A stretch of DNA of 64,000 nt from Rhizobium sp. SL86. GTDB lineage: Bacteria; Pseudomonadota; Alphaproteobacteria; Rhizobiales; Rhizobiaceae. The stretch covers positions 124,001 through 188,000 of the forward strand of contig NZ_JAPPRJ010000001.1 of NCBI RefSeq assembly GCF_026672545.1. Reading direction: 5' to 3'. A program made the translations under genes and the position numbers. Below are positions 1-64,000 of this stretch, in pieces; within the stretch, counting starts at the first letter, position 1, and the number at the start of each line of letters is the position of its first letter. Below the pieces are notes generated by a model. That model did no database searches. It was given only the letters and a program-made list of their open reading frames with translations, and was not told the origin of the DNA.

Positions 1-1944
1 GGTATCGAATGGAATCACGGGCTGACCAACGAGAACGGCCTGAAGGGCGCCGATCTCATCGCCGAATTCGTCAAACATCTGCCGAATGCGCCCGGCGTCT
101 ACCGGATGTTCAACGAGGCGGGCGACGTGCTTTATGTCGGCAAGGCCCGCAGCCTGAAAAAACGCGTCTCGAACTATGCCCAGGGCCGCGTCCACTCCAA
201 CCGCCTGTCGAAGATGGTGCGCGAGACGGCGCAGATGGAATTCGTCACGACGCGGACGGAAACCGAGGCGCTGCTGCTCGAAGCCAATCTCATCAAGCGG
301 CTGCGCCCGCGCTTCAACGTTCTGCTGCGCGACGACAAGAGCTTTCCTTATATCATGGTGACGGGCGATCATCGCGCGCCGGCCATCTACAAACATCGCG
401 GCGCCCGCGCCCGCAAGGGCGACTATTTCGGCCCCTTTGCCTCTGCCGGCGCCGTTGGACGCACGATCAACTCGCTGCAGCGCGCCTTTTTGTTGCGCAC
501 CTGCACCGACAGCGTGTTCGAGGCGCGCACGCGGCCCTGCCTGCTCTACCAGATCAAACGCTGTTCCGGGCCCTGCACGCACGAGATTTCCGATGCGGAT
601 TATGCAGGGCTGGTCAACGAAGCGAAGGATTTCCTGTCCGGCCGCAGCCAGAACGTCAAGGAATCGATCGCAAGACAGATGGCGGAAGCCTCCGAAGATC
701 TCGATTTCGAGCGCGCCGCCGTCTATCGCGACCGCCTGTCCGCCCTCTCTCATGTGCAGAGCCACCAGGGCATCAATCCGGCCGGCGTCGAGGAAGCGGA
801 TGTGTTCGCCATCCATCACGAGGGCGGGCTGACCTGTATCCAGGTCTTCTTTTTCCGTGCCGGGCAGAACTGGGGCAATCAGGCCTATTTCCCGAAGGCC
901 GATCCGCAGTTGACGGGTTCGGAAGTGCTGAATGCCTTCCTGGCGCAGTTTTATGACGACAAGCCGGTGCCGCGGCAGATCCTCTTGTCGGAAACCGTCG
1001 AGGAACAGGAGCTGTTGGCCCAGGCGCTCTCCGAAAAGGCCGGGCACAAGGTGGCGATCCAGGTGCCGCAGCGCGGCGAAAAACGCGATCTGGTCGACCA
1101 TGTTCTCGCCAATGCCCGTGAGGCGCATGGCCGCAAGCTGGCCGAGACCGCCTCACAGGAACGGCTGCTGAAGGGTTTTGCCGAGACTTTTGGCCTCGCT
1201 TATGTGCCGCGCCGCATCGAGATCTACGACAATTCGCACATCATGGGCACCAATGCCGTGGGCGGCATGGTGGTGGCGGGGCCGGAAGGTTTCGTGAAGG
1301 GCCAGTATCGCAAGTTCAACATCAAATCGACCGACATCACCCCCGGCGACGACTTTGGCATGATGCGGGAGGTGATGACCCGCCGTTTCTCGCGCCTGCT
1401 GAAGGAAGAAGGCCTGCCGGACCGTGCGGCTCAGGCCAATCCCGAGGCAAGTCCGGAGGATGCCGCCGATCAGGCCTTCCCCGCCTGGCCGGACGTCATC
1501 CTGATCGATGGAGGCCAGGGGCAGATGACGGCGGTGCGCGCCATTCTCGACGAACTCGGCATCCGCGATGTGGTGACCGCCATCGGTGTTGCCAAGGGCG
1601 TTGACCGCGATGCGGGGCGCGAGCGGTTCTTTGCCGATGGCCGCAGCGATTTCTCGCTGCCGCCGCGCGACCCCGTGCTCTATTTTATCCAGCGCCTGCG
1701 TGACGAGGCGCACCGTTTTGCCATCGGCTCGCACCGGGCACGACGCAAGAAGGAAATGGTGAAAAACCCGCTCGACGAGATTTCGGGAATCGGTCCCAGC
1801 CGCAAGCGGGCGCTGCTGCAGCATTTCGGCACCGCCAAGGCGGTGTCGCGCGCCGGCATCTCCGATCTGATGGCGGTGGAGGGCATTTCGGAAGCCGTCG
1901 CCAAACAGATCTACAATCATTTTCACGAAAGCCGGGCCGGATGA
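1..1944 (+). CDS. uvrC: Excinuclease ABC subunit C (5' end outside the window)
   Basis: UvrC makes the two incisions flanking a DNA lesion in nucleotide excision repair, acting with UvrA and UvrB. The reading frame is open from base 1, so the true start lies upstream; the internal ATG at 106 is not the start because the conserved [10 protein letters not shown] stretch lies across it. Seen in order: GIY-YIG nuclease (GVYRMF, then [14 protein letters not shown]), a Cys-containing segment ([11 protein letters not shown]), a UvrB-binding UVR-like region ([14 protein letters not shown]), the RNase H-like endonuclease half ([24 protein letters not shown]) and a C-terminal helix-hairpin-helix ([17 protein letters not shown]). 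The 647 visible codons fit a family of about 610 to 690 residues. pgsA follows 91 bp downstream. Confidence 0.97.
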
Positions 1945-2035
1945 TCACAGCTCCAGACAAATTCGGTCACAATTGGAGTTGACGCTTCGACCTCGACACA
2001 TCAACTAAGGTTTCGGATCAGGTAGCAGGTATCCC

Positions 2036-2623
2036 ATGGCGTCGCGCGCATACAACATTCCCAACCTTCTGACCTACGCGCGAATCGTGGCCGTTCCGAT
2101 CGTGGTCGCCTGCTTTTTCGTCGAAGGCAGGCTGCAGAGTTCGGATCTGGCCCGCTGGACCGCACTCGGCATCTTTGTCGTCGCCTCGATCACCGACTAC
2201 CTCGACGGTTACCTCGCCCGCATCTGGAACCAGACCTCCAATATCGGCCGGATGCTCGATCCGATCGCCGACAAGCTGCTGGTCGCCTCCGTGCTGCTGT
2301 TGATGGCCGCCGATGGCACGATTGCCGGCTGGTCGCTCTGGGCCGCCATCACCATTCTCTGCCGCGAAATCCTCGTCTCCGGCCTGCGCGAATACCTGGC
2401 GGCGCTGAAGGTGGCGGTGCCGGTGACCCGCATTGCTAAGTGGAAAACGACGATCCAGATGGTGTCGATCGCCTTCCTGCTGGCGGGACCGGCGGGCGAC
2501 AAGTTCGGCCTCCACACGACGACGCTCGGGATCATCCTCCTGTGGCTCGCCGCCATCCTGACGATCTACACCGGTTACGACTACTTCAAGGCCGGCCTCA
2601 AACATGTGGTGGACGAAGAATGA
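2036..2623 (+). CDS. pgsA: CDP-diacylglycerol--glycerol-3-phosphate 3-phosphatidyltransferase
   Basis: Makes phosphatidylglycerophosphate from CDP-diacylglycerol and glycerol-3-phosphate, the committed step to phosphatidylglycerol and cardiolipin, in the inner membrane. The protein of 195 residues has the CDP-alcohol phosphotransferase signature DG-x2-AR-x8-G-x3-D-x3-D, visible as DGYLAR, then GRMLDPIADK, and several hydrophobic helices. It starts NIPNLLTYARI, the usual N-terminus of this family. The ATG at 2036 is preceded by AGGT about 6 bases upstream. Its stop overlaps the start of moaD by four bases (ATGA), so the two are translationally coupled. Confidence 0.96.
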   Translation: MASRAYNIPNLLTYARIVAVPIVVACFFVEGRLQSSDLARWTALGIFVVASITDYLDGYLARIWNQTSNIGRMLDPIADKLLVASVLLLMAADGTIAGWSLWAAITILCREILVSGLREYLAALKVAVPVTRIAKWKTTIQMVSIAFLLAGPAGDKFGLHTTTLGIILLWLAAILTIYTGYDYFKAGLKHVVDEE

Positions 2624-2877
2624 AGGTAAAACTCGTCTATTTCGCCTGGGTGCGCGAGAGGATCGACAAGCCGGAGGAAGAAATCGAGCTTCCGGCGCAT
2701 GTGGTGACGGCCCGCGACCTGCTCAATCACTTGAAGACGCTGGGCGACGGTTACGAGGCAGCACTCCAATATCCGGAGGTGATCCGGGTGGCGGTGAACC
2801 AGGAACATGTCGACCAGGACGAACCGATTGCCGGTGCCCGCGAGATCGGCATCTTTCCCCCGATGACGGGCGGATGA
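2620..2877 (+). CDS. moaD: Molybdopterin synthase small subunit (sulfur carrier)
   Basis: MoaD is the ubiquitin-like sulfur carrier that, as a C-terminal thiocarboxylate, donates sulfur to precursor Z in the MoaD2-MoaE2 complex. The 85-residue protein has the beta-grasp length and ends in the diagnostic Gly-Gly (PPMTGG). I chose the ATG at 2620, which overlaps the pgsA stop codon; a longer open frame exists upstream but lies inside pgsA and is out of frame with it. moaE follows after a 227 bp gap that contains a RIME-like repeat, so moaD and moaE may still be co-transcribed. Confidence 0.93.
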   Translation: MKVKLVYFAWVRERIDKPEEEIELPAHVVTARDLLNHLKTLGDGYEAALQYPEVIRVAVNQEHVDQDEPIAGAREIGIFPPMTGG

Positions 2878-2890
2878 GGTCGGATAAAGA

Positions 2891-3059
2891 CCCCCTCTGC
2901 CTTGCCGGGCATCTCCCCCCCAAGGGGGGAGACTGGCTGGGATCATTCGTTTCGCCACACCACACGGACCTCACCTGCCGAACACCATTTGCGTGGGAAG
3001 GTCGCGCCGCATATGGTCTCCCCCCTTGTGGGGGAGATGGCCGGCAGGCCAGAGGGGGA
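2891..3059. repeat. RIME-like rhizobial intergenic palindromic repeat
   Basis: Two related blocks in inverted orientation, about 2891-2944 and 3018-3059, separated by roughly 75 bases. Each block contains a C-rich/G-rich palindrome (CTCCCCCC...GGGGGGAG) next to a TGCCGG core with CCCCTCTG, so the whole region can fold into a long stem with smaller terminal stems. This two-palindrome layout matches the rhizobial RIME family of intergenic mosaic elements. Related copies sit at 9376-9626 and 63786-63835. It separates moaD from moaE and could affect transcript stability; that part is inference. Confidence 0.75.
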
Positions 3060-3104
3060 ATAGCACTCAACGGCATAGGTGCCGGATAAAGTGAGGCATT
3101 CGGC

Positions 3105-3578
3105 ATGACAACACCAACCATCCGCGTCCAGAGCGAGGATTTCGACCTCCAGACGGAGATCGACCGGCTGGTGGCGGGCCGGACGGATATCGGCGCCGTC
3201 GTCACCTTCAGCGGGCTGTGCCGCGACGAAGGCGGCAGCCTGAACGCGCTCGAACTCGAACATTATCCTGGCATGGCGGAAGCGGAAATGCGGCGGATCG
3301 CCGAGCTTGCGGTCGAGCGATTCGCGCTGCAGGGCCTCACCGCCATTCACCGCTACGGCAAGATTGCCCCCGGCGAGAACATCGTGCTTGTCATTGCCGC
3401 CTCCCCGCACCGCCAGGCGGCTTTCGACGGTGCCAATTTTGTCATGGATTTTTTGAAGACCGCCGCGCCCTTCTGGAAAAAGGAACATCCGAAGGACGGA
3501 ACCTCCGGTGACTGGGTTCCGGCGAAGGACGCCGATGACAGCGCCCGCGACCGGTGGCTGACGCCGCGAACCGAATAA
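3105..3578 (+). CDS. moaE: Molybdopterin synthase catalytic subunit
   Basis: Large subunit of molybdopterin synthase, which converts cyclic pyranopterin monophosphate to molybdopterin using MoaD thiocarboxylate. The 157-residue product shows the family features DIGAVVTFSGLCRDE near residue 30, LELEHYPGMAE, IHRYGKIAPGENIVLV and the C-terminal active-site lysine region PFWKKEHPKDG. The ATG at 3105 has GAGG about 8 bases upstream. The partner moaD lies just upstream on the same strand, separated by the RIME-like repeat. Confidence 0.95.
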   Translation: MTTPTIRVQSEDFDLQTEIDRLVAGRTDIGAVVTFSGLCRDEGGSLNALELEHYPGMAEAEMRRIAELAVERFALQGLTAIHRYGKIAPGENIVLVIAASPHRQAAFDGANFVMDFLKTAAPFWKKEHPKDGTSGDWVPAKDADDSARDRWLTPRTE

Positions 3579-3872
3579 ACCTCCGAGAAGCGCAAGGTGC
3601 CGATCGCCGGCATAACCATAGAGATCAAGCGCCGGCAGCGTCACGGAAGTGACGATATCGAACTCGCCGCTGCCCCGCGCGAAATCCGCTTTGTTTGGCA
3701 TGGCTGCAGTGTTCGCGATGCCGGATCCAGGGGGAAATGCATGCAAGCGAAGCAATCGGGACGAGAGTCCAGCCTCGGATAAGCCGCTTCCCCTCAGATG
3801 GGATCAACATCGAATCATTGATCCTTGCCACAAGGAGCGCCATGCGCGCGGAACGAGGTGGAGTTAGACTGT
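3579..3872. other. Intergenic region between moaE and the methyltransferase gene
   Basis: About 294 bases with no gene I can support. The minus strand from about 3698 down to 3579 reads as an open, GC3-rich, protein-like stretch (MPNKADFARGSGEF...), but it runs on antisense into moaE, so it is at best a gene remnant. A Shine-Dalgarno-like GAGGTGGAG lies at 3855-3863 for the next gene. Confidence 0.4.
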
Positions 3873-5084
3873 ATGAATGACGTGAACCAATATTCGGGCA
3901 ACGCTGTCGACGAACTTGAGCAGATGCGGCGCATGCTCGCCGATTCGCAGAGCGAAGTTGCGCAGCTGCGCAAGGTCGCATCCGAGGCGTTGGACGTGGC
4001 ACGGCGCGCACAGAGTGCCGCTGGCCATCCGAATGGCATGCCCTCCGCCGGTGCTTCCACCGATGGAACCATGACGAAGATTGCAGCGACGCTTCACCAC
4101 GGCGGCCTGGCGTCCAGCGTCGGTGAAACCGTTCTCAGCGTCGCGATCCGCGATGCCTATGTCCAATATGCCGAGGTCGTTTCGATCGCCCGCCGCTCGA
4201 GCGAACTTCAAGCAATCATCGATGAGCGATTGCTGAAGTCAGCCTATGCCTCCGGAACTGATCCCCTGGTGGCACAACGCCATCGCACGGCGGATGACTA
4301 TCAGAAACTGCACAATTTCGACAAAGGCTACCAGGACAACAACTGGCTCGTGGATCATTGTGATGCGATCCAGTCGATCCAGCCTCGGACCGTTGTCGAG
4401 GTCGGCTGCGGGAATGGGCGGTTCCTGCGCAAGATTTCGGCTCAGGTCCCACAGGTGATCGGCCTCGACTGGGCCCGTTCGCCGCACCTTCGCGAATTGC
4501 CCGCAAACGTCGAGTTCAGAACGACGGATGTCTTGAAGGACGACATTGCCACAGGCGATATCTGCGTATCGGCTGACGTTCTGGAGCATTTCGAACCGCC
4601 CGTCCTGCCCGGTCTCATTCGCAAGATGCATGCCGCTGCGCGCTACAATTACCATGTCATCGCCTGCTATGACGACGGGCACAGCCATTGCTCCGTCTTT
4701 CACCCGGGACAGTGGGCCGGACTGTTCCAGCAGGTGTCGCCGGATTACCGTCTCGTTGGCACGATCACGCGCCCGGGCCGGCCGGACCGTATCGCATGCG
4801 TCATCACCAATGTGCCGAATGCGGAGCGTTTCTTCCCGAAACTTGGCCCGATCGTGGGGACATGGGCGACGGCCGACGGAAAGACGCTGCGGATCCTCAA
4901 CAATTTCAAGGTCGACATCGGCGGCACCGTCGTTGCGAGCTGGTTCCCGATGGCAAATGGGACCGCGGCCATGAAATGGAATGAGAACAACGTGATCGAT
5001 CTCCTGGCACTCAATCACGACGGCTCGCAGATGACGGTTCAGAACAGCAAAGGCGCCGTGTTCAACGTCCGCAAGGTCAATTGA
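3873..5084 (+). CDS. Class I SAM-dependent methyltransferase with N-terminal coiled coil and C-terminal beta-rich tail
   Basis: Predicted methyltransferase of 403 residues; the substrate is unknown. Residues about 10-50 are charged and heptad-like (ELEQMRRMLADSQSEVAQLR), suggesting a coiled coil. SAM motif I is VVEVGCGNGRF near residue 172, followed by GLDWARSP (acidic residue of motif II) and ICVSADVLEHF (motif IV). Residues about 325-403 form a separate stretch starting VGTWATADGKTLRIL, with alternating hydrophobic residues typical of a small beta domain. I chose ATG 3873, which has GAGGTGGAG upstream; an in-frame TTG at 3825 is the alternative. The next gene, a sulfotransferase on the opposite strand, suggests glycan or lipid decoration, which is inference. 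Confidence 0.8.
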   Translation: MNDVNQYSGNAVDELEQMRRMLADSQSEVAQLRKVASEALDVARRAQSAAGHPNGMPSAGASTDGTMTKIAATLHHGGLASSVGETVLSVAIRDAYVQYAEVVSIARRSSELQAIIDERLLKSAYASGTDPLVAQRHRTADDYQKLHNFDKGYQDNNWLVDHCDAIQSIQPRTVVEVGCGNGRFLRKISAQVPQVIGLDWARSPHLRELPANVEFRTTDVLKDDIATGDICVSADVLEHFEPPVLPGLIRKMHAAARYNYHVIACYDDGHSHCSVFHPGQWAGLFQQVSPDYRLVGTITRPGRPDRIACVITNVPNAERFFPKLGPIVGTWATADGKTLRILNNFKVDIGGTVVASWFPMANGTAAMKWNENNVIDLLALNHDGSQMTVQNSKGAVFNVRKVN

Positions 5085-5481
5085 CGGGCGAGAACCGCCC
5101 GTCGCCCATCTCGGCCCGCTGAGGCCTGTGAAACCGGCATTTCCGCCTGGATCCTTCGGGGGATGGGCGGACGTGCCGTATTTGCTTTTGGTCCCCCTCT
5201 CTTTTCCTCAAAACCCCTTCCGTCAACAGAACTTGCGTTCTGACGGCACGCAATTGTCCCAAGACCAGAAGGCCGGTCCGGAATTTTCCGGCCAGCCCGT
5301 GCTTGTTCGTTTCATTGCAATGTGTTGTTTTTATCCAGGACAACAGCGGCCGATCATCAAGGCCAGCGTGCCGCCCCATCTACTCAATCGAGAAGAACCC
5401 GGCGAAGATCGACCGCGTCCTTCGGGCCAGCGCCGCCCGCGTTTTTAGGGCGGGCTGCTGTTCGAAGAGAGGCATCGCCAC
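5085..5481. other. Gene-free region between two convergent genes
   Basis: 397 bases between the 3' ends of the methyltransferase and sulfotransferase genes. A 7 bp hairpin (GACGGGC / GCCCGTC, 5083-5103) overlaps the methyltransferase stop codon and may end its transcript, though no T-run follows. A second short hairpin, GGCCGG / CCGGCC, lies at 5271-5293. The open frame at 5128-5448 lacks recognisable protein character and no ribosome site supports it. Nothing else was seen. Confidence 0.5.
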
Positions 5482-6225
5482 TCAGGCGCGCTTTGCCATC
5501 GCGGACATCTCATCCGCATGGTCAGCGACATTGCCCTCGCGCACGGATTGATAAAGCGCATCCAGCCTTGCGCCGCCCTTTGCCTTCCAAAGTGCGTCGA
5601 GTGAGGCATTCCAAACGGCGGCGTGATTGCTCGGTTTGTTCGTCCAGGTCAAGGAACGGCCCTTCGCGCTCTCGATGACCCGTTCCGCATCGGCCACGGA
5701 AATCGTGACATCCAGGGTTTCGGCCAGGGCCCGCATGCTGGCAACCGTCCACAAGTCCTCGTAGACGAACATGCTGTCCTTCCTCCAGGACACGAAACTC
5801 GCATAGACCGGGAAGAAATTCGCCGATGCGGCGGGGCCGAACCATCGGATCCAGCTCAGGAAGTTGTTTCGCGGGCTGCGGATCACTGTCACGACCTTCA
5901 TCCCGTCCAGCAGATCCCGGCGACGCCATGCGACATGCGCGTGGACCAGCGTCCGGCTCGGCTGCGGCGACATCAGGAAGCCGCGCACCTCGCTCTTGCC
6001 TCGATAGGTATGGGCGTTCTTCAGATAATCATCAAAATGGCGTTTCGCGTCATGCGACAGAAATATGGATTCGTCACCGTAGGAGATCGGGCGGCTGTAG
6101 CACTCGTCCTTCCCCAAGGCCTTCACAAAGGCGCGTTTCTGGAAGCCAAGGGCTTCCACGGCCTGCAGCAGAGCATGCGTTCCTGACTTCGGAGTACCAT
6201 TGCACACGATCGGGGAAAAACTCAT
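5482..6225 (-). CDS. Sulfotransferase family protein
   Basis: Predicted PAPS-dependent sulfotransferase of 247 residues. The N-terminus carries the 5'-phosphosulfate loop (NGTPKSGTHALLQAV, residues about 9-23), and the 3'-phosphate-binding motif is seen as VIRSPRNNFLSWIRW near residue 117. The ATG at 6225 has AAGG about 9 bases upstream. The protein is of ordinary length for bacterial single-domain sulfotransferases. It is convergent with a methyltransferase gene and has no biosynthetic operon around it. The acceptor is unknown; surface polysaccharide or lipid is plausible in rhizobia. Its isolation suggests an accessory gene. Confidence 0.83.
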   Translation of the reverse strand: MSFSPIVCNGTPKSGTHALLQAVEALGFQKRAFVKALGKDECYSRPISYGDESIFLSHDAKRHFDDYLKNAHTYRGKSEVRGFLMSPQPSRTLVHAHVAWRRRDLLDGMKVVTVIRSPRNNFLSWIRWFGPAASANFFPVYASFVSWRKDSMFVYEDLWTVASMRALAETLDVTISVADAERVIESAKGRSLTWTNKPSNHAAVWNASLDALWKAKGGARLDALYQSVREGNVADHADEMSAMAKRA

Positions 6226-6403
6226 CGGCTTGCCTTCTGCAGTTTGCGACGTCTGTCACCAGTATCGACCTTCAACCTTTCCCAAACCTAGCGTCGAACA
6301 AGGACACGCCATGCTACCGGACGATCGTCCTCGGGCGACGTGCCTCGGATACGCACGGGTCGTTCCTCCGAAAATTACACGCCGTCCGCGCCGCCTACCC
6401 CTC

Positions 6404-7294
6404 TCAGATCATCACCCGTTCGCGACGCCGGATGACGAGCAGCAAAACGAGGCCGCCCAGCAAAACGGCGTCGCGCCAGAACACCGGGCCGAAACCGCTC
6501 CAGAGGGTTTCCGCCACACCCACGGCAGCAGCCCCGAGGGCGGCCTTCAGCGGATGGTGGTGACCGCCGACAGCGGCAATCAGGATCACCTTCAAACCGA
6601 AGACGAGGCCTGCGCCGAAATCCATGGTGCCGTAATAGGCCGTGGCGAGAACGCCCGACAGGGCAGCGAACGATGCCGCCAGCCCATAGGCCGAAGCGGC
6701 GAGACGTGCCGCATCGACGCCGCAGAGTTCCGCCGCCAGCGGATCCTCGCAGACCGCACGCCAGTGCCTTCCCCAACGGCTTGCGCGCAGAAACAGCGCG
6801 CCGAGCCCCACCATCAGGATCAGCACGACCGTGTTGATCAGTTGCAGGACGGTCAGGGCGCCCGCCCCGCCCGGCACCACGGGAACGGCGGCATTCAGAA
6901 ACGGCGGCAGCCAGAGTTCGCGTGTTCCCGAGATCAGCCGAGCCCCCTCCATCAGCACCAGCAGCAGGCCGAGCGAAGCCACCGTCAGCGCGTTGGGCGA
7001 AATCCGCGCCAGCGGTGCCACGACCTGGCGTCCGATCAGGATACCGAGACCGCAGACGAGGCAGACCGCCGATGCGGCACCGAGGCCAAGGGCTGCGGGA
7101 AAGGTCAGGAACAGCCGGTTCCAGCCCCAATGAGAGACCAGGAGGAAGACATGGCCGGCACAGGCAAACAAAGCGCCATAGGTGATGTCGGCCCGCTTGG
7201 TGATGGCGAAGGCCAAGGCATAACCAAAGGCAAGCGCCGCATAGAGCGAGGCGAGCGGTAATGCGTTCAGCAGGAGTTGGACAAGATAGGCCAT
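6404..7294 (-). CDS. LivH-type branched-chain amino acid ABC transporter permease, without partner genes
   Basis: A 296-residue integral membrane protein of the LivH permease family, with about eight hydrophobic segments and family-like stretches such as LLNALPLASLYAALAFGYAL at the start, NALTVASLGLLLVLMEGARL in the middle and FGLKVILIAAVGGHHHPLKA near the end. LivH normally pairs with LivM, the ATPases LivG and LivF and a periplasmic binding protein; none is next to it here. The frame is open much further upstream, but ATG 7294 has a strong GGAGGAGAAA site in front. It is divergent from a CGNR regulator, with a perfect inverted repeat between them, so control by that regulator is likely (inference). 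Confidence 0.85.
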   Translation of the reverse strand: MAYLVQLLLNALPLASLYAALAFGYALAFAITKRADITYGALFACAGHVFLLVSHWGWNRLFLTFPAALGLGAASAVCLVCGLGILIGRQVVAPLARISPNALTVASLGLLLVLMEGARLISGTRELWLPPFLNAAVPVVPGGAGALTVLQLINTVVLILMVGLGALFLRASRWGRHWRAVCEDPLAAELCGVDAARLAASAYGLAASFAALSGVLATAYYGTMDFGAGLVFGLKVILIAAVGGHHHPLKAALGAAAVGVAETLWSGFGPVFWRDAVLLGGLVLLLVIRRRERVMI

Positions 7295-7314
7295 GGCATT
7301 TCTCCTCCCGCATT

Positions 7315-7346
7315 TATAACTGGTAAAATGGCTTTTACCAGTTATA
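7315..7346. promoter_or_regulatory. Perfect 14+14 bp inverted repeat, candidate operator of the CGNR regulator
   Basis: Arms TATAACTGGTAAAA (7315-7328) and TTTTACCAGTTATA (7333-7346) are exact reverse complements around the spacer TGGC. The site lies in the 60 bp between the divergent permease and CGNR regulator genes, 20 bases before the permease start and 8 before the regulator start. Symmetry and position fit a dimeric repressor site controlling both genes. No experimental evidence is available from sequence alone. Confidence 0.7.
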
Positions 7347-7354
7347 TTCCGGCC

Positions 7355-7903
7355 ATGAGCTTTTCCTGGACCCCTCACCGTTTTGCCGGCGGCGCGCTGG
7401 CGCTCGATGTCGCCAACAGCGTGATCCTGCGCTTCGACGCTGCCCGCAGCATCGATCGTTTTGCCGACCCAGCCCAGCTGTCCGCCTTTCCGCAAGCGGC
7501 TGCGGCATTTTCCGCCGAACGCGCCCTGTTCGGAGCTTTGACACCCGTTAAGCCACAGAATCACGCGGCTTTTCTTGGGCTGCGCGAGGCGATAGACCGG
7601 CATTTTCGCGCCGCGGCCGAGGGGATGCCGTCCGACCCTCTGCTCGCCGATCTTCTGCAAGCGGCCGCCTTGCTCTTGCGGCAGTCCCCGGATCCACACT
7701 CGCTCGAGGCCCAGACAGTGCACTCGGCACTGCGGCTGATCGCCTTGCCGGAGCCGGAGCGGCTGAAGATCTGCGGCCATTGCGGATGGTTGTTTCTCGA
7801 CCGCAGCAAGAACAAAAGCCGCTTCTGGTGCGACATGGCCGTGTGCGGCAATCGCGCCAAGGCGGCCCGTCATTACCGACGCAAGAAAGGGGAACCGGAA
7901 TGA
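7355..7903 (+). CDS. CGNR zinc-finger (ABATE-domain) transcriptional regulator
   Basis: Predicted DNA-binding regulator of 182 residues. The N-terminal ABATE-like region begins WTPHRFAGGALALDVANSV; the C-terminal zinc finger is visible as CGHCGWLFLDRSKNKSRFWC followed by DMAVCGNRAKAARHYRRKK, containing the CGNR signature and four likely zinc-binding cysteines. ATG 7355 is preferred because the protein then starts as homologues usually do; an ATG at 7328, inside the palindrome, and a TTG at 7277 are alternatives. No good ribosome site precedes 7355, so the message could be leaderless. Its stop overlaps the next start by ATGA. Likely autoregulated through the palindrome just upstream. Confidence 0.87.
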   Translation: MSFSWTPHRFAGGALALDVANSVILRFDAARSIDRFADPAQLSAFPQAAAAFSAERALFGALTPVKPQNHAAFLGLREAIDRHFRAAAEGMPSDPLLADLLQAAALLLRQSPDPHSLEAQTVHSALRLIALPEPERLKICGHCGWLFLDRSKNKSRFWCDMAVCGNRAKAARHYRRKKGEPE

Positions 7904-8400
7904 AAACGAATATCACCGTCGCGGCGCTGTGCCTGCTCACCCTCACCGCCTGCCAGCGCGAGGCGGAAAAACTGGCAGAGTTTTCCGGCCATATCTTCGT
8001 GTTCAACTATCGCCTGTCCAAGGCGAACTACGTGGTGACGCTGAGGCCGACCGCGCCGCTGCCGGAGGGCGGTGTGGCGATTGCCCGGTTTGAAAACCCG
8101 CGCGGCGGCGAACCGCTTGTCACGCAAGCAAAACTTTATCCGAAGATGGAAAAGATCGTGCTGGAAAGCCCCAACCTGCAATGCGTGCGCGAGGGCCGCT
8201 CCTATGCGGTGAAGATCGACCTGGCGGACGCCAAGGGCACGGTGTTGCAGCAGCTCGATACCAAGGTGCTGGCCACCATCGACCAGAGCATCCTGCCGGC
8301 CAATTCCATCGTTGTCGGCCCCGCCTATGACATGAATCCGAAGGTGTTCAAGGCCGGTGGGCAGATCGATCTGACGCCGGTGCAGGATTGCCCGGCCTGA
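7900..8400 (+). CDS. Hypothetical lipoprotein
   Basis: A 166-residue protein that begins with a lipoprotein signal peptide: MKTNITVAALCLLTLTACQR, with lipobox LTAC and the lipidated Cys near residue 18. The rest has no motif I recognise; it is mixed polar and beta-like (FNYRLSKANYVVTLRPTAPL). A conserved-looking C-terminal stretch ends in DLTPVQDCPA with a cysteine. The start at 7900 overlaps the CGNR gene stop by four bases, so it is translated from the same message and may be part of that regulator's unit. The function is unknown; the call rests on the signal peptide. Confidence 0.75.
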   Translation: MKTNITVAALCLLTLTACQREAEKLAEFSGHIFVFNYRLSKANYVVTLRPTAPLPEGGVAIARFENPRGGEPLVTQAKLYPKMEKIVLESPNLQCVREGRSYAVKIDLADAKGTVLQQLDTKVLATIDQSILPANSIVVGPAYDMNPKVFKAGGQIDLTPVQDCPA

Positions 8401-8466
8401 CACTTTGCAGGCACGGGACTGGATGATACATCACTGGGATCGATCACTCATCCGGACACCATCATC

Positions 8467-9369
8467 ATGCTTGAAGGATTATCCGCCTTTCCGCCCACAC
8501 CCACCGATGCCGAGGGAACCGTCCAGGCCGAGGCACTGTCGCGCCTGATCGACCGCCTCGCCACCACGGCCGTCGATTCCATCGGCCTGCTCGGCAGCAC
8601 CGGCGGTTATGCCTTTCTGTCGCGCGAGGAACGCCGGCGGGCGGTGGAGATTGCGCGGGAAGCCGTGGATGGTCGCACACCGCTGATCGTCGGCGTCGGC
8701 GCGCTGCGCACGGATGCGGCCGAGGCGCTCGCCCGCGATGCCAAACAGGCGGGAGCGGACGGCCTGCTTCTGGCGCCGGTCTCCTACACGCCGCTCAACG
8801 ACGAGGAGGTCTATCAGCATTTTCTCGCGGTGGCGGAAGCGACCGATCTGCCGATCGTCATCTACAACAATCCGGGCACGACGAAATTCACCTTCAGCCC
8901 CGACCTGATCGGCCGATTGTCGCAATTGCCGACGGTTGCGGCGGTCAAGATGCCGCTTCCCGCCGGGGACGATTTTGCTGGCGAGATCGCCGATCTGCGC
9001 CAGCGTACGCCGCCAGGTTTCTCCATCGGTTATAGCGGTGACTGGGGCGCGGCACACGCGCTGCTCGCCGGAGCCGATGCCTTCTACAGCGTGGTGGCCG
9101 GACTTTTGCCCAAACCGGCTCTGGCGCTGACGCGTGCGGCGATCGCGGGGGATGCCGAGGCCACCCTTCGCCTCAATGCCGCTTTCGATCCGCTCTGGGA
9201 GTTGTTCAAGCAATTCGGCAGTTTCCGCGTGATGTATGCCATTGCCGCGGAACTCGACCTCTTCCACGCCGCCCCGCCCCGGCCGGTTCTGCCGATCCCG
9301 GCGCAAGCGCTGCCGCGCGTCGCTGCGGCACTTGAGGCGCTTGAGGCGCTTGAGGCGCTTGAAGGTTAA
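8467..9369 (+). CDS. Dihydrodipicolinate synthase / N-acetylneuraminate lyase family protein
   Basis: A 300-residue class I aldolase-like TIM barrel. Visible features: the pyruvate-binding GSTGGYAFLSREER near residue 42 (equivalent to the GTTGE motif), the Tyr of VIYNNPG near residue 136 and the Schiff-base lysine in AAVKMPL near residue 161. Because true DapA has GTTGE, and this has GSTGG, it may act on another 2-keto-3-deoxy substrate rather than in lysine synthesis. It follows the lipoprotein gene by 66 bp on the same strand. The C-terminus is a short LEA repeat made from an exact 9 bp DNA repeat. No clear ribosome site precedes ATG 8467. Confidence 0.85.
   Translation: MLEGLSAFPPTPTDAEGTVQAEALSRLIDRLATTAVDSIGLLGSTGGYAFLSREERRRAVEIAREAVDGRTPLIVGVGALRTDAAEALARDAKQAGADGLLLAPVSYTPLNDEEVYQHFLAVAEATDLPIVIYNNPGTTKFTFSPDLIGRLSQLPTVAAVKMPLPAGDDFAGEIADLRQRTPPGFSIGYSGDWGAAHALLAGADAFYSVVAGLLPKPALALTRAAIAGDAEATLRLNAAFDPLWELFKQFGSFRVMYAIAAELDLFHAAPPRPVLPIPAQALPRVAAALEALEALEALEG
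9331..9363. repeat. 9 bp tandem repeat in the 3' end of the DapA-like gene
   Basis: Three exact copies of CTTGAGGCG (9331-9339, 9340-9348, 9349-9357) plus a partial fourth copy. The repeat is in frame and encodes Leu-Glu-Ala three times, extending the last helix. Slippage in units of nine would change only tail length. Confidence 0.9.
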
Positions 9370-9375
9370 CGTCCG

Positions 9376-9626
9376 GTCGAGCGGCAAAGCCCCCCCTTGC
9401 CCAACCGGGCATCTCTTCGCCAACTCAGGGCTTTCGCCCAAAATATCCCCCTCTGGCTGCCGCCATCTCCCCCACAAGGGGGGAAGACCGGACGTGGCAG
9501 CCTTGTGCTTCCATCCATCGGCGGTGTGACACGGCAAGTCCCTCCCCCTTGTGGGGAGGGGTCTTATGTCAACAGACGAACACTCCCCCCTTGTGGGGAG
9601 ATGGCCGGCAGGACAGCGGGGGCGGG
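9376..9626. repeat. Cluster of RIME-like palindromic repeats filling the intergenic region
   Basis: The 305 bp stretch 9370-9674 has no gene. It holds several RIME-like blocks: a degenerate block at about 9391-9420, a block at 9446-9487 (CCCCTCTGGCTGCC then CTCCCCCACAAGGGGGG), a short palindrome CTCCCCCTTGTGGGGAG at about 9542-9558 and an inverted block at about 9582-9626. The blocks match those at 2891-3059 and 63786-63835. Their mosaic order suggests repeated insertion or recombination. They sit between convergent genes, where they could also stop transcription. Confidence 0.75.
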
Positions 9627-9674
9627 CCGGGCTCGTACTGAACCGTGGCTCATTCCCCCACCGGCGCGGCGCCG

Positions 9675-10688
9675 TCAAAACCCTTCCAGCACCAGCTTGC
9701 CGCGCGCCTTGCCGCTTTCCAGCACCGCATGCGCGGCCTTGAGGTTTTGCGCGTTGATCGGGCGCATCACCTCGGTCAGAGTGGTGCGGATCTTTCCAGC
9801 CTCGACAAGTGCCGCGATCTCGTTGAGGAGCTTGCCCTGCTCGTCGATATCGGCCGTCTGGAACATCGAGCGGGTGAACATGAACTCCCAGTGCACGGAC
9901 ACGGACTTGCGCTTGAAGGGATTGATGTCGAGCACCGCCGGGTCATCGATCAGACCGAAACGGCCCTGCGGGGCGATCAGATCCGCGATATCGGCCAGAT
10001 GCAGACCGGTCTCGGTGGTGGAAAAGACGAAAGCGGGCTGGCCATTGCCAAGTTCCGCCACCTGCGGCGCCAACGGCTTGCTGTGATCGACCACATGATG
10101 GGCGCCAAGCGCGCGCACCCAATCCTGCGTCTGCGGCCGCGAGGCGGTGGCAATCACCGTCAGGTCGGTCAGCGCGCGCAACAGTTGGATCGCGATCGAG
10201 CCGACACCGCCTGCACCGCCGATGATCAGCACGGCGGGCGCTGCGCCCGCAACGGGCTTTGACACCTGCAGGCGGTCGAAGAGCATTTCCCAGGCGGTGA
10301 TCGCCGTCAGCGGCAGGGCTGCGGCCTCCGGATGCGTGAGCGCGGCCGGCTTGCGCCCGACGATGCGTTCGTCCACCAGATGATACTCACTGTTGGCACC
10401 CGGCCGGTTCAGGGCGCCGGCATAAAAGACCGTATCACCGACCGAAAAATTCCGAACGTCGGCGCCGACCGCAACCACCTCGCCGGATACATCCCAGCCC
10501 AGCACTTTCCAGTCTCCCGGTTCGGCGGAGGCATTGGCGCGCACCTTGGTATCAACCGGGTTCACGGAAATCGCTTCCACCTTCACCAGAAGATCGCGTC
10601 CTGCGGCCACCGGCTTGTCCAGGTCGACATCCACCAGTGCATCGGTCCGGTCCAGAGATCCGGCTGTTTGATAGGCCACGGCTTTCAT
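9675..10688 (-). CDS. Zinc-type-like alcohol dehydrogenase / quinone oxidoreductase (MDR family)
   Basis: NADPH-dependent medium-chain oxidoreductase of 337 residues. The N-terminal GroES-like domain shows VEAISVNPVDTKVR and LGWDVSGEVVAVGADV; the Rossmann loop is IGGAGGVGSIAIQLLRAL near residue 155. Catalytic-zinc cysteines and the structural-zinc four-Cys loop are absent, which fits the zinc-less quinone-reductase branch. ATG 10688 has GGAG about 8 bases upstream. It is divergent from an HxlR regulator, a common pairing in which HxlR controls an enone or quinone reductase. Substrate unknown. Confidence 0.9.
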   Translation of the reverse strand: MKAVAYQTAGSLDRTDALVDVDLDKPVAAGRDLLVKVEAISVNPVDTKVRANASAEPGDWKVLGWDVSGEVVAVGADVRNFSVGDTVFYAGALNRPGANSEYHLVDERIVGRKPAALTHPEAAALPLTAITAWEMLFDRLQVSKPVAGAAPAVLIIGGAGGVGSIAIQLLRALTDLTVIATASRPQTQDWVRALGAHHVVDHSKPLAPQVAELGNGQPAFVFSTTETGLHLADIADLIAPQGRFGLIDDPAVLDINPFKRKSVSVHWEFMFTRSMFQTADIDEQGKLLNEIAALVEAGKIRTTLTEVMRPINAQNLKAAHAVLESGKARGKLVLEGF

Positions 10689-10792
10689 TGATCAACTCCA
10701 TGCGGTTTGTTGTACTGAGCCGTATATGTGCCTATTATCGCATTTGTGGAATACGCACAAAAAACGGTCATAGTGTCAAAAAGGATACCGTC
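10689..10792. promoter_or_regulatory. Divergent promoter region of the dehydrogenase and HxlR genes
   Basis: The 104 bp gap contains an inverted repeat TTGTG-N7-CACAA at 10744-10760, in the middle of an AT-richer stretch. This could be the HxlR dimer site for the divergent pair. The short arms make the assignment tentative. Confidence 0.4.
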
Positions 10793-11173
10793 ATGGGCAA
10801 GGCACGCCATTCCCGCTTCGATTGCAGCCCCGGCTGTTCGGTGGAGGCGGCCATCGGTCTGATCGATGGCAAATGGAAATCGGTGATCCTGTTTCACCTG
10901 ATGGAGCGCACGATGCGCTTCAACGAGATCCGCCGGCAGATCCCCAATGTCACGCAGCGCATGCTGACGAACCAGTTGCGGGAGCTGGAAGAGGATGGGC
11001 TGATCAATCGAGAAGTCTATGCGCAGGTGCCGCCAAAGGTGGAATACAGCCTGTCGGATCTGGGGCGCAGCATGCAACCGGTGCTGATGGCGCTGAAGGC
11101 CTGGGGCGACACCCATATCGGCCTCTATGGCAAGCCGGTTATGGTCTCGGAAGAAAGCTCCGAGGCCGCGTGA
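10793..11173 (+). CDS. HxlR-family winged-helix transcriptional regulator
   Basis: A 126-residue DNA-binding protein. The HxlR signature is clear: CSVEAAIGLIDGKWKSVILF, then MRFNEIRRQIPNVTQRMLTNQ and LRELEEDGLINREVYAQVPP with VEYSLSDLG. The N-terminal Cys pair (FDCSPGCSVE) could sense redox state or electrophiles. ATG 10793 was chosen because it has AAGGA about 9 bases upstream and fits the family length; the open frame extends upstream to 10637 without support. It is divergent from the MDR dehydrogenase, its probable target (inference). It ends two bases before the convergent spermidine-synthase-like gene. Confidence 0.93.
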   Translation: MGKARHSRFDCSPGCSVEAAIGLIDGKWKSVILFHLMERTMRFNEIRRQIPNVTQRMLTNQLRELEEDGLINREVYAQVPPKVEYSLSDLGRSMQPVLMALKAWGDTHIGLYGKPVMVSEESSEAA

Positions 11174-11175
11174 TC

Positions 11176-11850
11176 TTATGGTTTCACGGCCATCCAGATG
11201 ACGTGACGCGCGCCGCTGCGTTTGGTGCTGGCGCGGACGGACAGCGCCTCGGCGCTGAAACCGCACTCCCTCAACCGCCGGGTAAAACGGTCGTCCGGTC
11301 CCGATGACCAGACCCCCAGCACGCCTTTTGGCCGAAGTGCCAGCAAAGCCGCACGAAGGCCGCCATGATCATACAGGCTGTCATTGCTGGTGCGGGTCAG
11401 CCCATCCGGACCGTTGTCGACATCGAGAAGAATGGCGTCGAAGCGTGTCTTTGATGCTTTGATCAGCGCGCCGACATCGCCGACATGCACTGTCACACGC
11501 GGATCATCCAGAGAGCCCTTGAAGACGTCGGCCATCGGTCCCCTCGCCCAGGCCACCACTTCGGGTACCAGTTCCGCCACGATGATCTCTGCCTCGACCG
11601 GCAGCACCGCAAGCGCCGCGCGCAAGGTAAAGCCCATGCCGAGACCGCCGATCAGCACGACGGGCCTCTTTTGATGGGCCAGGCGTTCTGCCGCAAGCGT
11701 TGCCAACGCCTCTTCCGAACCGCTCAGCCGGCTGTTCATCAACTCGTTGGCGCCGAGCATGATGGAAAATTCGCTCCCACGCTGCTTCAGGCGCAGTTCG
11801 GCCGTATCGCCAGGTACCTTGGCACTGTCCAGCTGGATCCAGGGCAGCAT
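11176..11850 (-). CDS. Spermidine synthase-like / SAM-dependent methyltransferase-fold protein
   Basis: A 224-residue Rossmann protein. The glycine-rich nucleotide motif is VVLIGGLGMGFTLRAALAV near residue 66, followed by an acidic loop (IIVAELVPEVVAWARG) and FDAILLDVDNGPDGL near residue 135, which resembles spermidine synthase gate residues. It lacks the full N-terminal beta domain of true SpeE, so polyamine synthesis is not assured. The frame is open further upstream through ndk, but ATG 11850 has GGAGGG about 8 bases ahead and starts MLPWIQLDSA. It lies downstream of ndk on the same strand, behind a terminator, and is convergent with the HxlR gene. Confidence 0.78.
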   Translation of the reverse strand: MLPWIQLDSAKVPGDTAELRLKQRGSEFSIMLGANELMNSRLSGSEEALATLAAERLAHQKRPVVLIGGLGMGFTLRAALAVLPVEAEIIVAELVPEVVAWARGPMADVFKGSLDDPRVTVHVGDVGALIKASKTRFDAILLDVDNGPDGLTRTSNDSLYDHGGLRAALLALRPKGVLGVWSSGPDDRFTRRLRECGFSAEALSVRASTKRSGARHVIWMAVKP

Positions 11851-11868
11851 CGAAAACCCTCCGTCACG

Positions 11869-11909
11869 GAAAAAACGAAAGCCGCCCGCAGGCTGGTCCC
11901 GCGGGCGGC
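11869..11909 (-). terminator. Rho-independent terminator of ndk
   Basis: On the minus strand a 9 bp G/C stem (GCCGCCCGC 11881-11889 with GCGGGCGGC 11901-11909) is followed by TTTCGTTTTTTCC. It lies about 40 bases after the ndk stop codon and before the spermidine-synthase-like gene. Confidence 0.85.
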
Positions 11910-11950
11910 TGAAATGATCTGCTCTGCCAGAGGCAGAGGCGGCCCTGAGA

Positions 11951-12373
11951 TCAGCCGACGATTTCGGTTTCAGCGAACCAGTAGGCGATTTCCTGGGCAG
12001 CGGTTTCCGGAGCATCCGAACCGTGAACCGAGTTTTCGCCGATGGAGAGGGCGAACATCTTGCGGATGGTGCCTTCGTCGGCATTGGCCGGGTTGGTGGC
12101 GCCCATGATCTCGCGGTTCTTCAGGATGGCGTTTTCGCCTTCGAGAACCTGAACGACGGTCGGGCCGGAGGTCATGCCTTCAACCAGTTCGCCGAAGAAC
12201 GGACGGTCCTTGTGCACGGCGTAGAAGCCTTCGGCTTCGCGCTTGCTCATCCAGACGCGCTTGGAGGCGATGATGCGCAGGCCATTGTCTTCGAAGACCT
12301 TGGTGATGGCACCGGTCAGGTTGCGCTTCGTTGCATCGGGCTTGATCATGGAGAAGGTGCGTTCGATCGCCAT
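11951..12373 (-). CDS. ndk: Nucleoside diphosphate kinase
   Basis: Transfers the gamma phosphate of ATP to nucleoside diphosphates through a phosphohistidine. The 140-residue length is standard. The start [18 protein letters not shown] is the family N-terminus, and the active-site histidine is in [12 protein letters not shown] near residue 117. ATG 12373 has AAGGA upstream at a slightly long spacing. A strong terminator follows the gene on the minus strand. Confidence 0.98.
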
Positions 12374-12482
12374 AGCGGAAAGTCCTTGTTCTTCAGGGAT
12401 AAGTGGGCGGTGTTTAGCCGCCCCGAATCACGAAGACAAGGGGGAAAGGCGAATTTCACGCAGCCTTCATAATCGCAATTCG

Positions 12483-13166
12483 TCAGCCGAAGGTTCGCCC
12501 CTTTGCGCCGTGAAGGTCGAGGCAGCGCTCGAACCAGTCCATCACGGGGTCATCGGCAGGCAGCGGCAGAGGACCCGTGGTCAGCCGCAGCCATTGCAGC
12601 GCGCCAAAGACGATGTAATCGGCAAACAGCGGTGAAGCGCCACCCAGGAAGGCCTGATACTTCAGCGTATGGCGGATCGGCTGCAGGCGCTCCGTCAGAT
12701 TGGCGATTTCCGCCTCCCGCATCTCGGCAAAGTCCTCAAGCTTGCGACCGAGGAAAGCCTCTCGCGTCTTGCGGAAATAAATCTGGTCGGGTTCGGCCAG
12801 CATGTCGTGAATATCCTTCACCGCAAGCCTGCTCAGAACCGGATGCACAAGCGTCTGCGACACACCTTCCACGAACCGGGACAATGCCTTGCCGCCTTCG
12901 CCGCCAAACAGGGTCGGGCGATCCGGATAGGCCTCTTCCAGGTAAAGCGCGATGTCAAAACTGTCGCGCACCAGATGGTCGCCATCCTTCAGGATCGGCA
13001 CCGTCTTGGAGAAGCCGTTTTCCAGCTTCGGGATCTCCGTGAACGCCGTCGGACGCTCTTCGAAATCCAGCCCTTTATGCGCAAGCGCCATCACCGTTTT
13101 CCAGGCATGGGGCGAAAAGGGGCGGCGCTCGTCGCGTCCACACAGCGTGTAGAGAATGCGTGTCAT
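12483..13166 (-). CDS. Glutathione S-transferase family protein
   Basis: A 227-residue protein with an N-terminal thioredoxin-like domain (ILYTLCGRDERRPFSPHAWK, then VPILKDGDHLVRDSFDIALY, the usual cis-Pro and glutathione-contacting Asp/Ser) and an alpha-helical C-terminal domain ending in VMDWFERCLDLHG. The cysteine at residue 8 and the serine in the N-terminal loop are catalytic candidates. The open frame runs upstream to 13223, but ATG 13166 gives the usual N-terminus. It is divergent from a DinB-family gene. The substrate cannot be told from sequence. Confidence 0.88.
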   Translation of the reverse strand: MTRILYTLCGRDERRPFSPHAWKTVMALAHKGLDFEERPTAFTEIPKLENGFSKTVPILKDGDHLVRDSFDIALYLEEAYPDRPTLFGGEGGKALSRFVEGVSQTLVHPVLSRLAVKDIHDMLAEPDQIYFRKTREAFLGRKLEDFAEMREAEIANLTERLQPIRHTLKYQAFLGGASPLFADYIVFGALQWLRLTTGPLPLPADDPVMDWFERCLDLHGAKGRTFG

Positions 13167-13315
13167 GGTGTCCGGCTCCGTGGCAGGGGAATACGTGTGG
13201 GCCACAATGCCGACAATTCGCACCTGTGATCAAATCAGGAAATTTCATCGATCGCATCACACGCAGTGCAGTGTTTTGCGTCTAGTCTGGCATCCCGTGT
13301 GTCAGGAGACCTCGC

Positions 13316-13825
13316 ATGCTTCGCCACTTCCAGATGTTTGCCGATTACAATCGCTGGGCCAACGAGCGCGTTTATGACGCCTGCGCCACGCTGAGCGGCG
13401 AAGATTTCCGCGCCAACATGGGCGCCTTCTTCGGTTCGGCGCAAGGCACGCTGAACCATCTGCTGGCCGCCGACCGCATCTGGCTGAAACGCTTCACCGG
13501 AAACGGAGACGCGCCGACCGCACTCGATGCGGTTCTGTTCGAGGATTTTGCCGCCCTGCGCGCCGCCCGAGAGGCCGAAGACCAGCGCATCATCGGCTGG
13601 GTGGACAGCCTGACCGAAGACGATCTTGCCGCCACGATCTCCTATTCGCCGCTGACGATGCCGACGAAGATCGAGCAGCCGCTGGGACCGATCCTGTCGC
13701 ACGTCTTCAACCACCAGACCCACCACCGCGGCCAGGTGCACACGATCCTGACCAGTCTCGGCAAGCCATCGCTGATGCTCGACCTCATCTATTTCCTGCG
13801 CGGCGAAGGGGAACGCTGGCAATAG
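13316..13825 (+). CDS. DinB-family metal-dependent four-helix protein
   Basis: A 169-residue DinB/YfiT-like protein. Expected metal-binding histidines are seen in LNHLLAADRIWLKR near residue 45 and HVFNHQTHHRGQVHTIL near residues 128-143. Family members are thiol transferases or stress proteins, but the substrate is rarely known; this is not the DNA polymerase also called DinB. ATG 13316 has CAGGAG about 7 bases upstream. It is divergent from the glutathione S-transferase gene, so a shared thiol-stress role is possible (inference). Confidence 0.9.
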   Translation: MLRHFQMFADYNRWANERVYDACATLSGEDFRANMGAFFGSAQGTLNHLLAADRIWLKRFTGNGDAPTALDAVLFEDFAALRAAREAEDQRIIGWVDSLTEDDLAATISYSPLTMPTKIEQPLGPILSHVFNHQTHHRGQVHTILTSLGKPSLMLDLIYFLRGEGERWQ

Positions 13826-13884
13826 CGGCCTTGCGGCGGCCCGCTCTCTTGCATCGCTGAAAAACTTCAGCCAAAACCCGCCGC

Positions 13885-15771
13885 ATGATCACGATTACCG
13901 ACCTTTCCGCGCGCATCGCGGGCCGCCTTCTTCTCGACCATGCGAGCGTCAGCCTGCCAACCGGCACGAAGGCTGGCCTGGTGGGGCGCAATGGCGCGGG
14001 CAAATCGACGCTGTTTCGCGTCATCACCGGCGACATGGCTTCCGAAAGCGGCTCGGTGTCGTTGCCGAAGAACGCCCGGATCGGCCAGGTGGCGCAGGAA
14101 GCGCCCGGCACCGAGGATGCGCTGATCGAGATCGTGCTGGCCGCCGACAAGGAGCGCACGGCGCTTCTTGCCGAAGCCGAAACGGCGAGCGACCCCAACC
14201 GTATCGCCGAAATCCAGATGCGGCTCGTCGACATCGACGCCCATTCGGCGGAAGCCCGCGCGGCCAGCATTCTCGCCGGTCTCGGTTTTGATGCGGAGGC
14301 GCAGCGCCGCCCCGCCTCGTCGTTTTCCGGTGGCTGGCGCATGCGCGTCGCGCTTGCGGCCGTGCTCTTCTCCGAGCCGGACCTGCTTCTGCTCGACGAG
14401 CCGACCAACTATCTCGACCTCGAAGGCACGCTGTGGCTGGAAGACTATATCCGGCGTTATCCGCATACCGTCGTCATCATCAGCCACGACCGTGATCTTC
14501 TGAACAATGCCGTCAATGCCATCGTGCATCTCGACCAGAAGAAGCTCACTTTCTATCGCGGCGGTTACGACAGCTTCGAGCGGCAGAAGGCGGAAGCCGA
14601 CGAATTGCAGATGAAGGCGAAGGCGAAGAACGACGCCGCGCGCAAACACCTGCAGAGCTTCATCGACCGCTTCCGCGCCAAGGCCACCAAGGCCCGCCAG
14701 GCGCAGAGCCGCATCAAAGCGCTGGAGCGCATGGGGACGGTTGCCGCCGTGATCGAGGATCATGTGGCGCCGATCACTTTTCCTGAACCGGACAAGCAGC
14801 CCTCCTCCCCGATCGTCGCGATCGACAAGGGTGCGGTCGGTTACGAACCGGGCAAACCGATCCTGAAGAACATCTCGCTCCGGATCGACAATGACGACCG
14901 CATCGCGCTGCTCGGATCGAACGGCAACGGTAAATCCACCTTCGCCAAGTTCATCTCCGGGCGACTGGAGGCCCAGAGCGGCAATCTGAAGGTGGCGCCG
15001 AATCTCAAGATCGGCTTTTTTGCCCAGCACCAGCTGGACGATCTGATCCCGACGCAATCGGCGGTCGACCATGTGCGCCGCCTGATGCCAGAGCAACCGG
15101 AAGCCAAGGTGCGTGCCCGCGTCGCACAGATGGGGCTTGCGACGGAAAAGATGGATACGCCCGCCAAGGATCTGTCCGGTGGTGAAAAGGCGCGACTTCT
15201 GATGGGCCTTGCCGCCTTCCACGCGCCGAACCTTTTGATCCTCGACGAGCCGACGAACCACCTCGATATCGACAGCCGCCGGGCGTTGATCGAGGCGCTG
15301 AACGACTATAATGGCGCCGTCATCCTGATCAGCCACGATCGCCACCTGATCGAGGCGACCGTCGACAGGTTGTGGCTCGTCAACAACGGCACCGTCGCAC
15401 CCTTTGACGGGGACCTGGAAGAGTATCGCTCGATCATCGTCGCCTCGTCGAAAAAGAAAGACGACAAGTCGCAGGCCGGTGCAGAAGAACAGGCGTCTAA
15501 ATCCGACCAGCGTAAGGCCAATGCGGAAAAGCGCGCCTCGCTTGCACCTCTGAAAAAGAAGATCACCGAAACCGAGGCCATGACGGCGAAACTGGAAAAG
15601 CTGATCCAGGCGCTCGACAAGGAATTGGCGGATCCTGCACTTTACGAGAAATCACCGGCCAAGGCCGCCGAAAAAGCAAAACAGCGCAGTGATGCGGCCC
15701 AGAAACTTGGTGAATGCGAAGAACTCTGGCTGGAGCTTTCGGCCGAGTATGAAGAGGCAATGAGCGCCTAA
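13885..15771 (+). CDS. ABC-F family ATP-binding protein
   Basis: A soluble twin-ABC ATPase of 628 residues, of the ribosome-associated ABC-F (Uup/YheS-like) group. First cassette: Walker A GRNGAGKSTLF near residue 35, signature SFSGGWRMRV near residue 149, Walker B LLLLDEPTNYLDL. Second cassette: GSNGNGKSTFAKF near residue 345, LSGGEKARLLMG and LLILDEPTNHLDI. Between them lies the charged P-site tRNA interaction linker (YDSFERQKAEADELQMKAK). The C-terminus is a Lys/Glu-rich coiled coil. No membrane segments are present, so it is not a transporter. ATG 13885 fits the ITDLSARIAG start but has no strong ribosome site. Confidence 0.94.
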   Translation: MITITDLSARIAGRLLLDHASVSLPTGTKAGLVGRNGAGKSTLFRVITGDMASESGSVSLPKNARIGQVAQEAPGTEDALIEIVLAADKERTALLAEAETASDPNRIAEIQMRLVDIDAHSAEARAASILAGLGFDAEAQRRPASSFSGGWRMRVALAAVLFSEPDLLLLDEPTNYLDLEGTLWLEDYIRRYPHTVVIISHDRDLLNNAVNAIVHLDQKKLTFYRGGYDSFERQKAEADELQMKAKAKNDAARKHLQSFIDRFRAKATKARQAQSRIKALERMGTVAAVIEDHVAPITFPEPDKQPSSPIVAIDKGAVGYEPGKPILKNISLRIDNDDRIALLGSNGNGKSTFAKFISGRLEAQSGNLKVAPNLKIGFFAQHQLDDLIPTQSAVDHVRRLMPEQPEAKVRARVAQMGLATEKMDTPAKDLSGGEKARLLMGLAAFHAPNLLILDEPTNHLDIDSRRALIEALNDYNGAVILISHDRHLIEATVDRLWLVNNGTVAPFDGDLEEYRSIIVASSKKKDDKSQAGAEEQASKSDQRKANAEKRASLAPLKKKITETEAMTAKLEKLIQALDKELADPALYEKSPAKAAEKAKQRSDAAQKLGECEELWLELSAEYEEAMSA

Positions 15772-16155
15772 ATCAGATCCGATCTACATAGAGCCGATCT
15801 CTGTTGCTGCGAAACATCTCGCTCAGACCGGGATATCTTGTTTTACACCCCTGAAATTGCCGGGACCTTCTTCCCTATTCGAAGAAAAAATTCAGTACTG
15901 GCCGGAACTGTTTGTATTTTAGCAAATTATTAGTCACCTCTTTTGCATCGTGACGTGGAGTTTTTTGAGGAACCACGCGTACTGCGTGTTTTCGTAGAAT
16001 CTCGTCCGACCACCCGTCCCCTCGGGCCGCGCGACATGATCAGCCTGCACCCTTTCCTCCACCGGACGGTGGAGGCATGGAGCGCAGTCGCGCCATCGGA
16101 CACGATACTCCGATCTGACGGCAGGATCGGAGATGCATTGGCATGAGGGCGGCAG
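15772..16155. other. Gene-free region upstream of the chemoreceptor gene
   Basis: 384 bases. An AT-rich segment at about 15890-15940 (TTGTATTTTAGCAAATTATTAG) is the most promoter-like part and may drive the downstream chemoreceptor gene. A 67-codon frame at 15943-16146 has no recognisable features or ribosome site. The region also contains repeated GATCxGATCT-like sequence right after the ABC-F stop; no terminator with a T-run was seen. Confidence 0.45.
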
Positions 16156-18216
16156 ATGTTTGTCGCCTTTCATCGGGTTTCGGGCCCGACCGTCATGACG
16201 ACCGGTCCGCCCCCTGCTCTGGATCACCCCAAAATGCTTTCCACCATGTCGCTGAAAACGTCTTTGACCTCCGCCTTCGCGCTTCTTCTTGTGTTGTTGC
16301 TTCTGCAAGGCGGCTTCGCGCTGTCTTCGATGCGCGGCATCTTCACCAATGTCGATGGGCTGGCCAATGACGCGGTTCCCGCCGTCGACATCACCAATCG
16401 CCTCAACATCTCGATCGCCAATCTGCGCGGTCTCCAGACCCGCCACATCCTGACCGTCGAACCCGCAGCCCTCGAAGAGGCCGATGCGGTTCTCGCCAAG
16501 GAGGTGAAGAAGCTGCAGGACCGGATGGCGACCTACGAGCCGATGATCTCGCTTGACGAGGAGCGGACCGCCTTCGATGGCTTCAAGCGCGCCGCCGCTG
16601 ATTATCTGGTGCTGCACGAGCGACTGGTCGCCCTGTCACGCGCTGGAAAGAAACAGGAGGCCGCAGCGCTCCTGTCCGGCGAGATGGTCAGGAGCTATGA
16701 GGAAATGGACGGTTTTGCCGATAGTTTCCGCGACGCCAACGTGAAGGCGGCAGAGATGATGTATGCGGAGAGCGCATCGGAATTCACGCTTTCCCTGATC
16801 AAGAACATCGTGCTCGTCACCATCGGCGCGCTTGCCGGAATTGCGGCGATGGTTTTCGTCTCGCGCGATGTCTCGCGCCCCATCGAGCGGATCACCGATA
16901 TCATGCGCAGGCTGGCGAAAGGTGATCTGACGGTCAAGGTTCCCTATCTTGGCCGCAGCAACGAGATTGGCGACATGGCAAAGGCCGTCGCGGTCTTTCA
17001 GGAGAACGGTCTGCGCGTCGAAAAGCTGAACGCCGAAGAACAGCATTTCGGCCAGAAATGCGACGAGTTGCGCGACGCCATCGGCCAGGTGGTGGCGGCC
17101 GCCGTGGAAGGCGACTTCAGCCAGCGCATGACACGCGACTTCGAATTCGCCGACCTGAATGCCTTCGCCGCCTCGATGAACGAACTGGTCGAGACAATCG
17201 ATTCCGGCCTGAGGGAAACCCGGCGCGTGATGCAGGCGCTGGCGGATGGCGACCTGACCGACAGCATGCGCGGCCAGTTCACCGGTGCCTTCGCGGAACT
17301 GCAGAACAATGTCAACGCAACGATGAACACGTTGCGCTCGATCGTCACCGAGGTCCGCCAGTCGATCGACCAGATCAATGGCGGGTCCGGCGAACTCCGC
17401 TTCGCCTCCGACGATCTCGCCAAACGCACCGAGCAGCAGGCCGCGGCGCTGGAGGAAACCTCGTCGGCTCTCGAGGAAATCACGACTGCAGTGCGCCAAT
17501 CGACCGATCGCGCGACGGCTGCGACGCTCAAGGTGGATGAGGCACGGCAAAGCACGGAAATCTCGAGCGTCGTGGTGGGCGATGCGATCGCCGCCATGCA
17601 GCGCATCGAACAGGCATCCGGCCAGATCAGCCAGATCATCAACGTGATCGACGAGATTGCCTTCCAGACGAACCTGCTCGCGCTGAATGCCGGCGTCGAG
17701 GCGGCCCGCGCCGGGGAAGCCGGCAAGGGTTTTGCCGTTGTTGCCCAGGAAGTCCGGGAACTTGCCCAGCGTTCCGCAGGGGCCGCGAAGGACATCAAGG
17801 CCCTCATCACCAAATCCGGCGAGGAGGTGGATGCCGGCGTGAAGCTGGTGACGGCCACCGGCGAGGCACTGGCCGGCATTCGCGGGCATGTCGAAGGCAT
17901 CAACCGCGAGGTCCATGAAATTGCATCCACCTCGAAGGAACAGTCGACCCGCCTGCAGGAGGTCAATGCAACGGTCGGCCAGATGGACCAGGTGACCCAG
18001 CGCAACGCCGCCATGGTGGAGGAGACCACCGCCAGCACCAACCGTCTGGCAGAAGACGCCCACAACCTCGCCCGGCTGATCTCCCGCTTCAAGCTGGACC
18101 CGGCCGGCATCCGTCGCGAGGCACCGCCGATCCAGGCGGCAAACAGCCGCGTCACGCACCGACCGGCCCTGAAAGTTGCCGGTGGCGGCTCCCGCGACAG
18201 TTGGCAGGAGTTTTAG
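16156..18216 (+). CDS. Methyl-accepting chemotaxis protein
   Basis: Transmembrane chemoreceptor of up to 686 residues. Order: first membrane helix ([20 protein letters not shown]), a periplasmic four-helix-bundle sensor of about 160 residues, second helix ([18 protein letters not shown]), HAMP ([20 protein letters not shown]) and a second HAMP-like segment ([18 protein letters not shown]), then the signalling domain with the conserved tip [20 protein letters not shown] and [23 protein letters not shown] 16156 has GAGGG six bases ahead; ATG 16234 (MLSTMSLK) is a good alternative that puts the helix nearer the N-terminus. No CheB/CheR pentapeptide is obvious at the end. It stands alone, away from che genes. 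Confidence 0.93.
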
Positions 18217-18237
18217 AAAACGTCCATTCCAGGAAAG

Positions 18238-18273
18238 AGCGGCGGATCGCAATCGTGATCCGCCGCTTTCCGT
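18238..18273 (+). terminator. Rho-independent terminator after the chemoreceptor gene
   Basis: An 11 bp perfect stem, AGCGGCGGATC (18238-18248) with GATCCGCCGCT (18257-18267), followed by TTCCGTTT. It lies about 20 bases after the chemoreceptor stop. Confidence 0.82.
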
Positions 18274-18336
18274 TTGACGGGTTGTCATATCGGGTTCCCG
18301 TGCCTAGCTTGCCCCCGCATGGAAACGGAGGCAGGC

Positions 18337-20379
18337 ATGGATCTCTTTCTCGAAACGGACACGGATCCGGCAACACTTGCCTTCGTGGCAGCCCGCAACA
18401 CCATCTCGCGCGCGGAGTTCGAGTCGGCGGAATTCGTGGCCGACCGCGATGCGATCCGCGCCATGCTGGAGCGTGAGGATCGCCTGATCGTACCCTCGCG
18501 GCGGGGCAACTGGCTGTTCGACTTCCACCGCACGCGCGACAATCCGCTCGGCCTCTGGCGACGCCTGCCGGCCGATCAGGCGGCCACCCCGGACGCCGCC
18601 TGGGAAACCGTCTTTGATGTAGACGCGTTTTGCGCCGCCGAAGGCAAACGCTGGATCTTCAACGGCGCAAAAACCTGCCCCTGGGAACCGACGCGGGTGC
18701 TTCTGATGCTGTCCGATGGCGGCTCGGACCTCGTCCGGCTGCTGGAATTCGACGCCGAGGTGAAACAGGTCGTTCCCGGCGGCTTCGACACGCCGGCGGT
18801 GCGGGCCCATGCGAGCTGGCTCAGCCGCGACGAAATCTGCTATTTCGGCTCGATCGACGCAGCCTCCGCCACGCAGTCCGGCTGGCCAAGGGTCGGACGG
18901 CGTCTTCGACGGGGCGAGCGACCCGAAGAGGCCGAGATCCTCTATGAGGCAGAGGCCACCGACGTGACGGGTTTATTGGTGACGGAGGATGTCGGCCTTC
19001 TGGAAGGTGGGCCGTCGCGGCCCGTGCACGTCTTTGTCACTGTGCCCGCCATCGGCAAGACGGTGCTCAGCCTCGACGAGGGCAGTGGCAGGCTTCGCCG
19101 CCTGGACCTGCCGGCCGATATCGGTTTCGACATCGGGTCCGGGCATGTTCTCTGGCACGCGAAGTCGGACGCTGTCGTGCCGACGGGAAGCCTTGTTCTG
19201 CAACGCTTCGCGCCGTTTGACGCCGAGCCGCTCGACAGCGAGAGGCGCATTCTCGTCTCGCCCGCGCCCGGCCGCTCGATCCGCCAGTTCGCGCTTCTCA
19301 GGGAATGGGCCGTCTACACGGTGGAGGACAGGCTGCAGCCGAGCCTCTATGCGCTCGACCTGACCAAGGCCGGTGCGGAGCCGGTCTCGATTACCCTTCC
19401 AGAGGGGATCGAATCGCTCTCCTTCACGCCGCTCTACTCCGATCTCATGCTGGGAGACGACACGCTGAGCGTCATCGGCCAGGGTTTTCTCAAGCCACCG
19501 ACCCGCTACGAATTGCGGCTACAGGATCGCAACCTCTCACCCGCGCTCATCCCGCTGCAGTCCTCGCCCGCGTTTTTTGATGCCGAGGGCATGCAGAGCA
19601 TGCTTTTGGAGGCAATATCGGAAGACGGCACTCTCGTTCCCTATCGGCTTGTCCTGCCGAAAACCTGGGTGAAGGGCGAATTGCCGGTTCTGCTCTACGG
19701 TTATGGCGGTTTCTCCGTTGCGCTCGGTCCCGCCTATTCCGGCCCGACCGGACGTTTCCTGGAACAGGGTGGCGCTTATGTGCAGGCCTATATCCGCGGC
19801 GGATCCGAACTCGGGCCGGACTGGCACACGGTGGCCAAACGCCATGGCCGCCACCGCGCCTTCCAGGATTTCGTGGCGATCGCGCGCGACCTCGTCAAGC
19901 GCGGCTTCACAAAGCCGGAGCGTATCGCCTGTACCGGCGGCAGCAATGGCGGCCTTCTGACCGGCGTCATGCTGACGCGTTATCCGCAGGATTTCGGCGC
20001 CGTCTGGTGTCGGGTGCCGGTGCTCGACATGACACGTTTCCACCTGTTTCCGGCCGGCAAGGCGTGGATGGACGAATATGGCGATCCGGACGATGCCGAG
20101 GACCGCGCCTATCTTCTCGGGTATTCGCCGCTGCATGCCGTCAAGCCTGCCGCTGATTGCGCCTATCCTGCACTCTACATCGAAAGCTCGTCGAATGACG
20201 ACCGTGTGCATCCCTCGCATGCACGCCGCTTTACCAAGGCGCTGGAAGATGCGGGACACGCTCCCTTCTTCCACGAATTCGGCTCGGGAGGACACGGTGG
20301 CGCAGGAAACTCTGCGGAAATCGCCGAACGGGCAGCAATGGGTTACAGCTTCCTGCGCAAGAATATTATGCGGCCATAA
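18337..20379 (+). CDS. Prolyl oligopeptidase family serine peptidase (S9A)
   Basis: A cytosolic peptidase of 680 residues; no signal peptide. The first two thirds form the beta-propeller (repeated blade-like strands such as VVPGGFDTPAVRAHASWLS), and the last third is the alpha/beta hydrolase. The nucleophile Ser is in CTGGSNGGLLTGVMLTRYP near residue 536, the Asp in SSSNDDRVHPSHA near residue 621, and the His in GSGGHGGAG near residue 653. ATG 18337 has GGAGG at 18328, which decides the start over the open frame from 18274. It follows the chemoreceptor terminator, so it has its own promoter. The natural substrate is unknown. Confidence 0.9.
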   Translation: MDLFLETDTDPATLAFVAARNTISRAEFESAEFVADRDAIRAMLEREDRLIVPSRRGNWLFDFHRTRDNPLGLWRRLPADQAATPDAAWETVFDVDAFCAAEGKRWIFNGAKTCPWEPTRVLLMLSDGGSDLVRLLEFDAEVKQVVPGGFDTPAVRAHASWLSRDEICYFGSIDAASATQSGWPRVGRRLRRGERPEEAEILYEAEATDVTGLLVTEDVGLLEGGPSRPVHVFVTVPAIGKTVLSLDEGSGRLRRLDLPADIGFDIGSGHVLWHAKSDAVVPTGSLVLQRFAPFDAEPLDSERRILVSPAPGRSIRQFALLREWAVYTVEDRLQPSLYALDLTKAGAEPVSITLPEGIESLSFTPLYSDLMLGDDTLSVIGQGFLKPPTRYELRLQDRNLSPALIPLQSSPAFFDAEGMQSMLLEAISEDGTLVPYRLVLPKTWVKGELPVLLYGYGGFSVALGPAYSGPTGRFLEQGGAYVQAYIRGGSELGPDWHTVAKRHGRHRAFQDFVAIARDLVKRGFTKPERIACTGGSNGGLLTGVMLTRYPQDFGAVWCRVPVLDMTRFHLFPAGKAWMDEYGDPDDAEDRAYLLGYSPLHAVKPAADCAYPALYIESSSNDDRVHPSHARRFTKALEDAGHAPFFHEFGSGGHGGAGNSAEIAERAAMGYSFLRKNIMRP

Positions 20380-20382
20380 TAT
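20363..20382. other. AT-rich inverted repeat over the peptidase stop codon
   Basis: Arms ATATTATG (20363-20370) and CATAATAT (20375-20382) flank CGGC. The TAA stop of the prolyl oligopeptidase gene lies in the right arm. The AT-rich palindrome could be a regulator site for the deacetylase gene starting 109 bases on, or an RNA hairpin. Confidence 0.5.
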
Positions 20383-20490
20383 AAACGACGCGTGCCAAGT
20401 GGAACCACGCTTAAACCGGGCGTTAACCGTGATCGGCAAGAGTAAATCAACCATCCTTCGTTGATTCTCTTTTGCCCGAGTCCCCGCCCC

Positions 20491-21336
20491 ATGTCGTTTC
20501 GCGTCGCCTGCGTCGCTGCCGCCCTCGCCTGCCTGCTCGCCTCCTGTGCTGGCCGTCCCATCGCGGAAGGCGGCACACTCATGTCCGCCTTTGCCGCCGC
20601 ACCGGCCGCAAAGCCGCATACACCACTTGACGCCGATGATCCGGTGGCGCTGACACCCGCCGCCTGGGGCCGGCTGCGCAATCCCGCCGGACTTGCCGGT
20701 CGCACGATCGAGGTCGCCTCGATCTCGGATATCAAGCTGCGCGACAAGGAAGTGGTGCTGACCTTCGACGATGGTCCGATGCCCAAAAAGACGGAACGCA
20801 TCCTGGCAACGCTGGACGAATTCGGCGTCAAGGCGACCTTCCTGATGGTCGGCCAGATGGCAAAGGCCTATCCCAAAATTGCGCAGGATGTCGCGGCACG
20901 CGGCCACACGATCGGCAGCCATACCTACCGCCACCCGAACCTGCGCGCGCTCTCCTTCGAAGCCGCCATCGAAGATATCGAAAAAGGACGGTTGGCGGTC
21001 GCTTCCGCCACCCATCAGGACGTCGGTTTCTTCCGGTTCCCCTATCTGGCCGACACCGGCAAGCTGCGGCATTGGGTGGCGCAGGACGGCATGGTGGTCC
21101 TCGACGTTCAGATCGATTCGAAGGACTATTTCACCGCCTCGCCGGCCGCCGTCGCCACCCGCACGATGACGGCGCTTCGCGCCCATCGCAAGGGCATCAT
21201 CCTGCTGCACGACATCCACAACCGGACCGCCGCCATGCTGCCGGCACTGCTCACCCAGTTGAAGGCCGAGGGTTACAAGGTGGTCAACCTGCGCCACAGG
21301 CGGGAAAGCCTGATGGTGGCCTCGCTCATCGATTGA
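20491..21336 (+). CDS. Lipoprotein polysaccharide deacetylase
   Basis: A 281-residue NodB-homology deacetylase. It begins with a lipoprotein signal, MSFRVACVAAALACLLASCA, with lipobox LASC. The NodB motifs are VVLTFDDGPMPKK (catalytic Asp pair) and GSHTYRHPNL (metal-binding His-x3-His), followed by FFRFPYLADT and a late GIILLHDIH. The likely substrate is a GlcNAc-containing glycan, such as peptidoglycan or surface polysaccharide, at the periplasmic face. ATG 20491 is chosen because it gives the signal peptide; a TTG at 20461 in frame is unlikely. A strong bidirectional terminator follows. Confidence 0.9.
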   Translation: MSFRVACVAAALACLLASCAGRPIAEGGTLMSAFAAAPAAKPHTPLDADDPVALTPAAWGRLRNPAGLAGRTIEVASISDIKLRDKEVVLTFDDGPMPKKTERILATLDEFGVKATFLMVGQMAKAYPKIAQDVAARGHTIGSHTYRHPNLRALSFEAAIEDIEKGRLAVASATHQDVGFFRFPYLADTGKLRHWVAQDGMVVLDVQIDSKDYFTASPAAVATRTMTALRAHRKGIILLHDIHNRTAAMLPALLTQLKAEGYKVVNLRHRRESLMVASLID

Positions 21337-21348
21337 GCGGCACAAACG

Positions 21349-21378
21349 AAAACGGCCTTCCGCGAGGAAGGCCGTTTT
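21349..21378. terminator. Bidirectional rho-independent terminator
   Basis: A 13 bp perfect stem, AAAACGGCCTTCC (21349-21361) and GGAAGGCCGTTTT (21366-21378), with loop GCGA. It lies between the convergent polysaccharide deacetylase and nitroreductase genes, with T-runs on both strands, so it can end both transcripts. Confidence 0.93.
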
Positions 21379-21401
21379 GTGACGCTTGGAGACGCTAAAA
21401 C

Positions 21402-22004
21402 CTATTTGAAGCCGCCATGGAAGGCCGTTGCCGTCACCGGATGGCGCGGGCTCGGCACTTCACGGGCCTGCAGCGCCTCCGGCAGGTCGGCAAGGTTTCC
21501 CTGCTTGCCGATCGCAACGGCGGCATGCAGCACGTGGTTTTCCGGCAGGGCAATGGCAGCAGCCATCGCGGCCTTGTCGAAGCCGGCCATGGCATGGGCT
21601 GCCCAGCCGGCCATATGCGCCTGCAGCGCCAGATAGGCCCAGGCGGCACCTGCATCAAAGGCATGGCTGCCGTTGTCGTTTGCTTCCGTCTTGCCGGGTG
21701 CGATGAACTTGGTCTCGGAGGCGACGATCACCAGGGCGGATGCCTTCTGTGCCCAGGTCTGGTTGAAGGGCATCAGCGCACCGAGGATGCCGTCCCAGGC
21801 TTCATCGCCACGCAGCGCGTAAACGAAGCGCCAGGGCTGTGCGTTGAAGGCGGACGGTGCCCAACGTGCGGCTTCCAACAGAGACTGCAGTTCCTGTTCG
21901 GTGATCGTCGCATCACTGAAGGCGCGCGGCGACCAGCGGCCGAGAAAGGCTTCGTTGACAGGATGGTCTGCCACGCGGGTGTGGACCGGGGTATTGGCGT
22001 TCAT
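21402..22004 (-). CDS. Nitroreductase family protein
   Basis: An FMN-dependent NAD(P)H oxidoreductase of 200 residues. Family signatures are RWSPRAFSDATITEQELQSL near residue 19, ARWAPSAFNAQPWRFVYALR (FMN phosphate and ribityl contacts) and LQAHMAGWAAHAMAGFD. The start at ATG 22004 gives MNANTPVHTRVADHPVN and has GGAG about 10 bases upstream; a longer frame to 22037 exists. It shares a bidirectional terminator with the deacetylase gene. Physiological substrate unknown. Confidence 0.92.
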   Translation of the reverse strand: MNANTPVHTRVADHPVNEAFLGRWSPRAFSDATITEQELQSLLEAARWAPSAFNAQPWRFVYALRGDEAWDGILGALMPFNQTWAQKASALVIVASETKFIAPGKTEANDNGSHAFDAGAAWAYLALQAHMAGWAAHAMAGFDKAAMAAAIALPENHVLHAAVAIGKQGNLADLPEALQAREVPSPRHPVTATAFHGGFK

Positions 22005-22114
22005 GATCACTGGACTCCATTGAGCAACTGCGCTCAAGAGCTAGCAAGCCGTGCTGCGCTGCACAAGCTACCGTCCCGTGTAGGACGTCTGCACCCTGGA
22101 TGCCGGACGGATTT

Positions 22115-22564
22115 TCACGCCTTCTTGATCCAGCGACCTTCGGGGGACTGCTGCCAGTAGGTCAGCTGATGCCCTTCCCCCTTCAGCCGTTTCCACTGTG
22201 CCCGTGCGCCGTCCAGTTGTGCGGCGTCGAACCCGTCGAACATAAAGACGACCCGGTCGTAAGCGGCAAGGTCCGGCGGTTCGGCGCCGTCCACGATAAA
22301 ACGGACAGTGGCGCCGTTGTGGTTTTCGCCGGAGATCGTCAGGAGGACGGGCTGTTCCTCGGCGAAATCCGAGGTTTCGATGCCGTGCGGAAGAAAGCTT
22401 TCCTCACGAAAGGTCCAGAGGTGCTGATCCAGAAAGTCACGGCGCTCCTCGCCTACGGTCTGGAGCGCCACGCGCCATCCCCGCTCGACGCTCTTTTCGA
22501 GGAGCGCCGGCAGCGCATCCTCGAGCTTCGATTCCGTCAGATGGTAGAACAGCACCTCGGTCAT
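22115..22564 (-). CDS. holC: DNA polymerase III subunit chi
   Basis: Chi links the clamp loader to single-strand binding protein at the replication fork. The 149-residue protein starts MTEVLFYHLTESKLEDALP and shows the family segments LLEKSVERGWRVALQT, LDQHLWTFREESFLPHG and VVFMFDGFDAAQLDGARAQW. ATG 22564 is the start; the upstream frame to 22621 overlaps pepA. It lies 7 bases after the pepA stop on the same strand, the usual pepA-holC order, so the two form an operon. Confidence 0.94.
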   Translation of the reverse strand: MTEVLFYHLTESKLEDALPALLEKSVERGWRVALQTVGEERRDFLDQHLWTFREESFLPHGIETSDFAEEQPVLLTISGENHNGATVRFIVDGAEPPDLAAYDRVVFMFDGFDAAQLDGARAQWKRLKGEGHQLTYWQQSPEGRWIKKA

Positions 22565-22571
22565 CGGAGAA

Positions 22572-24062
22572 TCAGGCTTCGTAGCGGTTGCGGACGAGCT
22601 GATCGAGCAGACGCACGCCATAACCGGAAGCCCAGCTCTGGCTGATCTCGGTGGTGGGCGAGTTCATCGCGGTGCCTGCGACATCGAGATGCGCCCAGGC
22701 CGTGTCTCCGACGAAGCGCTTGAGGAACTGCGCGGCGGTGATGGCACCGCCATTGCGCCCGCCGCTGTTCTTCATATCGGCAAACTTCGAATCGATGATC
22801 TTGTCGTATTCCTTGCCGAGCGGCATGCGCCACAGCTTCTCGCCGGTTTCGAGCCCCGCCTTCAGCAGGTCGTCCGCCAGGGGATCATCATTGCAGAAGA
22901 GGCCGGCATGGTGCGTGCCGAGCGCGACCATGATCGCGCCGGTGAGCGTTGCGAGATTGATCATGATCTGCGGCTTGAATCGCTCCTTGCAGTACCAAAG
23001 CGCATCGGCCAGCACGAGGCGGCCTTCGGCATCCGTATTGATGATCTCGATCGTCTGGCCGGACATCGAGGTGACGATGTCGCCGGGGCGCTGGGCATTG
23101 CCGTCCGGCATGTTTTCCACAAGGCCGAGAATGCCGACAGCATTCACCTTCGCCTTGCGCGCGGCAAGGGTGTGCATGAGGCCGATCACGGCTGCGGCTC
23201 CGCCCATGTCGCCCTTCATGTCTTCCATATTGGCCGCCGGTTTGATGGAGATACCGCCGGTATCAAAAACGACGCCCTTGCCGACGAAGGAGAGCGGCGT
23301 CTCGTCCGCCTTGCCGCCCTTCCACTGGATGACGGCGAGACGCGGCGGCCGTGCCGACCCCTGCGCCACGCCGAGAAGCGCGTTCATGCCAAGATCGCGC
23401 ATTTCGGTTTCGGTGAGGATTTCCACTTCGGCGCCAAGCGCCTCCAGTTCCTTGGCGCGCGCTGCGAACTCGACCGGGCCAAGCACGTTCGGCGGCAGGT
23501 TGACGAGTTCACGGGCCAGGTTGACGCCACCGGCCACCGCCTGTGCCGTCGCAAACGCCGCGTTCGCCTCGGCATGGGACGCGGTGACGATGGTGACACC
23601 GACGCTCTCGGTGGGCTTTTCCTCGTCATCCTTCTTTTTTGTCTTGAAGCTGTCGAAAGTGTAGGCCTGCAGGATCATGCCGAGCGCGAAATCGGCAGCC
23701 TTTTCGGCGCTGACATCGACGCCTTCGGCATCCAGGAATACGGTGACGGTGCGGGCGCGCTTGACCATGCTCGCTGCCTTGCCGCCGGCCCGCAACCAGT
23801 CATAGGCCGTCAATTTTCCAGGCTTGCCGAGGCCAAGCACCACGAGGCGGTCAAACGGCGACCGCTCCGGCGCAACGATATCAAGCACCGTCATCTGCTT
23901 GTCGGAAAAGCCGGCTATCTCGGCTGCGCGTGCCACAACGCCGGCCGGGTCGGCGACAGACAGACCTGCTGCGGAACCCGCACCCTTTGCCTTCAAAAGG
24001 ATAGCGAGATTGCCCTTTTCGGGGGCGGATGGGGCAAAGCTGATATCGAACTTCGTGGACAT
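22572..24062 (-). CDS. pepA: Leucyl aminopeptidase (cytosol aminopeptidase)
   Basis: A di-metal M17 aminopeptidase of 496 residues, usually a hexamer, that removes N-terminal residues and in some bacteria also binds DNA. The catalytic domain is clear: [18 protein letters not shown] with metal ligands near residue 270, [13 protein letters not shown] and the signature [14 protein letters not shown] near residue 340. ATG 24062 has CCGGAG 5 to 9 bases upstream. It is divergent from the PAP2-type gene and is followed by holC. Confidence 0.97.
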
Positions 24063-24233
24063 TTCGTCTCCGGATGCACAAAGAAAAGACGGTTGAAGGT
24101 CGAACAGATCTGGGACGCTTTACCGTCCGTGACAAGACCGCGGTCTGTTCTGCGTTTCACACAGGGCGCCATCTTGCCATGCAGGCACCAACACCGCTAA
24201 CTTACCGCTGCTGACCTACGAGGCATATCCGTT

Positions 24234-25028
24234 TTGGCCGAGATCTTCCAGTCGTACCGTCCCATTTCACCCCGACGTCTGCGGACGCTGTTCAGCAAGC
24301 CGCAGGCATGGCTCGTGACGCTGACGGCGGCGTGGTGGCTGCTGCTGGCGCTCTTCTATTTCAACCCGCAACTCGACGTCTTTGTGGCCCGCGCCTTCTT
24401 CCAGCAGGTTGCTTGTGCCGACGGTTCTCCCGCCTCCAAGATCTGCGGACTGTTTCCTTATGCGGGCGACAGCGAGCTCGTGCTCTTGCGCAAGTTTCTC
24501 TTCTATCTGCCTGGCATCGTTGCGATTTGCATTCTCGCACGACTGATTCAGAACCTTCAGCACCACGGCGCGACCTATGACGCGGCAAGGACTCGTCGCT
24601 ATGCGATCGCACTCACCGCGTTTGCGCTGGGCCCTTACGTTCTCGTCAACCTGATCCTGAAGACGATCTCCGGCCGCCCGCGTCCTTACGAAACGGATCT
24701 GTTCGGCGGCCTGCAGTCGTTCACGGCGGCCGGCACGCTGGACGGCAGCTGCCTGAAGAACTGTTCGTTCATCTCCGGCGAAGCGGCCGGCGCAGGCTGG
24801 ATCGCCTGCCTCATCGTGCTTCTGCCGCCGCGTCTTAGGCTGGTGGTCGCGCCGCCGATCATCGCGATCTGTCTGGTCTCACCGATCCTGCGGGTCGCCT
24901 TCGGTGGACATTACATCTCCGACGTTCTGTTGGGCTTCCTGTCATCCTGCGTTGTCTATGCGGCAGTCGCCACCTATTTCCAAATGACACAGTCCGTGAA
25001 AAAACGTGTGTCGAATACGGCTTTGTGA
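24234..25028 (+). CDS. PAP2 superfamily membrane phosphatase, possible LpxF-type lipid A 4'-phosphatase
   Basis: An inner-membrane phosphatase of 264 residues with about six hydrophobic helices. The first PAP2 motif K-x6-RP is visible as KTISGRPRP near residue 143, and the third as RVAFGGHYISD (R-x5-H-x3-D) near residue 222. The middle motif, normally PSGH, reads FISGEAAGAG: the histidine is replaced by glutamate. Placement between pepA and the LPS-export genes lptF, lptG and lptD matches where I expect the rhizobial lipid A 4'-phosphatase gene, but substrate is inference. The start is a TTG at 24234, with GAGG about 10 bases upstream; no earlier in-frame ATG exists. Confidence 0.8.
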   Translation: MAEIFQSYRPISPRRLRTLFSKPQAWLVTLTAAWWLLLALFYFNPQLDVFVARAFFQQVACADGSPASKICGLFPYAGDSELVLLRKFLFYLPGIVAICILARLIQNLQHHGATYDAARTRRYAIALTAFALGPYVLVNLILKTISGRPRPYETDLFGGLQSFTAAGTLDGSCLKNCSFISGEAAGAGWIACLIVLLPPRLRLVVAPPIIAICLVSPILRVAFGGHYISDVLLGFLSSCVVYAAVATYFQMTQSVKKRVSNTAL

Positions 25029-25112
25029 CTTCTCCGAGGTCGCCTTCGCCTCACAAATTGCATAGAAGCCGGTTACGGCCGCATTCCCCATGAGACGGTC
25101 GAACGGACCAGG

Positions 25113-26294
25113 ATGAAGATACTCGAAATCTACATATTGCGGCGCGCCTTCCAGATGTTCCTGGTCACACTGCTTCCGGTGCTGACCATCATCTGGACGA
25201 TTCAGGTGCTCGGCCGTATCAACCTGGTAACCGATACCGGACAGTCGATCGGCTCGTTCGCGACGCTGGCGACCTTTATCCTGCCAACGATCATACCGGT
25301 GGTTCTGCCGTTTGCGGTGGTGATCGGCGTGACGCAGACGTTGAACGCGATGAACAACGACAGCGAACTTGCGGTCATCGATGCGGCAGGCGCCTCACGC
25401 CTCACCATCTACCGACCGATGATGATTCTCGCGATCGCGATGGCGGCGTTTTCGTTCCTGGTGACGAACTTCGTCGAGCCGGTCTCGCGCGTCAAAGCCC
25501 GCGAAATGGTTGCCGAAGCCTATGCCGATCTCTTGTCCTCCGTGATCGAAGAAAAGACGTTCCGCAGCATTGAGGATGGACTGTATGTGCAGATCTCGGA
25601 GCGGCATTCGGGGCGCGTCCTCACCGGCATCTTCATGGTCGATTACCGCGACCCGAACTGGGACCTGATCTATTACGCCCGCGAAGGCTCGATTGCCGAG
25701 GACGGCAAGACGCTGACGATGCGCGACGGCGAAGTGCACCGCAAGGCGAAGGATGGGCGCATTTCGATCGTCAAATTTCTGTCCTATGCGTTCGACCTGT
25801 CGTCAATGGCCGAATCGACGGGCGAGGCACCGGTCTATGCCAGCGATCGCAACCTTGATTTTCTGGTGAACCCTGACCCGACCGACAAGACATTCCTGGC
25901 TTCCCCCGGGAGCTTCCGGTCCGAGCTGCACCGTCGGCTGTCCGACTGGATGTTGCCTGTGGTCTTCACGCTGATCTCTCTGGTGGTCATCGGCGGCGCG
26001 CGTTCCAGCCGGCGGGCAAGGCTTCATCCGATGGTCGCCGCCCTCAGCATCTCGTTCGGGCTGAAGTGGCTGACCTTCTACGTCACCAATCTCAGCAAGA
26101 ATAATGCAGCGGTCGTTCCGCTGGTCTATGGTGTGCCGATCGCATTTGCAGCGCTGGCAATCCTGATGCTGGCCACCAATCGTCAGCTGTCGCTGCCCGG
26201 ATTCGTTTCCGCTTTCATGGCCCGCTGTTGGGACGGCGTGCACCGCAGGCTGATCCGCGCCCGTGGCGCGGAAGGCAGTGGAGGGGCGGCATGA
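25113..26294 (+). CDS. lptF: LPS export ABC transporter permease LptF
   Basis: One of the two permeases of the LptB2FGC complex, which extracts lipopolysaccharide from the inner membrane and feeds it to the periplasmic bridge. The protein of 393 residues has the YjgP/YjgQ layout: N-terminal helices (ILRRAFQMFLVTLLPVL, LPTIIPVVLPFAVVIGVTQT), the coupling segment LNAMNNDSELAVIDAAGASR, a periplasmic beta-jellyroll of about 150 residues and three C-terminal helices. Its stop overlaps lptG by ATGA. The ABC ATPase lptB and lptA/lptC are not in this window. Confidence 0.95.
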   Translation: MKILEIYILRRAFQMFLVTLLPVLTIIWTIQVLGRINLVTDTGQSIGSFATLATFILPTIIPVVLPFAVVIGVTQTLNAMNNDSELAVIDAAGASRLTIYRPMMILAIAMAAFSFLVTNFVEPVSRVKAREMVAEAYADLLSSVIEEKTFRSIEDGLYVQISERHSGRVLTGIFMVDYRDPNWDLIYYAREGSIAEDGKTLTMRDGEVHRKAKDGRISIVKFLSYAFDLSSMAESTGEAPVYASDRNLDFLVNPDPTDKTFLASPGSFRSELHRRLSDWMLPVVFTLISLVVIGGARSSRRARLHPMVAALSISFGLKWLTFYVTNLSKNNAAVVPLVYGVPIAFAALAILMLATNRQLSLPGFVSAFMARCWDGVHRRLIRARGAEGSGGAA

Positions 26295-27379
26295 TTCCGA
26301 AGACGCTCAGCCGCTATTTCTTCAGACGTTACCTGATCACCGCCGTCTGGTTCCTGATCGGTGTATCGGGCATCATTTTCCTCGCTGACTTCAGCGAAAC
26401 GAGCCGGCGCATGTCGGGTTTCGTCGGCTACACGGTGACGGGCGGGCTGCTGATGAGCCTGCTGCGCCTTCCGCAGATCCTGCAACAGACCATCCCGACC
26501 CTGACGCTCTTCATCGGCATGACGACGCTGATCGCACTGAACCGCCGGTCGGAACTGGTGGTGGCGCGTGCAGCTGGTCTTTCCGTCTGGCAATTCATCA
26601 CGCCATTTGTGTTCGGCGCCTTTCTCATCGGTGTCTTTTCGACCTTCGTGATCAATCCGGTGGGCGCTTGGGGACAGAGCCAGGCGACCAACATGGAGAC
26701 GACGTGGCGCAAGGCCAGCAACGCCGCCAAACCGTCGAATTTCCTGCCGTGGATCCGTCAGATCAGCGGTGACAACGACACCGTCATCGGCGCCAAGAGT
26801 TATGAAAACGGCGGGACCGAACTCTTTGACGTCGCGCTGTTCCACTTCGACGCGAATGGCCGCATCTTTTTGAGACAGGATGCAGCTTCCGCGACCTTGG
26901 AAGATGGTTACTGGCAGCTTAACAATGTTCTCGAAACGCGCACCGACGCCCCCCCTGCCCGAAAGGCCTCGGCACAGGTGCGCACCAACTTGAAACGCGA
27001 GTTTCTGCAGGAGTCGATCACAAAGCCGGAAAGTGTTGCTTTCTTTGACATTTTAAGAAAAGTTGAGGCCGCGCGTTCGTTTGGCATCTCCACCAAGGCG
27101 CTCGAGACCCAGTTTCATTCGCTTCTGTCCTTGCCGCTGCTTCTGGTGGCCATGACACTCATCGCCGCAACAGTTTCCCTCAGATTCAGTCGGATGGCCC
27201 AATCCCGGTCCGTGATTCTGGGTGGAATCGTCAGCGGCTTCGTGCTTTATGTCGTTACGGTGCTCGTCAGAGCATTCGGGAGCAGCGGGGTGGTCCCACC
27301 CATGGTGGCAGTCTGGATACCAGTCACGGTCGCCATGGCACTCGGGGCAACTATTCTGCTTCATCAGGAGGATGGCTAG
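26291..27379 (+). CDS. lptG: LPS export ABC transporter permease LptG
   Basis: Second permease of the lipopolysaccharide extractor, 362 residues. It begins MIPKTLSRYFFRRYLITAVW, has the coupling stretch LIALNRRSELVVARAAGLSV near residue 85, a periplasmic domain in the middle and C-terminal helices starting LLSLPLLLVAMTLIAATVSL. The start at 26291 overlaps the lptF stop by four bases, and its own TAG overlaps the GTG of lptD by one base, so lptF, lptG and lptD are translationally coupled. Confidence 0.95.
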   Translation: MIPKTLSRYFFRRYLITAVWFLIGVSGIIFLADFSETSRRMSGFVGYTVTGGLLMSLLRLPQILQQTIPTLTLFIGMTTLIALNRRSELVVARAAGLSVWQFITPFVFGAFLIGVFSTFVINPVGAWGQSQATNMETTWRKASNAAKPSNFLPWIRQISGDNDTVIGAKSYENGGTELFDVALFHFDANGRIFLRQDAASATLEDGYWQLNNVLETRTDAPPARKASAQVRTNLKREFLQESITKPESVAFFDILRKVEAARSFGISTKALETQFHSLLSLPLLLVAMTLIAATVSLRFSRMAQSRSVILGGIVSGFVLYVVTVLVRAFGSSGVVPPMVAVWIPVTVAMALGATILLHQEDG

Positions 27380-29712
27380 TGGCGGTAAGTGACCGCGGGA
27401 ATATCAGACGGCTTTTTGCAGCCCTGCTGACCAGCACGGCTGTGTGTGTTGTTGCCGTCAACCCGTCAACGGTTCTGGCGCAGGATTCGTCCCTGGCGCC
27501 GGAAGTCGCGGATGGAGCAAAGATGCTCCTGCGTGCGAATGAACTGGTTTACAATCAGGACAGCGAGCGCGTCACCGCGATCGGCGGCGTCCAGATGTAT
27601 TACAATCGTCACCGTATGGTGGCGCAGCGTGTCGAATACGACCAGAAAACCGGACGCGTGATGGCGACCGGCAATATCGAACTCGTCGAACCGGACGGCA
27701 ATCGCATCTATGCCGATTCGCTGGACGTGACGGACGATTTTGCCCAGGGTTTCGTCAATTCGCTGCGTGTCGAGACGACGGACAATACGCGTCTTGCCGC
27801 CGAAAGTGCCGAGCAGGTCTCCAAAGACGAGATGGTGCTGAACAACGGCGTCTACACCGCCTGTCTGCCTTGCGCCCAGCGGCCCGACAAGGCACCGCTC
27901 TGGCAGGTCAAGGCTCAGCGGGTCATTCGCGACGGCAAGAATCACACGATCCGGCTGGAGCATGCCCGTTTCGAACTGTTCGGCCTTCCGATCGGCTATC
28001 TCCCCTTCGTGACGGTTCCGGACGAAACGGTCGAGCGCAAATCCGGCTTCTTGTTTCCGCGCATGACGCTGACCGACAAGCTCGGTTTCGGCATGACGGT
28101 TCCGTATTACCATGTCTTCTCGCCGAGTATGGATGCCACGATCAGCCCGACCTATTACACGCGTCAGGGCCTGTTGCTGGCGGGCGAGATCCGCAACCGG
28201 TTCGAATCGGGCGAACACTCGCTTCATTTTGCCGGTATCAGCCAGAAGGATCGTGACGCCTTCGACAGCGGCACGAGCGACCAGCGGGCGACACAGCGCG
28301 GCATGATCGCGTCCAAGGGCAAGTTCGAGATCAATCCGCGTTGGACCTTTGGCTGGAACGTCATGGTCCAGTCGGACAACAACTTTTCCAAGACCTACAA
28401 GCTCGCCGGCTACAGCAACACGCCCTTCACCAATGACGTCTACCTGACGGGTATCGGCAACCGCAATTATTTCGACCTGCACAGCTACTATTTCAACGTG
28501 CAGGACACGGATTATTCGCGCACGGCGGAAAAGCAGCAGGCGATCGTCTATCCCTCGCTCGACTACACCTATTATTCGCCGGAACCGGTGGCGGGCGGCG
28601 AGTTGAAGATCACCACCAACTTCACCAATCTGTCCCGGCGTGAAGACGACTTCTACACATGGGGCAGCTCCACGCGCTTCCGCGGTCTCGAAGGCAGTTA
28701 TAGCCGCTTCACGACGGAAGCGGAGTGGGAACGCACCTTCACGACCGATCAGGGTCTTCTGCTGACCCCGCTTCTGGCGGCACGCGGCGATGCTCTGCGC
28801 AGCACGGGCTCCTCCGCTCCGAGCTATAACGGTGTGAGCTACACCGGTGACTTCGAGGGCTCCGGCGGCGACACCCGATATATGCTGACCGCCGGCCTGG
28901 AAGCCCGTTATCCGATCCTGATGACGACGGCGAACAGCAGCCATGTGCTGGAACCCATCGCGCAGATCTATGCCCGGCCCGACGAGCAGATGGCCGGCGG
29001 TTTCCCGAACGAGGACGCGCAGAGTTTCGTCTTCGACGCCACCTCGCTGTTTGAACGAGACAAGTTCTCCGGCTACGACCGCATCGAAGGCGGTACGCGC
29101 GCCAATGTCGGCCTGCGTTACACCGGTTCGTTCGGCAACAATATCGGTGTTCGCGGCATCTTCGGCCAATCCTACCAGATTGCCGGCCAGAACTCCTTCG
29201 CTCAGACGGATCTGGTCAATGTCGGTGCCAATTCCGGCCTGGAAACGGATGTTTCGGACTTCGTGACACTTGCCGCGCTCGATCTTCCCAATGGCTTCAG
29301 CCTGCAGGGTCAGGGTCGTTTCGATGAAAAGACCTTTGATCTGCGTCGCGCCGATGCATCGATCAGCTACAATCTTGCCCGCGTGAGCGGCTCGCTGATC
29401 TATACGAACATCCAGCCGCAGCCTGAGTACGGCATTTCGGAAAAGGGTGAATTCCTGAAGTCCGCCTCCTCGGTGAAGATCAATGAAAACTGGTCCTTGA
29501 GTGGTACGGCGACGTGGGACATCAACAAGGAGCAGGTCATCCGGCGTGGCGTCGGCTTTACCTACGCCGATGAGTGCACCATCTTTACCGTTGCCTACTC
29601 GGATAAGCCGGCCAACACCGACCCGAACGACTGGACGGTCACGGCACGCCTCAGCTTCCGGACACTCGGCGAGATCGCGCTCGGATCAGAGGATCTGGAT
29701 AGCGACGACTGA
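27379..29712 (+). CDS. lptD: LPS-assembly outer-membrane protein LptD
   Basis: Outer-membrane translocon, with LptE, that inserts lipopolysaccharide into the outer leaflet. The 777-residue protein has a Sec signal peptide ending near PSTVLAQ, an OstA-like beta-jellyroll (LLRANELVYNQDSERVTAIG, VEYDQKTGRVMATGNIELVE) near residues 45-140, then a long beta-barrel with alternating aromatic strands ending FRTLGEIALGSEDLDSDD. Two Cys in YTACLPCAQRPDK could form a disulfide. The start is GTG at 27379, with AGGAGG about 6 bases ahead, and overlaps the lptG stop. Confidence 0.95.
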   Translation: MAVSDRGNIRRLFAALLTSTAVCVVAVNPSTVLAQDSSLAPEVADGAKMLLRANELVYNQDSERVTAIGGVQMYYNRHRMVAQRVEYDQKTGRVMATGNIELVEPDGNRIYADSLDVTDDFAQGFVNSLRVETTDNTRLAAESAEQVSKDEMVLNNGVYTACLPCAQRPDKAPLWQVKAQRVIRDGKNHTIRLEHARFELFGLPIGYLPFVTVPDETVERKSGFLFPRMTLTDKLGFGMTVPYYHVFSPSMDATISPTYYTRQGLLLAGEIRNRFESGEHSLHFAGISQKDRDAFDSGTSDQRATQRGMIASKGKFEINPRWTFGWNVMVQSDNNFSKTYKLAGYSNTPFTNDVYLTGIGNRNYFDLHSYYFNVQDTDYSRTAEKQQAIVYPSLDYTYYSPEPVAGGELKITTNFTNLSRREDDFYTWGSSTRFRGLEGSYSRFTTEAEWERTFTTDQGLLLTPLLAARGDALRSTGSSAPSYNGVSYTGDFEGSGGDTRYMLTAGLEARYPILMTTANSSHVLEPIAQIYARPDEQMAGGFPNEDAQSFVFDATSLFERDKFSGYDRIEGGTRANVGLRYTGSFGNNIGVRGIFGQSYQIAGQNSFAQTDLVNVGANSGLETDVSDFVTLAALDLPNGFSLQGQGRFDEKTFDLRRADASISYNLARVSGSLIYTNIQPQPEYGISEKGEFLKSASSVKINENWSLSGTATWDINKEQVIRRGVGFTYADECTIFTVAYSDKPANTDPNDWTVTARLSFRTLGEIALGSEDLDSDD

Positions 29713-29820
29713 TAGGCGAGAAAGCTCTAAAGGTCATTGTTTCGCCGCATGGACTATGCAAAGGAGCAAACGGGACAGTGAAAGCGCTCCCGTTTGCTGA
29801 AGAAGTGGAAGGAACGAAAG

Positions 29821-30762
29821 ATGTTTGCACGCGCAACATGTCGTCGCATGGCTATCGCCGCAACGGCAATCGCGATCTCCTTCGTGGTTGAACCACTTCA
29901 GCCGCCGGCATTTGCCGCAAGCGAAGTGGTGGCGGTGGTCAACAAGACCCCGATCACCAGTTCGGACGTCGCCAAGCGCGTTGCCTTCCTGAAACTGCAG
30001 CGCCGCACCGGCAACCTGCAGAAACTGGCGCGAGAAGAACTGATCGATGAAGCATTGAAGCGCGAGGAGATCGCGCGCGTGCGCATGTCGGTCAGCACCG
30101 ATGATGTTGATCGTTCGTTCGAGCGTTTTGCGGCCAGCAACAAATTGTCGGTCGCACAGATGTCATCGATCCTCAATCAGGCCGGCGTTGGCGTCGATCA
30201 CTTCAAGGCTTTCATTGCCGTACAGATGAGCTGGCCCCGGCTGATCAACGCCCGTTACGGCAGCGGAAAGATGTCATCCGAGGAACTCGTCAAGCGGATG
30301 ATGGAGAACAAGGAAAAGCCGGTCACGACCGAGTATTTCCTGCAGCAGATCATCTTCGTCGTGCCGGAATCACGGCGGAATGCCATTCTCGCCAAGCGCA
30401 AGGCCGAGGCGGAGAAATCCCGCTCGCGTTTCCCAGGCTGCGATCAGTCGAAGGAATTCGCCAAAACCATGCTCGACGTCTCCGTGCGCAATCTCGGCCG
30501 CGTGATGCAGCCCGAGCTTCCGGAAGACTGGAAGCCGCTGATCGAAAAGGCCTCCGCCAACGGTACGACGGGCACGCGCGTCACCGAACGCGGCGTCGAG
30601 TTTCTCGCCATCTGCAACCAGCGCCAGGTATCGGACGATACGGCAGCTGAAGTGGTGTTCCGTGCCGAAGATCTTGGCAAGGCCAAGAAGGAAGGCGAGA
30701 ACCCGAACGAGGCCAAGTATCTGGAGGAACTGCGCAAGAAGGCGCAGATCGTATATCCTTGA
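29821..30762 (+). CDS. SurA-like periplasmic chaperone / parvulin-type peptidyl-prolyl isomerase
   Basis: A 313-residue periplasmic folding factor for outer-membrane proteins such as LptD, encoded just before it. It has a signal peptide ending [14 protein letters not shown], a SurA N-terminal domain ([35 protein letters not shown]) and one degenerate parvulin-like domain ([12 protein letters not shown] ... [11 protein letters not shown]). E. coli SurA has two parvulin domains, so this is shorter. ATG 29821 has AAGGAACG about 6 bases upstream; the frame opens at 29794. Its stop overlaps the TTG start of pdxA. Confidence 0.85.
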
Positions 30763-31790
30763 ACAGCATAACACGACTGGATCACCTGTTGGCGCTGACC
30801 CAGGGTGATCCCGCCGGCATCGGTCCGGACATTGCTCTTGCCGCTTGGCTGAAGCGCCGCGAACTCGGCCTTCAGCCGTTCCTCTATATCGGCGATCCCT
30901 CGACGCTCTCCATCCGCGCTCGCCTGCTCGGCCTCGATGTGCCGATTCAGGAATGCGATCCGGAAGATGCCGCTGCCGCATTCGGGGCAGCGCTTCCCGT
31001 TCTTCCGGTCGAGATCGGCAGCGAGATCGAGGTGGGCCGCCCGCATGTGGCAACCGCCAAGAGCACGATTGCCGCCATCGAGACGGCCGTTGCGCTTGCG
31101 ATGGACGAGCGCGTTGCCGCGGTCGTGACCAATCCCATTGCCAAATCGGTGCTGTATGAGGCCGGCTTCGGCTTTCCGGGTCATACCGAATTCCTGGCCG
31201 ACCTCGCCGAGAAGGCAACTGGCTTGCCATGCCGGCCGGTGATGATGCTGGCCGGACCGAAGCTGCGCGCCATTCCGGTCACCATCCACATACCGTTGAA
31301 GGACGTTCCATCCGCCCTGTCGCAGGACCTCATCGTCGACACCTGCCGCATTGCGGCGCATGACCTCAGGACGCGGTTCGGCTTCGACCACCCTCGCCTT
31401 GCCGTTTCCGGTCTCAATCCGCATGCGGGGGAAGAGGGCAGCATTGGCCGCGAGGACATCGACATCATCGAACCGGCGATCGAAGCCTTGCGCGCCGAGG
31501 GCATCAACGCTATCGGCCCTCTCCCGGCCGATACGATGTTTCATGACGAAGCCCGCAACCGCTATGATGTGGCCGTCTGCATGTATCACGACCAGGCGCT
31601 GATCCCGGCCAAGGCGCTCGGTTTCGACGATTCCGTCAATGTCACGCTCGGCCTCCCCTTCATCCGCACCTCGCCGGACCATGGCACCGCCTTCAGCCTG
31701 GCGGGGACCGGCCTTGCCCGGGAGACCAGCCTGATTGCGGCGCTGAAGCTTGCGGCGGAACTTGCACACCACGCCGGCAGGGTCGGCTGA
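30759..31790 (+). CDS. pdxA: 4-hydroxythreonine-4-phosphate dehydrogenase
   Basis: Oxidises 4-phosphohydroxy-threonine in the DXP-dependent pyridoxal phosphate pathway. The 343-residue protein has the expected start [16 protein letters not shown], the central [16 protein letters not shown], and the metal-binding His and conserved loop in [15 protein letters not shown], followed by [14 protein letters not shown]. The start is TTG 30759, which overlaps the upstream stop codon (TTGA). The last base of its stop is the first base of the rsmA ATG, so surA-pdxA-rsmA is one operon, as in many Gram-negative bacteria. Confidence 0.96.
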
Positions 31791-32617
31791 TGGCAACGCT
31801 CGACGGTCTGCCGCCGCTTCGCGAAGTGATCGCGGAACATGGACTGGATGCCAGGAAGGCGCTCGGCCAGAATTTTCTCTTCGACCTCAACCTGACCCAG
31901 AAGATCGCCCGCACGGCGGGACCGCTCGAAGATGTGACGGTGTTCGAAGTGGGACCGGGTCCGGGCGGCCTGACGCGCGCCATCCTGTCGCTCGGCGCCA
32001 AGAAGGTAATCGCCGTCGAACGCGACAGCCGGTGCCTGCCGGTGCTTGCCGATATCGAACGGCATTATCCGGGCCGGCTCGAAGTGATCGAGGGCGACGC
32101 GCTGAAGACGGATTTCGAGGCGCTTGCACCTGAGGGTCCGGTCAGGATCATCGCCAACCTGCCTTATAATGTCGGCACGCAACTGCTGATCAACTGGCTG
32201 CTGCCCAAAACATGGCCGCCCTTCTGGCAGTCGATGACGCTGATGTTCCAGAAGGAAGTCGGCCAGCGTATCGTCGCCGACGAGGAGGACGACCATTACG
32301 GCCGACTGGGCGTGCTCTGCGGCTGGCGGACGGACGCCCGCATGGCCTTCGACGTTCCGCCGCAGGCCTTCTCGCCGCCGCCGAAGGTGACCTCCACCGT
32401 CGTCCACCTCACACCGCGCGAAACGCCCCTGCCCTGCGATGTGGCAAAACTCGAGCGTGTCACCCAGGCAGCCTTCGGCCAGCGCCGCAAGATGTTGCGC
32501 CAGAGCCTCAAATCCGTCGGCGGTGAAGCGCTTCTGGTACGCGCTGGCATCGATCCGTCACGGCGGGCGGAAACGCTCTCTGTCGTCGAGTTCGTCGCAC
32601 TCGCCAATGCGCTCTGA
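31790..32617 (+). CDS. rsmA: 16S rRNA dimethyladenosine transferase
   Basis: RsmA (KsgA) dimethylates the two adjacent adenines A1518 and A1519 in the 3' hairpin of 16S rRNA during 30S maturation. The 275-residue protein has [20 protein letters not shown] near residue 22, SAM motif [17 protein letters not shown] near residue 50, the acidic ribose loop [10 protein letters not shown] and the catalytic motif [14 protein letters not shown] near residue 122. The ATG at 31790 overlaps the pdxA stop by one base. The stop codon sits in the loop of an 11 bp hairpin. Confidence 0.97.
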
Positions 32618-32628
32618 AGCGCATTGGC
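32603..32628. terminator. Hairpin carrying the rsmA stop codon between convergent genes
   Basis: An 11 bp perfect stem, GCCAATGCGCT (32603-32613) and AGCGCATTGGC (32618-32628), with loop CTGA. The TGA stop of rsmA is in the loop. No T-run follows on either strand, so it is more likely a 3' stabilising hairpin or weak terminator between rsmA and gmk. Confidence 0.5.
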
Positions 32629-32639
32629 CGACGAAACGA

Positions 32640-33308
32640 TCAGCCCGGCAGGACCGGTTCTTCTTCCAGAAGATTGCGGACGAAATCGAACAGGCCGTGA
32701 CGGCGGTCCCGTCGAATGCGCTCGGCGTTGACGATGCAACTCACGTGGCCGAAGGCTTCGTCGAGATCGTCATTGACGATGACGTAGTCATATTCCCGCC
32801 AGTGTTCGATTTCCGCGCGGGAGTTCAAGAGGCGGGTGCGGATCACCTCTTCAGTGTCTTCGGCACGGCGATGCAGGCGCGACTGCAGTTCCGTCATGCT
32901 CGGCGGCAGAACGAAGATGGAGACGATGTCCGCCTTCATCTTTTCCTGCAATTGCAGGGCGCCCTGCCAGTCGATGTCGAACAGCATGTCGCGGCCCTCG
33001 GCCATGGCCAGTTCCACCGGCTCACGCGGCGTGCCGTAGAAATTGCCGTGCACCTCGGCCCATTCCAGCAGTTCGCCATTGTCGCGCATGCGCTCGAACT
33101 GGGGAATGGTGATGAAGTGATAATGTTTGCCGGCGATCTCGCTCGGTCGCTTGGCGCGGGTCGTTACGCTGACCGAGATTTCCAGGCTGTGATCGTCGCG
33201 CAGCAGGTTGCCGGCAATCGTCGACTTTCCGGCGCCCGATGGCGAGGAGAGCACCAGCATCAGCCCGCGGCGGGCAATCTTGACGTGCGAGGACGGCGCC
33301 GGTTTCAT
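32640..33308 (-). CDS. gmk: Guanylate kinase
   Basis: Phosphorylates GMP to GDP. The 222-residue protein has the P-loop [19 protein letters not shown] near residue 19, the GMP-binding segment [20 protein letters not shown] and [19 protein letters not shown] chose ATG 33308 over the in-frame GTG 33317 because the GGAG ribosome site lies about 10 bases before the ATG and abuts the GTG. It lies 5 bases after the yicC stop on the same strand. Confidence 0.96.
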
Positions 33309-33313
33309 ACGGA

Positions 33314-34201
33314 TCACTCCAAGTTCTGGACCTGCTCACGGAACTGGTCGATCACGACCTTCAGTTCCAACCCTGCCGCGGTTACCGCAGCCGCGTTCGA
33401 TTTGGAACAGATGGTATTCGACTCCCGGTTAAATTCCTGTGCAAGAAAATCGAGCTTGCGCCCGATCGGCCCGCCTTTGGCAAGCAGATCGTCGGCCGCC
33501 GCCACATGTGCCTTCAGCCGGTCGATCTCTTCGCGAAGATCCGCCTTCGTGGCGAGCAGAGCCGCCTCCGCATAAAGACGGTCCCGGTCGAGCCCTGTCG
33601 CGGCCTCCGTCAACAGCGCTATCTGCTGGCCGAGCCGCCGGGCGATTTCCTCCGTGCTGCGCGACGGGTCGCTTTCGACCCGCTGTGTCAGCTCGGCAAT
33701 TGTTCGCACATGCGCAGACAGGATCGCGGCCAGCGCCTCGCCTTCCGACAGGCGCATGGCGATCAGATCATCCAGCGCCTGTTCGAGCCCCTCCAGGATC
33801 GCGCGGTCGCGCGCCTCCGCCGCGGCCTCATTTTCTTCCGCCTCACGAAAATCGACGAGCCCGCGGATGGCAAGCAGGCTGTCCAGTTTCAGCGGCGCAG
33901 GGTCGACCAGGTCTCCCAGTTCGGCCCTCAGTGCCTGCACGGCGGCAAGCGCCTCCCGGTTCAGCACAGCCTCGACCTTGGCTTCGGTAACGGAGACGGT
34001 GAGCGAGATCTGCAGGTTGCCGCGGTTGAGACGCGACGACAGCAGCCTGCGCACTTCGACCTCCAGCCCTTCGAAACCCGAGGGCAGACGCAGCCTCAAG
34101 TCCAGGCCCTTGCCATTGACAGAGCGCAGTTCCCAGACCCAGCGATGGCGGCCCGTCGTTCCCTCACGCCGGGCAAACCCCGTCATGGATTGAACGTTCA
34201 T
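33314..34201 (-). CDS. YicC/YloC family endoribonuclease
   Basis: A 295-residue protein of the YicC family; members form a ring-like endoribonuclease implicated in small-RNA turnover and stationary-phase fitness. The start [14 protein letters not shown] and [15 protein letters not shown] are diagnostic, and the C-terminal DUF1732-like end is [23 protein letters not shown] 34201 gives the family N-terminus; the frame extends to 34258 without support. It sits between mltG and gmk, a usual neighbourhood, but a terminator separates it from mltG. Confidence 0.93.
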
Positions 34202-34221
34202 TCGGCAAACCCTTCCTGATG

Positions 34222-34246
34222 AAGAAAGGCCGCCAGAACGGCGGCC
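34222..34246 (-). terminator. Rho-independent terminator after mltG
   Basis: On the minus strand a 7 bp G/C stem (GGCCGCC and GGCGGCC, 34228-34246) with a 5-base loop is followed by TTTCTT. It lies 8 bases after the mltG stop and just before the yicC start. Confidence 0.8.
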
Positions 34247-34254
34247 AATGATGC

Positions 34255-35469
34255 TCAATTGCCTTGCGGCGGTTTCTCTGCCTGATTGCCGCCCGGCAGG
34301 CCGTCCTGCGCCTCCTCGGCCGCGCCAGTCGCCTTGGCGCGCTCGGCCTCCATCTTGCGCCAGCGACGGACATTGGCATTGTGCTCGTCGAGCGTTGCGG
34401 CAAAGACGTGGCCGCCGGTGCCATCGGCAACGAAATAGAGGTCTTTCGTCCGCCAGGGATTGGCAACGGCTTCCAGTGCCGCCCGGCCGGGATTGGCGAT
34501 CGGTGCCGGTGGCAGGCCCTTGATCTGGTAGGTGTTGTAGGGCGTCGCCTTGTCGAGATCGGACTGATAGATCGGACGATCGGCCGGTTTTCCGGCTCCG
34601 CCGAAGATGCCGTAGATGACGGTCGGATCCGACTGCAGGCGCATGCCCTTGTTCAGGCGATTGATGAAGACGGACGCGACATGCGCACGCTCGTCATCCT
34701 TGCCAGTTTCCTTCTCGACGATCGAGGCAAGCGTCACGAATTCCTGCTTCGTTTTGACTGGTAGATCGGCATCGCGGCGCTCCCAGATCTGGTCGATCAG
34801 GCGCTCCTGGGCAACCCGCATCTGGGTCAGGATTTCCTCGCGCTTGGTGCCACGGGAGAACTTGTAGGTATCCGGACGCAGGCTGCCTTCCGGCGGCAGT
34901 TCGTTTGGCAGATCGCCTTCCAACACGGGATCGGCTGCGAGCCGCGCCATCATCTGCTGCACCGTCAAGCCTTCCGGCATCGAGACGGAGTAAAGGATGG
35001 ATTTTCCCGATTCCAGCAGGCTGGCGATATCCTTCATCGAGGTGCCGGCCTTGATCTCGTATTCACCGGCCTTCAGCGTCTCACCGTCGCGCATGTAGCT
35101 CGCGGTCACATAACGGAAGATCCGCGCATCCGAGACGATGCCGCTACGCTCCAGGCTCTGCGCGATCTGCGCGACACCGGCGCCGTTCGGCACGACGAAA
35201 TGGGTGTTGACCTCAAGCGGACCCGGGTTCTGGTATTCCCGGATGACATAATAGAAACCTGCGACGGCGATCACGCAGGCGAACACCACCATCGTCATCA
35301 CGAAGTTCAAAAAGATGACGATCTGGCTGCGCGCCTTCTTGGAACGGCGTGGGGGCTCCGGAACTCTTTCGGGTTTCAGAGCCTCGTTCGGCGATTTCGG
35401 GATCAGCGGCCCGCCGCCAATCGCGGCCCGGCCATTGCCCGCATCGCTGCTGCTGTTCGTATCGGTCAC
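34255..35469 (-). CDS. mltG: Endolytic murein transglycosylase
   Basis: Cleaves nascent glycan strands at the inner membrane and so sets their length. The 404-residue protein has a cytosolic Pro/Lys/Arg-rich N-terminus, one membrane helix (IVIFLNFVMTMVVFACVIAV) near residue 55, then the YceG-like domain: SMPEGLTVQQMMARLA, the catalytic Glu in LASIVEKETGKDDE, VFINRLNKGMRLQSDPTVIY and NPGRAALEAVANP. GTG 35469 has AAGGAG about 9 bases ahead, which favours it over the TTG at 35511. A Pro/Gly/Gln-rich tail follows the domain. fabF lies 110 bp upstream on the same strand. Confidence 0.94.
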   Translation of the reverse strand: MTDTNSSSDAGNGRAAIGGGPLIPKSPNEALKPERVPEPPRRSKKARSQIVIFLNFVMTMVVFACVIAVAGFYYVIREYQNPGPLEVNTHFVVPNGAGVAQIAQSLERSGIVSDARIFRYVTASYMRDGETLKAGEYEIKAGTSMKDIASLLESGKSILYSVSMPEGLTVQQMMARLAADPVLEGDLPNELPPEGSLRPDTYKFSRGTKREEILTQMRVAQERLIDQIWERRDADLPVKTKQEFVTLASIVEKETGKDDERAHVASVFINRLNKGMRLQSDPTVIYGIFGGAGKPADRPIYQSDLDKATPYNTYQIKGLPPAPIANPGRAALEAVANPWRTKDLYFVADGTGGHVFAATLDEHNANVRRWRKMEAERAKATGAAEEAQDGLPGGNQAEKPPQGN

Positions 35470-35579
35470 CGGCACTCCTTCTGATACTCTAACACTGCCG
35501 TTCTTGGCCAACCAATGCGGCGAAAACAGGGTTCAGAAGACGACAGCCCGGCCAACAGCCCGGCAGACCCGTCTCGCGA

Positions 35580-36842
35580 TCAGCCTTCGTAACGACGCAG
35601 AACGAGGGAGGCGTTCGTTCCGCCAAAACCGAAGGAATTGGACAAAGCGACGTTGATCTCTCGCTTGCGCGCCACATGCGGCACCAGATCGATCGCCGTC
35701 TCGACATCGGGATTGTCGAGGTTGAGCGTCGGCGGAGCGACATTATCGCGGATTGCAAGGGCCGTGAAGATGGCCTCGACCGCACCGGCTGCGCCCAGCA
35801 GGTGGCCGATCGCCGACTTGGTCGACGACATGGAGATCTTCGAGGCAGCATTGCCGACGAGGCGCTCGACGGCACCCAATTCGATGGTATCGGCCATCGT
35901 CGAGGTTCCGTGCGCGTTGATGTAGTCGATATCCGAGGCGCTGAGGCCGGCCCGCTTCAGGGCAGCGCTCATGCAGCGGAACGCACCATCGCCATCTTCC
36001 GACGGGGCGGTGATATGGTAAGCGTCGCCGGACAGACCGTAACCGACCACTTCGGCATAGATCTTGGCGCCGCGTGCCTTGGCGTGCTCCAGTTCCTCGA
36101 GGACGACGATGCCGGCGCCCTCGCCCATCACGAACCCGTCACGGTCGCGGTCATAGGGGCGCGAGGCCTTTTGCGGATTGTCGTTGTTCTGGGTCGACAG
36201 CGCCTTGCAGGCGGAGAAGCCGGCAAGCGACATGCGGCAGATCGGCGATTCGGCGCCGCCGGCCACCATCACATCGGCATCGCCGAGCGCGATCAGGCGG
36301 CTTGCGTCACCGATCGCGTGGGCGCCTGTCGAGCAGGCCGTCACGACGGAGTGGTTGGGGCCGCGCAGCTTGTGCTTGATCGACACATGTCCGGAGACGA
36401 GGTTGATCAGACGGCCCGGAATGAAAAAGGGAGAGATGCGGCGTGGCCCCTTGTCGCGCAGCGTATAACCGGCCTCGACAATACCATCGAGACCGCCGAT
36501 GCCGGAACCGATCAGCACGCCGGTGGCGCACTGGTCCTCGTCCGTCTTCGGAGCCCAGCCGGCATCGGCCAGCGCCATGTCGGCGGCCGCCATGCCATAC
36601 ACGATGAAGGGATCAACCTTGCGCTGTTCCTTCGGCTCCATCCAGTCATCGGCGTTGAAGGTGCCGTCCGAACCGTCGCCGAAGGGAATTCGACAGGCGA
36701 TCTTGGCGGGAATATCTTCAACTTCAAAATCGGTGACGCGGCGCGCCGCGTTCTGACCGGCGAGCAAGCGCGACCAGGTGACCTCCGTGCCACAGCCGAG
36801 AGGAGATACCATACCGGTACCGGTGATAACGACACGCCTCAT
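35580..36842 (-). CDS. fabF: 3-oxoacyl-ACP synthase II (KAS II)
   Basis: Condenses malonyl-ACP with acyl-ACP in fatty acid elongation. The 420-residue thiolase-fold protein starts MRRVVITGTGMVSPLGCG, has the nucleophile Cys in VVTACSTGAHAIGDA near residue 169, the first active-site His in NAHGTSTMADTIELGA near residue 310 and the second in SAIGHLLGAAGAVEA near residue 345. It lies downstream of acpP, with a hairpin in the 114 bp between them. Confidence 0.97.
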   Translation of the reverse strand: MRRVVITGTGMVSPLGCGTEVTWSRLLAGQNAARRVTDFEVEDIPAKIACRIPFGDGSDGTFNADDWMEPKEQRKVDPFIVYGMAAADMALADAGWAPKTDEDQCATGVLIGSGIGGLDGIVEAGYTLRDKGPRRISPFFIPGRLINLVSGHVSIKHKLRGPNHSVVTACSTGAHAIGDASRLIALGDADVMVAGGAESPICRMSLAGFSACKALSTQNNDNPQKASRPYDRDRDGFVMGEGAGIVVLEELEHAKARGAKIYAEVVGYGLSGDAYHITAPSEDGDGAFRCMSAALKRAGLSASDIDYINAHGTSTMADTIELGAVERLVGNAASKISMSSTKSAIGHLLGAAGAVEAIFTALAIRDNVAPPTLNLDNPDVETAIDLVPHVARKREINVALSNSFGFGGTNASLVLRRYEG

Positions 36843-36889
36843 GCCAGCGTCCCACCCCGCACGTCTAATGTACCATCACATTACTGAAA

Positions 36890-36910
36890 CGGCCCGAACA
36901 TGCCGGGCCG
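36890..36910 (-). terminator. Hairpin between acpP and fabF, terminator or attenuator
   Basis: A 7 bp stem, CGGCCCG (36890-36896) and CGGGCCG (36904-36910), followed on the minus strand by TTTCAG. It comes 47 bases after the acpP stop. The weak T-run suggests partial termination, which would make acpP message more abundant than fabF message. Confidence 0.55.
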
Positions 36911-36956
36911 CTGATGAGCCTGCCCTGACGGGCGACCCTTCCAAAATCGATCGAAA

Positions 36957-37193
36957 TCAGGCCTGGGCCTTCTCGATGAACTTCACGGCATCGCCGACGG
37001 TCAGGATCGAGTCGGCAGCGTCGTCCGGGATTTCAACGCCGAATTCCTCTTCGAAGGCCATGACGAGTTCGACGGTGTCGAGCGAGTCGGCGCCCAGGTC
37101 ATCGATGAAGCTTGCGCCTTCGACGACTTTGTCGGCGTCAACGCCGAGATGATCAATGACAATTTTCTTAACGCGCTCTGCGATATCGCTCAT
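36957..37193 (-). CDS. acpP: Acyl carrier protein
   Basis: A 78-residue acidic helical carrier for growing fatty acids. The 4'-phosphopantetheine attachment serine is in [20 protein letters not shown] near residue 37, the standard position. ATG 37193 has GAGGAAA about 7 bases upstream. It lies between fabG and fabF, as in most proteobacteria, with its own 291 bp upstream region. Confidence 0.98.
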
Positions 37194-37484
37194 GTCGGTT
37201 TCCTCGACCTTTATCTTGATCGGATGGACGAATTGCCATCCGCACCCTGTTGGAACCCCCTATCGCCTTTTTCAGGCCGATGCGAGGGCAAACTCGCTCA
37301 CCCGAGACAAGCCGCCGACATGATTGCTGCAGAAAAACCGCAGCCAGAAGGTCAGCCTTCGGGGTGACTGTTCACAGTCATGGCCCGCTTAACACGGTTT
37401 CACCGCGCCGCAAAGCCAGAAAATCACACGCTAATCTACCGCCAACAAGCAATTTTGACGGCGCGATAAGCGGGTGCAATCTCA
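37194..37484 (-). promoter_or_regulatory. acpP upstream region with a 16 bp palindrome
   Basis: The gap between fabG and acpP holds a perfect palindrome with half-sites TGACTGT and ACAGTCA around TC (37365-37380), about 170 bases before the acpP start. It could be a regulator site for acpP or a short hairpin after fabG. The strongest ribosome-site signal is GAGGAAA by the acpP start. I could not place a convincing -35/-10 pair. Confidence 0.45.
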
Positions 37485-38222
37485 TCAGATCATGGCCATG
37501 CCACCGTTGACATGGAGCGTCTGCCCCGTGACGTAGCCGGCTTCGTTGGAGGCAAGATAGACGACCGCGCTGGCAATGTCTGCGCCGGCGCCCATACGCT
37601 TCATCGGAATGACACCGAGGATGCCTTCCTTCTGCTTGTCGTTCAGCTTACCGGTCATGGCGCTTTCGATGAAGCCCGGCGCGATGCAGTTGACCGTCAC
37701 GTTGCGGGTGGCGATTTCCTGGGCGAGCGACTTCGAGAAGCCGATCATACCGGCCTTCGAGGCGCAGTAGTTCGCCTGTCCCGGATTGCCGGTCACGCCA
37801 ACGACGGAGGTGATGTTGATGATGCGGCCGAAGCGGCGGCGCATCATCGGGTGGGTGAGTTCGCGCGTCAGGCGGAACGTGGCCGTCAGGTTTACTTCGA
37901 GCACCGCATCCCAGTCCGCATCGCTCATGCGCACGAAGAGACCGTCCTTGGTGATGCCGGCATTGTTGACGAGGATGTCGACGCCGCCGAGATCGGCTTC
38001 GGCCTTTTCGCCGAGCGCCTTGACCTGGTCACGATCGGAAAGGTTGGCCGGGAACACATGGGCGCGCTCGCCAAGTTCGGCGGCGAGAGCCTCCAGCTTT
38101 TCAGCGCGCGTGCCGTGCAGGCCCACCGTTGCGCCCTGTGCATGCAGCATGCGGGCGATTTCCTCACCAATGCCACCCGTGGCACCGGTTACCAGCGCCT
38201 TGCGGCCGGTCAAGTCAAACAT
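37485..38222 (-). CDS. fabG: 3-oxoacyl-ACP reductase
   Basis: NADPH-dependent short-chain reductase of the fatty acid cycle, 245 residues. Cofactor motif ALVTGATGGIGEEIARML near residue 9, NNAGITKDGLFVRMSDADWD near residue 86, the catalytic Ser in IINITSVVGVTGNPGQANYC and the Tyr-x3-Lys in NYCASKAGMIGFSKSLAQEI near residue 151. It follows fabD by 18 bases on the same strand. Confidence 0.97.
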   Translation of the reverse strand: MFDLTGRKALVTGATGGIGEEIARMLHAQGATVGLHGTRAEKLEALAAELGERAHVFPANLSDRDQVKALGEKAEADLGGVDILVNNAGITKDGLFVRMSDADWDAVLEVNLTATFRLTRELTHPMMRRRFGRIINITSVVGVTGNPGQANYCASKAGMIGFSKSLAQEIATRNVTVNCIAPGFIESAMTGKLNDKQKEGILGVIPMKRMGAGADIASAVVYLASNEAGYVTGQTLHVNGGMAMI

Positions 38223-38240
38223 GGTCTAATCCCTTCGTTC

Positions 38241-39185
38241 TCAGCCGAGAAGAGTCTTGAGGGCGGTTTCGATATCCGCCGGCGTATTGACCGCAATGCC
38301 GGTCACATTCTTGTCGATACGACGCGCAAGGCCGGTCAGAACCTTGCCCGAGCCGATCTCATAAAGGGTCGTCACGCCATTGGCGCCGAACCATTCCACC
38401 GTCTCGCGCCAGCGCACCTGGCCGGTCACCTGGGTGACCAGAAGCGTTGCGATCTCTTCGGCATCGACCACCGGCGCGGCGCGGACATTGGCCACAACCG
38501 GCACAACCGGGTTCTGCTTGGAAACCTTGTCGAGAGCATGGCGCATGGCATTGGCCGCCGGCGCCATCAGGTCGGAATGGAAGGGCGCCGAGACCGGCAG
38601 CATGATGGCGCGCTTGGCGCCCTTTTCGGTGGCGAGAGCCGCAGCCTTTTCGACCGCGCCCTTCGACCCGGAAATCACCAGCTGGCCGCCGCCATTGTCA
38701 TTGGCGATCTGGCAGATGCCGGCCGATTTTGCCTCGGCACAGACGGCCTCGACATCGGCATGCTCAAGGCCGATGATCGCGGCCATGGCGCCCTCGCCGA
38801 CCGGAACCGCCGACTGCATGGCGTCTCCGCGGATGCGCAGCAGGCGCGCCGTATCGGCAATGGTGAAGGTGCCGGCGGCACACAACGCCGAATATTCGCC
38901 GAGCGAATGGCCGGCGACATAGGAAACCTTGTCGGCGAGCTTGAGGCCACCGGCTTCAAGGACACGCATGACGGCCATGGAGACCGCCATCAGCGCCGGT
39001 TGCGCATTGGCCGTCAGCGTCAGGTCGGCTTCCGGACCATTCCACATGATGTCGGAGAGTTTCTGGCCAAGTGCCTCGTCGACCTCGTCGAAAACCGCGC
39101 GGGCTTCCGGGAATGCCTCGGCAAGTTCCTTACCCATGCCGACGGTCTGGCTACCCTGACCGGGAAACGTGAATGCAATGCTCAT
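38241..39185 (-). CDS. fabD: Malonyl-CoA:ACP transacylase
   Basis: Loads malonyl groups onto ACP. The 314-residue protein begins FTFPGQGSQTVGMGKELAEA, has the active Ser in VAGHSLGEYSALCAAGTF near residue 94 and the catalytic His in SAPFHSDLMAPAA near residue 201. ATG 39185 has GGAAGGATG about 7 bases upstream. It heads the fabD-fabG pair. Confidence 0.97.
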   Translation of the reverse strand: MSIAFTFPGQGSQTVGMGKELAEAFPEARAVFDEVDEALGQKLSDIMWNGPEADLTLTANAQPALMAVSMAVMRVLEAGGLKLADKVSYVAGHSLGEYSALCAAGTFTIADTARLLRIRGDAMQSAVPVGEGAMAAIIGLEHADVEAVCAEAKSAGICQIANDNGGGQLVISGSKGAVEKAAALATEKGAKRAIMLPVSAPFHSDLMAPAANAMRHALDKVSKQNPVVPVVANVRAAPVVDAEEIATLLVTQVTGQVRWRETVEWFGANGVTTLYEIGSGKVLTGLARRIDKNVTGIAVNTPADIETALKTLLG

Positions 39186-39452
39186 GGGATCATCCTTCCC
39201 TTTTTTGCCTCTCCATTCACATTCTATCCCGGCAAGTCAAGGCCGCGGGCTCCGCACTGGCCCGAGAAAGACCGCACAGGCGGCGTCTTGAACAGAAGAA
39301 TGCAGTTTCGCGCAAGGGTTTGCCGCAGGTGGTGCCGCCACGCTTTTGGCCGGTCACCTCTCTTGCGTTGCAGCAAAAGGGGCCTACATTGCCAGCGCCG
39401 CCAAGGCCACCTATTCCGTCCTCCCCGCAGCCTTACACGACCGGACACCCTC

Positions 39453-40496
39453 ATGAAGTACAAGACACTGGGCCGCACCGACATCAGCGTGTCCGAGATC
39501 TGCCTCGGCACGATGACCTGGGGTTCGCAGAACAGCGAAGCCGAAGCCTTCGCGCAGATGGATTACGCGCTCGACCAGGGCGTGAACTTCTTCGATACGG
39601 CAGAGCTCTATCCGACCACACCGCTTTCGGCCGAAACCTATACCGACACCGAAAAGATGATCGGTAACTGGTTTGCCACCTCGGGCAAACGCGACAAGGT
39701 GGTGCTGGCCACCAAGGTTGCCGGCGCCGGCCGCTCCTATATCCGTGGCGGCGCGCCGATCAATGCCGCGACCATCCGCGACGCCGTCGATGCAAGCCTT
39801 GCGCGGCTGAAGACCGACTACATCGATCTCTACCAGATCCACTGGCCGAACCGTGGCCACTACCATTTCCGCGGCGCCTGGCACTACAATCCGTTCAAAC
39901 AGGACAAGGCCCGCACGATCGAGGAAATCACCGAAAAGCTCGAGGTGCTCGGCGAGTGCGTGAAGGCCGGCAAGATCCGGGCGATCGGCCTGTCGAACGA
40001 GACGGTCTGGGGAACCCAGACATTCCTGAGGATCGCTGCCGAAAAGGGCCTGCCGCGCGTCGCGACCGTGCAGAACGAATACAACCTGCTCTATCGCACC
40101 TTCGATCTCGATTTCGCCGAACTCTCCCATCACGAGGATGTCGGCCTGCTCGCCTATTCGCCGCTCGCCGGCGGCATTCTGTCGGGTAAATATCTGTCGG
40201 GCGACAAACCGGCCGGCTCGCGCGGTTCGATCAATGGCGACATCGGCGGACGCCTCGTCCCGCATCAGGAACCGGCGACGCGCGCCTATGTGGAGCTTGC
40301 CGCAGCCCACGGCCTCGACCCCTCGCAGATGGCACTCGCCTTCTGCCTGACGCGCCCCTTCATGGCGTCTGCCATCATCGGCGCCACCTCGATGGAACAG
40401 TTGAAGACCAATATCGGCGCCGCCGATGTGACGCTGTCGGACGAGGTGATGCAGGGGATTGCCGGCATCCACCGCCGGTATCCGATGCCGATCTGA
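39453..40496 (+). CDS. Aldo/keto reductase (Tas-like)
   Basis: An NADPH-dependent reductase of 347 residues with the (beta/alpha)8 layout: MKYKTLGRTDISVSEICLGT at the start, the catalytic Asp and Tyr in FFDTAELYPTTP near residue 52, Lys in VVLATKVAGAG near residue 84 and His in IDLYQIHWPNRG near residue 130, and AIIGATSMEQLKTNI near the end. It resembles the Tas/YajO branch. ATG 39453 is the start; a far longer open frame upstream is only the antisense of fabD and fabG. Substrate unknown. Confidence 0.93.
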   Translation: MKYKTLGRTDISVSEICLGTMTWGSQNSEAEAFAQMDYALDQGVNFFDTAELYPTTPLSAETYTDTEKMIGNWFATSGKRDKVVLATKVAGAGRSYIRGGAPINAATIRDAVDASLARLKTDYIDLYQIHWPNRGHYHFRGAWHYNPFKQDKARTIEEITEKLEVLGECVKAGKIRAIGLSNETVWGTQTFLRIAAEKGLPRVATVQNEYNLLYRTFDLDFAELSHHEDVGLLAYSPLAGGILSGKYLSGDKPAGSRGSINGDIGGRLVPHQEPATRAYVELAAAHGLDPSQMALAFCLTRPFMASAIIGATSMEQLKTNIGAADVTLSDEVMQGIAGIHRRYPMPI

Positions 40497-40684
40497 GCCA
40501 GGATTCGATGCGCCGCCCGCCCTTATACACGGTCCGGCGGCGCATAGACTTTTTCCTGCACGCCGGCAGACCCCTTCAAAAGTTGAAAACCGCACGATCT
40601 TTGATGGCCCGTGGCCTTTAAAGAAGAAGATCCGCTTCCCATCTGCGGCAGGCTTCTTCGTGCTTTCAACAATAGGGGGATCTT

Positions 40685-41623
40685 TTGCTGCTGGACATCG
40701 TGCTCGTTGCCTGCGGGCTTGTGGGGCTTTATTTCGGCGCCGAGTGGCTCTTAAGGGGCGCCGTCGCGCTGGCCTGGCGCCTGGCGATCCCCACCTTGAT
40801 CGTGTCCCTTGTGATCGTCGGCTTTGGCACATCCATGCCGGAACTGCTCGTGTCCGTTCGCGCAGCCCTCTCCGGCTCCTCGGATATCGCGCTCGGCAAT
40901 GTCGTCGGATCCAACACCGCAAACATCCTCTTGATCATCGGCGTCTGTGCGCTGATTTCTCCGATCACCCATTGGGACCAAAGCGTAAAACGTGATGCCT
41001 GGATGATGGTCCTCGCCGCCGTTCTTTTGCTTGTGCTCGTTCAGTTCGGCATGATCGGTCGGCTGGTCGGAATTCTGATGGTCGTCCTGCTGTTCGCCTA
41101 CCTCGCCTTTACCTACCGAGAGGGAAAGCAGAGCACGCAGGATCTCGACGAGAGCGAGATCAAACATGAGAGCCTGACGCCGGGCTTCACCACCCTCCTG
41201 ATCCTTGGCGGGCTGGCGACGCTGTTTGTCGGAGCGGAACTGCTGGTGCGGGGTTCGACCAGCCTTGCCCGTGATTTCGGCGTCTCCGAAGCGGTGATCG
41301 GCCTGACCGTCGTTGCCGTCGGCACCTCCCTGCCGGAACTGGCAACCGGCATCATGTCGGCGATGAAACGCCATTCGGACATCATGATCGGCAACATCAT
41401 CGGCTCCAACATCTTCAACATCCTGTTCATCCTGGGCACGACGTCGATGCTGCAGCCGATCAATGTCGATCCGCGTTTCGGCGCCTTCGATGTACCGATC
41501 ATGCTGGCGGTGACCATTGCCTTCGCGGCCCTCCTGCTCGGCAATCTGGGCGTCCGGCGGATCGTCGCCAGCCTCATGCTGATCGCCTATGCGGCCTATA
41601 CGGTGATGCTCGTTCAGGTCTGA
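40685..41623 (+). CDS. Calcium/sodium antiporter (YrbG family)
   Basis: Inner-membrane cation exchanger of 312 residues with about ten helices. It has the two alpha-repeat motifs of the CaCA superfamily: VGFGTSMPELLVSVRAALSG with ALGNVVGSNTANILLIIGV near residues 47-85, and VAVGTSLPELATGIMSAMKR with MIGNIIGSNIFNILFILG near residues 214-250. The start is TTG 40685, with GGGGGA about 5 bases ahead; no ATG fits better. It stands alone. Confidence 0.9.
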   Translation: MLLDIVLVACGLVGLYFGAEWLLRGAVALAWRLAIPTLIVSLVIVGFGTSMPELLVSVRAALSGSSDIALGNVVGSNTANILLIIGVCALISPITHWDQSVKRDAWMMVLAAVLLLVLVQFGMIGRLVGILMVVLLFAYLAFTYREGKQSTQDLDESEIKHESLTPGFTTLLILGGLATLFVGAELLVRGSTSLARDFGVSEAVIGLTVVAVGTSLPELATGIMSAMKRHSDIMIGNIIGSNIFNILFILGTTSMLQPINVDPRFGAFDVPIMLAVTIAFAALLLGNLGVRRIVASLMLIAYAAYTVMLVQV

Positions 41624-41805
41624 CCGGCGCCGAGGACGGTGGGTCGCGTCTGCTGCGACGTACCTCCTTCATCGATCGCTAACTGTCTTGCCGGATTGAA
41701 CTGGCCCTTTGCTCTTTCGAGCCTTAAGAGTTTTTTCGGGTTCGCGAGCATAAGATATGGTGATGCCGGTGGGATGATCCGCCGGGTCACCCGGGGCAGC
41801 GGTTC

Positions 41806-42699
41806 ATGAGCGCGATCAACAGCTTCTTCACGAGTGCGAACGCATCGCTTTACGTCGACACGCTGTTTTCTGCCGCAAAGTCTTCCACCAGCACATCGTC
41901 TTCATCCGCCGCATCCGGGAATCGCATGCCATACGGTGTCGATGAAAATGGCCAGACGGCAGGTCAACGCGCCTTGTCCCGCATCATCGACATCCTGACG
42001 CTCGGCGGCGAGGACGCATCCAACGCGGCCGATATCGACGAACAGATCGGTTATGTGACCGGCGGGACCGGCACAGAGGGCGACGACACGCTGACGGTGA
42101 CGGGCCGCGGCATCTACAATCTCGACACCGGCGAAGGAAACGACACGCTCACCCTGAAGAGTGCTCTGATTTCTGGTGTGACGACCGGAAACGGCGACGA
42201 CACGGTGAAGGCCGCCGGCAGCTTCATCGGCTCCGTCGATGGCGGTGACGGAAACGACGACATCCAGTTGAAGGCGTCGCTGGCACTCGATGTGCTGGGC
42301 GGCGCAGGTGACGATACCCTGAAAGTGTCCGCCGATGCGATCGTCGGGCTGGACGGCGGCGACGGCAATGACAGCCTGACGCTGGAAGGCAACCGCATCT
42401 TCGCGACCGGTGGTGCCGGCGACGATACCGTCAGCATCGAAACGACAGGCCAGGATGCTGTTGCAGAGTATGGATTTACCACGGGCGGCGGCAAGGATAC
42501 GGTGACCTCCAACGGCCCGCTGTCGCTGGCGCTTGGCGGATTGAGCGAGACGGATCTTGCCGTCACGATCACGGGCAACACGCTGACTGCTGCCGTCAGC
42601 GGCTCAGACGACACGATCTCCGTCACCATCGACGAGGCCTCGTCGCTGACCTACAGCTTCACCGTCAAGGACGGCCAGACCATGCTGACGATCGGCTGA
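41806..42699 (+). CDS. RTX-like repeat protein (hemolysin-type calcium-binding repeats)
   Basis: A 297-residue protein with no signal peptide. Residues about 85-225 contain RTX-type turns (GTEGDD, GEGND, GNGDD, GGDGND, GGAGDD, GGDGND, GGAGDD) spaced about 19 residues apart, rather than every nine: each second turn has lost its Gly/Asp residues. The N-terminal third is Ser/Thr-rich (SSTSTSSSSAAS). The C-terminus is hydrophobic and uncharged (SFTVKDGQTMLTIG), as in type I secretion substrates. No type I secretion genes are nearby. ATG 41806 is the start, with only a weak ribosome site. Surface or extracellular Ca-binding role is inference. Confidence 0.8.
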   Translation: MSAINSFFTSANASLYVDTLFSAAKSSTSTSSSSAASGNRMPYGVDENGQTAGQRALSRIIDILTLGGEDASNAADIDEQIGYVTGGTGTEGDDTLTVTGRGIYNLDTGEGNDTLTLKSALISGVTTGNGDDTVKAAGSFIGSVDGGDGNDDIQLKASLALDVLGGAGDDTLKVSADAIVGLDGGDGNDSLTLEGNRIFATGGAGDDTVSIETTGQDAVAEYGFTTGGGKDTVTSNGPLSLALGGLSETDLAVTITGNTLTAAVSGSDDTISVTIDEASSLTYSFTVKDGQTMLTIG

Positions 42700-42751
42700 G
42701 GTATTCGGCCAACCGGCATCCCCCTCACCCGCAGACGTCGCCGGTCCAAGC

Positions 42752-43108
42752 TTAGGCCGCTGCCTGCCGGTTGATCTGCCGCCGGCTGCCCTCGTCCTGC
42801 CAGAGCCTGTGGACATCCGCCCAGTCGGGAACCTCATCACCCTCGAACCCGAAGCCATAGCCGCTGCCGATTGACGGGAATGCGGCCATGGCTTTTCGAT
42901 GCGCGCCGCTCGTCAGATAATCGAGCATGGCATCCCGGCTCCGCCAGAGGGACACAGTGTGAAAGATGCCGTTTATCCTGCGCGCGCCGGCCATGAGATT
43001 TCCGTCCGCCGCCTGCGCCTGCCGCATCGAGGCACCCGCATGCCAGAAAAAACCGGGCAGGCGCCAGAAGGAATGGGGTGCGAACCCCGTGATGGATATG
43101 TAGTGCAT
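42752..43108 (-). CDS. Small dimeric alpha/beta-barrel protein (monooxygenase-like or DUF3291-like)
   Basis: A 118-residue protein. The pattern of short strands around IFHTVSLWRSRDAMLDYLTS and SGAHRKAMAAFPSIGSGYGF resembles small heme-degrading or antibiotic-biosynthesis monooxygenase-fold proteins, where a Trp/His pair faces the cavity. ATG 43108 (MHYISITGF) has GGAG about 5 bases upstream and is preferred over 43129. It is divergent from the rpsF operon promoter. Function not known. Confidence 0.65.
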   Translation of the reverse strand: MHYISITGFAPHSFWRLPGFFWHAGASMRQAQAADGNLMAGARRINGIFHTVSLWRSRDAMLDYLTSGAHRKAMAAFPSIGSGYGFGFEGDEVPDWADVHRLWQDEGSRRQINRQAAA

Positions 43109-43200
43109 GACCGCTCCATGTTCTGTCACGGACTACGCCTTGCCCTGCCCATCGGATTGCGGGACAGGTGGCACGTCCCCGAGAAAATGCCGGCGCGCCC

Positions 43201-43453
43201 TTGCATTCGCGCGAATTCTGCGTATAAGCGCGCTGTTCGAAATGCCCGGTCTTCTGGCTGGTGGCTGAACGGAGGGCCGGTTCCGCATGCGGAGCCGCAG
43301 GAACAAGAAGTGTTCCGGCCTCCCGTGTCTCCGCTCTCGACCGTCTCGATCGTAACGCTTTTCTTGCCGGGGTGAAAACCCCTTCCAAGACCAGTCGTTG
43401 AGGCTTAGCCGCCGATTACCGGGCCAAGACAACCGCAAGAAAGGCAAGCTGTA
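43201..43453 (+). promoter_or_regulatory. rpsF promoter and structured leader
   Basis: A promoter-like pair, TTGCAT (43201-43206) and TATAAG (43223-43228) with a 16 bp spacer, starts a leader of about 220 bases. The leader can fold into a hairpin from palindrome TCCGCATGCGGA (43282-43293), a hairpin GGAACA / TGTTCC (43300-43316), GGGG / CCCC (near 43369-43382) and a small CCG-containing hairpin just before the ribosome site (43403-43427). S6:S18 autoregulation through a leader hairpin with a CCG bulge is known in many bacteria; whether the last hairpin is that element is inference. Confidence 0.55.
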
Positions 43454-43927
43454 ATGGCTCTTTATGAACATGTATTCCTTGCCCGGCAGGATATGTCCGC
43501 TCAGCAGGTTGATGCCCTCGTCGAACAGTACAAGGGTGTCCTCGAAGCAAATGGCGGCAAGGTCGGGCGCATCGAAAACTGGGGCCTCAAGTCCCTGACG
43601 TACCGCATCAAGAAGAACCGCAAGGCTCACTACGCGCTCATGGACATCGACGCACCGGCTGCTGCCGTGCACGAGATGGAGCGCCAGATGCGCATCAACG
43701 AAGACGTTCTTCGCTACATGACGATCGCCGTCGAGAAGCACGAAGAAGGTCCGTCTGCCATGATGCAGAAGCGCGACCGTGACGACCGTCCGCGTCGTGA
43801 CGGCGACGACCGTGGCCCGCGCCGTGACTTCGGCGATCGTGGTCCGCGTCCGGACCGTGGCCCCCGCGAAGACCGCGGCCCGCGTGAAGGCGGCTTCGAG
43901 CGTCGTCCGCGCGAAGATCGTGCATAA
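43454..43927 (+). CDS. rpsF: 30S ribosomal protein S6
   Basis: Central-domain 30S protein that binds 16S rRNA as a heterodimer with S18. The 157-residue product has the S6 core ([58 protein letters not shown]) followed by about 55 residues rich in Arg, Asp, Gly and Pro, including repeated DRGPR units. The E. coli protein has a different, shorter tail. It is followed 25 bases later by rpsR. Long leader upstream may allow autoregulation. Confidence 0.97.
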
Positions 43928-43952
43928 TTCGAGAGCTTAAGGAGAATTACCC

Positions 43953-44201
43953 ATGGCTGACGCATCCTCTGCTCCGGCACGCCGTCCGTTCCACCGTCGT
44001 CGCAAGACCTGCCCCTTCTCGGGCGCAAACGCACCGAAGATCGACTACAAGGACGTTCGCCTCCTGCAGCGCTACATTTCCGAGCGCGGCAAGATCGTTC
44101 CGTCCCGCATCACGGCCGTTTCCCAGAAGAAGCAGCGCGAACTGGCCCAGGCCATCAAGCGCGCCCGCTTCCTCGGCCTTTTGCCCTACGTCGTATCCTA
44201 A
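43953..44201 (+). CDS. rpsR: 30S ribosomal protein S18
   Basis: The 82-residue S18, partner of S6, with [15 protein letters not shown] at the start and [20 protein letters not shown] in the middle; the [12 protein letters not shown] end is typical. The ATG has AAGGAG about 9 bases upstream. A hairpin follows its stop. Confidence 0.98.
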
Positions 44202-44211
44202 TCGACTGTTT

Positions 44212-44238
44212 GCCGCCGGTGATCCTTTCACCGGCGGC
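44212..44238 (+). terminator. G/C hairpin after rpsR
   Basis: An 11 bp stem, GCCGCCGGTGA (44212-44222) and TCACCGGCGGC (44228-44238), with loop TCCTT, 10 bases after the rpsR stop. No T-run follows, so it may attenuate or protect the rpsF-rpsR message rather than fully stop transcription into the downstream genes. Confidence 0.5.
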
Positions 44239-44357
44239 ATCTCCCCTTCCGCGGTGGGCGCGGATCGGAACCCTTGAAAACCCATGTTGGGGACCAATGC
44301 CTGAGACTTTACGTCGGGCTTCTCCCCTAACTGCTTGAACCGGCAGGACAGCGAGAC

Positions 44358-45329
44358 GTGTACGGATTGAACCAGACAGTGCTGATCACCGGCATCCTTG
44401 CCGGCATTGCCGCGACCCTGCTTGTGCTGGGCGCGAACGCACAGCCGTCGTTCGCCTTCGTCCTTTATGCTTCCTCCGCCCTTCCCGTTCTCGTCGCCGG
44501 CCTTGGCTGGGGCAATCGTGCCGCGATCGTGTCGATCCTGACCGCCGCCCTGCTGGGCGCCATCCTCGGCTCGCCGATGTTTGCGCTTGCCATGGCGATC
44601 TTCACGCTGATCCCGGCCGGCTGGCTGTCGCATCTCGCCAACCTTGCCCGTCCGGCCTCCGAACTCGGCGGCCCTGCCGATCTGATGGCTTGGTACCCGA
44701 TCTCGGACATCCTTCTGCATCTGTGCGGGCTGGTGACGGTCGCCGTCATCATTCTGGGCGCCATCATCGGTTACGGCCCGGATCTCACCAATGCGCTCGT
44801 CGATGCGATGGTCGAGAACCTGAACGTCCAGAACCCGTCGATGGTGCCGGATGCCGCCTCGCTTGCCCAGACCAAGGCAATGATCGTGCTGATGCTGCCG
44901 CTGATCCAGGGCGGCCTCTGGGTTCTGCTGCTGTTTTCCGCCTTCTATTTCGCGGTGCGCATCGTCTCGCGCAGCGGCCGGGCGCTGCGTCCGCGCGAGG
45001 ACATGCCCTCGGCGCTGCGCATGAACCGCAACGCGATCTTCATTTTCCTCGCCGGTATTCTGCTGACCTTTGCGGGCGGCGTTCCGGCGATGATCGGCGC
45101 GACGCTTTGCGGCACGTTCGGCGCCGGCTTCCTGATGGCGGGTTATGCCTCGCTGCATTTTAATCTGAAGGGCAAGGACTGGCGTTTTCCGGCCCTCGTG
45201 CTGGTCTATCTCTCCAGCCTGCTCTTCCTGCCGATGCTTGCCATCATCGTCATCGGCCTCACCGACACGCGCCGGACGATCGCCCTGACGCCCGCACGCA
45301 ACCCGAATTCCAACGACACTCCGAATTGA
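44358..45329 (+). CDS. DUF2232 domain-containing membrane protein
   Basis: A 323-residue protein with about eight hydrophobic helices (for example VLITGILAGIAATLLVLG and LPVLVAGLGWGNRAAIVSI). It lies between rpsR and rplI, a placement I know for the alphaproteobacterial DUF2232 family. The start is GTG 44358; the ribosome site ahead is weak. No catalytic residues are apparent. Function unknown; the context suggests a link to ribosome synthesis or cell growth only by position. Confidence 0.85.
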   Translation: MYGLNQTVLITGILAGIAATLLVLGANAQPSFAFVLYASSALPVLVAGLGWGNRAAIVSILTAALLGAILGSPMFALAMAIFTLIPAGWLSHLANLARPASELGGPADLMAWYPISDILLHLCGLVTVAVIILGAIIGYGPDLTNALVDAMVENLNVQNPSMVPDAASLAQTKAMIVLMLPLIQGGLWVLLLFSAFYFAVRIVSRSGRALRPREDMPSALRMNRNAIFIFLAGILLTFAGGVPAMIGATLCGTFGAGFLMAGYASLHFNLKGKDWRFPALVLVYLSSLLFLPMLAIIVIGLTDTRRTIALTPARNPNSNDTPN

Positions 45330-45347
45330 TCTGAAAGGATAAAGACA

Positions 45348-45920
45348 ATGGACGTCATTCTTCTCGAGCGCATCGCCAAGCTTGGCCAGATGGGCGAAGT
45401 CGTCAAGGTTCGCGACGGTTACGCCCGTAACTTCCTGCTGCCGCAGGGCAAGGCGCTGCGCGCCAACGCTGCCAACAAGACCCGTTTCGAAGCCGAACGC
45501 GCCACGCTCGAAGCCCGCAACCTCGAGCGCAAGTCGGAAGCCCAGAAGGTTGCCGAAGCCCTCGAAGGCAAGTCCTTCATCGTGGTTCGCGCCGCTGGCG
45601 AAACCGGCCAGCTCTACGGTTCGGTTGCTGCCCGCGACATCATGGAAGTTCTGGCTGCCGACGGCTTCAACATCAGCCGCAACCAGGTTGACCTGAACAA
45701 CCCGATCAAGTCGATCGGCCTGCACAGCGTCACGCTGCATCTGCATGCCGAAGTCGAAATCGAAATCGCGCTGAACGTTGCCCGTTCCGCTGAAGAAGCC
45801 GAACGTCAGGCCAAGGGCGAAAGCCTCAACTCCGTCGACGCCATCTACGGCGTGGACGAAGACGCCCTGCGTCCGGAAGACTTCTTCAACCCGGACGACG
45901 AAGACGGCGACGACGCATAA
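45348..45920 (+). CDS. rplI: 50S ribosomal protein L9
   Basis: L9 of 190 residues: N-terminal rRNA-binding domain ([40 protein letters not shown]), a connecting helix ([20 protein letters not shown]) and a C-terminal domain ([20 protein letters not shown]). An acidic tail ([14 protein letters not shown]) extends it beyond the usual 150 residues, as is common in rhizobia. ATG 45348 has AAAGGAT about 8 bases ahead. A very strong terminator follows. Confidence 0.97.
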
Positions 45921-45943
45921 GACTGCGATCGCCATACGGCATC

Positions 45944-45982
45944 AAAAAACCCCGGATCGACCATGTCGATCCGGGGTTTTTT
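45944..45982. terminator. 18 bp stem bidirectional terminator
   Basis: Left arm AAAAAACCCCGGATCGAC (45944-45961) and its exact reverse complement at 45965-45982, separated by CAT. T-runs on both strands let it end the rpsF-rplI operon and the convergent emrA-like gene. Confidence 0.96.
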
Positions 45983-46006
45983 ATGGGGTTGGACCGGCAG
46001 CTCTGG

Positions 46007-47062
46007 TCAGGTCGGCTGTCTGGTCGCCGCGTCCTTGTCGACGCGCACCTCCACCGAGAGCCCCGGCTGCAACAGGTCGGCGGCGTCTTTCGGAACGACA
46101 AGCCGGATGCGGACCCCGACCCTCTGGGCAATCTTGACGAAATTGCCGGTCGCATTGTCCGAGCGGATGACGGCGAATTCGGAGGCCGCCGCGGGAGAGA
46201 AACGTTCGATATACCCGGTGATCTCGCGGCCTCCGAGCGCATCCACGCGGACCGTCACGGGCTGGCCGACCCGCATGCCCTGCAGCTGGGTTTCCTTGAA
46301 GTTGGCGATCACCCAGACCTCATCCGGCACCACCGCCATCAATTGGGTTCCGGCCGTGACATACTGGCCAAGACGGGCGCCCACCTCTCCCACCCGGCCG
46401 TTGCGCGGCGCGTGGATCTCGGTATTGGCGAGATCGATGCGGGCGAGTTCGACGGATGCTTCGGCGCTCGCGACCGCGGCTTCGAGCGAACCGCGGTTGA
46501 CGATGATGGTCTGCAGCTGCTGGCGCGACACTTCCAGCGCGGCCTCCGCCTGGCGCAGCGCTGCGCGGGCCTTTTCCAGCTGCGCTTCGGCCTGTTCCTG
46601 AACGCTGGTGGTGCCGACGCCGCTGCGGGCAAGGTTCAACTGGCGTTCATTGGCAAGCTGCGCCTGGGTGAGAGCCGCCTCGGCACTGCTGACAGAGGCC
46701 TCGCTGGAGGTGATATTGGCTTTCGCGGAGACCTCCTGCTGGTGCGAATTGGCAAGCGCCGCCTGCTGGCTGTCGAGTGTTGCCTCGGCCTGTGCCAGCT
46801 TCTGGCGATAGATACGGTCATCGATCCGCACCACCACATCGCCTGCCTTGACCTGCTGGTAATCCTTGACCGGCACATCGACCACATAACCGCTGACCTG
46901 CGGGCTGAGCGTCGTCACATAACCGCGCACATAGGCATTGTCGGTCATCTCGACGCTGCTGGTGAACGGCGGCAGGCGCCAGGCGTAAAGAACCAACCCG
47001 AGGCCGAGCAGACCGACCAGAAGCACGATAAGGGTGGCAGGGGAAAAGAACTTTCGGAACAT
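46007..47062 (-). CDS. HlyD/EmrA-family membrane fusion protein
   Basis: Periplasmic adaptor for a drug exporter, 351 residues. It has an N-terminal anchor helix (PATLIVLLVGLLGLGLVLYA), the lipoyl half-motif VTTLSPQVSGYVVDVPVKDY, a long alpha-hairpin coiled coil of about 100 residues (LAQAEATLDSQQAALANSHQ onward), the second lipoyl half (IHAPRNGRVGEVGARLGQYV) and a beta-barrel end. ATG 47062 lies 4 bases after the MFS gene stop; the frame continues to 47182 but overlaps that gene. It works with the MFS pump encoded just upstream. Confidence 0.92.
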   Translation of the reverse strand: MFRKFFSPATLIVLLVGLLGLGLVLYAWRLPPFTSSVEMTDNAYVRGYVTTLSPQVSGYVVDVPVKDYQQVKAGDVVVRIDDRIYRQKLAQAEATLDSQQAALANSHQQEVSAKANITSSEASVSSAEAALTQAQLANERQLNLARSGVGTTSVQEQAEAQLEKARAALRQAEAALEVSRQQLQTIIVNRGSLEAAVASAEASVELARIDLANTEIHAPRNGRVGEVGARLGQYVTAGTQLMAVVPDEVWVIANFKETQLQGMRVGQPVTVRVDALGGREITGYIERFSPAAASEFAVIRSDNATGNFVKIAQRVGVRIRLVVPKDAADLLQPGLSVEVRVDKDAATRQPT

Positions 47063-47066
47063 GATG

Positions 47067-48740
47067 TCAAACCTGATTGTGGTTGGTCGCCGCGTCAGCG
47101 GCGGCGCGTTCGGCAAAAAATGCGCGAAGGCGGTCAAAGGAGAGGTGAAGGAGAAGGCCTGCGAGCGCGAGCAGCGAGGCAATGCCGATCAGCAGGAAGG
47201 TGTCGTTGTAGGCCAGCACATAGGCTTCGCGGGAGACCTGCTGGGAGAGGAGCGCCAACCCCTCGGCATTCAGCAGTACCTTGTCGATGATGGTCTTCGC
47301 ATAGCCCCCCGAAAGCTGGGCGACCCGTGCCACGACATCCGGATCCGTCAGCAGGATGTTTTCCACCAGGACGCTCGAATGGAACTTCTCGCGGATCGTG
47401 ACAAACGAGCCGAGCAGGCCGGTCGCGATCACCGAGCCGCTGATCTGGGTGAAGAGGAAGATCGCAATGAAATTGACAAGATAGGGCGGCCCCTTCTGCA
47501 AGGCGGCGCCAAAACCCCGCGCCATCACCGGCGGCAGGAAAAGTGCCGCCCCAAAGGCGATCAGCGACTGGCTGAGATAGAACTGTTCCGGCCGGCTGAG
47601 ATTGGTGGACTGGCTGTCGAGAAACGCGCCGGTCGCGATCAGGGCCAGTGCGATCACATGCGCGGTGCCCGGACGCTGGTTGACCATCAGCACGGCACAG
47701 ACGGCACCACCGGCCATCGAAGCGAGCAGGATGAGGCCGAAGAGCACGCCCATCTGATCGTTCTGGATGCCCATCTGCTGCAGGAAACCCACCATGGTGC
47801 TGGATTGCTCGGCGGTCACCGCGCGAAAGAGAATCAGGACCGCCGCCAGATGCAGGTTCGGCCAGGAAAAGATCCAGCGCAGGTCGAGCAGTGGATTGCT
47901 GCGGCGCAGTTCGATCATGACGAACAGCGTCAGGAGCACGATGGAGGTCGCCAGAAGCAGGCCGAGCCATTCCGTTTCGAACCACCAGTAGAAGCGGCCG
48001 AGCGTGAAGAAGACGGCAAAACAGCCGAGGCCGCCGGCCAGCAGCAGATAGGTGAAGACGTCCGTCCGCTCGATCACCTTCACCCGCGGCGGGGCGGTGA
48101 GCGGCAGGATGTAGATCAGTGGAAGCGCCAGAAGTGCGAGGCCCAGCTCCATCGTGTAAAGCGCCTGATATCCATTGAGATCCATCAGGCCGGGCGAGAT
48201 GATGCGGGCGACGGGAGCGGCAAGCAGCGTTCCGGTGAGCGCGATGCTGAGGCCGATCGTCAGTTTCCTCTGAACGGGAAAGGCCTCCAGAATGTAGAGG
48301 AAGCCGAGCGAAGAAAGCGGTGCTGCCGCCATGCCGCTGACGAAGCGCACGACAAGCGCGGAATGGAAGTCGGTGACAAACAGATTGAGGCAGGAGGCGA
48401 GCACGAAGGCGGCGATGCTGAGTTCCGCAAAAGGACGCAGGCCGTACTGGACGCGGATCTTGAAGAGGGCGAGCGACAGGCTGGCATAAGGCGCCATATA
48501 GGCGGCCGAGAGCGCGGCAACCTCGGCAATCGTCGCGGAGAAGGTGCCCTGCAGCTGGTAGATATTCGCCGACACGATGTTCATGCCGAGCCCCTGCGTC
48601 AGGAACATCAAAAGGCCGGAGGCGATATAGGCAAGCGTCAGCCAGAGGGGCCGTTCTTCCACCGGAATGGGCTGCGGCGGTGTCTTCTGCAGGGCCCCCG
48701 ATGGCCCGGACACCTGGCCTGTCTCTTCTGCCGTGCTCAT
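47067..48740 (-). CDS. DHA2-family MFS multidrug efflux pump (EmrB-like)
   Basis: Proton-driven exporter of 557 residues with 14 hydrophobic segments. Family features: the start WLTLAYIASGLLMFLTQGLG with the acidic helix-1 position changed to Gln, VRFVSGMAAAPLSSLGFLYI for motif-C-like, and a long loop before the last helix, typical of DHA2/EmrB. The ATG overlaps the marR stop (ATGA), so regulator and pump are coupled. The EmrA-like adaptor follows; in E. coli the order is emrA then emrB, here it is reversed. Confidence 0.92.
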   Translation of the reverse strand: MSTAEETGQVSGPSGALQKTPPQPIPVEERPLWLTLAYIASGLLMFLTQGLGMNIVSANIYQLQGTFSATIAEVAALSAAYMAPYASLSLALFKIRVQYGLRPFAELSIAAFVLASCLNLFVTDFHSALVVRFVSGMAAAPLSSLGFLYILEAFPVQRKLTIGLSIALTGTLLAAPVARIISPGLMDLNGYQALYTMELGLALLALPLIYILPLTAPPRVKVIERTDVFTYLLLAGGLGCFAVFFTLGRFYWWFETEWLGLLLATSIVLLTLFVMIELRRSNPLLDLRWIFSWPNLHLAAVLILFRAVTAEQSSTMVGFLQQMGIQNDQMGVLFGLILLASMAGGAVCAVLMVNQRPGTAHVIALALIATGAFLDSQSTNLSRPEQFYLSQSLIAFGAALFLPPVMARGFGAALQKGPPYLVNFIAIFLFTQISGSVIATGLLGSFVTIREKFHSSVLVENILLTDPDVVARVAQLSGGYAKTIIDKVLLNAEGLALLSQQVSREAYVLAYNDTFLLIGIASLLALAGLLLHLSFDRLRAFFAERAAADAATNHNQV

Positions 48741-49189
48741 GAATGCTCACCCTTTCCGGCTGCAACCGCCAAGTTGCGGTTCAGTTGCAGCAGAACGCGC
48801 AGGGCCACATCGAGATCCTCCTGCGCGATGCCCTCGACGATCTGGCCGCGCAGACCGACGGCGAGCGCCTGCACCTCGGCACCCACCACCTGACCTTCCG
48901 CCGTCATGTGGATTTCCTTGACCCGACGGTCTGCGGCGCCTCTGCGTTCGATCAGTCCCTGCTGCTCCATGCCGTCGAGGATGCGCACCAGCGTCGGCGT
49001 CTCGATCTCCAGTTCCTGGGCGAGGTCCTTTTGCGAAAGACTGCCGCGGCGGGTGAGCGCGAACAGCGCCCTCGCCCGCGTGAGCGTCAGGCCCGTTGCG
49101 CTGGCATAGACTCCAAAAACGGATCTCAGGCGTCGGGTGAAGGACGAGATTTCGTCAAACAGCCGCTCATCGACAGACTGGCGCGACAT
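48737..49189 (-). CDS. MarR-family transcriptional regulator
   Basis: A 150-residue winged-helix repressor. Seen: LTLTRARALFALTRRGSLSQ, the recognition helix LAQELEIETPTLVRILDGME and the wing QGLIERRGAADRRVKEIHMT. ATG 49189 is preferred; ATG 49201 in frame gives four extra residues and starts next to the operator. It is the first gene of marR-MFS-HlyD and likely represses its own operon through the inverted repeat just upstream. Confidence 0.93.
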   Translation of the reverse strand: MSRQSVDERLFDEISSFTRRLRSVFGVYASATGLTLTRARALFALTRRGSLSQKDLAQELEIETPTLVRILDGMEQQGLIERRGAADRRVKEIHMTAEGQVVGAEVQALAVGLRGQIVEGIAQEDLDVALRVLLQLNRNLAVAAGKGEHS

Positions 49190-49205
49190 GATAACATCCA
49201 CTGAT

Positions 49206-49221
49206 AATTAGCAACCTAATT
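49206..49221. promoter_or_regulatory. Operator of the marR efflux operon
   Basis: Perfect inverted repeat AATTAG-CAAC-CTAATT, 5 to 17 bases upstream of the candidate marR starts. The symmetry, AT-rich arms and position match MarR operators. Confidence 0.75.
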
Positions 49222-49530
49222 GTTTGGACGCTATCTAGGCCGATTGAAGCTTTTCTTCAACCGCACAACCGGGCGATCAGCCATGCATCTGACGCACTCC
49301 TCAGCACAACAAAACCTCGCAGGCGCGGTCCTGCGTCGTTATAATGCAACAGGCGTGCCGACCGATTCGTCCGGAGCCGCAGTCAACGAAAATTTCGGAT
49401 TCCCTCGCGTTTTTTGGCCAGCGGGCCAAATGCCTGTGAATCGGTGTGAGTTCACGCGGCACGTCTAGCCTTCGCCTGCCGCTTCGCTAGAGTGGGCGAC
49501 CCAAATGAAGAGCATGATTGGATCGATACG
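49222..49530. other. Gene-free region between marR and dnaB
   Basis: About 309 bases between divergent genes. It must hold both promoters; TTGTTTGGACG next to the operator is a possible minus-strand element. An in-frame GTG at 49492 is a longer dnaB start option. No repeat or small gene is supported. Confidence 0.4.
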
Positions 49531-51027
49531 ATGAATGAAGCAGCGCGCAATCTGGGCGGAGCCGCTCCGGCAGAGCCGCATTACCGCGAGGCCCCTAACA
49601 ACCTCGAGGCCGAACAGGCTCTTCTGGGTGCGATCCTGGTCAACAACGATGCCTATTACCGCGTTTCGGACTTTCTGAAGCCGACGCATTTCCACGAACC
49701 GCTGCACCGGAAGATCTTCGAGGTGGCGGGCGACATCATCCGCATGGGCAAGATCGCCAACCCGGTGACGATCAAGAACTTTCTGCCGACGGATACGAAG
49801 GTCGGCGAACTCAGCATTCCGCAATATCTGGGACGCCTTGCCGCCGAAGCCGTGACCATCATCAATGCGGAAGATTATGGCCGGGCGATCTACGATCTGG
49901 CGCTGCGCCGCGCGCTGATCACCATCGGCGAGGACATGGTCAACATCGCCTATGACGCGCCGCTCGACATGCCGCCGCAGACGCAGATCGAGGATACCGA
50001 ACGGCGTCTCTTCGAACTCGCGGAAACCGGCCGTTACGACGGCGGTTTCCAGTCGTTTGCAGATGCGGTGGCGCAGGCGATCGACATGGCCGGGGCCGCC
50101 TTCGAGCGCGACGGGCATCTTTCGGGTATTTCGACCGGCATCATGTCGCTCGATGCAAAGATGGGCGGCCTGCAGCGGTCCGACTTGATCGTGCTTGCCG
50201 GACGCCCGGGTATGGGTAAAACCTCGCTCGCCACCAACATCGCCTACAACATTGCCGCGGCCTACGAGCCGGAAGTGCTGCCCGACGGTTCCTTCAAGGC
50301 AAAAAATGGCGGCGTCGTCGGCTTTTACTCGCTCGAAATGTCGTCCGAACAGCTGGCGACCCGTATCATCTCCGAGCAGACGGAAGTCTCATCCTCGAAA
50401 ATCCGCCGCGGCGACATCACCGAGGCCGATTTCGAAAAGCTCGTCGCGTGCAGCCAGATGATGCAGAAGGTGCCACTGTTCATCGACCAGACCGGTGGTA
50501 TCTCGATTGCGCAGCTATCGGCACGCGCCCGGCGCCTGAAACGCCAGCGGGGGCTTGATGTGCTGGTGGTGGACTATATCCAGCTCATGACCGGCTCCGG
50601 CAAATCCGGCGAAAACCGCGTGCAGGAAGTGACCCAGATCACCACGGGCCTGAAGGCGCTCGGCAAGGAACTGAATGTTCCGATCATCGCGCTCTCCCAG
50701 CTCTCCCGTCAGGTGGAAAGCCGCGAAGACAAACGCCCGCAGCTCTCCGACCTTCGCGAATCCGGCTCGATCGAACAGGACGCCGACGTGGTGCTCTTCG
50801 TGTTCCGCGAGGAATACTACGTGAAGAACCTCGAACCGCGCGATCCGAACGATCCGAAATACGCGGAATGGGAAGCGCAGATGGACAAGGTGAAGGGCAC
50901 GGCCGACGTGATCATCGCAAAGCAGCGTCACGGACCGACCGGCACCGTGAAACTCGCCTTCCAGTCGGAATATACCCGCTTTGCCGATCTCGCCGATCCG
51001 AGCTTTGCGCAATACGAGGAACATTGA
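49531..51027 (+). CDS. dnaB: Replicative DNA helicase
   Basis: Hexameric 5'-3' helicase at the fork, 498 residues. N-terminal domain: PHYREAPNNLEAEQALLGAI and FLKPTHFHEPLHRKIFEVAG. C-terminal RecA domain: Walker A LIVLAGRPGMGKTSLATNIA near residue 215, LEMSSEQLATRIISEQ, Walker B LDVLVVDYIQLMTGSG near residue 342, and DLRESGSIEQDADVVLFVFR for the arginine-finger region. No intein is present. ATG 49531 gives the family N-terminus; GTG 49492 would add 13 residues. A terminator follows. Confidence 0.97.
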   Translation: MNEAARNLGGAAPAEPHYREAPNNLEAEQALLGAILVNNDAYYRVSDFLKPTHFHEPLHRKIFEVAGDIIRMGKIANPVTIKNFLPTDTKVGELSIPQYLGRLAAEAVTIINAEDYGRAIYDLALRRALITIGEDMVNIAYDAPLDMPPQTQIEDTERRLFELAETGRYDGGFQSFADAVAQAIDMAGAAFERDGHLSGISTGIMSLDAKMGGLQRSDLIVLAGRPGMGKTSLATNIAYNIAAAYEPEVLPDGSFKAKNGGVVGFYSLEMSSEQLATRIISEQTEVSSSKIRRGDITEADFEKLVACSQMMQKVPLFIDQTGGISIAQLSARARRLKRQRGLDVLVVDYIQLMTGSGKSGENRVQEVTQITTGLKALGKELNVPIIALSQLSRQVESREDKRPQLSDLRESGSIEQDADVVLFVFREEYYVKNLEPRDPNDPKYAEWEAQMDKVKGTADVIIAKQRHGPTGTVKLAFQSEYTRFADLADPSFAQYEEH

Positions 51028-51037
51028 TCCTCAGACA

Positions 51038-51069
51038 AACGCCCCGCCCAAGAGCGGGGCGTTTTCTTG
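51038..51069 (+). terminator. Rho-independent terminator of dnaB
   Basis: A 10 bp stem, AACGCCCCGC (51038-51047) and GCGGGGCGTT (51054-51063), followed by TTCTTG. It lies 10 bases after the dnaB stop and one base before the convergent rhodanese stop, so it probably serves both genes. Confidence 0.9.
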
Positions 51070-51471
51070 TCAGGGCTGTTCGCGCTTTGCAAGCGCAAAC
51101 CCCTCGTCCAGCCAGCCGGTGATGCCACCGGCCATCAGCTTGACCGGAAGTCCGAGTTCCGCAAGACGAAGAGCACCGCGTGCCGCCCCGTTGCAATGGG
51201 GGCCGGCGCAATAGGTGACAAACAGCGTGCCTTCGGGCCAAGCCGACATGCGGTGCGCGGTGATCTTGCCATGCGGCAGGCTGATGGCACCCGGCACATG
51301 ACCGGCGGCGTAGAGCGCCGGGCTGCGCACATCGAGCAGCACGAAATCCGCGCCCTTCATGACCGAATCGTGCACGTCCCAACAATCGGTTTCGAAGGTG
51401 AAGCTCGCGGCAAAATGGGCGCGGGCATCCGCACTCGGGGCGGCGGGAATGGCGGTCACGGCACTGGTCAT
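51070..51471 (-). CDS. Rhodanese-like domain protein
   Basis: A single-domain sulfurtransferase of 133 residues. FVLLDVRSPALYAAGHVPGA is the rhodanese signature, and the active-site loop holds the catalytic Cys in LFVTYCAGPHCNGAARGALR near residue 88, with a second Cys five residues on. ATG 51471 has CAGGAG about 8 bases ahead. It is divergent from the FtrA-type regulator; the pairing with this regulator is common, so the regulator probably controls it. Confidence 0.92.
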   Translation of the reverse strand: MTSAVTAIPAAPSADARAHFAASFTFETDCWDVHDSVMKGADFVLLDVRSPALYAAGHVPGAISLPHGKITAHRMSAWPEGTLFVTYCAGPHCNGAARGALRLAELGLPVKLMAGGITGWLDEGFALAKREQP

Positions 51472-51520
51472 CGATCAATCTCCTGGGATCACAACGGCTT
51501 TCGGATGCCGCAAACATCGG

Positions 51521-51553
51521 CAAATCGGGTGCGCTTGCCAATTGGCAGATTTG
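51521..51553. promoter_or_regulatory. Nested inverted repeats in the rhodanese / FtrA divergent promoter
   Basis: Outer arms CAAATC (51521-51526) and GATTTG (51548-51553) surround a perfect 12 bp palindrome TGCCAATTGGCA (51536-51547). The site lies 18 bases before the regulator start and 50 before the rhodanese start. It is the best candidate binding site for the divergent regulator. Confidence 0.6.
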
Positions 51554-51571
51554 ACAATATGCGTAGAGATC

Positions 51572-52585
51572 ATGCCAAACACGCACACTCCCCTTACAGG
51601 TCCCCTGGTCGTCGCACTCGTCTATGACGGGCTCTGCACCTTCGAATTCGGCATTACCTGCGAAGTCTTCGGGCTCAGCCGGCCGGAAATGGGGCCGGGC
51701 TGGTACCGTTTCGCCAGTGCTGCGATCGAGGGCGGTCCCTTGCGCGCCGCGGGCGGCCTGACAGTGACCGCCGACGGCGACATCGACCTTCTCGATCAGG
51801 CAGACATGATCGTGGTGCCCGGCTGGCGCGGCATCGACCAGCCAGTGCCGGAGGCGCTGTGCGAACGCCTGCGTTTCGCCCATTCCCGAGGCGCGAGGCT
51901 CGTTTCGCTCTGCTCCGGCGCCGTCGTTCTGGCCGAAACGGGACTGCTGGACGGGGCTGTTGCCACTACGCACTGGCGGTACGCGGACAAACTCAGGGCA
52001 CGGCGCCCGCAGATGACGGTGGACGAGACATCGCTTTATCGCAGCCACGACCGCATTTTCACCGCAGCCGGCAGTGCGGCTGGCATCGACCTTCTGATCG
52101 AGATCGTCCGGCAGGATTTCGGTGCTGCGGCGGCCAATTCGGTCGCCCGCCGCATCGTCATGCCTGCCCATCGCAACGGCGGACAGGCTCAATTCCTCGA
52201 ACGGCCGGTGGCACTGCGTCCCGGCAGCGACGTGGCACCCCTTCTCGACCAGATCCGGGAAGACCTCGCCGGAAACTGGACGATCGCCCGGATGGCACGG
52301 GCCTGCCGGATGAGCGACCGCACCTTCATCCGCCGTTTTGTCGAGGCCACGGGGCTCTCTCCTGGCGACTGGCTTGCCGCCGAACGTATGGAGAGGGCCA
52401 AACAACTGCTCTGTGACAGTGACACGCCGATGGAGGAGATTGCCTGTGCGGTCGGCTTCGGTTCGGCCCATACGCTGCGCCATCATTTCCGCAAGCGGCT
52501 CGGTCTGAGCCCCAGCGCCTATCGCACACGCTTCATGCCGGCAGACGCCGTCAAAGACCTGCCGCGCGCAATAGGGCCACGGTGA
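51572..52585 (+). CDS. ftrA: GlxA/FtrA-type AraC-family transcriptional regulator with DJ-1/PfpI-like domain
   Basis: A 337-residue regulator. Residues about 10-180 form a DJ-1/PfpI-like amidotransferase-fold domain (VVALVYDGLCTFEFGITCEV, ADMIVVPGWRGIDQPVP, RLVSLCSGAVVLAETGLLDG with the nucleophile-elbow Cys), probably a sensor rather than an enzyme. The C-terminus is an AraC double helix-turn-helix (MARACRMSDRTFIRRFVEAT, IACAVGFGSAHTLRHHFRKR). ATG 51572 is preferred; the open frame from 51359 runs through the rhodanese gene antisense. Its last 35 bases overlap the end of azlD on the other strand. The ftrA name rests on the rhodanese pairing. Confidence 0.9.
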   Translation: MPNTHTPLTGPLVVALVYDGLCTFEFGITCEVFGLSRPEMGPGWYRFASAAIEGGPLRAAGGLTVTADGDIDLLDQADMIVVPGWRGIDQPVPEALCERLRFAHSRGARLVSLCSGAVVLAETGLLDGAVATTHWRYADKLRARRPQMTVDETSLYRSHDRIFTAAGSAAGIDLLIEIVRQDFGAAAANSVARRIVMPAHRNGGQAQFLERPVALRPGSDVAPLLDQIREDLAGNWTIARMARACRMSDRTFIRRFVEATGLSPGDWLAAERMERAKQLLCDSDTPMEEIACAVGFGSAHTLRHHFRKRLGLSPSAYRTRFMPADAVKDLPRAIGPR

Positions 52586-52853
52586 CGACGCCTGCGGTAG
52601 CCGCCGGTAACAGCGGTAGGCGCAGGGCGGCAAGAGCGGTCACGGCACAGGCGACCGTCTCGGCGAGATCGGTGGCGATGGCGGTGGGGGTGACGACGGC
52701 CATCAGCACGGCCGGCGGCACCGCCGTCAGCGCCTTTTCCACCCGTGGCGACAGATCGAACCGGTTGACGAGCAAAGCACCGAACAGGCGGGTGAAGACA
52801 GTCGCTGCCATCATCGCGAGAATGGCGGCAAAAGTTGCGGGATCGAGCGTCAT
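52551..52853 (-). CDS. azlD: AzlD-family branched-chain amino acid transport protein
   Basis: A small membrane protein of 100 residues with about four helices, the partner of AzlC in amino acid export. Seen: FAAILAMMAATVFTRLFGAL near the start and RVEKALTAVPPAVLMAVVTP in the middle, both typical. The ATG at 52853 overlaps the azlC stop by ATGA, and the 3' end overlaps ftrA tail to tail by 35 bases. Confidence 0.9.
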   Translation of the reverse strand: MTLDPATFAAILAMMAATVFTRLFGALLVNRFDLSPRVEKALTAVPPAVLMAVVTPTAIATDLAETVACAVTALAALRLPLLPAATAGVVTVALLRAAGL

Positions 52854-53551
52854 GCGCGGATCTCCCTCAAGCCCGGTGCGGCGACAGCCACGACAAGCCC
52901 CGCCAACGCACCGGCGGCGATATACCAGGCGCCGGGCACCAGGCTGTGCACCGTCAGCGAGGCGACCGCACTTGCAATCAGGATAAGGCCGGTTTCCCGC
53001 CCCTTCCAGAAGCCCATCAGGAGCACGATGAAGACGGCGGGAAAGGCAAAATCGAGCCCGTACACCGCAACATCTCCGAGCAGTGTGCCGAACAGCGCGC
53101 CGCCGAGGCTCGCCAGCACCCAGCCGCAATAAAAGGGCAGCGCCAAACCGAGATAAAAGGCCGGCGTCAGCGGCTTTTGACGGGCACGCGCTTCGGCCAG
53201 CGCCCAGTTCTCATCCGCCATCACCAGAAGCGTCGGCAGTTTCTGCCAGGGCCGAAACAGGCCGAGGCTGCGCTCCAGCGAGGCGCCCATCAGGATATGC
53301 CGCAGGTTGACGAGCAAGGCGGCCAGCCCGAGCGCGCTCCAGGAAGCGGGATGGGTCCACAGGTCCATGGCGACGAATTGCGAACCACCGGCAAAGACCA
53401 GCGCGCTCATCAACACGGTTTCGAGCGGCGACAGTCCGTTGCCGGCCGCCACCGTGCCGAAGACAAAGCCGATCGGCAAAGCTGCCAGCACAAGGGGAAT
53501 AATTGTGCGCGTCCCATCAAGCAGTTCGCGCCGCACAGTGTCTGATCTCAT
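52850..53551 (-). CDS. azlC: AzlC-family branched-chain amino acid permease
   Basis: Large subunit of the AzlCD exporter, 233 residues. Signature IPLVLAALPIGFVFGTVAAG near residue 18 and VFAGGSQFVAMDLW near residue 52, followed by NLRHILMGASLERSL. ATG 53551 has a strong AGGAGG about 6 bases ahead. An AraC-family gene lies 63 bases upstream on the same strand and is its likely regulator; family members export valine, leucine or azaleucine, but specificity here is inference. Confidence 0.94.
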   Translation of the reverse strand: MRSDTVRRELLDGTRTIIPLVLAALPIGFVFGTVAAGNGLSPLETVLMSALVFAGGSQFVAMDLWTHPASWSALGLAALLVNLRHILMGASLERSLGLFRPWQKLPTLLVMADENWALAEARARQKPLTPAFYLGLALPFYCGWVLASLGGALFGTLLGDVAVYGLDFAFPAVFIVLLMGFWKGRETGLILIASAVASLTVHSLVPGAWYIAAGALAGLVVAVAAPGLREIRA

Positions 53552-53614
53552 GAAAACCTCCTGTTGCCGGAGGCTCTATCCCTGCCCGTGCCTTCCGGTC
53601 TTGAAGGAAAGTGA

Positions 53615-54472
53615 TCAGCCGGCGCGGAAGACGGCGGGCGTCAGCCCTGTGCGCGCCTTGAAATGCCGCGTCAGATGCGCCTGATCGGCAAAACCGCAGG
53701 CGGCAGCCGTATCGGAAGGGGTTGCCCCCGCGCGCAACAGGCGCCGGGCATGGCGGATGCGCAGATCCGTCTGATAGGCATGCGGTGTGATGAAATAGTG
53801 TTTCCGGAACGCGCGGATCATGTGGGCGCGGCTGAGACCCGCCACCTTCGCCAATGCCTCAAGCCCGATCTCCTCGTCGAAATGGCCGGCGATATAGTCC
53901 TTCACCCGGCGCATGGCGAGCGGCTCCTGGTAATCGGGCGCGTGGATGATGGCGCTGCCGTGGCGGGCAAACATGGTGGCGAGCACGCCGTACATGCCCT
54001 CCTCGCCCTCCAGCGCCGTGCCCTCCTCGATCGACCGATGGGCCCGGTTGAAGGCGGCGGCGAGTGGCCGGTCAGTCAGCAACTGCCGGGCAAAACTCGG
54101 TGTTCCATGAAAAGCCCGCCCCGTCATGTCCTCGATGATATCGGTCAGCACCGCCATGTCGGGATAGATCATCCGGTAGCGATACCCTTCCGGAGCACCC
54201 GGCTGGCCGTCATGGATCTCGCCCGGATTGATGAGGTAGAGGGCGCCGGGGCCGGTATGTTCGCGCTCTCCGCGGATCATCGCCACCTGGCAGCCCTTCT
54301 CGATCGCGCCGATCGAGAACGTGTCGTGCGAATGCGGGGAAAATTCGTGCGTGATGAAGGAGGCGGTCAGGCACTCCATCTGCCGGAACCGCCGGTCGCG
54401 CCAGAACCGGGTCTTTTCCACCCGCGATACCGGTGTCGCCTCGGCGGCCTGTTGCTGCGAAACATTGTGCAT
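53615..54472 (-). CDS. AraC-family transcriptional regulator with N-terminal cupin
   Basis: A 285-residue regulator. The N-terminal AraC ligand-binding cupin shows ITHEFSPHSHDTFSIGAIEK and LINPGEIHDGQPG. The C-terminal pair of helix-turn-helices is LEALAKVAGLSRAHMIRAFR and DTAAACGFADQAHLTRHFKA. It precedes azlC-azlD by 63 bases on the same strand, as an AraC/AzlCD unit that likely senses an amino acid and induces its export; this is inference from arrangement. Confidence 0.93.
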   Translation of the reverse strand: MHNVSQQQAAEATPVSRVEKTRFWRDRRFRQMECLTASFITHEFSPHSHDTFSIGAIEKGCQVAMIRGEREHTGPGALYLINPGEIHDGQPGAPEGYRYRMIYPDMAVLTDIIEDMTGRAFHGTPSFARQLLTDRPLAAAFNRAHRSIEEGTALEGEEGMYGVLATMFARHGSAIIHAPDYQEPLAMRRVKDYIAGHFDEEIGLEALAKVAGLSRAHMIRAFRKHYFITPHAYQTDLRIRHARRLLRAGATPSDTAAACGFADQAHLTRHFKARTGLTPAVFRAG

Positions 54473-54700
54473 GGGTCTAACTTAATATGCCCCGTCGCTC
54501 GCGTCTTGAACAAAAGTGACCGCGACTGTCGGACGCCCGCGCCTCTGCTGCCCGCGGGCACGGGATGCGGGCCGCCTGGCGGAAGAATTCACTGGATCAT
54601 CATTTTCGCGCCGGACAAAAATCGATAGGGTCCGCCCGGCGGGACCATCGGCGCCTGGTGCTGATTCCGCTCCCGCACATCAATGACGAAGGAAAGTGTG

Positions 54701-55870
54701 ATGACCGACGGACGTGACGACCTGCTGCAGACCGATCCCTTCGATTGCGCCCCGCTGCGTCTGACCGTCGATCTCGCGGCCCTCGCCGACAACTGGCAGG
54801 ATCTCGCCCGCCGCTCGGGCCGGGCACGCACCGCCGCCGTCGTCAAGGCGGATGCCTATGGGCTCGGCATCGAGGATTGCGGGCTGACGCTCTATGAGGC
54901 GGGCGCTCGCGATTTCTTCGTGGCCGCCGCCAGCGAAGGCGAGACGCTGCGCGCCTATGCGCCGGAGGCCCGCATCTTCGTGCTCTCCGGCATCTGGCCG
55001 GGCCAGGAGGAAACCTTCTTCGAGAACGATCTGGTGCCGGTTCTGGCCTCTGAGGAACAGCTGGCCTTCTGGATGTCCGTTCTTTCCGAACGCGGCCCCT
55101 ACCCTTGCGCGCTTCAGGTGGATACCGGCTTCAACCGGCTCGGCCTTTCTGTCGAAGAAGCGCTGGCGCTCGCCGAGGATGTCTCGCGCCCGACGAGCTT
55201 TGAGCCAGTGCTGGTGCTCTCGCATCTCCATAGCGGCGACACACAAGAGGCCGAAAGCAACCGCCAGCAGCTCGACCTTTTCCGAAAGGTGAGTGCGGCC
55301 TATGAGGGTGTGGAGGCGAGCCTCTCCGCCTCGGCCGGCATCTTCCTCGGGCCGCAATATCATTTCGATCTCACCCGCCCGGGCATTGCCCTTTACGGTG
55401 GACAGGCGACCTCCGGCATGGAGAACGCGATGCGGCCGGTCGTGACCGCTGAGGCGCGCATCGTGCAGATCCGCGAGGCCAAGGCCGGCGAAACCGTCAG
55501 TTATGGCGGCACGCACCGCCTTGCCAGGGACAGCCGGCTGGCGATTGCCGCGGTCGGTTATGCCGACGGTTACCTGCGCAATCTTTCGGGCAGCGGAGTC
55601 CCCTTACGTTCCGCCGTGCCGACCGGTGCCTTCGGTTTCATCGCCGGCCGCCAGGTGCCGGTCGTCGGCCGCATCACCATGGACCTCACCATCTTCGACG
55701 TCACCGACCTGCCGAAGAATGCCATCCGCTCCGGCGATTATATCGAACTTTTCGGGCACAACATCGCCTTGGACGAGGTTGCCGCCGCGGCCGGCACGAT
55801 CGGCTACGAGCTGCTCACCAGCCTCGGGCTTCGCTATGAGCGGCGCTGCCTCGGCGAAGACGAGATCTGA
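54701..55870 (+). CDS. alr: Alanine racemase
   Basis: PLP enzyme making D-alanine for peptidoglycan, 389 residues. The PLP lysine is in TAAVVKADAYGLGIEDCGL near residue 47; the opposite-face catalytic Tyr lies in KAGETVSYGGTHR near residue 269, and VVGRITMDLTIFDV is the second conserved segment. ATG 54701 has AAGGAAAG upstream and is preferred to ATG 54683. It lies between dnaB/azl genes and radA, as in other rhizobia. Confidence 0.95.
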   Translation: MTDGRDDLLQTDPFDCAPLRLTVDLAALADNWQDLARRSGRARTAAVVKADAYGLGIEDCGLTLYEAGARDFFVAAASEGETLRAYAPEARIFVLSGIWPGQEETFFENDLVPVLASEEQLAFWMSVLSERGPYPCALQVDTGFNRLGLSVEEALALAEDVSRPTSFEPVLVLSHLHSGDTQEAESNRQQLDLFRKVSAAYEGVEASLSASAGIFLGPQYHFDLTRPGIALYGGQATSGMENAMRPVVTAEARIVQIREAKAGETVSYGGTHRLARDSRLAIAAVGYADGYLRNLSGSGVPLRSAVPTGAFGFIAGRQVPVVGRITMDLTIFDVTDLPKNAIRSGDYIELFGHNIALDEVAAAAGTIGYELLTSLGLRYERRCLGEDEI

Positions 55871-55893
55871 CGCCGTTTCATTGCCCTCTGTTC

Positions 55894-55917
55894 AGCGCAA
55901 CTTGAGTGCGCTATAAG
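55894..55917 (+). promoter_or_regulatory. Promoter and operator of the ParD/ParE pair
   Basis: TATAAG (55912-55917) is a likely -10 box. It is overlapped at its first base by the right arm of an inverted repeat AGCGCA-N7-TGCGCT (55894-55912), a good site for antitoxin autorepression. A weak TTCAGC at 55891 may be the -35 element. Confidence 0.6.
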
Positions 55918-55936
55918 AGAACAAAAGGAGATCGAA

Positions 55937-56194
55937 ATGCCCGAGATCCACCTCACCGAAGAAGAACAGGCCTTCATCGACACCAAGCTGCGCAGCGGCG
56001 CCTACCAAAGCGCCGAGGATGTGGTGCGGGCGGGGTTGGCACTGCTCGACCTGCATGAGGAACAGGTGCGGCGAATGATTGATGCCGCCGACGCCCAGGT
56101 TGCCGCCGGCGAGACCCTTCCTTTCGAAAGCGCGGATGCCGTAGCCGATTCGGTTATCGAGCGGGGGATGCGGCGATTAAACCGAAAAAGCTGA
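55937..56194 (+). CDS. ParD-type type II antitoxin
   Basis: An 85-residue antitoxin. The ribbon-helix-helix N-terminus reads MPEIHLTEEEQAFIDTKLRS then GAYQSAEDVVRAGLALLDLH; the acidic C-terminal half wraps and neutralises the toxin. AAAAGGAG lies about 6 bases before the ATG. The toxin frame begins inside its 3' end in another frame. The inverted repeat at the promoter fits autoregulation. Confidence 0.9.
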   Translation: MPEIHLTEEEQAFIDTKLRSGAYQSAEDVVRAGLALLDLHEEQVRRMIDAADAQVAAGETLPFESADAVADSVIERGMRRLNRKS

Positions 56195-56493
56195 TCTACA
56201 CCCTTCTCGCGGATCAGGACCTCGTCGATATATTTGTCTATATCGCGGAGAAAGACATTGTCGCCGCAAGTCGTTTCATACGGCAGTTGACAAGCAAGAT
56301 TGAGTGGATTGCAGCCAGCGGCTTTCCGGGTGTGCCGCGTGATGATCTGCGCCTCGGACTGAAGGCCCTGCCCTTCCGCAGACGCTGTATCTATTTCCGC
56401 ACCACGCCCGACGACGTCGTCATCCTGCGCGTCCTGCACGGCCACCAGAACCTCTCGGCCGACCTTTTCGACGAAGAACAACAAGAAGACTGA
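56176..56493 (+). CDS. ParE/RelE-type toxin, start codon not canonical
   Basis: The frame directly overlapping and following parD encodes a ParE-like fold: KKLIYTLLADQDLVDIFVYI for the first strand and helix, LRLGLKALPFRRRCIYFRT, and VVILRVLHGHQNLSADLFD with the catalytic-face Arg and His. ParE poisons DNA gyrase in known cases. No ATG, GTG or TTG opens this full length: the only standard start is TTG at 56287, which would remove the first helix-hairpin. ATT at 56176 has GGGGGATG ahead and lines up with where homologues begin (then Lys-Pro-Lys-Lys). Either ATT or CTG 56191 is used or the toxin is silenced. Coordinates are for the ATT option. Confidence 0.65.
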   Translation: MKPKKLIYTLLADQDLVDIFVYIAEKDIVAASRFIRQLTSKIEWIAASGFPGVPRDDLRLGLKALPFRRRCIYFRTTPDDVVILRVLHGHQNLSADLFDEEQQED

Positions 56494-56502
56494 TTTTTCC
56501 TG

Positions 56503-57906
56503 ATGGCAAAAACAAAGACCCAATTCGTGTGCCAGAACTGCGGCACGGTGCATACCCGCTGGGCCGGCAAGTGCGATGGCTGCGGCGAGTGGAACACGAT
56601 CATCGAAGACGATCCGATGGGCGGCATCGGCGGCGGTCCCGGCAAAATGCCGAAGAAAGGCCGCGCCGTGGCCCTCACGACGCTCTCCGGCGAGACCGAG
56701 GAAGCGCCGCGCGTGCAGACCGGCATCAGCGAACTCGACCGGGTGACCGGCGGCGGCTTCGTGCGCGGATCGGCGGTTTTGGTCGGCGGTGATCCGGGCA
56801 TCGGCAAATCGACGCTGCTCATGCAGGCGGCGGCGGCTCTGTCGCGCGGCGGCCACCGCATCATCTATGTGTCCGGCGAAGAGGCCGTGGCGCAGGTGCG
56901 GCTGCGGGCCCAGCGCCTGGGCGCCGCCAATACCGATGTGCTGCTCGCCGCCGAAACCAATGTCGAGGACATTCTGGCAACGCTCGCCGAAGGCAAGCGG
57001 CCGGACCTCGTGATCATCGATTCGATCCAGACGCTGTGGAGCGATACTGCCGATTCGGCGCCCGGCACCGTCACCCAGGTGCGCACCGGCGTGCAGGCGA
57101 TGATCCGTTTTGCCAAGCAGACCGGGGCCGCCATGGTGCTCGTCGGCCACGTGACGAAGGAAGGCCAGATCGCCGGCCCGCGCGTCGTCGAACACATGGT
57201 CGATGCGGTGCTTTATTTCGAGGGCGACCGCGGCCACCACTATCGTATCCTGCGCACCGTCAAGAACCGTTTCGGCCCAACCGATGAGATCGGCGTCTTC
57301 GAAATGTCGGACAAGGGGCTGCGCGAAGTGTCGAACCCGTCCGAACTTTTTCTCGGCGAACGCAATGCCAAGGCGCCGGGGGCCGCCGTCTTTGCCGGCA
57401 TGGAGGGCACGCGGCCCGTGCTGGTGGAAGTGCAGGCGCTCGTCGCCCCCACCTCGCTCGGTACGCCGCGCCGGGCCGTCGTCGGCTGGGATTCGGCAAG
57501 ACTCTCGATGATTCTTGCGGTGCTGGAGGCCCATTGCGGTGTCAAGCTCGGCCAGCATGATGTCTATCTCAACGTGGCGGGCGGTTATCGCATCACCGAG
57601 CCGGCGGCGGATGTGGCGGTCGCCGCAGCGCTTGTCTCGTCGCTTGCCAGCGTGGCCCTCCCCTCCGAGAGGGTCTATTTCGGCGAAGTCAGCCTCTCCG
57701 GCGCCGTGCGTCCCGTCTCGCAGACGGCGCAGCGTCTGAAGGAAGCCGAAAAGCTCGGTTTCTCCTCCGCCATGCTGCCCGCTTCGTCTGCGGAAATCCC
57801 CAAGGGCGGCAAAAAGGGCTTGAGCGAGATCGAGGGCCTGCCGGATCTGGTGGTGGAGATTGCCGGATCGGCGAGGAAACTGGGGAAAGGCCAAGAGGAG
57901 GATTGA
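56503..57906 (+). CDS. radA: DNA repair protein RadA
   Basis: RecA-like branch-migration ATPase of 467 residues. It has the N-terminal four-Cys zinc finger (FVCQNCGTVHTRWAGKCDGC), Walker A VLVGGDPGIGKSTLLMQAAA near residue 91, the RadA motif KNRFGPTDEIGVF near residue 255 and a C-terminal Lon-like domain (VYFGEVSLSGAVRPVSQTAQ). ATG 56503 is 10 bases after the ParE stop. cvpA follows. Confidence 0.97.
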   Translation: MAKTKTQFVCQNCGTVHTRWAGKCDGCGEWNTIIEDDPMGGIGGGPGKMPKKGRAVALTTLSGETEEAPRVQTGISELDRVTGGGFVRGSAVLVGGDPGIGKSTLLMQAAAALSRGGHRIIYVSGEEAVAQVRLRAQRLGAANTDVLLAAETNVEDILATLAEGKRPDLVIIDSIQTLWSDTADSAPGTVTQVRTGVQAMIRFAKQTGAAMVLVGHVTKEGQIAGPRVVEHMVDAVLYFEGDRGHHYRILRTVKNRFGPTDEIGVFEMSDKGLREVSNPSELFLGERNAKAPGAAVFAGMEGTRPVLVEVQALVAPTSLGTPRRAVVGWDSARLSMILAVLEAHCGVKLGQHDVYLNVAGGYRITEPAADVAVAAALVSSLASVALPSERVYFGEVSLSGAVRPVSQTAQRLKEAEKLGFSSAMLPASSAEIPKGGKKGLSEIEGLPDLVVEIAGSARKLGKGQEED

Positions 57907-58034
57907 TCTTTCCCCCGCCGTTTCCCTGTTGTAAGAGGAGCGCCACGGGCGGTTTTGAGCGTTAACGAATGCTTGCCGCCATCCACCACAGGTCCTCCCG
58001 GTTCATTCCGGGTCATCTTGGAGTTCGTTCTTTC

Positions 58035-58625
58035 ATGCCCATCACGATCTTCGACGGCATTGTCCTCGGCGTCACCCTGTTTTCGGCGGTGCTCGCCATG
58101 GTTCGCGGCTTTTCCCGCGAGGTGCTTTCGATCGCAAGCTGGGTGGGTTCGATTGCCGCGGCCTATTATCTCTACCCGCTGCTTCTGCCCTTTGCCGAAA
58201 AATACACCGCCGATCACCGGATCGCGATCGCCGGTTCGGCCGGCGTGATCTTCCTCATTGCGCTCATCGTGATCACCTTCATCACCACCCGCATTGCCGA
58301 CTTCATCATCGACAGCAGCATCGGTGCGCTGGACCGTACGCTCGGTTTCCTGTTCGGCGCGGCACGCGGCATCCTGCTGCTGGTCGTGGCGGTCGCCTTC
58401 TGGAACTGGCTGGTCGATATCCGCCAGCAGCCGGAATGGATCACCCAGTCGAAATCGAAACCTTTCCTCGATACGCTCGTCGGCCGCCTGGAAGCGGTGC
58501 TGCCCACCGACATCGAACCGCAGATCCGCGCCCGCATTCTCGGCAAGCCCGACGGCGCGTCCACGCCTGGCACAGAACAGGCGCCGTCCGATGACGCACC
58601 GGCGCCAGGTGTGACAAATAATTGA
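58035..58625 (+). CDS. cvpA: CvpA family membrane protein
   Basis: A 196-residue protein with four hydrophobic helices (ITIFDGIVLGVTLFSAVLAM, VIFLIALIVITFITTRIADF, and others) and the conserved VRGFSREVLSIASWVGSIAA near residue 25. CvpA is needed for colicin V production in E. coli and is widely linked to purF, as here. The C-terminus is a short Pro/Ala/Asp-rich tail. ATG 58035 gives the usual MPITIFDG start; the frame opens at 57969. Confidence 0.93.
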   Translation: MPITIFDGIVLGVTLFSAVLAMVRGFSREVLSIASWVGSIAAAYYLYPLLLPFAEKYTADHRIAIAGSAGVIFLIALIVITFITTRIADFIIDSSIGALDRTLGFLFGAARGILLLVVAVAFWNWLVDIRQQPEWITQSKSKPFLDTLVGRLEAVLPTDIEPQIRARILGKPDGASTPGTEQAPSDDAPAPGVTNN

Positions 58626-58688
58626 CGCTTTGTTGCGATTCTAAGGGAAGCCAAGCAACAGCGTTCGTGGTATAGAGCGCGCAAGAAC

Positions 58689-58733
58689 AGGCCGGATCGG
58701 GGATTTTCCCTCCGGCCTCTTTACGTTTTTCTG
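58689..58733 (+). terminator. Terminator-like hairpin between cvpA and purF
   Basis: Arms AGGCCGG (58689-58695) and CCGGCCT (58712-58718) enclose a smaller hairpin GGGA-TTT-TCCC and are followed by CTTTACGTTTTTC. It ends about 20 bases before the purF start. Confidence 0.65.
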
Positions 58734-58752
58734 ACAGACCCAAGGACCCGCG

Positions 58753-60246
58753 ATGATGATTGAGCTGGTTTCGCAACATCTTTCCGACGATCTGGATGGC
58801 GACACGCTGCACGAAGAGTGTGGCGTGTTCGGCATTCTGGGCCACCCCGATGCGGCAACGCTGACAGCGCTCGGCCTCCACGCCCTCCAGCATCGCGGCC
58901 AGGAAGCGGCCGGCATCGTCTCCTTCGACGGCAAGCAGTTCCACACGGAAAAGCACATGGGCCTCGTCGGCGACCACTACACCAACCCGACGACGATCGC
59001 GAAGCTGCCGGGCGCCATGGCGATTGGCCATACCCGTTATTCCACCACCGGCGAAGTGGCGCTGCGCAACGTGCAGCCTCTGTTTGCCGAACTGGAAGTC
59101 GGCGGCATCGCCGTTGCCCATAACGGCAATTTCACCAACGGTCTGACGCTGCGCCGCCAGCTGATCGCCGGGGGCGCCATCTGTCAGTCCACCTCCGATA
59201 CGGAAGTGGTGCTGCACCTGATCGCCCGTTCGCGCTACACCAATACCAGCGACCGTTTCATCGATGCCATCCGCCAGATGGAAGGCGGTTATTCGATGCT
59301 CGGCATCACCCGCACCAAGCTGATCGCCGCGCGCGATCCCACCGGCATCCGTCCGCTGGTGATGGGCGAACTCGACGGCAAGCCGATCTTCTGCTCGGAA
59401 ACCTGTGCGCTCGACATCATCGGCGCGAAATACATCCGCGACGTGGAAAACGGCGAAGTGATCATCTGCGAGATCCAGCCGGACGGCTCGATCTCGATCG
59501 AGGAACGCAAGGCGCCGAACGTGCAGCCGGAGCGGCTCTGCCTGTTCGAATATGTCTATTTCGCCCGGCCGGATTCGGTCGTCGGCGGCCGCTCGGTTTA
59601 CGTCGCGCGCAAAAACATGGGTGTCAATCTGGCCAAGGAATCGCCGGTCGAAGGCGATGTCGTGGTGCCCGTGCCGGACGGCGGCACGCCGGCGGCCCTT
59701 GGTTACGCGCAGGAAAGCGGCATTCCCTTCGAATACGGCATCATCCGCAACCATTATGTCGGCCGCACCTTCATCGAGCCGACCCAGCAGATCCGCGCCT
59801 TTGGCGTGAAGCTGAAACATTCGGCCAACCGGGCGATGATCGAAGGCAAGCGCGTCATCCTGGTGGATGATTCGATCGTGCGTGGCACGACCTCGCTGAA
59901 GATCGTCCAGATGATCCGTGATGCCGGCGCCAAGGAAGTGCATCTGCGCGTCGCCTCCCCGATGATCTTCTTCCCCGATTTCTACGGCATCGATACGCCC
60001 GACGCGGAAAAGCTGCTCGCCAACCAGTATGACGGCGTGGAGGCCATGTGCCGGTATATCGGCGCGGATTCGCTGGCCTTCCTGTCGATCAACGGGCTTT
60101 ACCGCGCGGTTGGCGGCGAGGATCGCAATCCGGCCCGTCCGCAGTTCACCGACCATTATTTCACCGGCGATTACCCGACCCGCCTGCTCGACAAGGACGG
60201 CGAAGCGATGGGCCGCAAGATTTCGGTGATGGCCAGCAACGGCTGA
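58753..60246 (+). CDS. purF: Amidophosphoribosyltransferase
   Basis: First committed step of purine synthesis: PRPP plus glutamine gives phosphoribosylamine. The 497-residue precursor has a propeptide of about 22 residues ending HEE, then the nucleophile Cys (CGVFGILGHPDAATLTALGL) of the Ntn glutaminase, so self-cleavage is expected. HNGNFTNGLTLRRQLIAGGA and the PRPP motif VILVDDSIVRGTTSLKIV near residue 372 are clear. A strong terminator follows. The gene is next to cvpA, as in E. coli. Confidence 0.98.
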   Translation: MMIELVSQHLSDDLDGDTLHEECGVFGILGHPDAATLTALGLHALQHRGQEAAGIVSFDGKQFHTEKHMGLVGDHYTNPTTIAKLPGAMAIGHTRYSTTGEVALRNVQPLFAELEVGGIAVAHNGNFTNGLTLRRQLIAGGAICQSTSDTEVVLHLIARSRYTNTSDRFIDAIRQMEGGYSMLGITRTKLIAARDPTGIRPLVMGELDGKPIFCSETCALDIIGAKYIRDVENGEVIICEIQPDGSISIEERKAPNVQPERLCLFEYVYFARPDSVVGGRSVYVARKNMGVNLAKESPVEGDVVVPVPDGGTPAALGYAQESGIPFEYGIIRNHYVGRTFIEPTQQIRAFGVKLKHSANRAMIEGKRVILVDDSIVRGTTSLKIVQMIRDAGAKEVHLRVASPMIFFPDFYGIDTPDAEKLLANQYDGVEAMCRYIGADSLAFLSINGLYRAVGGEDRNPARPQFTDHYFTGDYPTRLLDKDGEAMGRKISVMASNG

Positions 60247-60261
60247 GACCTTTTGACGGAC

Positions 60262-60309
60262 AAAAGCCCCTCTGCCAGGATGAACCAATCCCGGTGGAGG
60301 GGCTTTTTT
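60262..60309 (+). terminator. Rho-independent terminator of purF
   Basis: An 11 bp stem, AAAAGCCCCTC (60262-60272) and GAGGGGCTTTT (60297-60307), with a 24-base loop and a run of six T. It lies 16 bases after the purF stop. Confidence 0.88.
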
Positions 60310-60465
60310 ATGGTCGCCCTCTGACGCCCCTGCCTCATCCCGGCGCAACCTCTTGCGCAGGACCATGCCCTGTGACAAGCACGCTGGACACGCGGAAGGG
60401 GTAATAACCTGTCCGGGACAGCGGCAGAGGCAGATCTGCCCAACAGAGATGAGGGTGGAGAGTAG

Positions 60466-61206
60466 ATGAGCATCGACCTGACGGGCAAAATCGCACTGGT
60501 GACCGGCGCCTCGCGCGGCATCGGTTATTTCACGGCGCTGGCACTCGCAAAAGCCGGCGCGCATGTGATTGCCTGCGCCCGCACAGTCGGCGGCCTCGAG
60601 GAGCTCGACGACCAGATCCAGGCGGCCGGGGGAACGGCGACGCTCGTTCCCTTCGACCTCACCGACATGGCCGCCATCGACCGGCTGGGCGCCTCGATCT
60701 TTGAGCGCTGGGGCAAACTCGACATTCTCGTCGCCAATGCCGGTATTCTGGGCGTCATATCGCCGGTCGGCCATATCGAGGCAAAAGTGTTCGACAAGGT
60801 GATGCTAACCAATGTGACGGCCACCTGGCGACTGATCCGCTCGGTCGAGCCGCTGCTGCTCAAATCCGAAGCCGGGCGTGCGCTGCTGCTCTCCTCGGGC
60901 GTTGCCACCGATGCCCGCGCCTTCTGGGGCGCCTATGCGGCCTCGAAGGCAGCCGTGGAGATGCTCGGCCGTACCTGGGCCGCGGAAACCGAGCAGACGA
61001 AACTGCGGGTCATCAACGTCAATCCGGGCGCTACCCGCACCGCGATGCGGGCGCAGGCCATGCCGGGCGAAGATCCGGCCACCCTGCCCCATCCATCCGA
61101 GGTTGCCGAAAAGCTTTTGCCGCTCTGTTCGCCGCAGATGACGGAAACCGGCCGGCTGTTCCTCGTCCGGCAGAACAAATTCGTCGATTACCGCCTGCCG
61201 GAATAG
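60466..61206 (+). CDS. Short-chain dehydrogenase/reductase
   Basis: An SDR oxidoreductase of 246 residues: cofactor motif ALVTGASRGIGYFTALALAK near residue 11, VANAGILG near residue 87, the catalytic Ser in LLLSSGVATD and the Tyr-x3-Lys in AYAASKAAVEMLGRT near residue 152. ATG 60466 has GGTGGAG about 8 bases ahead. It lies downstream of purF behind a terminator and 25 bases before the DMT transporter gene. Substrate unknown. Confidence 0.92.
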   Translation: MSIDLTGKIALVTGASRGIGYFTALALAKAGAHVIACARTVGGLEELDDQIQAAGGTATLVPFDLTDMAAIDRLGASIFERWGKLDILVANAGILGVISPVGHIEAKVFDKVMLTNVTATWRLIRSVEPLLLKSEAGRALLLSSGVATDARAFWGAYAASKAAVEMLGRTWAAETEQTKLRVINVNPGATRTAMRAQAMPGEDPATLPHPSEVAEKLLPLCSPQMTETGRLFLVRQNKFVDYRLPE

Positions 61207-61231
61207 CCTTCGGCCCTTTCAGAGCAGCCCC

Positions 61232-62119
61232 ATGCGCCTTCGTGATCTTGCCGCCTATCTGTTCCTTGCCATTGCCTGGGGCTTTTCCTTCCTGCTTCTC
61301 CTGAAGGTGGTCGCCGCCTTCGGCTGGGTGGGTGCGGTCACCTTCCGTTGTTTCATCGCTGCCGCCATCCTGATCCTGATGGCGCGGCTGATGCGGCGCA
61401 GGCTGGTCTTCCCCGCCCGGTTCATGCCGCTTGCCGTGGTCGGTGCCACCACGGTTGCCGGCCAGCTGATCGGGCTTTCCTATGCGACGCCGCGCATCGG
61501 CACGGCCATGGCGGCGATCTTCGTTGCCTCCATCCCGCTGTTTTCCATGGTGATTTCGAGGCTTTGGGGGCTGGAACACATCACCCCGACGCGGGTGCTG
61601 GGGCTGGCGCTCGGCACGATCGGGCTCCTGATGCTCGTCGGTTTCCCCGCCGTTCCAGTGACGCCCGCTTTCCTGCTCGGCTGTGCCGCCATGCTGTTTT
61701 CCACCTTCTCCGCCGCCTTCGGCAGCAATTATGCGAGCCGGCACCTCGCCGGAACCGGGCCCTGGGAAGTCACCATCGGCGCCTTTCTCTCCGGCGGCGT
61801 GATTGCGCTCCCGCTGATTGCCGTGGTGCCGGTGCCCGGCATGCCGGAGGCTGTCGATTACCTCTATCTCGTGGCGCTGGCAGGCCTGATGAGTTCACTC
61901 ACCTATGTGCTCTATTTCGGCCTCGTCTCGTCGATCGGCGCGACACGGGCGATCAGCGTCGAATTTGCCGTCACCGTGGTGGCGGTGCTGGTCGGCGCGC
62001 TTTTGCTCGATGAACCGCTGACGCTGATGCAGATCGCCGGGGGTGCGGTGATCATCGCCGGCTGCGCGCTGGTGCTGGGGCTGATGCCGGCCAAGGCAAA
62101 AATCCCGCTGCAGCCATAG
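61232..62119 (+). CDS. DMT superfamily (EamA) transporter
   Basis: A 295-residue inner-membrane exporter of the drug/metabolite transporter family, with ten hydrophobic helices in two EamA repeats: DLAAYLFLAIAWGFSFLLLL at the start, IGTAMAAIFVASIPLFSMVI in the first repeat, YLVALAGLMSSLTYVLYFGL and ISVEFAVTVVAVLVGALLLD in the second. ATG 61232 follows the SDR gene by 25 bases, so the two are probably co-transcribed. The substrate is not determinable. Confidence 0.93.
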   Translation: MRLRDLAAYLFLAIAWGFSFLLLLKVVAAFGWVGAVTFRCFIAAAILILMARLMRRRLVFPARFMPLAVVGATTVAGQLIGLSYATPRIGTAMAAIFVASIPLFSMVISRLWGLEHITPTRVLGLALGTIGLLMLVGFPAVPVTPAFLLGCAAMLFSTFSAAFGSNYASRHLAGTGPWEVTIGAFLSGGVIALPLIAVVPVPGMPEAVDYLYLVALAGLMSSLTYVLYFGLVSSIGATRAISVEFAVTVVAVLVGALLLDEPLTLMQIAGGAVIIAGCALVLGLMPAKAKIPLQP

Positions 62120-62376
62120 ACCTGGTTACCGCCCGCCCGAGGCAGCACGAATATTTCGTCCGGCACCGGATGAGCGAACATTTCGGCCTTGCCCTCCCCT
62201 TGACCACATGCCGGTTCGGGGCCATAAGCTTTGGCCCATGAACACGGCCCTCTGCACCATCTGCGGGATCATTATTCGCTAGCATTTTGCTGGCCGGCCG
62301 TTCTCGTCTCTCGAAAACCACAAGAAGACACAGAACCGGTCCGGCCGGTTCCAGTCCGTTTCGGGAGACGATATCG

Positions 62377-63762
62377 ATGAGCCAGACGCTCAAGCTCTAC
62401 AACACGCTGACCCGCGACGAGGCGGTGTTCCAGCCGCTCGACCCGAACAATGTGCGCATGTATGTCTGCGGCCCGACCGTCTATGACTATGCCCATATCG
62501 GCAATGCCCGGCCCGTCATCGTTTTCGACGTGTTGTTCCGCCTGCTGCGACACATCTATGGCGAGGCCCATGTCACCTATGCCCGCAACATCACCGACGT
62601 GGACGACAAGATCAATGCGCGGGCGCTGCGGGACCATCCAGGCCTTCCCCTGAACGATGCGATCCGCGCCGTCACCGAACGCACGGAGCAGCAATTCCAG
62701 GCGGATGTGAAGGCGCTCGGCTGCCTGGAGCCGACGGTGCAGCCGCGCGCGACCGACAATATTGCCCAGATGATCGCCATCATCGAAAAGCTGATCGCCC
62801 GTGGCCATGCCTATGCGGCGGAAGGCGAAGTGTTGTTCGACACCCGCTCGATGAGCGATTACGGCCAGCTTTCCAAACGCCCGCTCGACGAGCAGCAGGC
62901 GGGCGCGCGTATCGCGGTTGACGCGCACAAGAAGAACCCCGGCGATTTCGTGCTGTGGAAGGCGTCCGGCCACAACGAACCCGGCTGGGAAAGCCCCTGG
63001 GGCCGCGGCCGCCCCGGCTGGCATATCGAATGCTCGGCGATGAGCGCGCGCTATCTCGGAGAAGTCTTCGACATCCATGGCGGCGGGCTCGACCTGATCT
63101 TCCCGCACCACGAAAACGAGATCGCGCAATCGCGCTGCGCGCACGGCACGCATGTGATGGCAAATGTGTGGATGCACAACGGCTTCGTGCAGGTGGAAGG
63201 CCGAAAGATGTCGAAGTCGGACGGCAATTTCGTCACCATCAACGAGCTTCTGGAGACCGAGACCTTTGGCGGGCGCAAATGGCCGGGCGAAGTGCTGCGG
63301 CTCGCCATGCTGATGACGCATTATCGCGAGCCGATCGATTTTTCGGTGAAGCGGTTGGAGGAGGCGGAGAACCTGCTGGCGAAATGGCCTGTGGCCGAGG
63401 CTGGCGGCGCTGAACCGGACGAGAGCGTGCTCGACGCGCTTTCGGACGACCTCAACACGGTCCCCGCCATCCAGGCGCTGCATGCCCTGGCCCAGGCCTC
63501 GCACAGCGATCCGGACGCCAGGGCCCGCTTCGCCGCCTCGGCCGATCTGCTTGGCCTCTTGCCGAAGCCCGTGGAGGTGGATGAAGCCATTGCCGCCGGC
63601 ATCGATGCGCTGGTCGAGATGCGGCTTGAACTGCTCAAAGCCAAAAACTTCGCCGAGGCCGACCGCATCCGCAACGAACTGGCGGAAAAGGGCATCCAGT
63701 TGAAGGACGGCAAGGATCCCGTAACAGGCGAGCGGGTCACGAGCTGGGAAGTGAAGCGGTAA
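62377..63762 (+). CDS. cysS: Cysteinyl-tRNA synthetase
   Basis: Class I aminoacyl-tRNA synthetase of 461 residues. It shows the zinc-binding and HIGH-region motif [20 protein letters not shown] near residue 28, a second zinc set in [20 protein letters not shown] and [14 protein letters not shown] near residue 230, and the KMSKS loop in [20 protein letters not shown] near residue 272. ATG 62377 has GGGAGACG about 8 bases ahead and is the family start; the frame opens at 62287. The gene-free gap before it is 257 bases, with no recognised T-box. Confidence 0.97.
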
Positions 63763-63785
63763 CATGGCTGTCCCGCCGCGCCATA

Positions 63786-63835
63786 CCCCCCTCTGCCCTG
63801 CCGGGCATCTCCCCCACACGGGGGGAGATCGGGAT
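63786..63835. repeat. RIME-like palindromic repeat
   Basis: One block with CCCCCCTCTGCCCTGCCGGG followed by CATCTCCCCCACACGGGGGGAG. It matches the blocks at 2891-3059 and 9376-9626 and lies 23 bases after the cysS stop. Confidence 0.8.
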
Positions 63836-64000
63836 GCCGCGCGCGCTCTGCCTCAATTGATGCGGCGTCTGATGGGCTGGACTGCAGCAACAGGCTTGCA
63901 CCGCCCGTTAGCCAGCGCTTTGCCCTTTGCGGGACAGTCTGTGTTCAACGGGCTTCGACATCGGCCATCGAACAGATCCCCCGCATCTCACCGCGCAAAT
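63836..64000. other. Window end, no supported gene
   Basis: Short frames only. On the minus strand, 64000 down to 63945 can be read as a possible C-terminus ending GEMRGICSMADVEAR then stop, which may be the tail of a gene starting outside the window. The visible stretch is too short to support a call. Confidence 0.3.

Follow-up and report, generated by a model that had tools for sequence, protein, structure and literature searches.

The founding structure of the ABATE/zf-CGNR proteins is that of Jann_2411 from Jannaschia sp. (PDB 3h0n). In its available text, the report on this protein presents Jann_2411 as a likely dimer and as a predicted ligand-dependent transcription regulator, and states that ABATE genes in general co-occur with ABC transport membrane proteins (PMC2954205). 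According to the accessible part of a study of Bordetella, the CGNR gene bp3097 is induced together with the molybdate transport genes bp3094 and bp3095 (PMC9976334). These have locus numbers neighbouring that of bp3097, and the co-induction, as given in that part of the source, is a possible clue to the class of ligand. A literature search for a DNA-binding site of zf-CGNR/ABATE proteins, covering journals open without subscription, found none; it turned up the Jann_2411 structure paper, reviews and articles in which the names are mentioned. Here we analyse a palindrome that lies upstream of a CGNR gene in a 64-kb stretch of DNA (hereafter the window), and compare it with the DNA upstream of close, diverged, distant and plasmid-borne CGNR genes.

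Results

The features of the locus are collected in Table 1. The C-terminal finger of the regulator matches zf-CGNR (PF11706) with 63.2 bits against a cut-off of 24, and the N-terminal domain matches ABATE (PF07336) with 30.2 bits against a cut-off of 24.4. Residues C140, C143, C159 and C164 are invariant in 25 sequences. The predicted structure has a mean pLDDT of 85.9 overall and of 54-75 in the finger region. Its only fold match below E 0.001 was 3h0n (E 4e-4, TM 0.51, rmsd 8.6), a loose overall superposition. The same entry was the sole sequence match in a profile search of the PDB, in the finger region, and a single-sequence PDB search with the regulator gave no match. The genome of origin has one CGNR gene, and zf-CGNR/ABATE proteins are widespread, occurring in 33 of the 249 genomes, and 22 of the 132 genera, sampled across the phylum. 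The ATG of the lipoprotein-like gene overlaps the CGNR stop codon (ATGA, 7900-7903). The encoded protein contains LTAC, which we take to be a lipobox-like motif, and searches of Pfam, NCBIfam and PHROG with it returned no match.

Table 1. Features of the CGNR locus in the window
Feature	Position	Strand	Remarks
LivH-type membrane permease (BPD_transp_2), 296 aa	6404..7294	-	divergent from CGNR gene
Intergenic space between CGNR and permease genes	7295-7354		60 bp
Permease ribosome-binding site, GGGAGGAG on the - strand	7302..7309	-	from sequence
Candidate -10 of permease promoter, TATAAA (- strand)	7313..7318	-	mirrors the CGNR one; consensus matching, window only
Putative operator, perfect 14+14 bp palindrome TATAACTGGTAAAA-TGGC-TTTTACCAGTTATA	7315..7346	.	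position and sequence conserved
Left half-site core TAAC	7317..7320	+	sole TAAC-N{10,20,21}-GTTA site of the 64-kb window
Candidate -35 of CGNR promoter, TGGTAA, weak match	7321..7326	+	consensus matching only; inside left arm
Right half-site core GTTA	7341..7344	+	20 bp after left core
Candidate -10 of CGNR promoter, TATATT	7343..7348	+	overlaps right arm; ends 6 nt before ATG
CGNR/ABATE regulator, 182 aa	7355..7903	+	zf-CGNR and ABATE Pfam matches; best fold match 3h0n (Jann_2411)
Small lipoprotein-like protein, 166 aa	7900..8400	+	3' of CGNR gene

The preliminary description of this locus had reported two 14-bp arms that are exact reverse complements across four bases and take up the greater part of the 60 bp that separates the divergent genes. 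Both points were confirmed: the arms, TATAACTGGTAAAA at 7315-7328 and TTTTACCAGTTATA at 7333-7346, are 100% complementary with four bases between them. Perfect 14-bp arms with a loop of up to 20 occur at two places in the window, the palindrome and an inverted repeat at 45944-45982, and in 50 mononucleotide-shuffled versions of the window perfect inverted repeats of 12 bp numbered 7 altogether. The stretch has a z of -5.49 when folded as single-stranded DNA. A search for its 28-bp core with up to three mismatches found one occurrence in the 5.98-Mb genome of origin, the palindrome itself, and no further regulon sites at that threshold. The spaced pattern TAAC-N{10,20,21}-GTTA, which we propose below as a code, is matched in the window at 7317-7344, with a gap of 20.

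The second long perfect inverted repeat (45944-45982, arms AAAAAACCCCGGATCGAC) has GC-rich arms flanked by runs of A and T, and looks like a bidirectional terminator. A looser form of the site pattern, with two mismatches, was found at six further places in the genome of origin, two of them AT-rich in the middle; the AT-rich, two-mismatch sites outside the window at G000 C1:1141254 and C9:638250 could be weak additional targets.

An ATG at 7328, inside the palindrome, had raised doubt about where the regulator begins. This ATG is present, in the reading frame of the CGNR gene. However, the matched homology of 80/80 relatives (the best 80 of 106) starts with the first residue of the 7355 version, and there at an ATG. 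Among the same 80, by hand count, eight have an in-frame stop 6 or 9 nt upstream of the equivalent of the 7355 ATG, and only seven have an in-frame ATG at -27. On the start of homology, the upstream in-frame stops, the rarity of the -27 ATG and the predicted position of the promoter, we reject 7328 as the likely start codon in favour of 7355.

By consensus matching, the best -10 hexamer ends 5-7 nt before the regulator ATG in all 81 sequences (the window and the best 80 of 106 relatives), and a Shine-Dalgarno-like motif precedes that ATG in 0/81. The regulator mRNA is therefore probably leaderless, and is predicted to start at or beside its own ATG. From the -10 positions on both strands, the palindrome covers both predicted promoters, with the promoter hexamers partly coinciding with the TAAC and GTTA cores.

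The close set, in which the site was followed first, comprised the best 80 of the 106 regulator relatives from a scan of named genomes (64-83% identity). AACTGG-N14-CCAGTT was found 10-12 nt before the ATG in all 81 sequences, including the window; over this 12-base core pattern 67 sequences were exact, 10 had one mismatch and four had two, and the central bases of the palindrome varied. The permease and the lipoprotein gene were present in 80/80 of these relatives. When the sequence of the 80 loci (516 kb) was searched for TAAC-N{10,20,21}-GTTA, 80 matches were on-site and two off-site. Genus and family searches, whose loci partly overlap the set of 80, gave TAAC-N20-GTTA together with the permease and the lipoprotein gene at 54/54 loci.

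Within the genus, 50 of 57 genomes contained a CGNR orthologue (E below 1e-68). In the seven that lacked one, the best-scoring permease match was only 27-28% identical, and a loosened site pattern was matched only at two mismatches, or, in one genome, not at all. Regulator, permease and site are thus lacking together in 7/7 genomes, and the unit is absent as a whole.

A diverged set (n = 49, 39-54% protein identity) was made up of 48 loci from the 61 listed clade-2 genomes and one clade-1 locus. TAAC-N20-GTTA was found no more than 70 bp from the start in 49/49 loci, with the permease opposite in 48/49 and the lipoprotein gene in 49/49. The palindrome interior was altered in many of the diverged loci listed, for example to TAACTTGTCAAA on its left side and CGGTTAGA on its right, so it is the TAAC cores that are kept. 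Homologous CGNR genes without a similar palindrome had been named in the preliminary description as grounds for giving up the operator; a palindrome was found in 81/81 sequences of the close set and at 49/49 diverged loci.

The lipoprotein-like gene lies directly 3′ of the regulator gene in 80/80 close relatives (the best 80 of 106) and at 49/49 diverged loci. Because it is kept beside the regulator throughout, permease, regulator and lipoprotein genes form a conserved three-gene unit. A gene for a DHDPS-family aldolase (8467-9369) follows the unit on its 3′ side; it was matched in the flanking DNA of just 8/80 relatives (the best 80 of 106), and is therefore probably not part of it.

We also searched 394 genomes of the family with a stricter pattern, allowing up to one mismatch. 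Matches were obtained in 79/89 clade-1, 25/61 clade-2 and 9/244 remaining genomes. The pattern was thus found in 113 genomes, against approximately 78/394 by hand count for a reversed-pattern control, so the raw family-wide count is not specific on its own, and it is the position beside CGNR that carries the argument. Among the matches listed in family genomes, 67 of 75 sites lay directly upstream of a CGNR gene (from hand-copied lists).

Distant CGNR genes were drawn from the genus, the order (60 loci) and the phylum. The finger pattern recognised 97 of 99 distant CGNR loci, and the two in which the finger was unrecognised (L242 and L265) were left out. Removal of near-duplicates left 80 upstream segments, each of 301 bp and measured from starts that were estimated rather than annotated. 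In an unsupervised search for inverted pairs of 5-mers at gaps of 0-24, TAACC/GGTTA ranked first, with 40/80 segments; the maximum over all words was 13 in 50 shuffles, and GC-rich words reached 23 in the coding parts of the same CGNR genes. When TAAC-GTTA was counted by gap from 0 to 45, gaps of 10, 20 and 21 were found at 18, 20 and 17 loci respectively, and all other gaps at no more than seven. Among all 256 tetramers at 46 gaps, TAAC at 10, 20 and 21 came out at the top, along with the shifted AACC pairs. TAAC-N(10, 20 or 21)-GTTA was present at 48/80 distant loci, compared with a mean of 0.41 and a maximum of 3 in 200 shuffling runs, and TAAC-GTTA controls in the same loci gave 0/80 for the coding parts and 3/80 for stretches further upstream.

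A permease match nearby was lacking in 46 of the 48 site-bearing loci and in 76/80 overall. As 46 of the 76 permease-less distant CGNR genes carry the half-sites, it is the regulator and not the permease that the site accompanies. The symmetrised consensus (capitals for 60% or more) is tcTAACC.tttaaa.GGTTAga at gap 10 and GTAACCTgT.AAa.....tTT.AcAGGTTAC at gap 21, and the window arm TAACTGGTAAAA is a version of the latter. Many distant sites keep the TAAC ends with little complementarity inside. As loci related by descent do not count independently, they were also clustered, and a site was present in 24/48 clusters at 50% protein identity and in 9/21 at 40%. No TAAC-GTTA at gaps near 10 or 20 was found in 25/80 distant segments; members of this site-less kind may have been given a wrong start, lie inside an operon, read other targets or have half-sites that have diverged.

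The gaps of 10 and 20-21 are one helical turn apart. In 45 of 50 cases a protein and its nearest relative fell into one spacing class (26.5 on average and at most 39 after shuffling), as they did in 15 of the 20 cases in which that relative was less than 50% identical. More than one site was found in 17/80 distant segments, and in 12 of these 17 the copies were 41-43 bp apart, which is four turns of 10.5 bp; the sequences look like one related protein group, so the 12 tandem loci are not 12 independent cases. Phased spacings of this kind are what a protein bound on one face of the DNA would be expected to give.

A further set consisted of 25 CGNR genes on named plasmids, hand-picked for taxonomic spread from the 120 matches listed. 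TAAC-GTTA at gaps of 9-11 or 19-22 was found at 11/25 plasmid loci (shuffles: mean 0.34, maximum 3), and at the strict gaps of 10, 20 and 21 at 9/25. The site-bearers include Macrococcoides and Mesobacillus (Bacillota) and three Actinomycetota. The other 14/25 had no such site at gaps of 9-11 or 19-22; nine of them are Streptomyces, and several of the site-less Streptomyces CGNR genes follow a co-oriented gene at a short distance. Unsupervised ranking of tetramers was not clear-cut in these 25 loci, TAAC at gap 20 tying at six with TCAC and CGGC pairs.

Other features of the plasmid loci were recorded. TCAC inverted pairs occur at gaps of 11 and 16 in 6/25 loci each (L331-L355, mainly high-GC), equal to TAAC at gap 20; they could represent a variant half-site or have arisen by chance. 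Seven loci (L343, L344, L349, L350, L351, L353 and L354) carry TAAC-GTTA sites in tandem, two or three each, with a tandem spacing of 42 bp in L351, L353 and L354. The CGNR gene is divergent from an MFS transporter gene at 4/25 loci (L334, L342, L343 and L346) and from an alpha/beta hydrolase gene at another 4/25 (L349, L350, L351 and L354), an arrangement which suggests that genes for transport or degradation are controlled locally.

Discussion

The site is two-fold symmetric, lies in the predicted promoter of the regulator's own gene and is conserved with that gene. Judged from sequence comparison, the palindrome is very likely the autoregulatory operator of the CGNR regulator, controlling both its own gene and the divergent permease gene. 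The preliminary description had proposed it as an operator candidate, and conservation at 81/81 and 49/49 loci, together with half-sites that follow CGNR genes, supports that reading. It took so exact a site to offer a ready consensus; the useful consensus is the half-site TAAC(C/T) with quantised spacing, not the 14-bp arm.

Since the site lies over a predicted core promoter, it could in principle be conserved as a promoter alone. The locus would then hold only overlapping divergent core promoters, with symmetry arising from mirrored -35 and -10 elements, and no regulator would bind. The arms do contain -10- and -35-like hexamers on both strands in the same geometry, in part overlapping the TAAC/GTTA cores. 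However, the 10-bp class (18/80) misfits promoter spacing, 12 of the 17 multi-site loci have tandem copies at intervals of 41-43 bp, and elsewhere in the 516 kb covered by the 80 loci (best 80 of 106) there are just two further matches. The 10-bp class, the tandem repeats and the specificity of the site disfavour this account, and we regard it as quite unlikely. It is hardly credible that the palindrome acts as an RNA hairpin, whether terminator, attenuator or stability element, in spite of its perfect arms and strong predicted fold. Start points deduced from the -10 positions fall outside it on both sides, only two compensatory cells were seen among 62 distinct sequences, though some pairs break in up to 24, no Rfam match was found, and the many distant sites with TAAC ends show little inner complementarity. 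The near absence of compensatory change, the lack of an Rfam family and the inferred promoter position are grounds for rejecting an intrinsic terminator or structured RNA.

Adjacency cannot prove autoregulation, and another regulator might bind the palindrome, the CGNR gene being merely one adjoining target. Against this, the genome of origin has a single site, beside CGNR; in the genus, site, permease and CGNR are missing together in 7/7 genomes that lack the orthologue; the half-site accompanies CGNR genes in different phyla and gene neighbourhoods; and the spacing class tracks similarity of the CGNR protein (45/50, shuffled maximum 39). We consider binding by another regulator very improbable. 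The CGNR protein might instead bind the palindrome and activate the permease promoter rather than repress it. Some divergent regulators do both, and the sign of regulation is not given by sequence, but the site covers both predicted core promoters, where a bound protein normally blocks polymerase, and activation appears unlikely.

If the palindrome is an autoregulatory operator acting by repression, a regulator dimer would engage each TAAC half-site with one of its C-terminal treble-clef zinc fingers, both from one face of the DNA and two helical turns apart. The bound dimer would block RNA polymerase at both overlapping promoters and thereby keep down its own gene, the lipoprotein gene coupled to it and the gene for the permease, and a ligand of the ABATE domain would release it.

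For the family as a whole, the upstream sequences point to a common code. A large part of zf-CGNR proteins, across phyla, probably reads the half-site TAAC(C/T), approximately TAAC(C/T)(T/G)GTNAA in the long class, its dimers using inverted pairs 10-11 bp (one turn) or 20-21 bp (two turns) apart according to subfamily and, in some subfamilies, stacking in tandem every 41-43 bp (four turns); the palindrome in the window would be a very perfect form of it. If this is true, genome sequence would suffice to predict a member's target. A half-site with two quantised spacings would thus give many zf-CGNR members a predictable target, and would serve as a simple probe in binding assays and in screens for ligands. 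It is also relevant to the way in which a dimer of treble-clef fingers recognises DNA. As the TAAC word stands at one- and two-turn spacings before many distant members, the function of the CGNR family becomes directly testable.

The regulator in the window shares with Jann_2411 the two-domain arrangement of ABATE and treble-clef CGNR finger; it differs in having a candidate operator, as the available text on Jann_2411 gives no DNA target or operator (PMC2954205). The symmetric site is consistent with a regulator dimer, by analogy with Jann_2411, the one protein for which a dimer has been reported as likely. FadR/GntR operators have the form TGGT...ACCA with approximately 3 bp between halves (TGGT-N3-ACCA). 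The window arms contain CTGGT and ACCAG, but AACTGG and CCAGTT are 14 bp apart and the adjoining regulator is not a GntR protein; the 14-bp spacing in the window and its relatives rules out a FadR/GntR site. Divergently transcribed local repressors of the TetR/LacI type, which act on autoregulatory operators, read their half-sites by a helix-turn-helix. They resemble the present locus in that an inverted repeat overlies the promoters within a short stretch between divergent genes and is the single target in the genome, whereas the half-sites described here would be read by a zinc finger and are spaced, in this family, by one or two helical turns.
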